Assembly: GCA_026874595.1 (NCBI GenBank)
Contig: CM049309.1
Location: 93,952,723 to 94,016,722, forward strand
Origin: Sipunculus nudus
Lineage: Eukaryota; Annelida; Sipuncula; Golfingiida; Sipunculidae
DNA length: 64,000 nt
Direction of reading: 5' to 3'
Below are positions 1 to 64,000 of the stretch, piece by piece. The notes under the pieces are model-generated. The model saw nothing but the letters and a program-made list of their open reading frames with translations, had not been told where the DNA came from and did no database searches. The translations under genes and the position numbers were made by a program. Each line of letters begins with the position of its first letter. The first letter of the stretch is position 1.

Positions 1-429
1 TCTAATAAAAATATAACGAAACAAACCTATATTTATGTCCTGTTCCCATTTCAGTTTGTGGTCAATTCGATTGTAATGTGAAGTATACTGATCACAACTG
101 ATGCCATCTATTGGTAGCTTCTGGTATCTTTGCTCATACTGACTCAGTTAGTATTTCATACTCGCACAGTTTCAATTTCATGCTCTTTCTGCAACCGCAA
201 ATATTGCGAATTAAAAGCCACCGCAAATAAGATGACAACCAAAGTATGTAACACCCTGTATTTCACAATACTGCTACTCCTAATATAAGGTTGAGCACTT
301 GAAATTAGGTCATCTTCATTTATTATAGTGATATTTATAGCTCCAAGTGCACTTCTTCCACCAGATACTTGTATTCCGATGCCAATAGCTCACTGTCACT
401 GTCAGTGCTCCAGTTCAGATATATACATA
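1..429. other. Unannotated AT-rich flank
   Basis: No supported gene, RNA or repeat structure is visible before the minisatellite begins. Short open frames entering the minisatellite from here are products of the repeat. Confidence 0.5.
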
Positions 430-1120
430 GCATACACAACATGTTTTGTTATGATGTATACACAACATCATGTACAGACAGCATGTTTTGTTATGATGTT
501 TACACAGCATCATGTAAACACGACATGCTTTGTTATGATGTATACACAGCATCATGTATACACAGCAAGTTTTGTTATGATGTATACACAGCATCATGTA
601 TACACGACATGCTGTGTTATGATGTATACACAGCATCATGTATACATGACATGCTTTGTTATGATGTATACACAATATCATGTATACACGACATGCTTTG
701 TTTTGATGTATACCGGCATCATGTATACACAACATGTTTTGTTATGATGTATACACAGCATGTATACACAGCATGTTTTGTTATGATGTATACACAACAT
801 CATGTATACACAGCATGTTTTGTTATGATGTATACACAGCATCATGTATACACGACATGATTTGTTGCTTTGTTATGATGTATACACAGCATAATGTATA
901 CACAGCATGTTTTGTTATGATGCATACACAGCATCATGTATACACGACATGCTGTGTTATGATGTATACACAGCATCATGTATACATGACATACTTTTTT
1001 ATGATGTATACACAATATCATGTATACACAACATGTTTTGTTATGATGTATACACAACATCATGTATGCACAACATGTTTTGTTATGATGTACACACAAC
1101 ATCATGTATACACAACATGA
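430..1120. repeat. 42-bp minisatellite, about 16 copies
   Basis: The core TTGTTATGATGTATACACA recurs every 42 bp (for example at 446, 488, 530, 572, 614, 656, 821, 910, 952, 994, 1036 and 1078). Small indels occur near 698-737 and 860-868. Each unit contains an inverted pair, TGATG then CATCA, around TATACACA, plus the palindrome TGTATACA, so single strands could fold into serial hairpins. Because 42 is a multiple of three, several frames on both strands stay open (up to 163 codons, Cys/Tyr/His-rich); these are consequences of the period and not evidence of a gene. Confidence 0.95.
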
Positions 1121-2349
1121 TTTGGTTATCAGTTCTAGTGGAGTGTCAAGGAAAAAGGGCCACTTATATGTCCCTTTTTATTTTCAAAAGAAAAAGTAGA
1201 ATGATCATTGATTCAGTTTGCCTCGTAAACAAAAGTTTTCATGGTGTGCAGTACTGAAGTATCTATGTAACCTCAAGTTAGGACTGGCTGAACAGTCAGT
1301 GAGCATTGTTGGCTTAGTCATGCAGTAATTTACATGAATAATTAAACATGTTTGGATCATCTTGACAATACATAATGGCTATTTCTGAATGAGCCTCTTG
1401 TGTACCTGAATATGTAATGATCGCTCCATGGGGGCTTTGGGGTTATTGATTTTCATGGCTGCCAACAGATGTCTCTGGCAGGTCTGCTGTACTCCGGTGA
1501 TGGCCAGTATTTACAGCCAACAGCTGTGCATGCTGTATGTCAAGATGACACACACACAAAGTAGATGTGCAGAATGGATGTGAAACATGTATGTAATTGC
1601 AGTGTTTCCCAATAAGTATTCTTCATATCTTAAGTTAGGCTTTGAAGGTCTGACCTATTACTTTATTTAAGTATGAGGACATTCCATTGGCTTGTGAAAC
1701 ATTTGTAGCACCAAATATTTGCCTTTTCATATATTTGGACAGCACCTTTTAATTTGGTCCAAGCTATAATCTGTTTCATCATTTCATACCCACCTGTTTA
1801 TCAGTTTCATTTTGAAGGGAAAACTGTTTTAGGGTAGATCTACAATACACATATATTTAAAACAAAAGTATTTAAATTATGAGAAATAGTCTACATTTTA
1901 AAAACATATCAGCCTCACTTATGGTGGTCAGGGTCATTGGTCACATGCAAAAAACAGTCTCATTTGACAGCTGCTGATTGGATGATGTCATATAAACACT
2001 AGAAATAATATGACAAGATAAAACAAAGATGGCTTTTCATGCAGGCACACATCCCATCTGTCAGATCATTGGGAAGAGTCCAAGATTTAAAAAAATAAAC
2101 TGGAGAATTAATTTAAATTATTGTTTGCCATATTAAGCCATCACTTGCATATGCAGCTTTCTTTAGAAATAACTGAAAGATATAAACGTTTAAGAAAATT
2201 CTCTCTAAAAAACAGATGGTCACAGGTTGGTTGAACAGGGTATAGTAAATTGTTGTTGGTTAAATATGTTGTACTTAGACTCATAGCTCCCTGTAAATAT
2301 TACTGACAGTTGATTAGAGACACCTAGTGGTAAAAATTGGAAATGCTCA
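1121..2349. other. Intergenic or intronic sequence without recognised features
   Basis: AT-rich single-copy-looking DNA. I see no coding frame of note, no tandem repeat, and no similarity to the A, B or C families found elsewhere in the window. Confidence 0.5.
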
Positions 2350-4656
2350 GTGCTTGGCTGACTGTAAGTCAACTGAGGTATAGGAATGGCGCTTTGCCCT
2401 TCGTCCATCCGGCTGGCCGTTAGCAGGGCACAAAGCTTAACTGCTGGTCCTAGAAACTTCTAAGTGAAATCCAGGGAGGTCACTAAAAATCTCCTTGGAA
2501 ACCTGAAATTAGGTCACTGCAATCTATATCCTCCAAGCTATGGGGCTTGAAAGTACCCCTTAGAATAATAAAAAATTTGATACAAAACCTCCAATATCTT
2601 GATAATTAATGCAAAGATTGTTTGGAATCTTGCATTGAATATTGACCATGACTAGTTTTGTCAGTTCCCGAGAAGTGGTGGTGCCATCTGTATTTTTTAT
2701 CGACCCTGTGAGCTTATGCAATGGTGTGGCATTGTCCAGCGTCCGGTGTCTGTACGTTTACCCATACTTTCTTGAAAACGGCAGGTGTTAGCATCATGAA
2801 ATTTTAGGCAAAAAATTAGTCATCTAAAAAACTCTATCGGATTTTGCTTATTTTTTGGCTAACTGCATTTTCTTAGAATTTATAGGGAAAAAGCTAAAAA
2901 AGCTTTAAAAATCTTCTTCTCTGAAACTGCTCAGCCAAATTGTCCAGTATTTCACAAAAATGATTCCTGGAACAATCTTTCTCAAGTTTGTTCGTATGGT
3001 TTAAGTTGGTCACATGAGTTATATATGAAATTCAGGCACCACCTGAATTGACCTATTTTTGTACGGGGGTCATTGGTCATCTGTACATTAATCCATAATT
3101 TCTCAGGAAAAGCAGGAGCTACCATCCCTAGATTTTATGCAATAATCTGTCACATGTCAAATGTTGTAGGATTCAGCTTATTGTTTTGCTATCTGTATTT
3201 ACTTAGATTTTATAGGGAAAATGCTGAAAAACCTTTAAAAGTCTTCTTCTTGTAAACAGTCCAGCCAAATTGTTCAATATTTTACAGAAATGGTCCCAGA
3301 GGCAAGCCCTCTCAAGTTTGTTCAAATGGTTTGCATTTGATGAATTTTAGTGGAGTTACACAAATTTGAACTTGTCATTTGGCCAAGTAAGCATACTGAC
3401 ATAGTACTCTCAGAAATGACAGAAGCTAGCATTACCAGGTATTGTGCAAATGTTGGTCACATGACTCATATTTGAAGTTGTAGATTTAGTGGTGCCACCT
3501 ACATTGACCTGTTTTTTATGGGCAAAAACCTCAAAATTTAAGCCTCTTTCAGCTTAAAATGTTTACAATGAAATTGTCAAGTTGAATCATTCAATTTTTC
3601 AAAAGAATTATCCAAGGACATCGTCCTTTCAATCATATCAGAATAGATTGAGTTTATTGATTTTTGGTTGAGTTGTGAAAAGCTTAAGTTGGTCTTATGG
3701 CCATTATTATGTCTTTTTCAAACTGAGGACTGCAATAGTGTTCTTCTACAAAATTTTAATTATATCTTCTGTAACATTGCACAAAAATTATTTCTTAGGT
3801 GGCCTTTGTTCAAGTTAACTAGATTGATTTTTGGCAGAACTATTGGACCTTTAACAATTAAAGTACTGCATCTTTTATTATTCTAGATATTTTGATAAAA
3901 AGTTTATGAATATGTCGGCTTGAAAAAAAAGAAATTTTGACCAAAGTCTTTCAGTATGTGTAAACAGATATACCAACAGGCCAAGATTGAATCTGTATCT
4001 TTAAATAGGTTGAGAAACTGCCAACTGTTTCAGATTTGGGAACAGATCAAGAGTTCATTCAGTGCAGCCAAATATAGGTCAAGAGTTCAATCAGTGCAGC
4101 CAAGCACATGGCATGTGATCACCTCATGGGTGTCATGTTAACACCTCATGGGCACCATGTGATCACCTCATGGGTAGCATGGGCCCCTGCATGAGCTTAT
4201 GCAATGGTGTTGCTACTATTTTAGGAGGGGTTTGATATATCAGTCTGAAATTGGGCGTATGTATATATCTCTGATAGCTTTGTTGTATACAAGACTGGTG
4301 GTGCCAGCTACAATCTTTTTAGTGTTGTGTGCACCTATGCCAGAATTTCAGCAGTGATGTTTGTGTAATTGTTTCTTATCAAAATGTTTAGTACTTGCAT
4401 AGTTCATATACATGAAAAGCAATGGTGCAGCATTGAAACATTATACCTGGTGAATTTCCCAATGCACAGGTTCGCATTAGGCCTGTTTTTAAAGTTTACG
4501 CATTTTTTCTCTATTTTTGAGATATATTAATACAGACACAATCTCAGCCTGTTGGTTATTCAGTTGAATGGTTATATACTACCATTTAGATGATAAAATT
4601 TCCTTTTGCAAATCTCTTCCCAGTCAGCTCAGCGTCATGACCCATGGGTCACTTGT
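2350..4656 (+). mobile_element. Family A' Helentron-like element interrupted by a family B element
   Basis: The left part (2350-2696) matches the 5' region of the A' copy at 14969: GGCTGACTGTAAGTC, then a Cys/Pro-type GTCC stretch, then GTTAGCAGGGCACAAA. The right part (about 4491-4656) ends in the A' 3' signature, GCGTCATGACCCATGGGTC followed by ACTTGTT, the same subfamily variant as the end at 17388. Between them lies a B element (2697-4490). The 3' end carries the palindrome GACCCATGGGTC. The 5' end is diverged, so the boundary is uncertain by about 10 bp. Confidence 0.6.
2697..4490 (+). mobile_element. Family B Helentron-like element, about 1.8 kb
   Basis: It starts with a variant of AGCGAACCTGTGAGCTTATG and ends with CACAGGTTCGCATTAGGCCT, so GCGAACCTGTG and CACAGGTTCGC form an 11-bp subterminal inverted pair. 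The interior consists of diverged modules of about 350 bp, each with a TCTTCTTCT start, CCAGCCAAATTGT, and TCAAGTTTGTTCAAATGG. No coding capacity is seen. This copy contains the uninterrupted site at about 4313-4323 that is occupied by other elements in the B copies at 14969 and 43917. Confidence 0.7.
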
Positions 4657-4941
4657 TAATAAAATAGCAGCTAGATTTCATTGTTCATTGTTGTTTATGA
4701 GCTTTGGTCTCCATTCTTCAGCTGATGTTCTTAAATCCAGGTTTACATCAAAAGAAAGCTACACAGAAGAAAACTATATTAAAACAATTCATCCCTAGGA
4801 ATGGACTCTGTAGCTGTAGTGAATATTGTTTCAATGAATGCCATATTTTTAGTAAGACAAAAAAAATTGTTTTAAAGTGGTTACAGCTTTAAGCAAGTAG
4901 TGGATGTTGTTTCAACAAGTGCTGTATTTAGGAGAAAGTCA
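4657..4941. other. Short spacer between A' and A elements
   Basis: 285 bp of AT-rich sequence with no recognised feature; the overlapping small open frames here have no support. Confidence 0.4.
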
Positions 4942-7900
4942 TTTTTTAGCTCAGCTGACTATAAGTCATCTGAGCTATAGTCGTGGTCCATTGTCCGTCG
5001 TCCGTCCGTCTGTCTGTCTGTCCATCCGTCCGTCTGGATGTCCGTCCGTAAGACTGTTTCGAAACCGTTGGACCTATGAATCTAAAATTTGGCATACAGT
5101 TAGATGTCCCCAAAATCTCCTACAATGCCGAAAATTGGGTCAATAGGACTTTTTTCCTTCGAGATATTAAGGAAAACCTCAATTTTTTATTAGAAATCTA
5201 TTTTTACACTTCAGGACTGCCTAATATCAAAACCACTCATCTGGTTTTCTTCATATTAATCATAAATATTCCTCTATATAGTTCCTATGTACATGCCAGA
5301 AATTAAGTCAGTATTATTTAATTTAAAAAAGTTATGGGCCCAAACATAATGGACTTTGTAAAAAAATCAGGAAAGATATTTGGTCACTTAAGACCAAAAG
5401 TGTTAAAGGTAGGGACTTTTTTTCCAGTAATACAACTTTATTTAATCAAAATTAAATTGTATACCAAAAATTAGATCAAAATCTGTTAAATTTTTTTAAA
5501 TATTGGCAAAAATATAAAATTGGTACCTTAAATTTTGCCCAACTTTGGCCATGGCACGTTTTTTTCCTGTAAGTACTGTGGATTTAATTTTCACACCATG
5601 TATACATAAGGATTTAATCTGTTAAAATCTGAAATTTGAAAATAAAAGCTGCAAAATTAGGCTAGTTATTGAATTTTTTTGGAGGCTCTTGTTGTATTCC
5701 CTTACATTGTCAAGCAGTCCACTTTGATGACTGTAGGTCATTCAGTGCACATCTCTATGCTCCCCAGGCTGTTGGCATAATTTTAGATGTCCCCAAAATC
5801 TCCTACCATACCGAAAATTGGGTCATTAGGACTTTGTTCCTTCGAGATATTAAGGAAAAAAAACTCTGTTTTCCATAAAAAAAAGCCATTGTTACACTTC
5901 AAGGCTGCCTAATATCAAAACCACTGATCTGTTTTTGATCTTATTTAGTATTCACATTCTTTTATACATTTTCTATGAACATACCAAAAATTAGGTCAGT
6001 ATTGGGTATTGTTTTGAAGTTATGAGCTAAAACATAATGCAATTTTTTAAAAAATCAGGAAATATATTTACTCACCTAACGTGAGAATTGCTGAACCTAG
6101 AGACTTTTTTTTCAGGAATTTAACTTTATTTAATCAAGATTTAATTGTTTATCCAAAATTAGATCTGAATTTTGCAAATTTTTCAAGTTATTAGCATAAA
6201 TAAAAAATCAATACCTTAAATTTTGTCCAACTTTGGCACTGTTGATTTAATTTTCCCAGCTTATATGCATAAGGATTAAATCTTTTAAAATCTGAACTTT
6301 CAAAAGAAATTGATTGGAATAAATAGCTTTTATTCATGTTTTCATACACCATGTCAAGTGTTGTTTACAACTAGCCCACCTGGTAGTACAGCCTTCACTT
6401 GCATTATGTAACCCACCCCAGGCAGCTTACCTTGGCCCAGCTTGGCCACTACTAGCAGGCTTCCCCTCTGCCCTGCATTCATCCCCCCAGCTGGTGCATA
6501 AACTAGATGAATGTTATAATTTTTCTGTATTTTATTTTATTCTTGGACATGCTACATTTTAGATTTTGTATTGAACCACCAGGGTTACAATGATTAAAGT
6601 GTACATTTAATTGTGTCCATAAAGGGTTGTATTGCTGTGAAAGTGTGGATGTTCATGAGATAAGTAATTCCTTACTTCAGAAGAGTAAAAACTTCACCAG
6701 GTGTGAAATTGACTATTAATTCCAGTAATTAATTAAAACTGGGATAGTAATAAGCACAATGATATTGTTTGTCCCTCATTCAACCAACTGTGTGTATACT
6801 TTATTTGAAAAGATGTTTTATTTTATCAAATTTACTTTTATTTTATTTTAATGAATAAAATTAAGCATGTCCTGAAAACTCCAATGTGCAAAACTTTTTA
6901 ATAGTGATTAAAGGAATATTCTTGTAGATGCCATGTTGTGGCATTATTTTCTTTTAGAATCAGTTTAAACATTTATGATTTAAAAATAATAAAATATATG
7001 TGTATGCATAATATGACCCAATGTTTTTTACTCTGTATATATAATGATTGCAACTTTTGCAACAAATTTAATATTTTAACTTATATTTTCAGGTTTTTTA
7101 ATTAAAAATTTATAAACCTGTAAATAAAAAAATGATTCAGATAAAAACTTCTTAATGGAAAAAGTGGATCTGCTTAAAAAAATAGGATTATATATAAACT
7201 TAAATGCATTATTCTCTTGAAAGTGAAATAAAGGTATTAGTCCATTCTGTCCACTTGCCTGTCCATCTGTAAATTTTCGTATGCAACACAGTATCTCAAA
7301 ACTTTTACTGTTTTTCTTCATGACAGTCTTGTCAGAGTATTAGTTTGCAATCATATATTTAGAACTTTACTATAACCAAGTAGGAGGGCCCCTTTCCTCT
7401 TAGCTTTTCATATTCTTATATAAATGAAAAACATAACAATAGAATATTTCTACATCCACCTTCGTGCTGCCCTCACTTTTCCCTTCTCCGAACCCCATCC
7501 CAAAGTTAGCCATAGTAAGCAAGAACAAGATGAATCAGATATATTCATACTTTAATATTTTGTATAACTATTCGTCCATAGGTACCTATGTACATGCCAG
7601 AAATTATGTCAATATTGTGTAATATGTAGACATAGTGGGCATCACAATTATGTACCTTGTCAAGACTAAAGAGATATTGTGTCATACAGTCACATATTCA
7701 TAAATCACTTTCTTCAGCATAGTTAATCATAACATCATATCTGTCAAATTGAACACTTGCAGACTACCATACACTTTAGATCCTTCAACAAATAGCCTTA
7801 TCATCATTCTACTACTGCTTATTACTGCTGTCATTGCATTCATATTTGCTCAAATATATCACAATTTTCAACCCCTCCTAAATAAATAAAAAATAAACCA

Positions 7901-8097
7901 CTTTATTTGACTCTATAAATCCATCAGTCAGGTAATTTCATTTATCATTTACTCACATATTACATTACATTCCTTTATAATAGCCCAACATGTACATGAT
8001 ATTCATAAGCTTTATCGACTCGATATAGTATCACAGTGGAGAAACATTTATAGTCCAATCACGATCAGCTGAGCGCCGTGACCCATGGGTCCCTTGT
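4942..8097 (+). mobile_element. Family A Helentron-like element, full length, about 3.2 kb
   Basis: It begins in a T run with AGCTCAGCTGACTATAAGTC, which can fold into a 5' hairpin with the following CTGAGCTATAG. A GTCC/GTCT microsatellite lies at about 4993-5045. It ends with TCAGCTGAGCGCCGTGACCC, the palindrome GACCCATGGGTC and CCTTGTT. GCTCAGCTGA and TCAGCTGAGC are a perfect 10-bp subterminal inverted pair. Two diverged direct core repeats start near 5090 and 5775. The copy is collinear end to end with the one at 34658-37864, which fixes both boundaries. No intact protein is encoded. Confidence 0.8.
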
Positions 8098-8665
8098 TCC
8101 TCATATTTACGATAAATATTCCTATATATACTTCCTATGTACATGCCAGAAATTAAGTCTGTTAAGTATAAATTCTTTAAGTTATGTGCCCAAACATAAT
8201 GGACTTTGTAAAAAATCAGGAAAAATAATAACTCACTTAACATGAACAATTTTGAAACTAGAGTCTATTTTCTCAAGTATATAACTATGTTTAATTAAGA
8301 TTCAATTGTTTACCAAAAATTAGATCTGAATTTTGTAAATTTTTTTTAAGTTATTAGCATAAAAAAAAATCAGTACCTTAAATTTTGCCCAACTTTGACC
8401 ATGGCATGTTTTTTTCTTGTAAGCACCATTGATTTAATTTTCACAGCATGTAAACATAAATATTTAGTTTGTCTAAATCTGAAATTTGAAAATAAAAGCT
8501 TGAAAATTAAGCTAGTTTTTGATTTTTTTTTCTGTAGTCACTTGCTTTGATTACAGATGCAGGGTCCCACTCCAGGTCACTGGAAGTCAGCTATGCCAGG
8601 GTTTCTGATTTGTTACAGTCACTGGGGAGATCCCCTGCTGTGACAGGTGTACAGTTATTCTCATA

Positions 8666-8666
<1 letters not shown>

Positions 8667-8699
<33 letters not shown>
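8667..8699. repeat. Poly-C run of 33
   Basis: An uninterrupted stretch of C within the truncated A copy. It could be a true homopolymer able to form an i-motif or, on the other strand, a G-quadruplex, or its length may be an assembly error. Confidence 0.9.
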
Positions 8700-8700
<1 letters not shown>

Positions 8701-9398
8701 CAAACACAACCCACCAAGTGTTATGCAGTAATTGTTATTGTTTTCACTGTATCTCCTTAATTGTAATGCTGTTTCCACTCCGATATGCAAAAACTTTCCT
8801 TGAAAAAATAATTCAAGGTGTAATCCAGAAGATGCAATGTTGTGTAATGTGGCATTTTTAAAGAAATAAATTTTCTTTTAAATGATTTTAACAAATATAA
8901 ATGAACCCGTCAGTATGCTTAAATTATTATAAAATATGAAGCACATTATGGATAAATAAAGACACAATTAAAAATTATGAAATCTAAATCAAGTATTATT
9001 TTTAGATATTTATTGTTTTGCAGATTTAAAAGATATATTTTTGTGGTAAAAAATAAATAAACATTTGTATGCATGATGTGGTGTTATCTGACAAGATTGA
9101 GATTTATGATGATGCAATTGAGAATTTTGAATCAACTTTTATATTCAGATATAAATGTTAAATTGGAAATGTATAGAAATATAAACTTAAATTAGAAAAT
9201 AATTGATGTGATAAAAAAATCAGGATTTAATACAAACATTTGTTCATTATTTTCCTGCCTCAGCAGAATTTGAGATCAGGCTTTGTTTGCCCTGTTTTAT
9301 GTTGTTAATTAGCTATATTTCAACTCTATACATTTCATAAAATATACATATATATTTAATAATATATATTTTACAAAAAAATAGATGCAATTGAACAA

Positions 9399-9632
9399 AT
9401 GTGTAAACTACTGAAATGTCAACAGTTAATCGAAAAACCAACTAATGATCATGGTAATAGTACAGATCATTTGTTCACAAACTGCTCACATGCTTTAATT
9501 TCAACATTAGGAAACACATGGTCAGGTCACAAAATATTTTTTGCAACAATTTCTTGCTCATCAATACAAACCAATCATATAAACCAACCATGGCCTTTAT
9601 TACCTCTTCCTCTTACACTTTATCTCCATTAG
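9399..9632 (+). pseudogene. Decayed AP-endonuclease-like (EN) domain remnant
   Basis: The 77-codon frame reads in its first 50 residues like the C-terminal half of an APE-type endonuclease as found in non-LTR retrotransposons and in Helentron Rep-helicase-endonuclease proteins. Visible blocks are LLKCQQLIEKPTND (family pattern: Leu-rich, Q-L-V/I, then P-T), STDHLFTN (family pattern: L/I-D-x-I-F-T-N), and WSGHKIFFATI (family pattern: S-D-H-K/x-I/V). The catalytic Asp of the S-D-H triad is Gly here, the upstream G-D-F-N block is missing, and no helicase or Rep domain is present, so it is a dead fragment. It ends less than 100 bp from the 3' subterminal repeat of the host A copy. Residues after about 50 look like frame run-on. 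A non-LTR retrotransposon scrap is the alternative. The call is from motif memory only. Confidence 0.42.
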
Positions 9633-9700
9633 ATATTATTTTAGATTTTTACCTTTAAGGTTAACGTCAGCTGAGCACAGTGACCCATAGGTCCCTTGTT

Positions 9701-11154
9701 TTAAATATTGGCAAAAATATAAAATTGGTACCTTAAATTTTGCCCAACTTGGCCACGGCACATTTTTTTCCTGTAAGTACTGTGGATTTAATTTTCACAG
9801 CATGTACACATAAGGATTTAATCTGTTAAAATCTGAAATTTGAAAATAAAAGCTGCAAAATTAGGCTAGTTATTGAATTTTTTTGGAGGCTCTTGTTGTA
9901 TTCCCTTACATTGTCAAGCAGTCCACTTTAATGACTGTAGGTCATTCAGTGCACATCTCTATGCTCCCCAGGCTGTTGGCATAATGTTAGATGTCCCCAA
10001 AATCTCCTACCATACCGAATATTGGGTCATTAGGACTTTGTTCCTTCGAGATATTAAGGAAAAACCTCCGTTTTCCATAAAAAAAGCCTTTGTTACACTT
10101 CAAGGCTGCCTAATATCAAAACCACTGATCTGTTTTTGATCATATTTAGTATTCATTTTTTCATACATTTTCTATGAACATACCAAAAATTAGGTCAGTA
10201 TTTGGTATTATTTTGAAGTTATGGGCCAAAATATAATGCAATTTTTAAAAAATCAGGAAATATATTTACTCACCTAACATGAGAATTGCTGAACCTAGAG
10301 ACTTTTTTTTTCAGGAATATAACTTTATTTAATCAAGATTCAATTGTTTACCCAAAATTAGATCTGAATTTTGCAAATTTTTCAAGTTATTAGCATAAAT
10401 AAAAAATCAATACCTTAAATTTTGTCCCAACTTTGGCAATGGCACGTTTTTTCCCTGTAAGCACTGTTGATTTAATTTTCACAGCATATATTCATAAGGA
10501 TTTAAACTTTTAAAATCTGAAATTTCAAAGAAATTGATTGGAAAGAATAGCTTTTATTCATGTTTTCATACACCATGCCAAGTGTTGTTTACATCTAGCC
10601 CACCTAGTTGTACAGCTGTCACTTGCATTATGTAACCCACCCCAGGCAGCTTGCCTTGGCTCAGCTTGGCCACTACCAGCAGGCTTCCCTGTTTTATTTT
10701 ATCAAATTTACTGAATCTTTTATTTTATTTTGGTGAATAAAATTGAGCATGTACTGAAAACACCAATGTGCAAAACGTTTTAATAGGGATTCAAGGAATA
10801 ATTTTGTAGATGCTATGTTGTTATATATAAACTTAAATGCATTATTCCCTTGAAAGTGAAATGAAGGTATTAGTCCATTCTGTCCACTTGCCTGTCCATC
10901 TGCAAATTTTTCATATGCATCACAGTATCTCAAAACTTTTACTGTTTTTCTTCATGACAGTTTTGTCAGAGTATTAGTTTGCAATCATATATTGCTATAT
11001 TATATATTACTATAACCAAGTAGGAGGGCCCTTTCCTCTTAGCTTCTCATATGCTTATATAAATAAAAAACATTACAATAGAATATTTTTCATATTTTGC
11101 ATTTGCGAAATTTTCAAACTTAAGCTGGTTGTCGTGACCCATGGGTCCTTTGTT
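9701..11154 (+). mobile_element. Second 5'-truncated family A copy
   Basis: After the 3' end at 9700 the sequence again resumes inside the A consensus (corresponding to about 5497 of the full copy) and runs to a third 3' end at about 11130-11154 (GTGACCCATGGGTC, CTTTGTT). It contains the second core repeat and a deletion of part of the downstream region compared with the full copies. It makes three A 3' ends in tandem from 8097 to 11154. Confidence 0.65.
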
Positions 11155-11431
11155 TATATTCTGGATTCTCAACATCATTGTTTGGCTAAAACTGAATACA
11201 TACCAGACATGGTGCGAATACTTGGCAAATGTATATGAATATGAATATGTACTCCATTATAAAATTTCTTGCATAAGAATGGGAATTAAGGTAAAAATGA
11301 AAGTATTTGAATACCAGTGCAAATACTTTCAAAATGTATTCATGAATGCATTCATGAATATATTCTATAATATTATTTTAATAATCATTTCAGTTATATT
11401 TTATTAAAAAAATCATGATTCTCTTATTATT
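11155..11431. other. Spacer before B element
   Basis: AT-rich, with a minor internal echo (GTATTCATGAATGCATTCATG, split as two ATTCATGAAT-type words near 11337-11360). No gene is supported. Confidence 0.4.
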
Positions 11432-12828
11432 AGCGAACCTGTGAGCTTATGCGATGGTGTGGCGTCGTCCGTTGTCTGTACGTTAACCCATACTATCTTG
11501 AAAACGGCAAGAGGTAGCATCACGAAATTTTATGCAAAAAATTAGTCATCTAAAAAACTAAATCGGATTTTGCTTATTTTTTGGCTAACTGCATTTTCTT
11601 AGATTTTATAGGGAAAAAGCTAAAAAAGCTTTAAAAATCTTCTTCTCCGAAATTGTTCAGCCAAATTGTCCAAGATTTCACAGAAATGATTCCTGGAATA
11701 ATCCTTCTCAAGTTTGTTCGAATGGTGTAAGTTCGGTGATTTTTGGCCGAGTTAGAGGAAGTTGAACTTAGTCATCTGTCCATAAAAGCATACTAAAATT
11801 ACAATCTCAGAAACGGCTGGAGCTATCATCACCAAATTTTATGCCAATGTTGTTCACATGAGACATATCTGAGATTGAGGTATTGGTGGCGCCACCTGCA
11901 TTGGCCTTTTTTGTATGGGGGTCATCAGTGCCGGTATCATACTGACAGCTACAAAAAACTTCTTCTCTGAAACCATATGGCCAAATAGTTTAATATTGCA
12001 CAGAAATGATCCTAGGGTAATGCTTTCTGAAGTTTGTTCAAATGGTCTCAGTTCAGTGACTTTTGGCTGAGTCATGGGAAGCTGAATTTAGAAATATGCT
12101 GTAACAGCCCATTTTAGCTCAGTGGCTACAAAGATCTTCTCCTCAAAAACCACTGGGCCAAATTCTTAAATCTCACACATTAATTATCCTTAGATGTTGA
12201 TAATTCAAGTTTGTTCAAATAATTTTGGTTCAGTGATTTTTGGCTGAGTTATGGGAAGCTTAACTTAGCCATTTTTCTGTATTTTCCCATATGAGTTATA
12301 AACCTTTAAAAATTTTTTGGACTGACCCTACTGAGGCCAATTTGTTTAATATTTTACAAGAATAATCCCCTGAATAATTCTTATAATAATTGTCTTTTAT
12401 GGTTCCAAAGAATGAATTTTGGCTGAATTATAGAGATTCAATTGAGTCATTTTACCATATATGTTAGCTGTGTGAAGCAGATACATCTAGACTGGCACCA
12501 GTTTATCAGCATTTATTACATCATGCCTCTAGACATTTAGATTTCAGGTTATCTATGGTTAATATTGACAAAAATATTTTTTAAAGCTTTTAAAAAATGT
12601 AGATTTTTGATTTTTAGATATTCCTCATGCCAGGCAATGTTTACAATCACAGGTATACAGATATATAAAGATATATAAGGGTATATGGGTATGTAAGGGT
12701 ATATAAAGACGGCTGTACATGGATTATAAATAACTGGTATCCATAGTCAAATTAATTCAAGATTTTGTCATCAGTGAGATGTATCTGTATTACAATTTTG
12801 CATTCAATATGCATATGTATTAATTTTT
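11432..12828 (+). mobile_element. Family B element, 5' part
   Basis: It starts TTAGCGAACCTGTGAGCTTA and contains the B modules and the palindrome GGTGGCGCCACC at 11885-11896. At 12829 it is interrupted by the 5' end of another B copy, at the same internal position where an A element interrupts the B copy at 34658. No separate 3' end for this outer copy was found to the right. Confidence 0.65.
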
Positions 12829-14968
12829 AGTTGACCTGTGAGCTAATGCGATGGTGTGACGGCGAAATCTTCTTCTCCGAAACTGTTCAGCCAAATTGTC
12901 CAATATTTCACAGAAATGATTCCTGGAATAATCTTTCTCAAGTTTGTTCGAATGGTGTAAGTTCGGTGATTTTTGGCCGAGTTAGAGGAAGTTGAACTTA
13001 GTCATCTGTCCATAAAAGCATACTAAAATTACAATCTCAGAAACGGCTGGAGCTATCATCACCAAATTTTATGCCAATGTTGTTCACATGAGACATATCT
13101 GAGATTGAGGTATTGGTGGCGCCACCTGCATTGGCCTTTTTTGTATGGGGGTCATCAGTTTGCGTTTGTCTTCTGTACGTTAACCCATACTATTTTGAAA
13201 ATGATTGGAGCTAGCATCATGGTCACATGAGTCATATATGAAGTTCAGGTATTGATGGCGCCACCTAAAATGACCTTTTTTGTACGGGGGTCATTGGTCA
13301 TCTGTACATTAATCCATAATTTCTCTGGAATAGCAGGAGCTACCATTCCAAGATTTTATGCAATAATCTGTCACATATCAAATTTTGTGGGATTCAGCTT
13401 ATTTTTTTGCTATCTGCATTTACTTAGATTTTATAGGGAAAAAGCTTCTTGTAGACGGTCCAGCCAAATTGTTCAATATTTTACATAAATGATCCCAGAG
13501 GCAAGCCCTCTCAAGTTTGTTCAAATGGTTTGCATTTGATGAATTTTAGTGGAGTTACACAAATTTGAACAGTCATTTGGCCAAGTAAGCATACTGACAT
13601 TGTACTCTCAGAAATGACAGAAGCTAGCATTATCAAGTATTGTGCAACTGTTGGTCACATGACTCATATTTGAAATTGCAGATTTTGTGGTGCCACCTAC
13701 ATTGACCTGTTTTTATGGGCAAAAAATCTCCTAATATAAGCCTCTTTCAGCTTAATGATGAAACTGTCAAGTTGAATAGTTCAATTTTTCAAAAGAATTA
13801 TCCTAGGACATGGTTCTTTCAATCATATCAGAATATACTGAGTTTGTTGAGTTTTGGTTGTGTTGTGAAAAGCTTAAGTTGGTCTTATAGCCATTATTAT
13901 GTCTTTTTGAAACTGAGGACTGCAGTAGTGTTCTTCTACAAAATTATTATTTCATTTATATCTTCTGTAACATTGCACAAAAATTATTCTTAGGTGGCCT
14001 TTGTTCAAGTTTACTAGAATGATTTTTGGCAGAACTATTGGACCTTTAACAATGAAAGTACTGCATCTTTTATTATTCTAGATATTTTTATAAAAAATTT
14101 ATGAATATGTCGGCTTGAAAAAAAAAATTTAACCAAAGTCTTTCAGTATGTGTAAACAGATATACCAACAAGCCAAGATTGAATCCGTATCTTTAAATAG
14201 GTTGAGAAACTGCCAACTGTTTCAGATTTGGGAACAGATCAAGAGTTCATTCAGTGCAGCCAGATATAGGTCAAGAGTTCAATCAGTGCAGCCAAGCACA
14301 TGGCATGTGATCACCTCATGGGTGACATGTGAACACCTCATGGGCACCATGTGATCACTTCATGGGTGTCAAGCCCCTCAGGGCAGGGCCCCTGCATGAG
14401 CTTATGCAATGGTGTTGCTACTATTTCAGATTTGGCAACAGGCTATTGGTCAGTCTGGATCTATTTATAGCTTTGGCAGACTGCCAACTGTATTAGATTA
14501 AGCAACAGGTCAATAGTTCACTCAGTGCAGCCAGGTATGGGTCAGGAGTTTACTCAGTGCAGGAGCTGCATTCTATTTATAGCTTTGGCAGACTGCCAAC
14601 TCTGTCAGATTATGCAACAGGTCAAGAGTTCACTCAGTGCAGCCAGGTACAGGTCAAAAGTTCACTCAGTCTAGCCAGGTGCAGGTCATGAGTTCACTCA
14701 GGGAACAGCCTTTCTCACCTAAACCTGGTCAGCCCCATGCATCAGACTCAAGGTAAGTTTGATGTATTGGCCTAATATTTTGACCTGTCTATGTGTCTTT
14801 GATGGCTCTCTCGCTCACAAGACAGGTGTTGCCACCTACCATGACTTTTGCACAGTGTGTGTCCCTGCGTTTTTCTCAGGAGGGGTTTTATATATCAGTC
14901 TGAAATTGGGCATGTGTATATATCTCTGATAGCTTCATTGTATACAAGACTGGTGGTGCCAGCTACAA

Positions 14969-17387
14969 TTTTTAGCTCAGCTGACTTTCAGTCATGCTGG
15001 GCTATAGCGATGGGTCTTTGTCCGGCGTCCTTCCATCTGTCCGGCCGGCCGCCCGGCCGGCTGTCCGTCCGTCCATTAGCAGGGCACAAATCGTAACCAT
15101 AGGGGCTAGGGCCATGAACCCTATGCAGTCTTAGAGGTTCTAAAAAGATCTCCTTGCAAACCTGAAATTTGGTCACTGCGACCTATATTCTCTAAGTTAT
15201 GGGATGTGTTTGCAACCCCCAGAAATAATTCTTTTAGCCAAATTTTCATCCCAAACCTTCCATCTTTCACATACAGCTCACCTACCAAAAGGGGAAGAAC
15301 CATAATTATTTAGAGGTCACAAGGTCAAAGGTCAAGGTCACAGAACCAACTCCTTTGAAAAGCCTCAGGATGCATTTTAAGCCAAACCTTTCATCCCAGT
15401 TCTTTGATCTTTCACATATAGCTCACCTACTAAGTGGGAGAAGAATCCTATAGATGTTGAGGTCACAAGGTCAAAGGTCAGGGTCACAGGATCCACTTCT
15501 TTGAAAAGGTTGTGGACACATTTCAAGCTAGACCTTTCATTCCAAACCTTTCAGCACTGATATCGCCTCTCTGCCAACAGGGGAAAAGACCTGTTGATTT
15601 TGAGGTCAAAGGTCAAGTTCACAGCACCCTCTTCTTGAGTGGAGTCATTTTCAGCAAACTTTTCAATCTATACTTTCCATCTGTCATATATGGCTTACCT
15701 ACCAATAGGAGAAGAAGCCTATTGATGTTGAGTTCAAAAGGTCAAAGGTCAAGGTCACAATATTGTTCTAAATGCTTGTGAACATATTTCAAGTGAAACT
15801 GTTCAACCCAAACCTTCAGTCTTTCACATATGCCACATCTATGCATCACTGAATTTGATTCAAACTTCATATTTATGGGTCTTTTTGCATGAAGAAATAA
15901 CTAATTGATTTTGAGGTCAGCTGGTCAGGAGGTTAAAGGTAGCAGGTCTAAGTTATTCACTCATTGGTTGCCAAGTAATTACACCCGGCCAGATGTAAGT
16001 GGTTAGTAGTTACCCATCATTTGGAAAGAATCCAGTTGATATATGGGCAAAAGGCCAAGGTCATAGGTCAGGGATGTTCACAATAACTTATTTTGTAGAC
16101 CATCTCTATTTTTCTTGTTTTCTGGTACATCTCACTATGTGCCCATAATTGTCAGTGAAACTTGTGATATATGACTCCCTTTTGTATCAGCTCATGGAGT
16201 GATAAGAATATATCATTAGTGCATAACAAAAACACTGTTGCCGGAATGCTTTGGCCAGGCATTAAGACTATGAGAGTTAAGTGTTAAGTTTAGCTACTGA
16301 TTTATAAAATGATGGGAACATTTTGCAGTTTATATCATGGTATCATAGCAATAAACTTAGTTTTCTAGATATCTGAATATTATTATACAAATCATCAGAT
16401 ATACCAGCAAGTGTTTGTTCTGATAATATGTGGGTCTGTTCCTGGATTTAGGATGGCTTTATTTGATTACAAGACTCTTAGTGATGCTTTCTGCATTTCT
16501 TTTCTTTTAGGTTTTGCAGTTTACCTACCCTGCTGACCCCATTGAATAGCAAGCTGATAATTAAAACAAATTGGACTTGCACTTTTTACATTTGCATGTT
16601 CATAAATCTGATATGATAGCTCTCCAACCTGATCATGCCTTTTGAATTGTTTTGGACATTCATAACTGTTACATTCTTTGAAGCAATTGCTACAAGTTAA
16701 GTGTCTTATTGGAGGATGTGTGACTTGTCAGAAAACCATTATGTCTGCCAGGTAGCCATTTTAGAAATCCTTTTGCCAGGACAGTTTCTGTGATTTTTTT
16801 TATGATGTTTGGTCCCTTTTAGAGGATGTTTGTTGTTCAATTTCCGACCTGTCAGAAATCCAATATGGCCACCAGGACGCCATCCTTAAATTCCTTTAGA
16901 ACATATTATCTCAAGAACTATTAAAGTGAATGCAGTGGGATGTATATTAATGTAATCTTGCATTGGGTCAAAGATTTCTTAATAAATATGACCATCATTT
17001 ATGAAAGCTCAGTACAGCTGGCTTGTATTGAATAAAATTAATATGGAAGCACCCGTTTCACAATAATTCTTGCATGGATTTCCTTGATCTTTTGCTATAT
17101 TTTGATCTTATATGTGGCCTGTGTGGTATTCCTTTTGAGACTGACAGGTATCGAGCAAGCTGTGGGATTAGTTCCTGATAGCTCAACAACCATACATTTT
17201 GCCTCAGACCATCATTCACTATGTTTTAACCAGACATATATGATAAGAATTTATGGCAATGTAGAAAGTTTAAACAAAATTGGCATATAGGTTCTGCAAC
17301 AATTTTACTAGAAGTTGTGAATTGCTGCCCCTGATGTCGCAGGTCATGCTTGGCAGCTGAGCGTCATGACCCGTGGGTCACTTGTTT
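14969..17387 (+). mobile_element. Family A' Helentron-like element, about 2.4 kb
   Basis: It begins AGCTCAGCTGACTTTCAGTC after a T run and ends GCAGCTGAGCGTCATGACCC, GTGGGTCACTTGTT. A GC-rich CGGCC/GTCC segment lies at about 15020-15075, followed by GTTAGCAGGGCACAAA-type sequence shared with 2350. Diverged internal repeats (about 120-150 bp) at 15270-15800 each carry AGGTCA arrays. It sits in a B element, and the empty site is preserved at 4313-4323, showing insertion within a T run without an evident target duplication. Confidence 0.75.
15314..15770 (+). repeat. Clustered AGGTCA direct repeats inside A' element
   Basis: Four AGGTCA half-sites occur at 15314, 15322, 15329 and 15335 (spacers 2, 1 and 0). 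Another set begins at 15460, 15468 and 15475, and further AGGTCA pairs lie near 15602 and 15738-15760. The spacing of one resembles DR1 nuclear-receptor elements. The motif occurrence is seen directly; any binding is inference. Confidence 0.7.
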
Positions 17388-17562
17388 TAGTGTTCTGTGC
17401 ACCCATGCCAGAATTTCAGCAGAGTTTGTGTAATTGTTTCTTATTCAAATTGTTTAGTACTTGCATTGTTCATATACATGAAAAGTAATGGTCCAGCATT
17501 GAAGCATTATACCTGGTGTATTTCCCAATGCACAGGTTCGCATTAGGCCTGTAGGCCTTGTT

Positions 17563-17886
17563 TTTAATAAAAATTATATTTGGCACAATATTTGTTATTA
17601 AATTTTAATAAATAGTTAAACTCTTTATCTTATATGTGCTGCTTATCAGTTATATGGCCAAGTCAAAATCTGTATGACAGTGGCACACCATTTGTTAATA
17701 AAATAAATGAAATCAATCTCTTCCCTGTCTCCAAAGAAACTGTCAAAATCATATATAAGCTTAACACTAACAACTCATAATACAGCTTATATTTATTTCC
17801 ACACAAAACCAGCATGTGCCTCATTTCAAAATCATATTTTTTTATCTTATATAACAGCTGAGCGCCGTGACCCATAGGTCCCTTGT
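17563..17886 (+). mobile_element. 3' terminal fragment of a family A element
   Basis: It ends with CAGCTGAGCGCCGTGACCC, then ATAGGTCCCTTGTTT. It directly follows the B 3' end at 17562, which suggests the B element inserted into an older A copy whose 5' part is not identifiable nearby. Confidence 0.5.
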
Positions 17887-18690
17887 TTAAGTTAAAACAA
17901 AAGAAGACAAACGTATTACAAAAATAAATCTGTTAGGAATCTTGCTAAACTTTGTGTACTTTGACACATTCACGTGATCGTTAAGCTGTCAGCCATTTTG
18001 CAGCATCGCTTTATATAGAAAACATGCACAAACAGGTGAATGCACAATAATTCTCTATTTCTTTAGGTAAAACAAATAAATTGTTTTATGATTAATCAAA
18101 ATCCTTGAGGATTCATATATTTAACCATTGACAACATTTGACATATTAACGTGATCGGTAAGATGTCAGCCATTGGCAGTAAGATCATTATTTATCAGTA
18201 ATAAATGCAAACAGGTAAATATACAGTAATTTTTCTGTAGAAGGTGTAGAAATTATAAATAAATAAAATATATTAACTAATGAATTAAAACATTATTAAA
18301 TGAAAAATTCCAAAACAGATAAATCAAAAACCCTCTGAATAATATGAGAAACACACCCAAGCCATCCTATAGCAATCCATAGTATTAGAGTGACGGCTAC
18401 AATCTTGAAGATTAACACCCAGTTTATTTGAATAGCCTACTTAAATGAATTTTATCGGTTGACAAATAAGATATTTAATTAAACGGGACCTAATGTATAC
18501 CCTGTGGGAACCAACCCATTCTTCGTTCACTAATTGGCTGATCAGTTATAGATTTGATTGACATCGGGGATTGTGACCTGCAGTATCCGTCTTAATATCT
18601 TGAGTACTGTTTATCATGATGAACTGGGCCCTGTTTATTGAGGCTTAATTGATGCAAGCCCAGGTAGCCAGATGACATAATTACTAGTGG
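17887..18690. other. Non-element spacer with a diverged 177-bp duplication
   Basis: ACGTGATCG followed by a TGTCAGCCATT word occurs at 17972 and again at 18149, and AAACAGGTRAAT recurs near 18030 and 18207, so a segment of about 177 bp is present twice with heavy divergence. The remainder has no feature I can support. The last bases (18686-18690) begin the microhomology from which the 72-bp satellite appears to have started. Confidence 0.5.
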
Positions 18691-18744
18691 ACAGGTATTG
18701 GAACTTGTACTATTTGGTTTGCACCAGTTAAGCCTGGTGGTGTA

Positions 18745-21700
18745 ATGGTTAGTCTGTTTGACTCAGGTACTGGGACTTGTTCTATTGGGTTTGCCCCAGT
18801 TCAGCCTGGTGGTGTAATGGTTAGTCTGCTGGACTCAGGTACTGGGACTTGTTCTATTGGGTTTGCACCAGTTAAGCCTGGTGGTGTAATGGTTAGTCTG
18901 TTTGACTCAGGTACTGGGACTTGTTCTATTGGGTTTGCCCCAGTTAAGCCTGGTGGAGTAATGGTTAGTCTGTTTGACTCAGGTACTGGGACTTGTTCTA
19001 TTGGGTTTGCACCAGTTAAGCCTGGTGGTGTAATGGTTAGTCTGCTGGACTCAGGTACTGTAACTTGTTCTATTGGGTTTGCACCAGTTAAGCCTGGTGG
19101 TGTAATGGTTAGTCTGTTTGACTCAGGTACTGGGACTTGTTCTATTGGGTTTGCACCAGTTAAGCCTGGTGGTGTAATGGTGAGTCTGTTTGACTCAGGT
19201 ACTGGGACTTGTTCTATTGGGTTTACACCAGTTAAGCCTGGTGGTGTAATGGTTAATCTGCTGGACTCAGGTACTGGGACTTGTTCTATTGGGTTTGCCC
19301 CAGTTCAGCCTGGTGGTGTAATGGTTAGTCTGCTGGACTTGGGTACTGGGACTTGTTCTATTGAGTTTGCACCAGTTAAGCCTGGTGGTGTAATGGTTAG
19401 TCTGCTGGACTCAGGTACTGGGACTTGTTCTATTGGGTTTGCACCAGTTAAGCGTGGTGGTGTAATGGTTAGTCTGCTGGACTCAGGTACTGGGACTTGT
19501 TCTATTGGGTTTGCACCAGTTAAGCCTGGTGGTGTAATGGTTAGTCTGTTTGACTCAGGTACTGGGACTTGTTCTATTGGGTTTGCCCCAGTTAAGCCTG
19601 GTGGAGTAATGGTTAGTCTGCTGGACTCAGATACTGGGACTTGTTCTATTGGGTTTGCCCCAGTTCAGCCTGGTGGTGTAATGGTTAGTCTGCTGGACTC
19701 AGGTACTGGGACTTGTTCTATTGGGTTTGCACCAGTTAAGCCTGGTGGAGTAATGGTTAGTCTGTTTGACTCAGGTACTGGGACTTGTTCTATTGGGTTT
19801 GCACCAGTTAAGCCTGGTGGTGTAATGGTTAGTCTGCTGGACTCAGGTACTGGGACTTGTTCTATTTGGTTTGCACCAGTTAAGCCTGGTGGTTTAATGG
19901 TTAGTCTGCTGGACTCAGGTACTGGGACTTGTTCTATTGGGTTTGCACCAGTTAAGCCTGGTGGTGTAATGGTTAGTCTGCTGGACTCAGGTACTGGGAC
20001 TTGTTCTATTGGGTTTGCACCAGTTAAGCCTGGTGGTTTAATGGTTAGTCTGCTGGACTCAGGTACTGGGACTTGTTCTATTGGGTTTGCACCAGTTAAG
20101 CCTGGTGGTGTAATGGTTAGTCTGCTGGACTCAGGTACTGGGACTTGTTCTATTGGGTTTGCACCAGTTAAGCCTGGTGGTGTAATGGTTAGTCTGCTAG
20201 ACTCAGGTACTGTAACTTGTTCTATTGGGTTTGCACCAGTTAAGCCTGGTGGTGTAATGGTTAGTCTGCTAGACTCAGGTACTGTAACTTGTTCTATTGG
20301 GTTTGCACCAGTTAAGCCTGGTGGTGTAATGGTTAGTCTGCTGGACTCAGGTACTGTAACTTGTTCTATTGGGTTTGCACCAGTTAAGCCTGGTGGTGTA
20401 ATGGTGAGTCTGTTTGACTCAGGTACTGGGGCTTGTTCTATTGGGTTTGCACCAGTTAAGCCTGGTGGTGTAATGGTTAGTCTGCTGGACTCAGGTACTG
20501 GGACTTGTTCTATTGGGTTTGCACCAGTTAAGCCTGGTGGTGTAATGGTTAGTCTGCTGGACTCAGGTACTGGGACTTGTTCTATTGGGTTTGCCCCAGT
20601 TCAGCCTGGTGGTGTAATGGTTAGTCTGCTGGACTTGGGTACTGGGACTTGTTCTTCTGGGTTTGCACCAGTTAAGCCTGGTGGTGTAATGGTTAGTCTG
20701 CTTGACTCAGGTACTGGGACTTGTTCTATTGGGTTTGCACCAGTTAAGCCTGGTGGTGTAATGGTTAGTCTGCTGGACTCAGGTACTGGGACTTGTTCTA
20801 TTGGGTTTGCACCAGTTAAGCGTGGTGGTGTAATGGTTTGTCTGTTTGACTCAGGTACTGGGACTTGTTCTATTGGGTTTGCCCCAGTTAAGCCTTGTGG
20901 AGTAATGGTTAGTCTGCTGGACTCAGATACTGGGACTTGTTCTATTGGGTTTGCCCCAGTTAAGCCTGGTGGTTTAATGGTTAGTCTGCTGGACTCAGGT
21001 ACTGGGACTTGTTCTATTGGGTTTGCACCAGTTAAGCCTGGTGGTGTAATGGTTAGTCTGCTGGACTCAGGTACTGGGACTTGTTCTATTGGGTTTGCAC
21101 CAGTTAAGCCTGGTGGTGTAATGGTTAGTCTGCTGGACTCAGGTACTGGGACTTGTTCTATTGGGTTTGCACCAGTTAAGCCTGGTGGTGTAATGGTTAG
21201 TCTTCTGGACTCAGGTACTGTAACTTGTTCTATTGGGTTTGCACCAGTTAAGCCTGGTGGTGTAATGGTTAGTCTGTTTGACTCAGGTACTGGGACTTGT
21301 TCTATTGGGTTTGCACCAGTTAAGCCTGGTGGTGTAATGGTGAGTCTGTTTGACTCAGGTACTGTAACTTGTTCTATTGGGTTTGCATCAGTTAAGCCTG
21401 GTGGTGTAATGGTTAGTCTGTTTGACTCAGGTACTAGGACTTGTTCTATTGGGTTTGCACCAGTTAAGCCTGGTGGTGTAATGGTGAGTCTGTTTGACTC
21501 AGGTACTGGGACTTGTTCTATTGGGTTTGCACCAGTTAAGCCTGTTGGTGTAATGGTTAGTCTGCTGGACTCAGGTACTGGGACTTGTTCTATTGGGTTT
21601 GCCCCAGTTCAGCCTGGTGGTGTAATGGTTAGTCTGCTGGACTTGGGTACTGGGACTTGTTCTATTGGGTGTGCACCAGTTAAGCCTGGTGGTGTAATGG

Positions 21701-24700
21701 TTAGTCTGCTGGACTCAGGTACTGGGACTTGTTCTTTTGGGTTTGCACCAGTTAAGCCTGGTGGTGTAATGGTTAGTCTGCTGGACTCAGGTACTGGGAC
21801 TTGTTCTATTGGGTTTGCCCCAGTTAAGCCTGGTGGAGTAATGGTTAGTCTGCTGGACTCAGATACTGGGACTTGTTCTATTTGGTTTGCACCAGTTAAG
21901 CCTGGTGGTTTAATGGTTAGTCTGCTGGACTCAGGTACTGGGACTTGTTCTATTGGGTTTGCACCAGTTAAGCCTGGTGGTGTAATGGTTAGTCTGCTGG
22001 ACTCAGGTACTGGGACTTGTTCTATTGGGTTTGCACCAGTTAAGCCTGGTGGTGTAATGGTTAGTCTGTTTGACTCAGGTACTGGGACTTGTTCTATTGG
22101 GTTTGCCCCAGTTCAGCCTGGTGGAGTAATGGTTAGTCTGCTGGACTCAGGTACTGGGACTTGTTCTATTGGGTTTGCACCAGTTAAGCCTGGTGGTGTA
22201 ATGGTTAGTCTGTTTGACTCAGGTACTGGGACTTGTTATTTTGGGTTTGCCCCAGTTAAGCCTGGTGGAGTAATGGTTAGTCTGTTTGACTCAGGTACTG
22301 GGACTTGTTCTATTGGGTTTGCACCAGTTAAGCCTGGTGGTGTAATGGTTAGTCTGCTGGACTCAGGTACTGTAACTTGTTCTATTGGGTTTGCACCAGT
22401 TAAGCCTGGTGGTGTAATGGTTAGTCTGTTTGACTCAGGTACTGGGACTTGTTCTGTTGGGTTTGCACCAGTTAAGCCTGGTGGTGTAATGGTGAGTCTG
22501 TTTGATTCAGGTACTGGGACTTGTTCTATTGGGTTTGCACCAGTTAAGCCTGGTGGTGTAATGGTTAGTCTGCTGGACTTGGGTACTGGGACTTGTTCTA
22601 TTGGGTTTGCCCCAGTTCAGCCTGGTGGTGTAATGGTTAGTCTGCTGGACTTGGGTACTGGGACTTGTTCTATTGGGTTTGCACCAGTTAAGCCTGGTGG
22701 TGTAATGGTTAGTCTGCTGGACTCAGGTACTGGGACTTGTCCTATTGGGTTTGCACCAGTTAAGCCTGGTGGTGTAATGGTTAGTCTGTTTGATTCAGGT
22801 ACTGGGACTTGTTCTATTGGGTTTGCACCAGTTAAGCGTGGTGGTGTAATGGTTAGTCTGCTGGACTCAGGTACTGGGACTTGTTCTATTGGGTTTGCAC
22901 CAGTTAAGCCTGGTGGTGTAATGGTTAGTCTGTTTGACTCAGGTACTGGGACTTGTTCTATTGGGTTTGCCCCAGTTAAGCCTGGTGGAGTAATGGTTAG
23001 TCTGCTGGACTCAGATACTGGGACTTGTTCTATTTGGTTTGCACCAGTTAAGCCTGGTGGTTTAATGGTTAGTCTGCTGGACTCAGGTACTGGGACTTGT
23101 TCTATTGGGTTTGCACCAGTTAAGCCTGGTGGTGTAATGGTTAGTCTGCTGGACTCAGGTACTGGGTCTTATTCTATTGGGTTTGCACCAGTTAAGCCTG
23201 GTGATGTAATGGTTAGTCTGTTTGACTCAGGTACTGGGACTTGTTCTATAGGGTTTGCCCCAGTTCAGCCTGGTGGTGTAATGGTTAGTCTGCTGGACTC
23301 AGGTACTGGGACTTGTTCTATTTGGTTTGCACCAGTTAAGCCTGGTGGAGTAATGGTTAGTCTGTTTGACTCTGGTACTGGGACTTGTTCTATTGGGTTT
23401 GCACCAGTTAAGCCTGGTGGTGTAATGGTTAGTCTGCTGGACTCAGGTACTGTAACTTGTTCTATTGGGTTTGCACCAGTTAAGCCTGGTGGTGTAATGG
23501 TTAGTCTGTTTGACTCAGGTACTGGGACTTGTTCTATTGGGTTTGCACCAGTTAAGCCTGGTGGTGTAATGGTGAGTCTGTTTGACTCAGGTACTGTAAC
23601 TTGTTCTATTGGGTTTGCACCAGTTAAGCCTGGTGGTGTAATGGTTAGTCTGTTTGACTCAGGTACTAGGACTTGTTCTATTGGGTTTGCACCAGTTAAG
23701 CCTGGTGGTGTAATGGTGAGTCTGTTTGACTCAGGTACTGGGACTTGTTCTATTGGGTTTGCACCAGTTAAGCCTGTTGGTGTAATGGTTAGTCTGCTGG
23801 ACTCAGGTACTGGGACTTGTTCTATTGGGTTTGCACCAGTTCAGCCTGGTGGTGTAATGGTTAGTCTGCTGGACTTGGGTACTGGGACTTGTTCTATTGG
23901 GTTTGCACCAGTTAAACCTGGTGGTGTAATGGTTAGTCTGCTGGACTCAGGTACTGGGACTTGTTCTATTGGGTTTGCACCAGTTAAGCCTGGTGGTGTA
24001 ATGGTTAGTCTGCTGGACTCAGGTACTGGGACTTGTTCTATTTGGTTTGCACCAGTTAAGCATGGTGGTTTAATGGTTAGTCTGCTGGACACAGGTACTG
24101 GGACTTGTTCTATTGGGTTTGCACCAGTTAAGCCTGGTGGTGTAATGGTTAGTCTGCTGGACTCAGGTACTGGGACTTGTTCTATTGGGTTTGCACCAGT
24201 TAAGCCTGGTGGTGTAATGGTTAGTCTGTTTGACTCAGGTACTGGGACTTGTTCTATTGGGTTTGCCCCAGTTGAGCCTGGTGGTGTAATGGTTAGTCTG
24301 CTGGACTCAGGTACTGGGACTTGTTCTATTGGGTTTGCACCAGTTAAGCCTGGTGGTGTAATGGTTAGTCTGTTTGACTCAGGTACTGGGACTTGTTCTA
24401 TTGGGTTTGCCCCAGTTAAGCCTGGTGGAGTAATGGTTAGTCTGTTTGACTCAGGTACTGGGACTTGTTCTATTGGGTTTGCACCAGTTAAGCCTGGTGG
24501 TGTAATGGTTAGTCTGCTGGACTCAGGTACTGTAACTTGTTCTATTGGGTTTGCACCAGTTAAGCCTGGTGGTGTAATGGTTAGTCTGTTTGACTCAGGT
24601 ACTGGGACTTGTTCTATTGGGTTTGCACCAGTTAAGCCTGGTGGTGTAATGGTGAGTCTGTTTGATTCAGGTACTGGGACTTGTTCTATTGGGTTTGCAC

Positions 24701-27700
24701 CAGTTAAGCCTGGTGGTGTAATGGTTAGTCTGCTGGACTTGGGTACTGGGACTTGTTCTATTGGGTTTGCCCCAGTTCAGCCTGGTGGTGTAATGGTTAG
24801 TCTGCTGGACTTGGGTACTGGGACTTGTTCTATTGGGTTTGCACCAGTTAAGCCTGGTGGTGTAATGGTTAGTCTGCTGGACTCAGGTACTTGGACTTGT
24901 TCTATTGGGTTTGCACCAGTTAAGCCTGGTGGTGTAATGGTTAGTCTGTTTGACTCAGGTACTGGGACTTGTTCTATTGGGTTTGCACCAGTTAAGCGTG
25001 GTGGTGTAATGGTTAGTCTGCTGGACTCAGGTACTGGGACTTGTTCTATTGGGTTTGCACCAGTTAAGCCTGGTGGTGTAATGGTTAGTCTGTTTGACTC
25101 AGGTACTGGGACTTGTTCTATTGGGTTTGCCCCAGTTAAGCCTGGTGGAGTAATGGTTAGTCTGCTGGACTCAGATACTGGGACTTGTTCTATTTGGTTT
25201 GCACCAGTTAAGCCTGGTGGTGTAATGGTTAGTCTGCTTGACTCAGGTACTGGGACTTGTTCTATTGGGTTTGCACCAGTTAAGCCTGGTGGTGTAATGG
25301 TGAGTCTGTTTGACTCAGGTACTGGGACTTGTTCTGTTGGGTTTGCACCAGTTAAGCCTGGTGGTGTAATGGTTAGTCTGCTGGACTCAGGTACTGTAAC
25401 TTGTTCTATTGGGTTTGCCCCAGTTAAGCCTGGTGGAGTAATGGTTAGTCTGCTGGACTCAGGTACTGGGACTTGTTCTATTGGGTTTGCCCCAGTTAAG
25501 CCTGGTGGTGTAATGGTTAGTCTGCTAGACTCAGGTACTGTAACTTGTTCTATTGGGTTTGCCCCAGTTAAGCCTGGTGGAGTAATGGTTAGTCTGCTGG
25601 ACTCAGGTACTGGGACTTGTTCTATTGCGTTTGCCCCAGTTAAGCCTGGTGGAGTAATGGTTAGTCTGCTGGACTCAGATACTGGGACTTGTTCTATTTG
25701 GTTTGCACAAGTTAAGCCTGGTGGTTTAATGGTTAGTCAGCTGGACTCAGGTACTGGGACTTGTTCTATTGGGTTTGCACCAGTTAAGCCTGGTGGTGTA
25801 ATGGTTAGTCTGCTGGACTCAGGTACTGGGACTTGTTCTATTTGGTTTGCACCAGTTAAGCCTGGTGGAGTAATGGTTAGTCTGTTTGACTCTGGTACTG
25901 GGACTTGTTTTATTGGGTTTGCACCAGTTAAGCCTGGTGGTGTAATGGTTAGTCTGCTGGACTCAGGTACTGTAACTTGTTCTATTGGGTTTGCACCAGT
26001 TAAGCCTGGTGGAGTAATGGTTAGTCTGTTTGACTCAGGTACTCGGACTTGTTCTATTGGGTTTGCACCAGTTAAGCCTGGTGGTGTAATGGTTAGTCTG
26101 CTGGACTCAGGTACTGTAACTTGTTCTATTGGGTTTGCACCAGTTAAGCCTGGTGGTGTAATGGTGAGTCTGTTTGACTCAGGTACTGGGATTTGTTCTA
26201 TTGGGTTTGCACCAGTTAAGCCTGGTGGTGTAATGGTTAGTCTGCTGGACTTAGGTACTGGGACTTGTTCTATTGGGTTTGCACCAGTTAAGCCTGGTGG
26301 TGTAATGGTTAGTCTGCTGGACTCAGGTACTGGGACTTGTTCTATTGGGTTTGCCCCAGTTCAGCCTGGTGGTGTAATGGTAAGTCTGCTGGACTTGGGT
26401 ACTGGGACTTGTTCTGCTGGGTTTGCACCAGTTAAGCCTGGTGGTGTAATGGTTAGTCTGCTTGACTCAGGTACTGGGACTTGTTCTATTGGGTTTGCAC
26501 CAGTTAAGCCTGGTGGTGTAATGGTTAGTCTGCTGGACTCAGGTACTGGGACTTGTTCTATTGGGTTTGCACCAGTTAAGCCTGGTGGTGTAATGGTTAG
26601 TCTGCTGGACTCAGGTACTGGGACTTGTTCTATTGGGTTTGCACCAGTTAAGCCTGGTGGTTTAATGGTTAGTCTGCTGGACACAGGTACTGGGACTTGT
26701 TCTATTGGGTTTGCACCAGTTAAGCCTGGTGGTGTAATGGTGAGTCTGTTTGACTCAGGTACTGTAACTTGTTCTATTGGGTTTGCACCAGTTAAGCCTG
26801 GTGGTGTAATGGTTAGTCTGTTTGACTCAGGTACTAGGACTTGTTCTATTGGGTTTGCACCAGTTAAGCCTGGTGGTGTAATGGTGAGTCTGTTTGACTC
26901 AGGTACTGGGACTTGTTCTATTGGGTTTGCACCAGTTAAGCCTGTTGGTGTAATGGTTAGTCTGCTGGACTCAGGTACTGGGACTTGTTCTATTGGGTTT
27001 GCACCAGTTCAGCCTGGTGGTGTAATGGTTAGTCTGCTGGACTTGGGTACTGGGACTTGTTCTATTGGGTTTGCACCAGTTAAACCTGGTGGTGTAATGG
27101 TTAGTCTGCTGGACTCAGGTACTGGGACTTGTTCTATTGGGTTTGCACCAGTTAAGCCTGGTGGTGTAATGGTTAGTCTGCTGGACTCAGGTACTGGGAC
27201 TTGTTCTATTTGGTTTGCACCAGTTAAGCCTGGTGGTTTAATGGTTAGTCTGCTGGACACAGGTACTGGGACTTGTTCTATTGGGTTTGCACCAGTTAAG
27301 CCTGGTGGTGTAATGGTTAGTCTGCTGGACTCAGGTACTGGGACTTGTTCTATTGGGTTTGCACCAGTTAAGCCTGGTGGTGTAATGGTTAGTCTGTTTG
27401 ACTCAGGTACTGGGACTTGTTCTATTGGGTTTGCCCCAGTTGAGCCTGGTGGTGTAATGGTTAGTCTGCTGGACTCAGGTACTGGGACTTGTTCTATTGG
27501 GTTTGCACCAGTTAAGCCTGGTGGTGTAATGGTTAGTCTGTTTGACTCAGGTACTGGGACTTGTTCTATTGGGTTTGCCCCAGTTAAGCCTGGTGGAGTA
27601 ATGGTTAGTCTGTTTGACTCAGGTACTGGGACTTGTTCTATTGGGTTTGCACCAGTTAAGCCTGGTGGTGTAATGGTTAGTCTGCTGGACTCAGGTACTG

Positions 27701-30696
27701 TAACTTGTTCTATTGGGTTTGCACCAGTTAAGCCTGGTGGTGTAATGGTTAGTCTGTTTGACTCAGGTACTGGGACTTGTTCTATTGGGTTTGCACCAGT
27801 TAAGCCTGGTGGTGTAATGGTGAGTCTGTTTGACTCAGGTACTGGGACTTGTTCTATTGGGTTTGCACCAGTTAAGCCTGGTGGTGTAATGGTGAGTCTG
27901 TTTGACTCAGGTACTGTAACTTGTTCTATTGGGTTTGCACCAGTTAAGCCTGGTGGTGTAATGGTTAGTCTGCTGGACTCAGGTACTGTAACTTGTTCTA
28001 TTGGGTTTGCACCAGTTAAGCCTGGTGGTGTAATGGTTAGTCTGTTTGACTCAGGTACTGGGACTTGTTCTATTGGGTTTGCACCAGTTAAGCCTGGTGG
28101 TGTAATGGTGAGTCTGTTTGACTCAGATACTGGGACTTGTTCTATTTGGTTTGCACCAGTTAAGCCTGGTGGTTTAATGGTTAGTCTGCTGGACTCAGGT
28201 ACTGGGACTTGTTCTATTGGGTTTGCACCAGTTAAGCCTGGTGGTGTAATGGTTAGTCTGTTTGACTCAGGTACTAGGACTTGTTCTATTGGGTTTGCAC
28301 CAGTTAAGCCTGGTGGTGTAATGGTGAGTCTGTTTGACTCAGGTACTGGGACTTGTTCTATTGGGTTTGCACCAGTTAAGCCTGTTGGTGTAATGGTTAG
28401 TCTGCTGGACTCAGGTACTGGGACTTGTTCTATTGGGTTTGCCCCAGTTAAGCCTGGTGGTGTAATGGTTAGTCTGCTGGACTTGGGTACTGGGACTTGT
28501 TCTATTGGGTGTGCACCAGTTAAGCCTGGTGGTGTAATGGTTAGTCTGCTGGACTCAGGTACTGGGACTTGTTCTATTGGGTTTGCCCCAGTTAAGCCTG
28601 GTGGAGTAATGGTTAGTCTGCTGGACTCAGATACTGGGACTTGTTCTATTGGGTTTGCACCAGTTAAGCCTGGTGGTTTAATGGTTAGTCTGCTGGACTC
28701 AGGTACTGGGACTTGTTCTATTGGGTTTGCACCAGTTAAGCCTGGTGGTGTAATGGTTAGTCTGCTGGACTCAGGTACTGGGACTTGTTCTATTGGGTTT
28801 GCACCAGTTAAGCCTGGTGGTGTAATGGTTAGTCTGTTTGACTCAGGTACTGGGACTTGTTCTATTGGGTTTGCCCCAGTTCAGCCTGGTGGAGTAATGG
28901 TTAGTCTGCTGGACTCAGGTACTGGGACTTGTTCTATTGGGTTTGCACCAGTTAAGCCTGGTGGTGTAATGGTTAGTCTGTTTGACTCAGGTACTGGGAC
29001 TTGTTATTTTGGGTTTGCCCCAGTTAAGCCTGGTGGAGTAATGGTTAGTCTGTTTGACTCAGGTACTGGGACTTGTTCTATTGGGTTTGCACCAGTTAAG
29101 CCTGGTGGTGTAATGGTTAGTCTGCTGGACTCAGGTACTGTAACTTGTTCTATTGGGTTTGCACCAGTTAAGCCTGGTGGTGTAATGGTTAGTCTGTTGG
29201 ACTCAGGTACTGGGACTTGTTCTATTGGGTTTGCACCAGTTAAGCCTGGTGGTGTAATGGTGAGTCTGTTTGATTCAGGTACTGGGACTTGTTCTATTGG
29301 GTTTGCACCAGTTAAGCCTGGTGGTGTAATGGTTAGTCTGCTGGACTTGGGTACTGGGACTTGTTCTATTGGGTTTGCCCCAGTTCAGCCTGGTGGTGTA
29401 ATGGTTAGTCTGCTGGACTTGGGTACTGGGACTTGTTCTATTGGGTTTGCACCAGTTAAGCCTGGTGGTGTAATGGTTAGTCTGCTGGACTCAGGTACTG
29501 GGACTTGTCCTATTGGGTTTGCACCAGTTAAGCCTGGTGGTGTAATGGTTAGTCTGTTTGATTCAGGTACTGGGACTTGTTCTATTGGGTTTGCACCAGT
29601 TAAGCGTGGTGGTGTAATGGTTAGTCTGCTGGACTCAGGTACTGGGACTTGTTCTATTGGGTTTGCACCAGTTAAGCCTGGTGGTGTAATGGTTAGTCTG
29701 TTTGACTCAGGTACTGGGACTTGTTCTATTGGGTTTGCCCCAGTTAAGCCTGGTGGAGTAATGGTTAGTTTGCTGGACTCAGATACTGGGACTTGTTCTA
29801 TTTGGTTTGCACCAGTTAAGCCTGGTGGTTTAATGGTTAGTCTGCTGGACTCAGGTCCTGGGACTTGTTCTATTGGGTTTGCACCAGTTAAGCCTGGTGG
29901 TGTAATGGTTAGTCTGCTGGACTCAGGTACTGGGTCTTATTCTATTGGGTTTGCACCAGTTAAGCCTGGTGGTGTAATGGTTAGTCTGTTTGACTCAGGT
30001 ACTGGGACTTGTTCTATAGGGTTTGCCCCAGTTCAGCCTGGTGGTGTAATGGTTAGTCTGCTGGACTCAGGTACTGGGACTTGTTCTATTGGGTTTGCAC
30101 CAGTTAAGCCTGGTGGAGTAATGGTTAGTCTGTTTGACTCTGGTACTGGGACTTGTTCTATTGGGTTTGCACCAGTTAAGCCTGGTGGTGTAATGGTTAG
30201 TCTGCTGGACTCAGGTACTGTAACTTGTTCTATTGGGTTTGCACCAGTGAAGCCTGGTGGTGTAATGGTTAGTCTGTTTGACTCAGGTACTGGGACTTGT
30301 TCTATTGGGTTTGCACCAGTTAAGCCTGGTGGTGTAATGGTGAGTCTGTTTGACTCAGGTACTGGGACTTGTTCTATTGGGTTTGCACCAGTTAAGCCTG
30401 GTGGTGTAATGGTTAGTCTGTTTGACTCAGGTACTAGGACTTGTTCTATTGGGTTTGCACCAGTTAAGCCTGGTGGTGTAATGGTGAGTCTGTTTGACTC
30501 AGGTACTGGGACTTGTTCTATTGGGTTTGCACCAGTTAAGCCTGTTGGTGTAATGGTTAGTCTGCTGGACTCAGGTACTGGGACTTGTTCTATTGGGTTT
30601 GCACCAGTTAAGCCTGGTGGTGTAATGGTTAGTCTGTTTGACTCAGGTACTGGGACTTGTTCTATTGGGTTGCCCCAGTTCAGCCTGGTGGTGTAA
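18745..30696 (+). other. 3983-codon open frame across the satellite, probably not a gene
   Basis: The frame encodes about 166 copies of a 24-residue repeat of type MVSLLDSGTGTCSIGFAPVK-PGGV. It stays open because the period is divisible by three and this frame of the unit has no stop. There is no leader, signal peptide or conserved terminal domain. It ends through a one-base deletion in a unit at the array edge. Tallying distinct variants by eye, roughly thirty change the amino acid (for example G to V, D, R or W, S to L, P to R or H) and about nine are silent, close to expectation without selection. The lack of stops is mildly surprising but compatible with recent homogenisation. A secreted or structural repeat protein cannot be excluded without transcript data. 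Confidence 0.3.
21541..30620 (+). repeat. Higher-order repeat blocks in the 72-bp array
   Basis: Rare unit variants recur at fixed offsets. TGTTATTTTGGG is at 22234 and 29002, TGTCCTATTGGG at about 22737 and 29505, and GGGTCTTATTC at 23164 and 29932, all 6768 bp apart (94 units). TGTGCACCAG at about 21669 and 28509 is offset by 6840 bp (95 units), because one unit is missing from the second block. The GACACAGG variant (24088, 27256) and the GTTGAGCC variant (24271, 27439) are 3168 bp apart (44 units). CCTGTTGGTG occurs at 21541, 23773, 26941, 28381 and 30541 (31, 44, 20 and 30 units apart). Confidence 0.88.
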
Positions 30697-30898
30697 TGGT
30701 TAGTCTGTTTGACTCAGGTACTGGGACTTGTTCTATTGGGTTTGCACCAGTTAAGCCTGGTGGTGTAATGGTTAGTCTGTGGACTCAGGTACTGGGACTT
30801 GTTCTATTGGGTTTGCCCCAGTTGAGCCTGGTGGTGTAATGGTTAGTCTGTTTGACTCGGGTACTGGGACTTGTTCTATTGGGTTTGCACCAGTTAAG

Positions 30899-31178
30899 CA
30901 TGGTGGTGTAATGGTTAGTCTGCTGGACTCAGGACCGCAAGGTTTTGGGTTTGTATCCTGATTTGTTTGCTTTCTGCGCTAAAACCTTTCTCACAAGAGT
31001 CCATCGCTTCCCCTAGGAGTGAATGGGTATTGGTCAAACATGGGTGGTAGGCAAATGTAGAACAAATAACCTTCTAGCACTGTGTGAAGCTGTTTGGTAA
31101 CATAAATCCCCAGGGTAGCTGATTGGTTATATAAATCCCCAGGGTAGCTGCTTGGTTACATAAATCCCCTGGGACCCT
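30899..31178 (+). mobile_element. tRNA-derived SINE at the edge of the satellite
   Basis: TGGTGTAATGG at 30904-30914 resembles a Pol III A box, and GGTTTGTATCC at 30948-30958 resembles a B box (two mismatches to the GGTTCRANNCC form), 33 bases apart. A tRNA-unrelated body follows, with the word GTGAATGGGTATTGG near 31019, of a type I recall from invertebrate SINEs. The 3' part is a 29-bp tandem repeat (TTGGTTACATAAATCCCC-type) at about 31094-31178, nearly three copies. The 5' head is shared with every satellite unit. Confidence 0.7.
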
Positions 31179-31345
31179 TGAAAAGCTACAAAAATGAACA
31201 GACCAGAAAGTTCATCATGTCAGTTTTTGGCCATTTTTTCACACAGAATTTCAGTCAATTATGCTGTCTTCAGAGGGATATTTCTTACATAGCTATCCAG
31301 GTGTGCACATATATTTTGATACATATTATCTTAAACACCACTTTT
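31179..31345. other. Short spacer between SINE and B element
   Basis: No recognised feature. Confidence 0.4.
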
Positions 31346-32418
31346 TTAAGCGAACCTGTGAGCTTATGTGATGGTGCAGCGTTGTTCTTCCATCGTCAGC
31401 CGTCCGCCGTCCAGGGCTTGCTTTCCTCCGTCCATGGCTGTAAGTCAGAAACCATTGGAGCTAGCAGCTCCAAATTACATGTAGAAATTGGAATTTGGGA
31501 TAAAATCACTCCTATTTCAGCAGTGGTTTGACTTATCCACCTGAAATTTTGCAGGTTTATACATCATAGACAGCTTTCTTGATTTTATGACAGGTGGCGC
31601 CACCTTCATTCACGTTTATGCTGCAGACATCCAAGCTCATATCTCAGGAACCGTTTGACAGATGAGGCTAAAATTTTGCATGTGTATAGATCTCACATAG
31701 CTCTTTATCATACGCAACACTGGCGGCGCCACCTGGAACAATTTTTGCACAGTGTCCATCTGTTTGTCTGCCGTGCGATAAAATCACTCATATCTCGGCA
31801 GTGGTTTGACATATCTGGCTAAAATTTTGCATGTTTATACTTCTTGGATAGCTTTCTCGACTATGTGGCAGGTGGCGCCACCTACTTTTATGTTTACGCT
31901 GCAGACATTCAGGCTTATATCTCAGGACTGGTTTGACATATCCCCCTGAAATTTTGCATATGTATAGAAATTATATAGCTCTTATACACACAACCTGCCA
32001 CCATTTTTGCACAGCGTCCTTCTGTTATACAAGTAGTGTTTTGACTTATCTGCCAAAAATTTTGCATATGTATATAACCTGGACAGCTTTCTGGATTTTG
32101 TGGTAGGTGGCGCAACCTACATACACATTTCAGCTGCAGACATCCATGCTAATATGCAACACACCTCACTCTATTTCCCCTTGCCACTCATTCCATGCCT
32201 CACTTCACCCACCCCACTCTGATTTAAGTGGATACATGTAGTCACTTGTTGACTACCCATATTCTAGTTTTAAAATGTCGCAGTCTGAAATTTGCAGGTC
32301 CTAAACATCCATTTTGCTGAAATCATAATACTAAGGTACATCTGCAGGACATAAAAAATAATCCTCGATTCATACTCCCAAACTTTGCACAGGTTCGCAT
32401 TAGGCCTGTAGGCCTTGT
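31346..32418 (+). mobile_element. Family B element carrying family C sequence
   Basis: The 5' end is AAGCGAACCTGTGAGCTTATG and the 3' end is CACAGGTTCGCATTAGGCCT, GTAGGCCTTG. Its middle (about 31490-32268) is family C sequence that ends in the C 3' terminus. The same B-C-B order, with the same right-hand C/B junction (TTCTAGTTT then AAAATGTC), recurs at 56083-59098, so the composite probably moved as a unit or C re-used one target site. Confidence 0.65.
31490..32268 (+). mobile_element. Family C element, 5'-truncated
   Basis: It contains C modules with CATATCTCAGGAACCG-type and TTTTGCATGTGTATAG words and the palindrome GGTGGCGCCACC (31593-31604 and further). It ends with TAGTCACTTGTTGACTACCC, ATATTCTAGTT: a stem-loop about ten bases before CTAG, the canonical Helitron-like 3' layout. 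Confidence 0.6.
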
Positions 32419-34657
32419 CCCTTTTTTTAATCTCATTTTTTTAGCGAACCTGTGAGCTTATGTGATGGCGCAGCATCGTCAGTCCGCCATCCAAGGCTGG
32501 CTGTCTGCCGTCCATGGCTGTAAGTCAGAAACTGTCAGAGCTAGCAGCTGCAAATTACATGTAAGAATCAGTCACATGTGAAACTTGGTGCCCTAGAGCT
32601 TATTATTGGGTTTCTGAATTAATTCAGATTTTATAGAGAAAAAGCTTAAAAACCTTTAACAATCTTCTTCTCTGAAACTGTCCAGCCAAATTGTGCAATA
32701 TTTCTGTCCAATATTTCACAGAAATATTCCCTGGAACAATCCAGTTTGGTGATTTTTGACTGATTTACAGGAAGTCAAACTTAGTCATTTGCATGCTAAA
32801 ATTACAATCTCAGAAACGGCTGGAGCTATCATCATCAAATTTTATGTTAATGTTGGTCACTTGAGTCATATCTGAAATTCAGGTATTGGTGGCGCCACCT
32901 GCATTGGTCTTTTTGTACAGGGGTCATCAGTGCCCGAAGCATATAGAGGGCTACAAAAAACTTCTTCTCTGAAGGGTGTAAAGCCAAATTGTTTATTATT
33001 GCACAGAAATGCTCCTAGGGTAGTGCTTTCTTAAGTTTGTTCAAATGGTTCTGTTCAATGACTTTTGGCCAAGATATGGGAAGCTGAATATAGTCAAATG
33101 TTAAAGCAGCCCATTTTAGCTCAGTGGCTACAAAGATCTTCTTCTTAAAAACCACTCGGTCAAATTCTTTAATCTCAAACATGAATGATCAGTAGATGTT
33201 GATAATTCAAATTTGTTCAAATGGTTTTGATTCAGTGATTTACTTAGATTTTATACAGGAAAAGTTAAAAAAGTTATAAAAGTCTTCTTCTCCAAAACTT
33301 TCCAGCCAAATTGTCCAATATTTCACAGAAATGATCCCTAGAACGATCTCTAACAAATTTGTTTGAATGGCTCCAGTTTGGTGACTTTTGGCCAAGTTAC
33401 AGGCGGTTTAACTTTGTCATCTGTGCAAAAAAGCATACTAAACTTAATATCTCAGAAACAGCCAGAGCTATCATCACCAAATTTGATGCCAATGTTTGTC
33501 ACATGAGTCATATCTGAAATTGAGGTGTTGGTGGTGCGAACTACATTGATCTGTTTTTTACAAGCAAAAATGTAAGTTTAGACTCTTCTAGCTTATACAC
33601 TTTTTTTTAGTGAACATGTGAGCTTATGCGGCAGTGCTGCAGCGTCTGTCATGCGGCGTGGGTCATTTGTATGTTAACCATAGCTATATAACTATCATGA
33701 CCGCATTTTCTTAGATTTTATAGGAAAAAAGTTAAAAAAGCTTTTAAAATATTCTTCTCCAAAATTGTCCAACCAAATTGTCTAATATTTCACAGAAATG
33801 ATCCCTGGAACAATTTCTCTCAAGTTTGTTTGAATGGTATTAGTACGGAGATTTTTTGCCTAGTTACAGGAGGTTGAACTTAGTCATCTGTCCAAAAAAC
33901 ATATTAAAATGGTTTTTGTTCAATGACTTTTGGCTGAGTTATGGGAAGCTGAATTTAGTCTGTGCCATAACAGCCCATTATAGCTCAGTTGCTACAAAGA
34001 TCTTTTTTCAAAAACCATAGGGCCAAATTCTTAAATCTGACACATTAACTATCCTCAGATGTTGATAATTCAAGTTTGTTCAAATGGTTTTGGTTCAGTG
34101 CTTTTTGGATGAGTTACGGGAAGCTGAACTTAGCCAGTTTGCTGTATCTGCCTATATTAGTAATAGTTTTTCGATTGATGCCACTGAAGCCAGTTTGTTT
34201 AATATTTTACAAGAATAATCCCCAAAATAATTCTTATAATAATTGTCTTTGTTGGTTCCACAATAATTGATAATTGAATGATTTTTGGCTGAATTATAAA
34301 GATTGAATTGAGTCATTTGTTATATGTTAGCTGTATGATGCTGTTAAATCTAGCCTGGTACCAGTTTATCAGCATCTGTTACATCATGCCACTAAACATT
34401 TAGATTTCAGGTTATCTTTGGTTAATATTGACAAAAATGTTTTTAAAAGCTTTTAAAAATATTAGGTTTATGATTTAAATTATTAATCATACCAGGCAAT
34501 GTTACAATCATGGATATTTAGCTCTCAGTGGATATATAAAGACGACTGTACATGGATTATAAATGATTGGTATCCATACTCAACTTAGTTCAAGAATTTG
34601 CCATCAGTGAGATGTATCTGTATTATATTTTTGCATTCAGTATGCATCTGTAATAAT

Positions 34658-37600
34658 TAGCTCAGCTGACTATAAGTCATCTGAGCTATAGTTGTGGTCC
34701 ATTGTCCGTCCGTCCGTCCGGATGTCCGTCCGTAAGACTGGCACGTTTCGACACCGTTGGACCTACGAATCTGAAATTCGGCATACAGTTAGATGTCCCC
34801 CAAATCTCCTACCATGCCGAAAATTGGGTCAATAGGACTCCGTTCCTTCGAGATATTAAGGAAAAACCTCAATTTTTTTTTTAGAAATCTATTTTCACAC
34901 TTCAGGACTGCCTAATATCAAAACCACTCATCTGGTTTTCTTCATATTTACCATAAATATTCCTCTATATAGTTCTTATGTACATGCCAGATATTAAGTC
35001 AGTATTATATAATTTAAAAAAGGTATGGGCCCAAACAAATGGACTTTGTAAAAAAAATCAGGAAGATATTTGGACACTTAAGACCAAAAGTGTTAAAGGT
35101 AGGGACTTTTTTCCAGTAATACAACTTTAATTAATCAAAATTTAATCGTATACCAAAAATTAGATCAAAATCTGTTAAATTTTTTTAAATATTGGCAAAA
35201 ATATAAAATTGGTTTCTTAAATTTTGCCCAACTTTGGCCACGGCACGTTTTTTTCCTGTAAGTACTGTGGATTTAATTTTCACAGCATGTATACATAAGG
35301 ATTTAATCTGTTAAAATCTGAAATTTGAAAATAAAAGCTGCAAAATTAGACTAGTTATTGAATTTTTTTGGAGGCTCTTGTTGTATTCCCTTACATTGTC
35401 AAGCAGACCACTTTGATGACTGTAGGTCATTCAGTGCACATCTCTATGCTCCCCAGGCTGTTGGCATAATTTTAGATGTCCCCAAAATCTCCTACCATAC
35501 CCAAAATTGGGTCATTAGGACTTCGTTCCTTTGAGATAATAAGGAAAAAAACTCTGTTTTCCATAAAAAAAGCCATTGTTACACTTCAAGGCTGCCTAAT
35601 ATCAAAACCACTGATCTGTTTTTGATTGTATTTAGTATTCACATTCTTTCATACATTTTCTATGAACATACCAAAAATTAGGTCAGTATTGGGTATTATT
35701 TTGAAGTTATGGGCCAAAACATAATGCAATTTTTTAAAAAATCAGGAAATATATTTACTCACCTAACATGAGAATTGCTGAACCTAGAGACTTTTTTTCA
35801 GGAATATAACTTTATTTAATCAAGATTCAATTATTTACCCAAAATTAGATCTGAATTTTGCAAATTTTTCAAGTTATTAGCATAAATAAAAATTCAGTAC
35901 CTTAAATTTTGTCCAACTTTGGCACTGTTGATTTATTTTCACAGCATATATACATAAGGATTTAATCTTTTAAAATCTGAAATTTCAAAGAAATTGATTG
36001 GAAAGAATAGCTTTTATTCATGTTTTCATACACCATGTCAAGTGTTATTTACATCTAATCCACCTAGTAGTACAGCCTTCACTTGCATTATGTAACCCAC
36101 CCCAGGCAGCTTGCCTTGGCCCAGCTTGGCCACTACCAGCAGGCTTCCCCTCTGCCCTGCACTCACCCCCCCCCCGCCCCAAGCTGGTGCATATACTAGA
36201 TGATTGTTATAATTTTCTGTATTTTATTTTATTCTTGGACATGCTACATTTTAGATTTTGTATTGTACCACCAGGGTTACAATGATTAAAGTGTACATTT
36301 AATTGTGTCCACAAAGTGGTGTATTGCTATGAAAGTGTGGATATTCATGAGATAAGTAATTCCTTACTTCAGAAGAGTAAAAACTTCACCAGGTGTGAAA
36401 TTGACTATTAATACCAGTAATAAATTAAAACTGGGATAGTAATTAGCACAATGATATTGTTTGTCCTTCATTCAACCAACAGTGTGTATACTTTATTTGA
36501 AAAGATGTTTTATTTTATCAAATTTACTTTTATTTTATTTTGGTGAATAAAATTAGGAATGTACTGAAAACTCCAATGTGCAAAACTTTTTAATAGTGAT
36601 TCAAGGAACATTCTTGTAGATGCCATGTTGTGGCATTATTTTCTTTTTAATTCAGTTTAAACATTTATGATTTAAAAATAATAAAATATATGTGTATGCA
36701 TAATATGACCCAATATGAGCTACACTCTGGATATATGATGACTGCAACTTTTGCAACAATTCTAATATTATAACTTGTACTTTCAGTTTTTTACTCTGTA
36801 TATATAATGATTGCAACTTTTGCAACAATTCTAATATTTCAACTCATATTTTCAGGTTTTTTTATTAAAAGTTTATAAAACCTGTAAATAAAAAAATGAT
36901 TCAGATAAAAACTTCTTAATGGAAAAAGTGGATATGCTTAAAAAAAAATAGGATTATATATAAACTTAAATGCATTATTCCCTTGAAAGTGAAATAAAGG
37001 TATTAGTCCATTCTGTCCACTTGCCTGTCCATCTGTAAATTTTCATATGCATCACAGTATCTCAATATTTTACTGTTTTTCTTCATGACAGTCTTGTCAG
37101 AGTATTAGTTTGCAATCATATATTTAGAACTTTACTATAACCAAGTAGGAGGGCCCCTTTCCTCTTAGCTTTTCATATTCTTATATAAATGAAAAACATT
37201 ACAATAGAATATTTTTACATCCACCTTCGTGCTGCTCTCACTTTTCCCTTCTCCGAACCCCATCCCAAAGTCTGCTTCAGTAAGCAAGAACAAGATGAAT
37301 CAGATATATTCATACTTTAATATTTTGTATAACTATTCGTCCATAGGTACCTATGTACATGCCAGAAATTATGTCAGTATTGTGTAATATGTAGACATAG
37401 TGGGCATCACAATAACGTACCTTGTCAAGACTAAAGAGATATTGTGTCATACAGTCACAAATTCATAAATCACTTCATCAGCATAGTTAATCATAACATC
37501 ATATCTGTCAAATTGAAAGCTTGCAGACTACCATACACTTTAGATCCTTCAACAAATAGCCTTATCATCATTCTACTACTGCTTATTACTGCTGTCATTG

Positions 37601-37864
37601 CATTCATATTTGCTCAAATATATCACAATTTTCAACCCCTCCTAAATAAATAAAAAATAAACCACTATATTTGAATCTTTTAATCCATCAGTCAGGTAAT
37701 TTCATTTATCATTTACTCACATATTACATAACATTCCTTTATAATAGCCCAACATGTCCATGATATTCATAAGCTTTATCGACTCAATATAGTATCACAG
37801 TGGAGAAACATTTATAGTAAAATCACAATCAGCTGAGCGCCGTGACCCATGGGTCCCTTGTTTT
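34658..37864 (+). mobile_element. Family A Helentron-like element, full length, about 3.2 kb
   Basis: The 5' end is AGCTCAGCTGACTATAAGTC plus a GTCC microsatellite (34705-34733); the 3' end is CAGCTGAGCGCCGTGACCC, ATGGGTCCCTTGTT. It is collinear with the copy at 4942-8097, including the two internal core repeats and the 3' few hundred bases. It interrupts a B element. The B paralogue at 42985-43030 has the empty site (TATGCATCCGTAAAAATTTT then ACATATATTCC), so both borders can be read to within the T run and no target duplication is seen. Confidence 0.85.
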
Positions 37865-38211
37865 TCATATATTCCTGATTTCTTTTTTATAAAAAGTCAG
37901 CTGAAAAGCATTTTGTATTGGGAAAATTTATTTAAACGTTATTTCAAGTAGGGACCAGTTTTGTGTACAGATGGCAGCACTTGGTTTACAATTGGCAGAT
38001 TGCCAGTGCCTTGATGTTGGCAATTAGCCAAGATGATGTCAGCTTTATAAATAGTTTTAGCACAGTGTCAGGATTGGAAGAAGTGCAGCCAGGTATGGGT
38101 CAAGAGTCTAATCAGTGCAGTAGGGGCATTCTATTTATAGCTTTGGCAGACTGCCCACTGCATCATATTTGGCACCAAAGTTCAGCCTGGATATATTAGG
38201 TACCTTTGACC

Positions 38212-38228
38212 GGGGGGGGGGGGGGGGG
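38212..38228. repeat. Poly-G run of 17
   Basis: Uninterrupted G run inside the B element; potential quadruplex-forming site or length uncertainty in the assembly. Confidence 0.9.
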
Positions 38229-38614
38229 AAAGCTGAGCCTCCATTGCCAGGATGCATGAATAGGTGTGACTCAGTACCAAGGCTTAAAGAGGAACTTGTT
38301 CATAGATTTTATAGGGAAAAAGCTAAAAAAACATTTTAAAATGTTCTTCTTCGAAACCATGCTGCCAAATTGTCCGTTCATCTGTCCCAATATCCCTCCC
38401 TGGCAAAAAGAACATTTCCGAAATATCCTGACTGATACATCCTAGTTTTAAAATCTCCTAGTCTGAAACGTGCAGGTCCGAAACATCAATTTGGCTAAAA
38501 TCATAATGACTAAGGTAGATATGCAGGATGAGAGAGGATCAGTATTAAATTTCAAAAATAAACATTCATACTCCCAAACTTTGCACAGGTTTGCATAAGG
38601 CCTTTAGGCCTTGT

Positions 38615-38957
38615 TTATAAAGAGGTTAAGGCCTTTTTATACAAAGGCTCAAAAAATTTGTTAGTTAGGCAAAAAAAAATTAAACTTTAAAAAGAAGGAA
38701 AGATGATAAATAATAAAAAATGCCTGGAGAGATTTGTGTGTATTTCATAGGTCTCATGGTTATGGCTAAATGACCGATATTGTTCTTTCAGAAAAGTTCT
38801 GGATATCAGAAAATACTCAGGTTTTATATGATGTCATGGTTCATTATAAATATAAATATTAAGATATCATGCAAATAATACAATAAAAACCTAATCAACC
38901 AACCTTACGCTGTCTCATATTGACATTTTAGCTGACATTTTTAATTTTAATTAATTT
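38615..38957. other. AT-rich spacer
   Basis: No recognised feature between the B 3' end and the next A'-like fragment. Confidence 0.4.
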
Positions 38958-39670
38958 TTAGCTCAACTCACTGAAAATCAACTGAGGTGTAGGAATGGCA
39001 CAGGAATAGATCTGTCGTCAAAAGTCAAGGTCACAGGGTCCATCTGTCCAAAAATTTGTTTCCAGATGATGACTTCAGTTTGGATTGACATATAAATTGC
39101 AAATTTGACTTGTATATTGCCCACTAAAGTATAAAGCAAGAACCCTTTTGATTTTGGCGTCATGAGTTCAAGGGTCAAGGTCAGAGGACCCACTTCTTTA
39201 AAAAGATTGTGGACACATTTATAGCCAAACTTTTCATCCCAAACCTTACATCTTCCACACCTGCCAAAAGGAGAAGAAGTTTATAGTCATAGGACCCACA
39301 TCTTTATAAAGAAATCAAACTTTTCATCCCAAACCTTACATCTTCCACACCTGCCAAAAGGAGAAGAAGTTTATAGTCATAGGACCCACATCTTTATAAA
39401 GAAATCAAACTTTTCATCCCAAACCTTACATTTTCCACACCTGCCAAAAGGAGAAGAAGTTTATAGTCATAGGACCCACATCTTTATAAAGAAATCAAAC
39501 TTTTCATCCCAAACCTTACATCTTCCACACCTGCCAAAAGGAGAAGAAGTTTATAGTCATAGGACCCACATCTTTATAAAGAAATCAAACTTTTCATCCC
39601 AAACCTTACATCTTCCACACCTGCCAAAAGGAGAAGAAGTTTATAGTCATAGGACCCACATCCCAAACCT
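38958..39670 (+). mobile_element. Family A' fragment containing a 90-bp tandem array
   Basis: It starts TTTTAGCTCAACTCACTGAA, with GAGGTGTAGGAATGGCACAG matching the 2350 copy and AAGTCAAGGTCACAGGGTCC as in the A' interior. A 3' terminus was not found. Its distal part is the 90-bp tandem array described separately. Confidence 0.55.
39228..39670. repeat. 90-bp tandem repeat, five near-identical copies
   Basis: TTTTCATCCCAAACCTTACA recurs at 39231, 39321, 39411, 39501 and 39591, with a partial sixth copy at 39661. The copies are almost identical (one visible substitution near 39431), so amplification is recent. The unit is the A' module that normally occurs as diverged repeats. Confidence 0.95.
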
Positions 39671-40467
39671 TCCATTTTATTTCTTGTCTTTCTGTCTCCT
39701 TCACAAATGCATTTATTTAAAGGCCAGACAGATAAAGAAGGATATAGACTGAGATATCTTTGATTTTTCTCATTTATGTAATGATGATAATATAGACCAA
39801 GCATGCAGCTAGTGTTGATATAACTGAGGGTCATGTAGAATCCTTCAGTCAGTCTGGACCAGAATATCAATCAATATCACTTGTGATGTCTGGTGCGGAG
39901 ATTTATCAGTTGATTTATTTACCCATGGAACAAATGAATAATCATACAGTGATTAACTGATAACAGGGTATTACCTTGCCTGTCCATGCAGCAAAAACAA
40001 TACACTCGTTATAAGTGTTGTTGGCTACAATGCATCCAGTTTATAGTGTATGAGGGATAATATCTCTCTCTCGTAAAAGGCTCGTAGGAGTGGGTTAGTT
40101 AGTTGTGTTGTTCAGATACAACATGATGAGGACCAATTCCTGTTTGAACCACTTTTATCAAAAGGATTCTCCTTTACCAGAACAACTGTGCAAAAATAAG
40201 CAGGACATAAAAACACAGGTCACTTCAGACCTATAAGAGGACTCACAAAATGACTGGTACAGTGTTTTATTTAACAATACAAATCATCATATTCAGGCTG
40301 GACCCTTTTGCATGGTTTAGAACATGATCAGTGTATTATGTCTATTTCTGCATAGTTAAGCATTTTAAACAAAAATTGTTGTGTTTTTTTTAGGATCAGG
40401 CAAGTGCTGTTGTGATGATATTGCATTATATAGGATTAAACACTTTAAATAGTACCTTATAATACCT
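39671..40467. other. Non-element spacer
   Basis: No gene supported. A minus-strand 98-codon frame overlapping the 90-bp array and this spacer has no recognisable domain. Confidence 0.4.
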
Positions 40468-40559
40468 TTGTAGCTTAGCTGACAAGATGTCTGCTCAGCT
40501 GTAGTGATGGTCCTAAATCTGTAAGCTGTGACTGCATCTGTAGGATAAGCACCTGCTGA
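40468..40559 (+). mobile_element. Possible diverged A 5' end
   Basis: TTGTAGCTTAGCTGAC followed by GCTCAGCTGTAGTGATGGTC resembles the A' 5' hairpin region. It is cut off by the B 5' end at 40560. It is weak and short. Confidence 0.3.
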
Positions 40560-41613
40560 TTAGTGAATCTGTGAGCTTATGTGATGGTGTGGTGTCATCC
40601 GGCATCCTTTGTCTGTGCTTACTATTTAAAAAATGGCAGGAGCTAGCATCACCAAATTTTATGAAAAAAATCTGTCATTTAATAAACTCTTTTGGATTTT
40701 GTTTATGTTTTTAGCTCAGCTGACTGTAAGTCATCTGAGCTATAGACGTAGTCCATTGACCGTCGTCTTTCCGTCTGTCCGTCCGTCCATCCGTCTGTCC
40801 ATAGATGTGGCACATTTTGAAACCTTACTACCTAGGAATCCTAAATTTGGCATAATGTTAGATGTCCCTAAGATCTCTTATCAAGCCGAAAACTGGGTCT
40901 TTGCGACTTCATTCCTTTGAGAAATTAAGGAAAAACCTCAATTTTTTATTATAAACCTATTTTTACACTTCAGGACTGTCTAATATCAAAACCACTCATC
41001 TGTTTTTTCCTCATATTTACCATAAATTATCCTCTATATAGTTCCTATGGACATGCCAGAAATTAAGTCTGTATTATGTAATTTAAAAAAGTTATGGGCC
41101 CAAATATAATGCATTTTGTAAATAATCAGGAAAGGAATTTGATCACTTAACACAAAACTTGTTAAAGCTAGGCACTTTTTTTTCCAGTAATATAACTTTT
41201 ATTAATAAAAATTAAATTGTATACCAAAAATTAGATCAAAATCTTTTAAATTTTTTAAAAATGTTAGCAAAAATAAATCCTTAAATTTGCCCAACTTTGA
41301 CCATGGCACGTTTTTTCCTGTAACAGCTGTCGATTTAATTTCAAAGCATGTTTTTGTTAGCATTTCAACTGTTAATACCAAAAATTTGAAACCAGTTGAT
41401 CAAAAACTGTAGATTTTATTCAAGTTTTCAAGCACCATGTCACATATTGTTTACATCAAGCTAGAGTTATGCAGTTTGCTAGAGCTCAGCTCCCCAGCTT
41501 CAGCTCTAAGTTTCTCAAATTTGGCATAAAGTTACAGGTCTCGAAAATCCCCTGCCATGCCAAGAATATGGTCAATAGGACTTAATTCCTATGAGATATT
41601 AATGAAAAACTTC

Positions 41614-44600
41614 ATTTTTAGCAAACCTGTGAGCTTATGCGATGGTGCGGCTTCGTGCGTTGTGTGTCGTGCGTCGTACGTTGTGCGTCGTGCGTTGTCT
41701 GTACGTTAACCATAGCTATCTCAAAAACGGCAAGAGCTAGCATCACCAAATTTTTTGCAAATAATCAGTCATCCAAAAAACTATATCGGATTTTGTTTAT
41801 TTTTTTTCTAACTGCATTTTCTTAGATTTTTTAGGGAAAAAGCTAAAAAAGCTTTAAAAATCTTCTTCTCTGAAACTGTCCAGCCAAATTGTCCAATATT
41901 TTACAGAAATGATCCCTGGAACAATCTTTCTCAAGTTTGTTCGAATGGTTCCAGGATGGGAGATTTTTGGCCGAGTTACAGGAGGCTGAACTTTGTTAAC
42001 TGTGCAAAAAAGCATATTAAAATTTTAATCTCAGAAAGGGCTGGAGCTATCATCACCAAATTTATGCCAATGTTGGTCACATAGGTGATATCTGAAATTG
42101 AGGTATTGGTGGCGCCACCTGCATCGGCCTTTTTTGTACGGGTTCTACAGTGCCTGTATCACACTGAGGGCTACAAAAAACTACTTCTCTGAAACCATAT
42201 GGCCAAAATGTTTAATATTGCACAGAAATGATCCTAGGGTAGTGCTTTCTGAAGTTTGTTCAAATGGTCTCTTTTCAGTGACATTTGGCTAAGTTATGGG
42301 AAGCTGAATTTAATCATACGCCATAACAGCCCATTTTAGCTCAGTGGCTACAAAGATCTTCTTCTCGAAAACCAATGGGCCAAATTCTTAAATCTCGCAC
42401 ATTAATTATCCTCAGATGTTGATAATTCAAGTTTGTTCAAATGGTTTTGGTTCAGTGCTTTTTGGTGAGTTAAAGGAAGGTGAACTTAGCCAGTGTGCTG
42501 TATCTTCCTATATGAGTTATAAACCTGCGAAACGTTTTTCGACTGATGCCACTGAAGCCAGTTTGTTAAATATTTTACAATAATAATCCCTACAATAATT
42601 CTTATAATAGTTGTCATTAACGGTTCCACATGAATGATTTTTTGGTGAATTATGGAGATTGAATGAGTCATTTTACCATATATGTTAGCTGTGTTATGCT
42701 GTTACATCTAGCCTGGCACCAGTTTATCAGCATCTATTACATCATGCCACTAGACATTTAGATTTCAGGTAATCTTTAGTTAATATTGACAAGAAATTTT
42801 TTTTAAAAGCTTTTAAAAAATTTTAGATTTATGATTTAAGTTATTCATCATACCAGGCAATGTTACAATCATGGATATTCAGCTCTCTGTGGCTATATAA
42901 AGACAACTGAACGTGGATTATAAATTATTGGTATATCTACTCAACTTAATTCAAGAATTTGCCATCAGTAAGATATCTGTATTTTAATTTTGCATTCAGT
43001 ATGCATCCGTAAAAATTTTACATATATTCCTGATTTCTTTTTTTATAAGAAGTCAACTGAAAAGCATTTTGTATTGGAAAAATAAATTTCAAAGTTATTT
43101 CAAGTAGGGACCACTTTTGTGTACAGATGGCAGCACCTGGTTTACCATTGGCAGATTGCCAGTGCCTTGATGTTGGCCATTAGCCAAGATGATGTCAGCT
43201 GTATAAATAATTTTGGCACAGTGCCAGGATTGGAAGAAGTGCAGCCAGGTATAGGTCAAGAGTTCACTCAGTGCAGTAGCTGCATTCTATTTATAGCTTT
43301 GGCTCACTGCATCATATTTGGTACCAAAGTTCAGCCTGAATCTATTTATAGCTTTGGCAGACTGCCAACTTTGTCAGCTTATGCAACAGGTCAAGAGTTC
43401 ACTCAGTGCAGCCAGGTACAGGTCAAAAGTTCACTCAGTCAAGCCAGGTGCAGGTCAAGAGTTCACTCAGTGCAGTAGCTTGAGGCAGCAATTTGTCACA
43501 GGTCACTCGGGGGCAACTGCCTTACTCACCTAAGCCTTGTCAGCCCAGTGCATCAAACTCTTGGGAAGTTTGATGTATTGGACTGATATTTTGACCTGTC
43601 TATGTGTCTTTGATGGTATTCTCATAAGACATGTTGGTATTCTTATAAGACAGGTGGTGCCACCTACATTGATGTTTGCAGTGTATGCGCCTGTTTTTTC
43701 TACAGAGGAATTCGATACATCAGCCTAAAATTTGGCATGTTTATACACATCGGGTAGCTTTATATTGTACAAGGCTGGTGGCGCCACCTACAATAATTTT
43801 TGCACAGTGTATGTCCCTGCTTATTTCACAGGAGGGTTTTGACATATCAGTCTGACATTGGGCATATTTATATATCTCTTCGTTGTATATAAGACTGGTG
43901 GTGCCAGCTACAATCATAGTTTCCGCCAAAACAGAGTTTTGCGGATACTATGATTTCAGTCAGACGCCGACGCTGCCGCCATTGCTGCATTGGTTTCCGG
44001 AGAACTTCTTTATAACCACTGGGCAGAATTTTTTAAAATTTGGAATTATGATCAGTCACATGTGAACTTGTGCGCCCTCATTTTTCATTGACCTCTGACC
44101 TTTCCTCTCTGCCCAGCGTCCATTTGTGCGTCTGTTTCCACACATAAACCCACATATCTCGGGAACCGTTTAACCAATAAGGCTAAAGATTTTGCACAAA
44201 TGTAACCCTTGGAAAGCTTTATAACATACACTAAAATGGTGAAATTTTGCAGGTTTATACATTCTGGACAGCTTTCTCGATTTTATGTCAGGTGGCACCA
44301 CTTACATTCACATTAACTCTACAGACATCCAAGCTCATATCTCGGGAACTGTTTGACCGAAAATTTTGCATGTTTATATATCTCACATAGCTCTTTATCA
44401 TACGCAAAAGCGGTGGCGCCACCTGCAATCATTTTTGCACAGTGTCCGTCTGTTTGTTTGCTGTGGGATATAATCATTCATAACAGGCAGTGGTTTGACT
44501 ATGTGCCTAAAATTTTGCAGGTTTATACATCTTGGATAGCTTTCTGGATTTTGTAGCAGGTGGCCCCACCTACATTTAAGTATACGCTGCAGACATTCAG

Positions 44601-45191
44601 GCTTATACCTCAGGACTGGTTTGACATATCCCCCTGAAATTTTGCATATGTGTAGATCTCACATAACTCTTAATCATACACAAAATTGGTGGTGCCACCT
44701 GCCACCATTTTCACACAGTGTCCATCTGTTTGTCTACTGTGGACTAAAATCACTCATATCTCAGTTGTGGTTTGACTTATCTGCCTATTTTGCATATTTA
44801 TACATCTTGGACAGCTTTCTGGATTTTGTGGTAGGTGGCGCAACCTACATACACATTTCGGCTGCAGACATCCAGGCTATTATGCAACACACCTCTCTCT
44901 GTTTCCCCTTGCCACTCAATCCATGCCTCACTTCACCTTTCCCACTCTGATTTTGGAGGATACACATAGTCTCTTGTTGACTACCCATATTCTAGTTTTT
45001 GTGTTGTGTGCACCCATGCCAGAATTGCAGCAGTGATATTTGTTTAATTGTTTCTTGTTATAAGTGTTTAGTACTTGCATTGTTCATATACATGTTACAC
45101 ATGTTCTTGAAAAGTAATGGTCCAGCATTGAAGCATTATACCTGGTGTAATCTCATTGCACAGGTTCGCATTAGGCCTGTAGGCCTTGTTT
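41614..45191 (+). mobile_element. Family B element, third layer of the nest
   Basis: The 5' end is TTAGCAAACCTGTGAGCTTA; the 3' end is CACAGGTTCGCATTAGGCCT, GTAGGCCTTGTTT at 45159-45191. A GTGCGTCGT-rich microsatellite lies at about 41645-41700. It includes the intact B stretch 42985-43030 that serves as the empty site for the A insertion at 34658. It is interrupted by a C element at about 43917-44996. Confidence 0.72.
43917..44996 (+). mobile_element. Family C Helitron-like element, innermost layer
   Basis: The 5' end carries a strong hairpin: CCGCCAAAAC, AGA, GTTTTGCGG, flanked by ATAGT and ACTATG. The 3' end is a TAGTC-GACTA stem-loop followed by CCCATATTCTAG. The interior has C modules with GGTGGCGCCACC (near 44413). 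It lies in B at the site that is uninterrupted at 4313-4323 and 46905-46925. The CTAG end followed by T agrees with a canonical Helitron-type 3' terminus. Confidence 0.68.
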
Positions 45192-47108
45192 ATCATATAT
45201 AACAGCTGAGCGCCGTGACCCATGGGTCCCTTGTTTGCTATCTGCATTTACTTAGATATTTTAGGGAAAAAGCTAAAAAAACTTTAAAAAAATCATCTTC
45301 TCTGGAATTGTAGCCAAATTGTTCAGTATTTCAGAGAAATAATCCCAGAATCAATCTCTCTCAAGTTTGCTCAAATGGTTCCGGTTCGGTGATATGTACA
45401 GGGAGTTACAGGAAGCTGAACTAAGTCATTTCTTAAAAAAAACATACTAAAATTACAATCTCAGAAAGACTGGAGCTATCATCACCAAATTTTATGCAAA
45501 TGTTGGTCACATGAGTCATATTTGAAATTGAGGTATTGGAGGTGCCACCTGCATCAACCTTTTTTGTACAGGGGTTACAGTCATCAGTACATTAACCCAT
45601 AATTTCTCAGGAACAGAAGGAGCTAGCATCACCAAATTTTATGCAAAATTCAGTCACATGTCAAATGTTATGGGATTAAGCTTTTTTGGTACCACCTGCA
45701 TCAGCTTACATTTTACGGGGAAATCTTCTTCTCTAAAATCATTCGGCCAAATTGTTCAATATTTCAAAGAAATTTTAACTTAGTCATTTCGCAAAGGAAG
45801 CATACTAACATAACAATCTCAAGAATAATAGGAGCTAGCATCACCAAGTTTTGTGCAAATCTTGGTCACATGACTCATATTTAGATTGCAGTTTTTGTGG
45901 CGCCACCTAAGTCGACCTGTTTCTTAACAGTAAAACCCTCGTAATTTTAGCCTCTTTCAGTTTTTAAATGTTTTTTTATGAAACTGTTGAATGGTTATTT
46001 TTTTCACAAGAATTATCCTGGGGTAGGGTTCTTTCAATTGTATAAGAATAGATTGGGTTCATTGATTCATTGATGGAAGAGTCATAGAAAGCTGAAGTTG
46101 GTCGTGTGGCCATTAGTAAGCCCATTTCAAACTGAGGGCTGCAATAGTCTTCTTCTGCCAAACTGTTGTTTCAAATTTTGTATCATTTCACAAAAGAGAT
46201 TTTTAGATGGCTATTGTTCAAGTTTACTTAGATGATTGTTGGTAGAATTATTGGACCTTTCACAATGAAAGGACTGTGAGATACTTTAGAAAACAAAGCT
46301 AAACATTTTGATAAAAAAAAATCTTATGAATATACATGTCAGCTTGAAAAAAAAGGATTTTAACCCATGTTAAGTTTTAACAGATTTATCAACAGGCCAA
46401 GATACTGTCTGTATCTATAGATAGCTTGGCAGACTGCCAACAATTTAGATATGGGAACAGGCCAAGAGTTCACTCATTGCAGCCAGTAACAGGTCAAGAG
46501 TTTACTCAGTGCAGTAGCTGCAGTTTGCAATTTGTTCCGGTTCACACAGAGCAACTGCCTTCCTTGAGTTTGGCTAGGCCCAGTGCACCTGCCTCAAGAG
46601 TAAATTGATGTATTGGCCTGACATTCTGACTTTTCCATGCATCTCCACCTACAGTGATTTTTACATAGTGTATGTCCCTGCTTATTTCTCAGATGGATTT
46701 TGATATATCAGCCTGAAATTGGGCACATATTTAACATCTCTGATAGCTTTGTTGGTTAATGGACTGGTGGCATCACCTTCAATAATTTTTGCACATTATA
46801 TGATCCTGTTTGTTTCTCAGGAGTGATTTTACTTATCTGCATGCCTGAAATTTTGCATGTCCATTCATATTTGATGGCTTTCTTGTACACAAGACTGGTA
46901 GTGCCACCTACAATCATTTTGTGTTGTGTGCATCCATGCCAGTATTTTTTGTGTAATTGGTACTTGGAACCTATTTCAAAATGTTTAGTACTTGCTTTGT
47001 AAATATACATGTCATGCATGTACTTGAAAAGTAACCGTCCAACATGGAATGATTATACCTGATGTATATCCCATTGCACAGGTTTGCATTAGGCCTGTAG
47101 ACCATGTT

Positions 47109-47690
47109 TCAAATATGTATACAATGCATCAGGGATTTTCAGGGATATATTTATCATCAGTTTTACTGGTTTTGTATTTCAGTTAAAAATCACTCCAGTG
47201 TTCAAAACTTGTTTGAAATAGTGGTCCAGATGTAAGATACTGTATGGGTGTAGTTTAATATTTTCCTAGTAATTACAGTTAAATTTTAAATTTTCTTTTA
47301 AAGTTAGTTTGGACAAAATGGTATGGACAAAATTGATGATAAATAATAATACAAAAGATAATTTTGCATCAGTATTAATTGGATTATTTATTTTTATCTT
47401 TCAAATTCATGATCTATCTATAAATTGAAAAAAAATGGATATGATAAAAAAATTGGAATTTAACACAAACATATAGTTATGGTATGTGATTGTGTACAAA
47501 AATGTATGAAATGTGTATTGTATGATTTTTTTTGCAATAAAATATATATGTGTGTATATATATATATATATAAAATATGTAGTTATGGTACCCCTGCCTC
47601 CATTCTATTCATTAAATGTTTGCTTTCATAAAAATTGCGAGTCTCTGATTTGCACTTGTTTGCTTGTGTAACTGTGTTTAAATACTTCTT
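47109..47690. other. AT-rich spacer with a TA microsatellite
   Basis: A TA/TGTG microsatellite lies at about 47543-47576. No gene or element is recognised. Confidence 0.5.
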
Positions 47691-47694
47691 ATTC

Positions 47695-48255
47695 CTGTTT
47701 CAGTTATGTAGCTGATATCTTTAATACTTCCTATTCCTGTTTCAGTCATGTAGCTGATATCTTTATTTTTTTCACCTGTTTCAGTCATGTAGCTGATATC
47801 TTTATTTTTTTCACCTGTTTCAGTCATGTAGCTGATATCTTTATTTTTTTCAGTCATGTAGCTGATATCTTTATTTTTTTCAGTCATGTAGCTGATATCT
47901 TTATTTTTTTCACCTGTTTCAGTCATGTAGCTGATATCTTTATTTTTTTCAGTCATGTAGCTGATATCTTTATTTTTTTAAGTCATGTAGCTGATATCTT
48001 TATTTTTTTCAGTCATGTAGCTGATATCTTTATTTTTTTCACCTGTTTCAGTCATGTAGCTGATATCTTTATTTTTTTCAGTCATGTAGCTGATATCTTT
48101 ATTTTTTTTAGTCATGTAGCTGATATCTTTATTTTTTTCAGTCATGTAGCTGATATCTTTATTTTTTTCAGTCATGTAGCTGATATCTTTATTTTTTTCA
48201 CTTTTTTCAGTCATGTAGCTGATATCTTTATTTTTTTCACCTTTACCTTCAGTAA
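47695..48255 (+). repeat. 30/39-bp minisatellite with a splice-acceptor-like unit, about 16 copies
   Basis: TCATGTAGCTGATATCTTTA recurs at 47704, 47746, 47784, 47823, 47853, 47883, 47922, 47952, 47982, 48012, 48051, 48081, 48111, 48141, 48171 and 48210. Spacing is 30 bp, or 38-42 bp where an extra CACCTGTTT-type block is present. On the plus strand each unit reads CTGAT (branch-point-like), then a T-rich tract, then CAG. Minus-strand open frames of 78-92 codons (KNKDISYMTE repeats) are consequences of the period. Confidence 0.93.
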
Positions 48256-48657
48256 TTGTAGATTCCCCAAATGATAAAGTACATATAGAAATTATTATAC
48301 ATTTATTTATAGACCTTAGTTAGATGCTGGACTTCAGAGGCGTTAAATAAATGTATTATATATACAGTGAGTTCTATGGTCATGTCATATTGGGCAGATG
48401 AAACAACAGAAATTATAAAATGCTCTAGTATTGTATGTAGTTAAAATTTATGCCCAAGCAACCATATATGCAGACAGACTTATTAATAATAATACGAAAT
48501 GGCTGGAGTATTTGCATTATGCTTTTAAATACAACTATGTAAAAAATTAACTTCTAGGTGAGAGGATTTGATAAATTTCTATCTTAACTATGAAGTAAAT
48601 TAAACGGGGTGCCATGACAGACAATAACAAATTTGTTTAATCATGTATGAACACATA
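48256..48657. other. Spacer
   Basis: No recognised feature. Its last 8 bases (48658-48665) are the left target duplication of the hAT-type element. Confidence 0.4.
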
Positions 48658-49520
48658 ATATACACTAGTGTTGGGACGATATTGGTTTTTGATATCATGA
48701 TAATTATTCAAATTTTATCGCGATATACCGTGATATCGCAATATTTTTAATTATATATAATGGCATTAATAAGCCATCAATAATGGTATTTATAACAACC
48801 ACCTTTAAAGTCTTGACTTTATACAAGGGGTTAAGTATTAATATCATTTATACCTATTGTGCCAGTACCACAGAATGACTCATTAAGTGATTTAAGTTGC
48901 ATGAAGGTCCTGCAGGTGTGTAAGCTTGAAGCGCGGGAAGTCCTGCCCCCATCGTCGAATCACGCTTGTCAGAACTTTCCATCAGTTTCCTATAGCTACA
49001 TAAAAGCTGGTGAATCCCGGTGAATTTTCGGAGAGCGTGTCATACCAATCATGGCTAAATATACCATCCCAATTTTATATGGCAAAATATGCAACCCGTA
49101 TGGAATGTTTGATTCAGTGATGACACTTTTATGTTGACATTTTCATTCCATGCAATAAAAGAATAAATATGTGTATTTATTGCTCTTTCATTAAAATGTT
49201 ATTTTCTCCTGGAATTCTCAAGCTTTTGTCCTCTCTGATTCATCCTGCTACTTCCGGACATTTCCGACTAATCCCGAAGTCTGTAAACACATGGTTCCAC
49301 CCACACGCATGTATTCAAATACATGTGGTTTATAAAATTAATGTGATTCTTTGAAATAAATTTATTTTGAACCTCAAGGGCTTGCTTGTGAACCAAAATC
49401 GTGAACAAAAATTGATATCGTGGTATCGCGATAACAGGAAGGTTGACGGTATGATAACCAAAGCTGTCATATATCGTGATAATACCGTATACCGGTAACC
49501 GGCCCACCCCTAATATACAC
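48658..49520. mobile_element. hAT-type MITE, 847 bp, with 8-bp target-site duplication
   Basis: The element at 48666-49512 begins TAGTGTTGGGACGATATTGG and ends CGGTAACCGGCCCACCCCTA. The reverse complement of the end, TAGGGGTGGGCC, pairs with TAGTGTTGGGAC as an imperfect terminal inverted repeat. It is flanked by exact copies of ATATACAC (48658-48665 and 49513-49520), the 8-bp duplication typical of hAT transposons. Subterminal regions are rich in GATATCGCGATA-like palindromic words. No transposase frame is present, so it is non-autonomous. Confidence 0.88.
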
Positions 49521-49684
49521 CATTAGAAAGACAAAAATAAAACCATTATTATCATATAGATACATACATGAAATATAAATGTATGATATAACCTGGTGAA
49601 AACATGGTAATTTACTCAGTTTAGGGCTGCAGGAACATGCTGAGCAGCATAATTAGCAGGGGGGACTGTGATACCTACTTTTAG

Positions 49685-50970
49685 ATATTGACAGAGCCTG
49701 TGGTTCTTTTACATATTGACAGAGCCTGTGGTTCTTTTACACACTGACAGAGCCTGTGGTTCTTTTACACACTGACAGAGCCTGTGGTTCTTTTACACAC
49801 TGACAGAGCCTGTGGTTCTTTTACACACTGACAGAGCCTGTGGTTCTTTTACACACTGACAGAGCCTGTGGTTCTTTTACACATTGACAGAGCCTGTGGT
49901 TCTTTTACACACTGACAGAGCCTGTGGTTCTTTTACACATTGAAAGAGCTTGTGGTTCTTGTACACACTGACAGGGCCTGTGGTTCTTTTACACATTGAA
50001 AGAGCCTGTGGTTCTTTTACACACTGACAAAGCCTGTGGTTCTTTTACACACTGACAGAGCCTGTGGTTCTTTTACACACTGACAGAGCCTGTGGTTCTT
50101 TTACACACTAGCAGAGCCTGTGGTTCTTTTACACATTGAAAGAGCCTGTGGTTCTTTTACACACTGACAAAGCCTGTGGTTCTTTTACACACTGACAGAG
50201 CCTGTGGTTCTTTTACACACTGACAGAGCCTGTGGTTCTTTTACACACTGACAGAGCCTGTGGTTCTTTTACACACTGACAGAGCCTGTGGTTCTTTTAC
50301 ACACTGGCAGAGCCTGTGGTTCTTTTACACACTGACAGAGCCTGTGGTTCTTTTACACACTGACAGAGCCTGTGGTTTTTTTACACACTGACAGAGCCTG
50401 TGGTTCTTTTTCACACTGACAGAGCCTGTGGTTCTTTTACACATTGACAGAGCCTGTGGTTCTTTTACACACTGACAGAGCCTGTGGTTCTTTTACACAT
50501 TGAAAGAGCCTGTGGTTCTTTTACACACTGACAGAGCCTGTGGTTCTTTTACACATTGAAAGAGCCTGTGGTTCTTTTACACACTGACAGAGCCTGTGGT
50601 TCTTTTACACACTGACAGAGCCTGTGGTTCTTTTACACATTGACAGAGCCTGTGGGTCTTTTACACATTGACAGAGCCTGTGGTTCTTTTACACACTGAC
50701 AGAGCCTGTGGTTCTTTTACACATTGACAGAGCCTGTGGTTCTTTTACACACTGACAGAGCCTGTGGTTCTTTTACACATTGAAAGAGCCTGTGGTTCTT
50801 TTACACACTGACAAAGCCTGTGGTTCTTTTACACACTTGCAGAGCCTGTGGTTCTTTTAAACAATGACAGAGCCTGTGGTTCTTTTACACACTGACAGAG
50901 CCTGTGGTTCTTTTACACACTGACAGATCCTGTGGTTCTTTTACACACTGACAGAGCCTCTGGTTTCTCA
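49685..50970. repeat. 28-bp VNTR, 46 copies
   Basis: TGACAGAGCCTGTGGTTCTT recurs every 28 bp from 49689 to 50949. That distance is exactly 45 periods, so there is no net indel. Substitution variants (TGAAAG, TGACAAAG, CATTG for CACTG) recur in pairs, indicating block duplication. It ends about 75 bp before the candidate first exon at 51037. Confidence 0.97.
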
Positions 50971-51036
50971 TGAGGACATGTGACACTGATCTATATTTGT
51001 GAAATTCAAGCCGGAGACCAAATATTTACCAGAGTG

Positions 51037-51060
51037 ATGGCCGAGCTTGATGCGCTGATA
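51037..51060 (+). CDS. Candidate first coding exon, paxillin-family-like N-terminus
   Basis: ATG at 51037 has a good start context (G at -3 and G at +4) and encodes MAELDALI. This is followed directly by GTGAGTATAG at 51061, a strong splice donor. Paxillin, Hic-5 and leupaxin begin with a nearly identical LD1 motif (pattern M-x-x-L-D-A-L-L), and I recall that in vertebrate paxillin the first coding exon is similarly tiny and ends within this motif, in the same phase. Paxillin is a focal-adhesion scaffold whose LD motifs bind FAK and vinculin. The next exon, expected to start with A-D-L-E, was not found up to 64000; an AG followed by GCAGAT at about 60409 soon meets a stop. Eight codons can occur by chance, so this is a candidate only. 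Confidence 0.35.
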
Positions 51061-54000
51061 GTGAGTATAGTCTCTTGTTAGCTGGGGCTTGCTTCACTTT
51101 ATTGATCACTTAACCAGTGATACTTCAGTCAGGAGCGTCATTGCTATTTCAAGTCCATCCACAAATTTCTTAATTGTATAATCCTGGAACTGATGTGTTT
51201 CAATCCCCTCAGTAGACTAATATGGTGTTGAGAAAAAAAAACATACAAATATAACAGTCCATGAAACCCCTTTCCCCTTATAGTCGTAAAAGACACATCT
51301 TTTATGTGGTTCATACCACTCAAGATTTCTAATGCTCATTTGGATTGGTTAATTCCAGAAAATGTTATAAAGAGTAAATACAAAATTAATTATTGTCCTT
51401 CACAAGTGATTAACTTTAGCTCATTGCAGCTGTTCTGGGTCTCAGAGATGTTTAAGGTTTGCCTTAGTTGTTCCTTAAACTTGTCAGAGTAAAGTCATAA
51501 ATATTATTTGAAATATTTATTGTTGTATGCAGTGCTACATATAAGTAGGCTTAAATTTCAAACCTGGCTTTTATGTTACACTCACACATGGTAACATAGT
51601 GTTTTTTTTATATTTAAATGTGTACATGCAACTGTGCACATAAATATGGTTGAACACATGTATATATTATTTCATCTGTGATATCAAGTCATTACTGCTG
51701 TCATGAAGTGAACATGACAAACGTCCTTGGCTTGTGATATTGTTCTGGGTGCTAATAAAATAAAGGTAGACCAGTGCAAGTGGCATTTGTATTGGCAGCG
51801 CCTGCTTTTATTTTCACAATATTAAACATATCTGTTGTACCAACAAAAAATAAACGTTTGTAGTTATCAAACTTGATTAGGGTACCAGGATACATGGGGG
51901 ATGATGCAGGTGGTATGGTAATCGGTTATTCTTGGCAAAGATCCATGTATGTCTGCTGCTCAGACGACCCGGGTAATAAGACTAAACGAGTATGCCAAAT
52001 ACACTCAGCTGATTAGCCCTGAATGAGGAGTTCACTGGCAGTATTAAGGATATGATGAGATTTAATCTTACTTCACAAAGTGAAGCTAACTGCAGGATGG
52101 ATTAGAACCATGTTGAAGGTAGCCATGATTTTATAAAGCTGCACCCTCCCAAAGTATACTTCAGGGATCTATGGTTGTTCAGAGCCAGGATTGATCTGGA
52201 ATGATTAAGTATTGAGCAGCAGTTGGCCAACTGGCACATGTGAGCATTCCACACTCTCACTCTCAGGATACAGCTGAGCAAATGGTTGTCCAGCGTCAGG
52301 AATCGGAGAACGTGTCAGCTGACTGATAGCCCATCCCACCACCTCATCTCTCTGGGCTTCTCCAGCGTGTAGACCCGTGGCTCCTCCCTGTGGAGGGACT
52401 GGCTAGACATATCCAGACAGTAAAACCACCAGCATGACAGTTGCTTGCTCAGTATGTGAGCTGTGCTGACCAGGGCAGGTGAATTGGACTTTATGTATTC
52501 CTGGGCATTTCTCATGGATTTACCAGTACTGGATATACTATACAACCTTACCAAGACTGACAACAAGTAGGATACACAACACAACATGCAGTCCACTTAA
52601 TCTTTATTAGTGCTGTCTCTTCTTAAGTAATACTGTGTGAATAACTGGTTAAGAGACTGTTGTTGTATGGTGAATGTGGGATTTTTTAGGTGAGTATACC
52701 AATTGATTGCTACATACCATTGATTTTCTGCCTCGTGTGGGGAGATTGATCAGGCAATACGGAAGATATATGTGTTTATGTAAATAGACCTGCTTTTGAT
52801 GTATATTTGCCGACCTGACATTTTAGTTTGCATTGCATAACTGGTTATTATATATAGCTTTACTGAGATGAGTGACTTCAGTCACAGACAGCTTAGTTTT
52901 AGTTTTAACTCCTGTTAACAATTTGCTTGTATTGGGTTTTTTAGAAACGGTCTAGCACATGCTTGTAGTCTTGAAAAGTCATGAATTTATTTCATGGTTT
53001 TATTGATCTGTAACAGTAAATTAAAGTAAGGCCTTATTGATTCAGAGAAAGTTCTGGAAGCCTTTAATTAACACATCTAAGGTTTGAATATCTTTGATAC
53101 ACATCTAAGATATAAAGTATCAGTTAATCATATTGTGCACTTGTAATATAAGGTCCTCTTTTCCATAAAGTTAAAGAGAGGTTCAGAACTACTGTAGCCA
53201 GGTTCAGTGATAAAACTATTTCAGCATTGATGCCAAACATTCAGTAAACATAGCAAGTTTTATACAGAATTCCTTTCCATCAAACAAAATTTTTTCAGTT
53301 TGAATTATGATACCTGCAGTAAAATTTTAAATATTATAGCATGGGATTGATGGTTTTTGCTAAGTAATTAAAAAATCATGATCTATAGAATTTCTGCGTG
53401 AGAACTGGGTCTGTGACATGTGGTCCATTATGCTGCATTTATGCTTTATTCAGCTGTTGTCTGGGCATCAGCACCTGAGGGTTATGGGATATGTCATTAT
53501 GACAATGTGCAGGTACCAGGTATGCATGTGGTTAGTGTTATCCCGATCAAATGAGTTTGGAGAGAAAGACAGGTGTCACTGAGATGAGCTACTGCTGCTG
53601 GAACGAGTGATTAAACAGGCTCACTGATGGGAGATGCCCCACATCTGGGGATGGCTACACAGTAGTAATTGTCACGATGTAATGGGGTGTATTGATCAGG
53701 TTCATGCAGCCTTCACAGGTAACGAGACCAACACCTGAGAAACCAGGGTTAAGTAGATTTTTCACAGTCCTTGAGGGAAATAACTCATCAAGCAAGATAG
53801 TGTACCTCGTAAATGGTGTTCCCTCCTTTATTTTATATTTTAGGGATATATATATATATTAATTTCAGACATGAATGGAAATGAAATTTTGGTGCATTAT
53901 GGTTTGATCATCAGTTTATTTAACAGATTTTTTAGTCAAAATTTCATAACAGGGATATGAATATGAAACCATCCAGACACTGCACAAATCATATATATTA

Positions 54001-54626
54001 GTATTGGCACACTCATAATGTAGCCCATAAGAATGGACTCCTCAATTGCTTTATTTTAGTGACTGGCACAAGTCCATAGATTGTGCCTGCAGTTAACTAT
54101 GATTATAACACACCATACACAAATGTGCGATTTAACATATTTCCATTGATTAATGTTCAGTACAGCTGGCTGTGTTTTGAATATTTTACTACTGGAAAAC
54201 ATTAATGTTCTATTCACAGCACTATTTTGCACCAAGATGAATATATTTAAATAAAATATGTACACAGAAGTACACAGATCTGATGCATTATACAGGACCA
54301 CCGTCAAATATTTAATGCAAGATTTCTATTAATGGGCTGTTAATGCTTCATTTTTCTCTGGACAAATAAATCAGTTATAGGTATTACAGGTGCTTCCAAC
54401 TTTTTAGAATGGTTATTTTTTACTACAGGTCTTTCAACTAACAACATAATGTGAACATTGGTATGTTATAACCGTAGGAAATATTTTTATTCAATTTCCT
54501 TTCTAAGAGTAACAGATTGTTTTGTGCTATAATCCCAATTATCCCTTTTGTGGGCTGGCAACACAACAGACTTAGAAAATAGTTGTGTCACTGTCAGCTG
54601 CTAACTCTTAATGCAGTACTCATTTC

Positions 54627-54647
54627 GGGGGGGGGGGGGGGGGGGGG
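54627..54647. repeat. Poly-G run of 21
   Basis: Uninterrupted G homopolymer; potential quadruplex or length error. Confidence 0.9.
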
Positions 54648-55074
54648 CTATTTGGTTCAATACTCACGCGAAAAGCTTGAAATAATTATCCTGGAATTTT
54701 TATAATTCCCCATGGAAAAGTATCAGGATATTTATTTTCCCGTAATGCTGGGAATCTTGGCAGTGATGGCTCAATGTACCATGACACTGTTGTACTGAGA
54801 AGACTGAGAACAAGCCATCATTTGACATTTTTACAGACAGAACAATAACTCTCCCAGACTGTTTGTTTGTAGGACACACTAGGGGTCAGGTTTTTGGAGA
54901 ATTCCGCAAAAAGAAATGGAGAAAGACAAACTGGAAAGGCATAAGCAGATTATTACAACTTTTTAGAATAAATATTAATTTATCAATGAGTTTAAGTTAT
55001 ATAAAGCAGGACTTGTTTTCGGATTTGTCTTGTAAGTTCTGGTTGACTGCATCTACTAGTGTGATTAACATCCA

Positions 55075-55086
55075 CCCCCCCCCCCC
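55075..55086. repeat. Poly-C run of 12
   Basis: Short uninterrupted C homopolymer. Confidence 0.85.
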
Positions 55087-56895
55087 ATACAAGCCCATAC
55101 AATATATAATCTCTGTGTCAAATTATTTTCAAGATATTGCATGGATAAGAAATAGTAGAGGTTGTTACCTCCACCTGTTAAAAAAAGGGAGGCAAAGAAC
55201 TGAATAAGATCCAATGAACAACTAAATATCACACTGAAAATGAGTAATCTATAATGTTTATTAAAACAAAAAAAATGAAAGATGTGCCCATGAGGACACT
55301 TACTTTATACTTGTAACAATTTGTAGGTGGCTACTTTTCACTATTAAATATGGTAGATGTTTTACTTTTACAGAGGACATTACAATTGCAGTTTTTCATC
55401 AGACTTTATTTTAGGATCCTAATGTATACCAGTACTCTGATTAATCAGGTTATTCAAGTGTCAATCATAGTAGTTGGTTCTTCAGCGTGATCAAACAGTT
55501 ATGGAATAAATATTCAATACTCCTATGAGATTAATTGTATCTGCCAAAACAGAGTTTTGCGGATACTATGTTTTCAGCCCACCGCCGCGGCGGCGTAGGT
55601 GTCCGGAGAACTCCTCCGTAACCGCTGGGCGGAATTTTACGAAACCCAGTATTATGTTTGGGTCACATGTGAACTGCTGTGCCCCTATTTTGTTTTGACC
55701 TCTGATCTTTCCTCTGTGCTCTGCACCCATTTGTGCGTCTGTGTTCACACATAAACCCCCATATCTCTGGACTCGTTTGACCGATCGGGCTGAAATTTTG
55801 CATGTTTATACATCTTGCATAGGTTTTTGATTTTTGTGACAGGTGGCCCCACCCACCTCCCCGTTTATGCTCCAGACAACCATGCTAATATCTAAGGACT
55901 GGTTTGACATATCAGCCTGAAGTTTTGCATGTGTATTGGTCTAACATAGCCCTTTAACATACCCAAAACACCTGCAACTGTTTTTGCACAGCGTCCATCT
56001 GTTTGTCTGCCTTGGGATAAAATCTGCAGTGGTTGGACTTATTCACATAAAATTTTGCATGTGTATACTTCTTGGATAGATTTTTAGCGAACCTGTGAGC
56101 TTATGCTATGGCGCAGCGTCAGCTGTCCACCGTCAGCCATCCACCGCCAGCCGTCCGCCGTCCGCTGGCTTTCCGCCATCCATGGCTGTAAGTCAGAAAC
56201 CGTCAGGGCTAGCAGCTCCAAATAACATGTAAGAATTAGTCACATGTGAAACTTGGTGCCCTGGAGCTTATTATTGGGTATCTGCATTAATTTAGATTTT
56301 ATAGAGAAAAGGTTAAAAACCTTTAAAAAACTTCTTCTCTGAAACTGTCCAGCCAAATTGCCCAATATTTCACAGAAATGATCCTTGGAACAATCTTTTT
56401 CAAGTTTGTTTAAATGGTTCCAGTTTGGAGATTTATGGCCGAGTAACAGGAGGTTGAACTTAGTCATCTGTCCAAAAAAGCACACTAAAATTTAAATCTC
56501 AGAAACGGCTAGAGCTATAATCACCAAATTGTATACCAATGTTTGTCACATATGTCATATCTGATTTTGAGATATGTGTTTGATACATTGATGTGTTTTT
56601 TACAAGCGAAAATGTAATTTTAAACTCTACTAGCTTATACACTGATTTATGATGAAACTGTTAAGCTGATTGGTTTAAACTTTACAAGAATTATTCTATG
56701 GTAGGGTTCTGCCAGTTTTATAAGAATAGATTGGATACAGTTTTAAAAAAACATATTAGCCAATTGAAAAAGGCTTTCTGTATTTGAAAACAGATTTGAC
56801 AACATGCTGAGTTTCAGGAACCAAGTCAAGAGGTCACTCAGTACAAACAGGTGGGGTCCAGACATCACCATGGCAACTGACCTGGCTCTGGGGGA

Positions 56896-56962
56896 GTGTC
56901 TAGACAATGTGTCTAGACATCTAGACACAGCGTCTAGACGTCTAGACATAATGTTTAGATGC
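56896..56962. repeat. TCTAGA palindrome cluster
   Basis: Within about 60 bp TCTAGA occurs five times, including two copies of the 10-bp palindrome TGTCTAGACA and an overlapping CGTCTAGACG. The surrounding 56750-57030 has no other recognised structure and lies between B and C segments. Confidence 0.85.
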
Positions 56963-57035
56963 AGAATTCCCAGATTATTGGAACTATATCTTTCAACTGT
57001 TTGAAAAAACTTGGTTTGCATTTTAAGCGAATTGG

Positions 57036-58924
57036 GTTTATCATCAGGTCACATGTGAACTGCTGCGCCCTCATTTTTGGTTGACCTCTGACCTTTCCTA
57101 GCTGCCCAGCGTCCATTTGTGCGTCTGTTTTCACACATAAACCCGCATATCTCGGGAACTGTTTGACCGATCAGGCTAAAAATTTTGCACAAATGTAGCC
57201 CTTTGAAAGCTTTATAACATACTCTAAAAATGGTGGCACTGTCTGCAACCATTTTTGCACAGCATCATCTGTTCATCTGCCTTGGGTCAATATCACTAAT
57301 ATCTCAGCAGTGGTTTGACTTATCCGCCTGAAATTTTGCAGGTTTATACATCCTGGACAGCTTTCTCGATTTTATGACAGGTGGCGCCACCTACATTCAC
57401 CTTTACTCTGCAGACATCCAAGCTCATATCTCGGGAACTGTTTGACTGGTTGGGCCAAAATTTTGCATGTGTATAGATCTCACATAGCTCTATCATAGGC
57501 AAAACTGGTGGCCCCACCTGTAAACCACTTATGCACAGTGTCCATCTGTTCATCTGCCTTGGGATAAAATCACTCATATCTCAGCAGTGGTTTGACTTAT
57601 CCACCTGAACTTTTGAAGGTTTATACATCCTGATCAGGTTTCTCGATTTTATGACGTGGCACCACCAACATTCACGTTAACTCTGCAGACATCCAAGCTC
57701 ATATCTCGGGAACCGTTTGACCAATTGGGCCATAAGTTTGCATGTGTATAGATCTCACAGAGCTCTTCGTTGTAGGCAAAACTGGTGGCGCCACCTGCAA
57801 CTATTAATGCACAGCACCCATCTGTTCATCTGCCTTGGGATGATATCACTTATATCTCAACAGTGGTTTGACTTTTTCCTAAAATTTTGCAGGTTTATAC
57901 ATCCTGGACAGCTTTCTTGATTTTATGACAGGTGGCACCATGTACATTCATGTTTACTGTGCAGACATCCAAGCTCATATCTCGGGAACTGTGGGACTGA
58001 TTGGGCCAAAATTTTTCATGTGTATAGATCTCACATAGCTCTTCATCATAGGCAAAACTGGTGGTGCCACCTGCAACCATTTTTGCACAGTGTCCATCTG
58101 TTCATCTGCCTTGGGATGATATCACTTATATCTCCCAAGTGGTTTGACTTTTTCCACATGAAATTTTGCAGGTTTATACATCCTGGACAGCTTTCTTGAT
58201 TTTATGACAGGTGGCACCATGTACATTCATGTTTACTGTGCAGACATCCAAGCTCATATCTCGGGAACTGTGGGACTGATTGGGCCAAAATTTTGCATGT
58301 GTATAGATCTCACATAGCTCTTCATCATAGGCAAAACTGGTGGCGCCACGTGCAACCATTTATGTACAGCAACCATCTATTCATCTGCCTTGGGATAATA
58401 TCACTCATATCTCAGCAGTGGTTTGACTTATCCGCCTGAAATTTTGCAGGTTTATACATCCTGGACAGCTTTCTCGATTTTATGACAGGTGGCACCACCT
58501 ACATTCAGGTTTACTCTGCAGACATCCAAGCTCATATCTCGGGAACCGTTTGACTGATTGGGCCTAAATTTTGCATGTGTTTAGATCTCACATAGCTCTT
58601 CATCATAGGCAAACTGGTGGCGCCACCTGCAACCACTTTGCACAGCGTCCATCTGTTAATCTGCCTTAGGTTAAAATCACTCATATCTCAGCAGTGGTTT
58701 GACTTATCCGCCTGAAATTTTGCAGGTTTATACATCCTGGACAATTCTCTCGATTTTATGACAGGTAGCACCACCTACATTCACGTTTATGCTGCAGACA
58801 TCCATGCTATTATAGAACACACCACTCTATTCCCCTTGCCACTTAATCCATGCCTCACTTCACCCGTCCCACTCTGATTTCTGCAGATACACATAGTCGC
58901 TTGTTGACTACCCATATTCTAGTT
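57036..58924 (+). mobile_element. Family C element, 5'-truncated, with 276-bp internal repeats
   Basis: It starts within C (CACATGTGAACTGCTGCGCC) and lacks the 5' hairpin. The word ATCTCAGCAGTGG or a close variant recurs at about 57301, 57578, 57854, 58130, 58409 and 58684, a period near 276 bp. Each full unit holds two copies or variants of GGTGGCGCCACC (for example 57380-57391 and 57784-57795). The 3' end is TAGTCGCTTGTTGACTACCC, ATATTCTAG. Small minus-strand frames of about 60 residues repeat with the unit and have no support as genes. Confidence 0.72.
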
Positions 58925-59470
58925 TAAAAATGTCCTGGTCTGAAACTTGCAGGTCAGAAACATCCATTTTGCTGAAATCATAATGACTAAGGTAGATATG
59001 CATGACTTAAGAGGATCAATATTAAATTAAAAAAATAAACCTCCATTCATACTCCCAAACTTTGCACAGGTTCGCATTAGGCCTGTAGGCCTTGTTTTGT
59101 TGATATGACAGGTGGCGCCACCTACCTATGCGTTTGCAGTGCAGACATCCATGTTGATATCTCAGGACTCCTTTGACCGATCAGGCTGAAATTTTGCATG
59201 TTCATAGATCAAATATGGCTCTTTATCATACCAAATTCTGGTGGTGCCACCTGCAAAAGTTTTTGCACAGTGTCCATCTCTCTGTCTGCCTTGGGATAAA
59301 ATCATCCATATCTCTGCAATGCAATAACTTACCTACCTGAAGTTTGGCATTAAAATATATCTTGGAAAATTTCTTGTGAAGTTGGCAGGTGTCGCCACCT
59401 TCCATGCTAATATGCAATACTGATTTTGGCAAATACATGTAGTCGCTTGTCGACTACCTGTATTTTTAGT

Positions 59471-59958
59471 TATTCAAGTTTTTCAGAGGCTCTAATATAT
59501 TCACATTGTCAACCTCCAGGACACCATGTCTGGTCACCACAGCCTTGCCTGGGTAACTTAAATAATAATGCAACACAGGGGGAGCACCACTATCACAGAT
59601 GTAGAATTATTCACATGTGGTCAACCCCCCTCCCCCCCACCTTCCAAGTGAACCCTACCCGCCCCACACCATACATGTAGCATTACTCAACTGCATAACT
59701 GTAAATGTATCCCCCAAAACATCTAACATAGGTCTTTATCATTATGTGACATTACCATTAACACCACCTTTCCCTCCCTCCAGGTAATTCAGCCTTTACA
59801 TCATAACAATACCACACCAACTAATCTATTTCTTTCATGTAATATGTCATCTACCACACAAGGTTTTCCCATTACCTCTATATCCTATCACCACTTCACC
59901 CATACCTCTCAGATTTAGGCGGATACACGTAGTCGCTTGTCGACTATCCGTATTCTAG
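59471..59958 (+). mobile_element. Additional family C 3' terminal fragment
   Basis: It ends with GGCGGATACACGTAGTCGCT, TGTCGACTATCCGTATTCTAG (59919-59958). This is a second C 3' end directly after the one at 59469, parallel to the serial A 3' ends at 8097-11154. The interior (59480-59890) is not clearly C-like. Confidence 0.5.
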
Positions 59959-61171
59959 TTATAAATGAGATTGTTATGAAATTTGATTCCATCACATATA
60001 CACATGCAGGGTGTAGTTGTATACCTCAGATGTCTTACATCCAGGGGATGGTCTTTGTGTTTGTAGTGTTTGATATTGCATGACAATGCTGATCTTTAGT
60101 ATACTTAAAAGAATTGCTACATGACAGACTTGGTATCTGTGAATACATGACAGACTTGGTATCTGTGAATACAGGCTTATTGATTGAGTATGCTGACTGT
60201 AGGATGTGACTTGGGGTTCATACTCAGCAGCTGGCGTTTTGTATGGACATATATCAGTATAAACTGTCTGCTGGTAATTTCAATCAATAATTTGAATGTC
60301 AGTTATCTTAATTGTGTACCTGTGAGAAAGAAAGAAGTTTTTTGTTTTTCTGTAGGCCATTAATTAGAGATGGCCACTTATTATATTTTGTCCTTTTTTT
60401 CTACTCAGGCAGATACGACTTAAAACTGTTGTTGACTTGCTGTTCATGAGGTTTAAATGTCATTATAATTCCTTTTTTTTCAGTGTTCTACAAGGGTTTC
60501 TTTGGTTTCTTATCTGTGATCTCACCAGAAACCTATACTAAAAATAGTAGATTGTCTGAATTTTTCAAAATTCATGCTTATATCATGATGTTCATATACT
60601 GAATTATTTGCAGTTATAATAAATGAGAATTGATTCACTCAGTAAATGACCTCATGTTAGGATAGTGAGTAATGCATGCTTTCCTCTGCTGGTCTTAATT
60701 CCATACACAAGTAGGTTCTGGTGAGCTTACATTATTTTGATGAACAACTCAATGGACAAGAAAAGTGAGATAACAATTAAATGGTCATTATACAAGTGAC
60801 TGTCTAGCTGTGCTGTCCTGTTCACCAAGGCTTATCTTTTTTTGCAATTTTCAGCCCTTTTAAAACCTACTGATATATGTCATCCACAATGCATTAAGAA
60901 AATACATAAATATGGAGCCTGTAAATTTAAAAATCAGACTTTACATGTACATGAGCATGATATAAAACAGACCTGAGATAAGGAGCCTCCGAATTACACT
61001 TAATAGATGCCTGTGTCTTGTAATTTAACGTGACCTATCAGATACTCTGTTCTCCGCAACACGCGAGGCTCTCCGTGAATCCCAACATGCCATCAGCCAC
61101 CCTAGGGGACATAAATGATTCCACTATTCAATATTAATTGAAGGTCATTATTATGTTGATCTAATTTCCAG
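59959..61171. other. Spacer, with a 26-bp exact duplication
   Basis: ATGACAGACTTGGTATCTGT and the six following bases occur twice in tandem (60121-60146 and 60147-60172) with no mismatch. Otherwise there is no recognised feature. The segment 61020-61170 is richer in GC and mixed in composition compared with its surroundings, which would suit an exon-flanking or conserved non-coding region. Confidence 0.5.
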
Positions 61172-61291
61172 GGTCCTGGCAGAGGAATTTGATCTAAAGG
61201 ATAAGAAAGAAATAGAAAACAGGGCAGTGTGCCTTGGCCTGCTCTCACCCACAGCCAGGGCCCTCAATGATATACTGCTTGTTATGTATTG
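61172..61291 (+). CDS. Candidate internal coding exon of unknown gene
   Basis: A splice-acceptor-like TCTAATTTCCAG ends at 61171, and a donor-like GGTAATATTG follows (GT at 61292-61293), bounding exactly 120 bp. One frame (first full codon at 61173) is open for 40 codons and meets a stop only inside the putative donor. The product contains AEEFDLKDKKEIENRAV and LGLLSPTARALNDILLVMY: a charged helix-like half, then a hydrophobic helix-like half. GC content is above the surroundings and codon use looks ordinary. I do not recognise the family. It lies on the same strand as the candidate exon at 51037, but nothing ties the two together. A chance open stretch or a conserved non-coding element are the alternatives. 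Confidence 0.3.
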
Positions 61292-62294
61292 GTAATATTG
61301 AGGATGATAAGGCACCCTGTTGGCTATATTGTTTTGAAATAGACTTGAACTTATCTAGCACCCCTTAGGCTATATCTTGTGCATATGTGTTTCTATTAGG
61401 AGTATTACTTCTTATTTGGTAGTTTTTGTAATTTTAGTGAATATACCATTTAAAAGAAATGTCCTGTTTTTTCTTCACAATTGACATATTTCTTTATATC
61501 AACCTAGAATATAAATAGCATTAAAAATCAATATTAAAAGAACAAGTTTTCCCAATTAGAGCACATTCTTAAGAAAGCAAAACAGCAACTACAGTGTTTA
61601 AGGAAGAAGAATGAAATAGAGAAGCCCCCCTCCCCCCCCTGGAGAACATATATATGCCTTTGTCTTTCACATTATATCATCATATCAGGCTATGACCTGA
61701 CTCATAAAGATCAGATAAAAGGACCCAAAGGTGTCTGAAATACTTATCTGCAGAAAACTAGCCCTGGACAGTGCTTATCAGGGAGACAGATGACAATGTC
61801 AGAGACTTGGAAAAGCTGATATGAATTTTAAATGGATCAATTTTATTAGTTCAGTGGACTATATTGATATAATCAATACAATTTACAGCAAAGGGGAATA
61901 TTAGCTTTATTTCACTAAGATATGTCATCAGTGTATGGCTCTATTTCATAGAGAGGGGTTGACATTATTGTGAATTCCCACTTAGAATACCAGGGTCTTA
62001 AACAGATCACATGTGAAACTTTTTAATACTCTTCATGTAGATTATCTTTACTAACAACATTAGGCACCTCCACTTATCATTATATCCATTCAGTGATTAT
62101 CCTTAAGGTGGGCCTTAATCATTCTGTGTTTATCAGTCTCAGTGATGATGAAAACAGAAGTGGTGGTGGTAGAACATCTTTTAGACATGTTTTCATGGAT
62201 TATTCATTAATTACGTAATGTTAATGAAAGGAAAACTTGACTTTTATATCAGATTGTATAATATGGACGGATCAATAAGATGCAGTGGATAAGC
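61292..62294. other. Spacer
   Basis: AT-rich with a short poly-C tract (61625-61639). No gene or element recognised. Confidence 0.4.
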
Positions 62295-63018
62295 AGACTG
62301 AGAAAAACCATGCTCAGTGGTCCAAGACAAGTTGATGTGAGACCCAGGCTGAGAAAACCCATGTCCGGTGGTCCAAGATAAGTTTATGTGGGACTCAGGC
62401 TGAGAAAACCCATGTCCAGTGGTCCAAGATGAGTTGATGTGGGTCTCGGGCTGGGAAAAACCATGTCCAATGGTCCAAGATGATTTGATGTGGGCCTCAC
62501 ATTGAGAAAAACCATGTCCAGTGGTCCAAGATAAGTTTATGTCGGACTCGGGCCGAGAAAACCCATGTCCAGTGGTCCAAGATGAGTTGATGTGGGACTT
62601 GGGCTGGGAAAAACTATGTCCATTAGTCCAAGATGAGTTGATGTGGGCCTCACACTGAGAAAAACCATGTCCAGTGGTCCAAGATGAGTTGATGTGGGCC
62701 TCACACTGAGAAAAACCATGTCCAGTGGTCCAAGATGAGTTGATGTGGGACTCAGGCTGAGAAAACCCATGTCCAGTGGTCCAAGATGAGTTGATGTAGG
62801 CCTCGCACAGAGAAAAACCATGTCCAGTGGTCCAAGATAAGTTTATGTGGGACTCAGGCTGAGGAAACCCATGTCCAGTGGTCCAAGATGAGTTGATGTG
62901 GGACTCGGGCTGGGGAAAACCATGTCCATTGGTCCAAGATGAGTTCATGAGAGACTCGGGCTGGGCTCAGAAAAGCCATATCCAGAGGTCCAAGACAAGC
63001 TAAGGTGGGACTCATGCA
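62295..63018 (-). repeat. 51-bp minisatellite, about 14 copies
   Basis: CCATGTCCAGTGGTCCAAGA recurs every 51 bp (for example CCAGTGGTCC at 62671 and 62722). Two unit types alternate irregularly, with GGGACTCAGGCTGA or GGGCCTCACACTGA between cores. Since 51 is a multiple of three, a 234-codon minus-strand frame (62244-62948) stays open with a 17-residue repeat of type HINSSWTTGHGFSQPES. Its C-terminal tail is unrelated run-on, and no signal peptide or domain is visible, so I treat it as a repeat and not a gene. Confidence 0.93.
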
Positions 63019-64000
63019 GGTGTCACCAGAGGACTGTGACTTAGTTATTGCATTGCATGTTCTAGTAGGGAGTATAACCAAATGATTGTTTTGATAATTA
63101 ACTGTACATTTATGGAGTATCATGTTTAGATAATAACGTGAGAACTTAGGTCAGAGAGCACATGTGTCTCGTTTGATGTTATTTTCATTACAGTTTAAAT
63201 TCATTGGAGCCGTCTCTGTTTGGCGGTCTCTATATTAAAGGATTGTTTGTTGTAGACTTCAAAGTATCAGCACCTGTCTGGTTTGGTTTTCTTAGAGTTT
63301 TGTCCCTGGAGGTGTGTCCATTCATGTAAAAATTGGCAGTTGGCATAATAGAAAGACATGATTAAGACAAAATTCACAACAAGTTCCCTATCAGAGCGCC
63401 AGTTCATGTAGCAGCAGTCCAGGGGAGGTCTGTGTGCATCAAGAGTTTAGACATCTGTGAGATGATCGATGACTGTTTAATGTAGATGCTTATAAATCTT
63501 AAATTAGGAGTCAGGAGGTATATTGCATTATTAGCCATGTCATCAATCAGTGAGGCATTAACTTCCTGCATGGCTTCCACAAACCAGGTGTTACCTAATT
63601 TTTTTGCTGGACACCAAATCATAACAAGCATTTAATTGACCTATCCATGAACTCTATATGACCTTAATGCATATTCATTCGATGAATAATCATAAGCATT
63701 GGACTAAAGAGCAACCAATCAGGTGATCTTAAACATTGAAAAGTGTTGATCGTGTGACATAAACAAAATTTTGCATAATTTGACAGAGCTCTGTCAAACA
63801 GAACACGTGTTGTCTGTACCAGTAGGCAGTACCAAGGTAGGTATGATTTCCGGGATATTTTTTCTTTTTACAAATGGGACAGTATAAAAAAATCTAGCCT
63901 ATAGGCTACAGGAGCCATTCCTCTGACTACCGAGTAAATAATAATGTCTTACCTGGCATGTAATTCGTATCATTATTAATTGAATAATCCAAAATATTGC
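63019..64000. other. Right-hand flank without recognised features
   Basis: No supported gene. A donor-like CCAAGGTAGGTATG occurs at about 63831, but I could not attach it to an open frame with a believable acceptor. Confidence 0.4.

Follow-up and report, generated by a model that had tools for sequence, protein, structure and literature searches.

A single-locus 72-bp tandem array in Sipunculus nudus, probably derived from a SINE head and adjoining 5′ DNA

Introduction

The closest described counterparts of the tandem array presented here are the SINE-derived satellites (sSats) of squamates, in which a portion of a SINE is repeated in tandem and the end unit, which is longer, continues into the SINE (PMC10702118). 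As described in that study, some sSat units carry 14–44 nt of unknown origin, snake units measure 67 nt, and arrays comprise nearly 950 and more than 1200 units, with a homogeneity of ~94% in the longest cobra locus. Most snakes have many similar loci, which does not hold for every squamate with sSats (PMC10702118). Amphibian satellites based on tRNA regions have already been tabulated: in two reviews, Hy/Pol III from Hydromantes and satellite 1 from Xenopus laevis are traced to the tRNA-related regions of SINE-like elements (PMC9659126, PMC6947457). The same reviews mention minisatellites from the Alu and B1 SINEs and give the model of Haber and Louis, in which a founding duplication takes place between short flanking repeats of 5–10 bp (PMC6947457, PMC9659126).

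Here we analyzed a window of 64,000 nucleotides from Sipunculus nudus (assembly GCA_026874595.1, contig CM049309.1, positions 93,952,723 to 94,016,722 of the forward strand; coordinates below are those of the window). It contains a 12-kb block of ~170 near-identical 72-bp repeats that has grown at one spot in the genome. In our judgment this is probably a single-locus SINE-derived satellite with a minisatellite-sized unit, which arose from the head of a SINE and ~36 bp of DNA 5′ of it and expanded by block copying.

Set beside the squamate sSats as described (PMC10702118), the array likewise has a tandem unit that is in part SINE, a portion of the unit that is non-SINE, and an end unit continuing into the SINE. 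As in sSats, the tandem unit takes in a defined portion of a SINE that is dispersed in the same genome. It differs from them in the SINE family involved, in having a single locus with its unit across the assembly, in a SINE whose 3′ terminus is cut off and in its apparent position within another repeat. The many loci of sSats have no counterpart here, assembly-wide word counts giving one locus for the 72-bp unit. A search for tandem heads of the family type elsewhere in the assembly (exact words, gap 30–60) returned none, at a low sensitivity, since a single exact word had only 71 matches. By description, the array also resembles the two amphibian satellites in that its unit is built on a tRNA-related SINE head. 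With the Alu and B1 minisatellites and the Haber and Louis model, as given in the reviews, it shares a unit in the minisatellite range and perhaps also short similar words at the ends of the proposed founding segment. Unlike those minisatellites its unit includes non-SINE DNA, and unlike the model it has an exact overlap of 4 bp, below the quoted 5–10 bp.

The locus clearly illustrates a known mode of repeat birth, with unusually legible boundaries, and represents no new kind of system. Many satellites no longer reveal their origin. Here the source SINE, its family, the neighboring repeat and both boundaries are all found at one locus, and the founding step can therefore be tested at one orthologous site in related species.

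Results and discussion

Structure of the array

Tandem Repeats Finder reported for the window a period of 72 with 170.1 copies and 94% matches at 18692–30933. Cutting the array unit by unit placed it at 18692–30929 on the + strand, with 170 head-to-tail units, 168 of 72 bp and two of 71 bp, confirming the 12-kb array of a 72-bp unit that had been proposed in an initial annotation made from the sequence alone. Units differ from the consensus at a mean of 2.4 positions, a unit with an indel being counted as one difference. The two 71-bp units are adjacent (30644–30785, starts at 30644 and 30715) and lie near the right edge; their single-base losses are the only indels of the array, the first 166 units having none. 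The annotation had placed the highest unit divergence and all indels at the two edges. The first unit is indeed diverged, with 6 mismatches to the consensus, but interior units at 22220 and 28988 equal it, and indels occur at the right edge only and are absent from the left. With regard to the subtelomeric preference of sSats, the distance between the array and the end of its 97.5-Mb contig is ~3.5 Mb.

The 72-bp unit is confined to a single locus in the assembly. A 37-mer from its non-SINE half, searched with ≤3 mismatches, had 168 matches in the 1.43-Gb assembly, all on one strand, and 168 in the window; an exact 29-mer from the same half occurred 105 times in each. Because the assembly count equals the window count, the 37-mer is restricted to this locus (~100 places are among the matches listed).

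The source SINE

Directly after the last array unit the sequence continues into the body of a SINE. Searching 30899–31178 against the 1.43-Gb assembly yielded 39 scored matches out of 1023 first-look candidates, with identities of 72–84%. Twenty-nine loci were entered into an alignment, from which a start filter removed L030, leaving 28 copies with a few near-duplicates among them. Conservation per ten columns is 0.36–0.55 across 60 upstream columns, 0.61 for the following ten and 0.79–0.94 from about GTGGAGCGTGGTGG to AAACCCCCAC near the SINE 3′ end. This alignment upholds the proposed SINE 5′ end at about GTGGAGCGTGGTGG and, together with the whole-genome matches, the SINE-head identity of half the unit and the passage of the last unit into the SINE body.

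The consensus of the family measures ~349 bp. The window copy (30897–31210, + strand), whose head coincides with the SINE portion of the last array unit, aligns to consensus positions 4–219 and 226–271 and is then cut off, so that ~78 bp of the consensus 3′ end are missing. The end of the SINE had previously been set at 31178, which falls short of the 31210 reached by this copy. Since the SINE 3′ end is lost, a target-site duplication cannot be read. Divergence from the consensus is 16% for the window copy compared with 5–13% (median 9%) among the 28 copies; these had themselves contributed to the consensus and had been selected for their likeness to the window copy.

A 29-bp motif stands three times in a row at 31088–31173 (+ strand), at a point where the consensus has one short stretch. 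A loose search gave three occurrences of the motif in the window copy, a single one in each of 9 of the 28 copies and none in the remaining 19. When 31050–31215 was compared with the genome, only one of 32 matches, the window itself, spanned the triplication. What had been taken for a 29-bp tailed 3′ end is an internal triplication private to this copy and no family tail. It is a second tandem duplication private to the same SINE copy as the array. ARAGORN detected no tRNA gene in the 64-kb window, and Rfam gave seven weak matches there, all under gathering scores and none in the array or the SINE.

The surrounding repeat

On both sides of the array and SINE we found parts of another dispersed repeat, TE1, in the same orientation. 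The left part (18492–18693, + strand) breaks off at 18693, where other TE1 copies continue, and the right part occupies 31222–31345 (+ strand; local alignment score 135). TE1 consensus positions 1–65 correspond to 18629–18693 at 89% and positions 265–340 to 31222–31297 at 84%. The search with the left flank (18492–18693) scored 40 matches of 57 candidates, one being the query itself. Between the two parts 195 bp of TE1 are absent at this locus, a stretch that is present at least partly in 23 of 29 TE1 loci. From this arrangement, array and SINE appear to lie inside one TE1 copy; less simply, they would lie between two broken TE1 copies of the same orientation. The TE1 break at 18693 fixes the left array boundary independently of the array itself, the two overlapping by the shared bases CA.

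A separate dispersed repeat at 18300–18500, up to ~89–91% identical in scored copies, ends near 18500 and adjoins TE1. A search with 18400–18735 mostly returned this other repeat among its 39 scored matches.

Origin of the 72-bp unit

About half of each 72-bp unit is the 5′ head of the dispersed SINE and the other ~36 bp are non-SINE (18694–18730, + strand, in the first-unit version). This half was compared with the 75 bp upstream of each of the 28 aligned SINE copies, none of which contained a good match to it; the highest local score was 17.6, compared with 74 for the segment itself and 58 for the first unit. The initial annotation had proposed that the unit joins the SINE head to non-SINE DNA, that it was born at this SINE copy, and that its non-SINE part lacks a counterpart in other copies. 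The checks that could be run agree with this, the unit being single-locus and the upstream flanks lacking the segment in 28 of 28 cases. The contrary finding, that the whole unit belongs to the SINE, was not obtained, as the ~36 bp precede none of the 28 copies.

The same annotation regarded the 36 bp as upstream host DNA. Their non-SINE nature stands, while their status as the original flank was overstated, with no TE1 likeness in unbiased tests. Local alignment to the TE1 consensus gave shuffle p values of 0.23–0.50 for the unit consensus and 0.52–0.74 for the first unit. The undisturbed flank of a SINE lying in TE1 would be expected to match TE1, and the result of these unbiased tests counts against such a status for the 36 bp. 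A breakpoint-anchored alignment to a hand-picked TE1 variant gave p values of 0.002–0.005 for the unit consensus and 0.43–0.59 for the first unit; the target was selected after looking and the test was left uncounted. The segment may be decayed TE1, repair filler or other DNA.

The course of events that we favor would begin with a SINE that came to lie in an old TE1 copy, pieces of which remain to the left and right. Through a break or an error in replication, 72 bp would then have been duplicated, consisting of the ~36 bp just 5′ of the SINE and the initial ~36 bp of the SINE itself; a short word common to both ends may have aided this step. From this seed, unequal exchange or a similar process copying many-unit blocks would have produced ~170 units. 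On the right side the SINE 3′ end and ~200 bp of TE1, both absent today, would have been lost.

At the founding junction TGGACTCAGG of the SINE head is joined to CAGGTA at the TE1 edge. The exact overlap, CAGG, is 4 bp long. Among random junction pairs 2.1% do as well, and among random window positions 1.7%; for the likeness TGGA--CAGG, with its 2-bp gap, the shares are 9.4% and 5.2%, respectively. Since TGGACA is present in the TE1 consensus, the left word is no worn array unit, a point in favor of a duplication between the two words. A founding duplication between microhomologous words, as originally suggested, fits the sequence, but a 4-bp overlap lends it weak support.

Another origin of the 36 bp, which we regard as unlikely, is that they were captured as filler or by template switching in break repair during the loss of ~200 bp of TE1, the chimeric unit arising in that event and being amplified immediately, for instance through rolling-circle or template-switch replication. 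TE1 breaks exactly at the left array edge with ~200 bp missing, and the likeness of the spacer to TE1 and to the SINE is at chance level in the unbiased tests, both of which speak for such a capture. However, no donor was found, the assembly having no other match at ≤3 mismatches. A decayed TE1 origin of 36 bp would moreover be hard to recognize, and the post hoc anchored alignment described above gave low p values for the unit consensus but high ones for the first unit.

It is improbable that the whole unit is tRNA/SINE-derived, with the 36 bp as a decayed SINE B-box half and the array as tandem SINE heads without flanking DNA. The spacer and the B-box region of the window SINE have TTGGGTTTG in common, in the same order, and the B-box score is reached by just 40 of 1077 random 47-bp window pieces for the unit consensus and 25 of 1077 for the first unit. 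Dinucleotide shuffles, in contrast, reach the score against the window SINE in 20–35% (unit consensus) and 11–20% (first unit) and against the SINE consensus in 25–98%, and 282-bp window pieces reach it in 89/358 and 72/358. This origin of the spacer was rejected because its score lies within the shuffles, although only 2–4% of the random 47-bp window pieces match it.

More doubtful still is a reading in which the array is a satellite with both founding edges readable and the SINE, tandemized twice independently within a broken TE1 (72 bp × 170 in its head, 29 bp × 3 in its body), would mark a duplication hotspot. Bolder again would be translation of the 4002-codon frame, with which the absence of stops and indels over 166 units is compatible.

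Growth of the array

Returning to the derivation from a SINE head and its 5′ neighbor, growth via block copying is well supported. Of the 170 units, 105 belong to five-unit blocks that recur with ≤3 differences; when unit order was shuffled 30 times, such units averaged 1.2 and never exceeded 10. The longest copied blocks comprise 25 units at a lag of 94, with 8 differences, and 16 units at a lag of 44, with 2. These recurring multi-unit blocks support the earlier proposal of growth by unequal exchange; the type of exchange may have been unequal crossing-over, break-induced replication or slipped replication.

The open frame across the array

A 4002-codon open frame on the + strand (18688–30696) spans the array and shows no sign of constraint. 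Its length follows from the divisibility of 72 by 3 and from the single frame of the unit that lacks stops on this strand, and it is a by-product of that 24-codon unit. The 168 full-length units contain 54 distinct variants, of which 16 are synonymous, 38 nonsynonymous and none a stop in this frame; the neutral expectation for the same spectrum is 14.1, 39.0 and 0.9. Among these 54 variants there is no deficit of nonsynonymous or stop changes in the frame relative to neutrality. A translated repetitive protein gene with a 24-residue repeat over 4002 codons is extremely improbable and was rejected on this neutral spectrum: the frame is open throughout, no indel interrupts the first 166 units and none of the variants is a stop, but 16:38 equals the neutral 14.1:39.0, less than one stop was expected, and the frame crosses the SINE head and ends at an indel. 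The variant spectrum, ARAGORN and Rfam detected no function for the array. Pfam, applied to three further open frames in the window, yielded two marginal matches, both in one repetitive frame.

Other observations in the window and assembly

The window is rich in minisatellites. It contains 46 copies of a 28-bp unit with 94% matches (49678–50965), a 42-bp array of 16.5 copies (432–1129), a 90-bp array of 4.9 copies with 99% matches (39226–39662) and a 51-bp array of 14 copies (62294–63014). A 276-bp unit is arranged in tandem with 5.7 copies at 57243–58808 and 2.3 copies at 44242–44878. The consensus units of these two arrays share sequence, and a similar sequence stands singly near 31520–31590; a dispersed repeat seems to have been tandemized at the two places.

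A COX1-family search of the assembly gave 11 matches: nine were long open frames located on small contigs, one was on C123 and one was a short fragment on C5. Contigs with such long open frames are C60, C61, C62, C66, C72, C74, C75, C89 and C123. The frame on C123, which alone was translated, reads as what we take to be a bacterial-type oxidase, and the COX1-family frames on small contigs suggest that the assembly includes bacterial contigs, from a symbiont or contamination.
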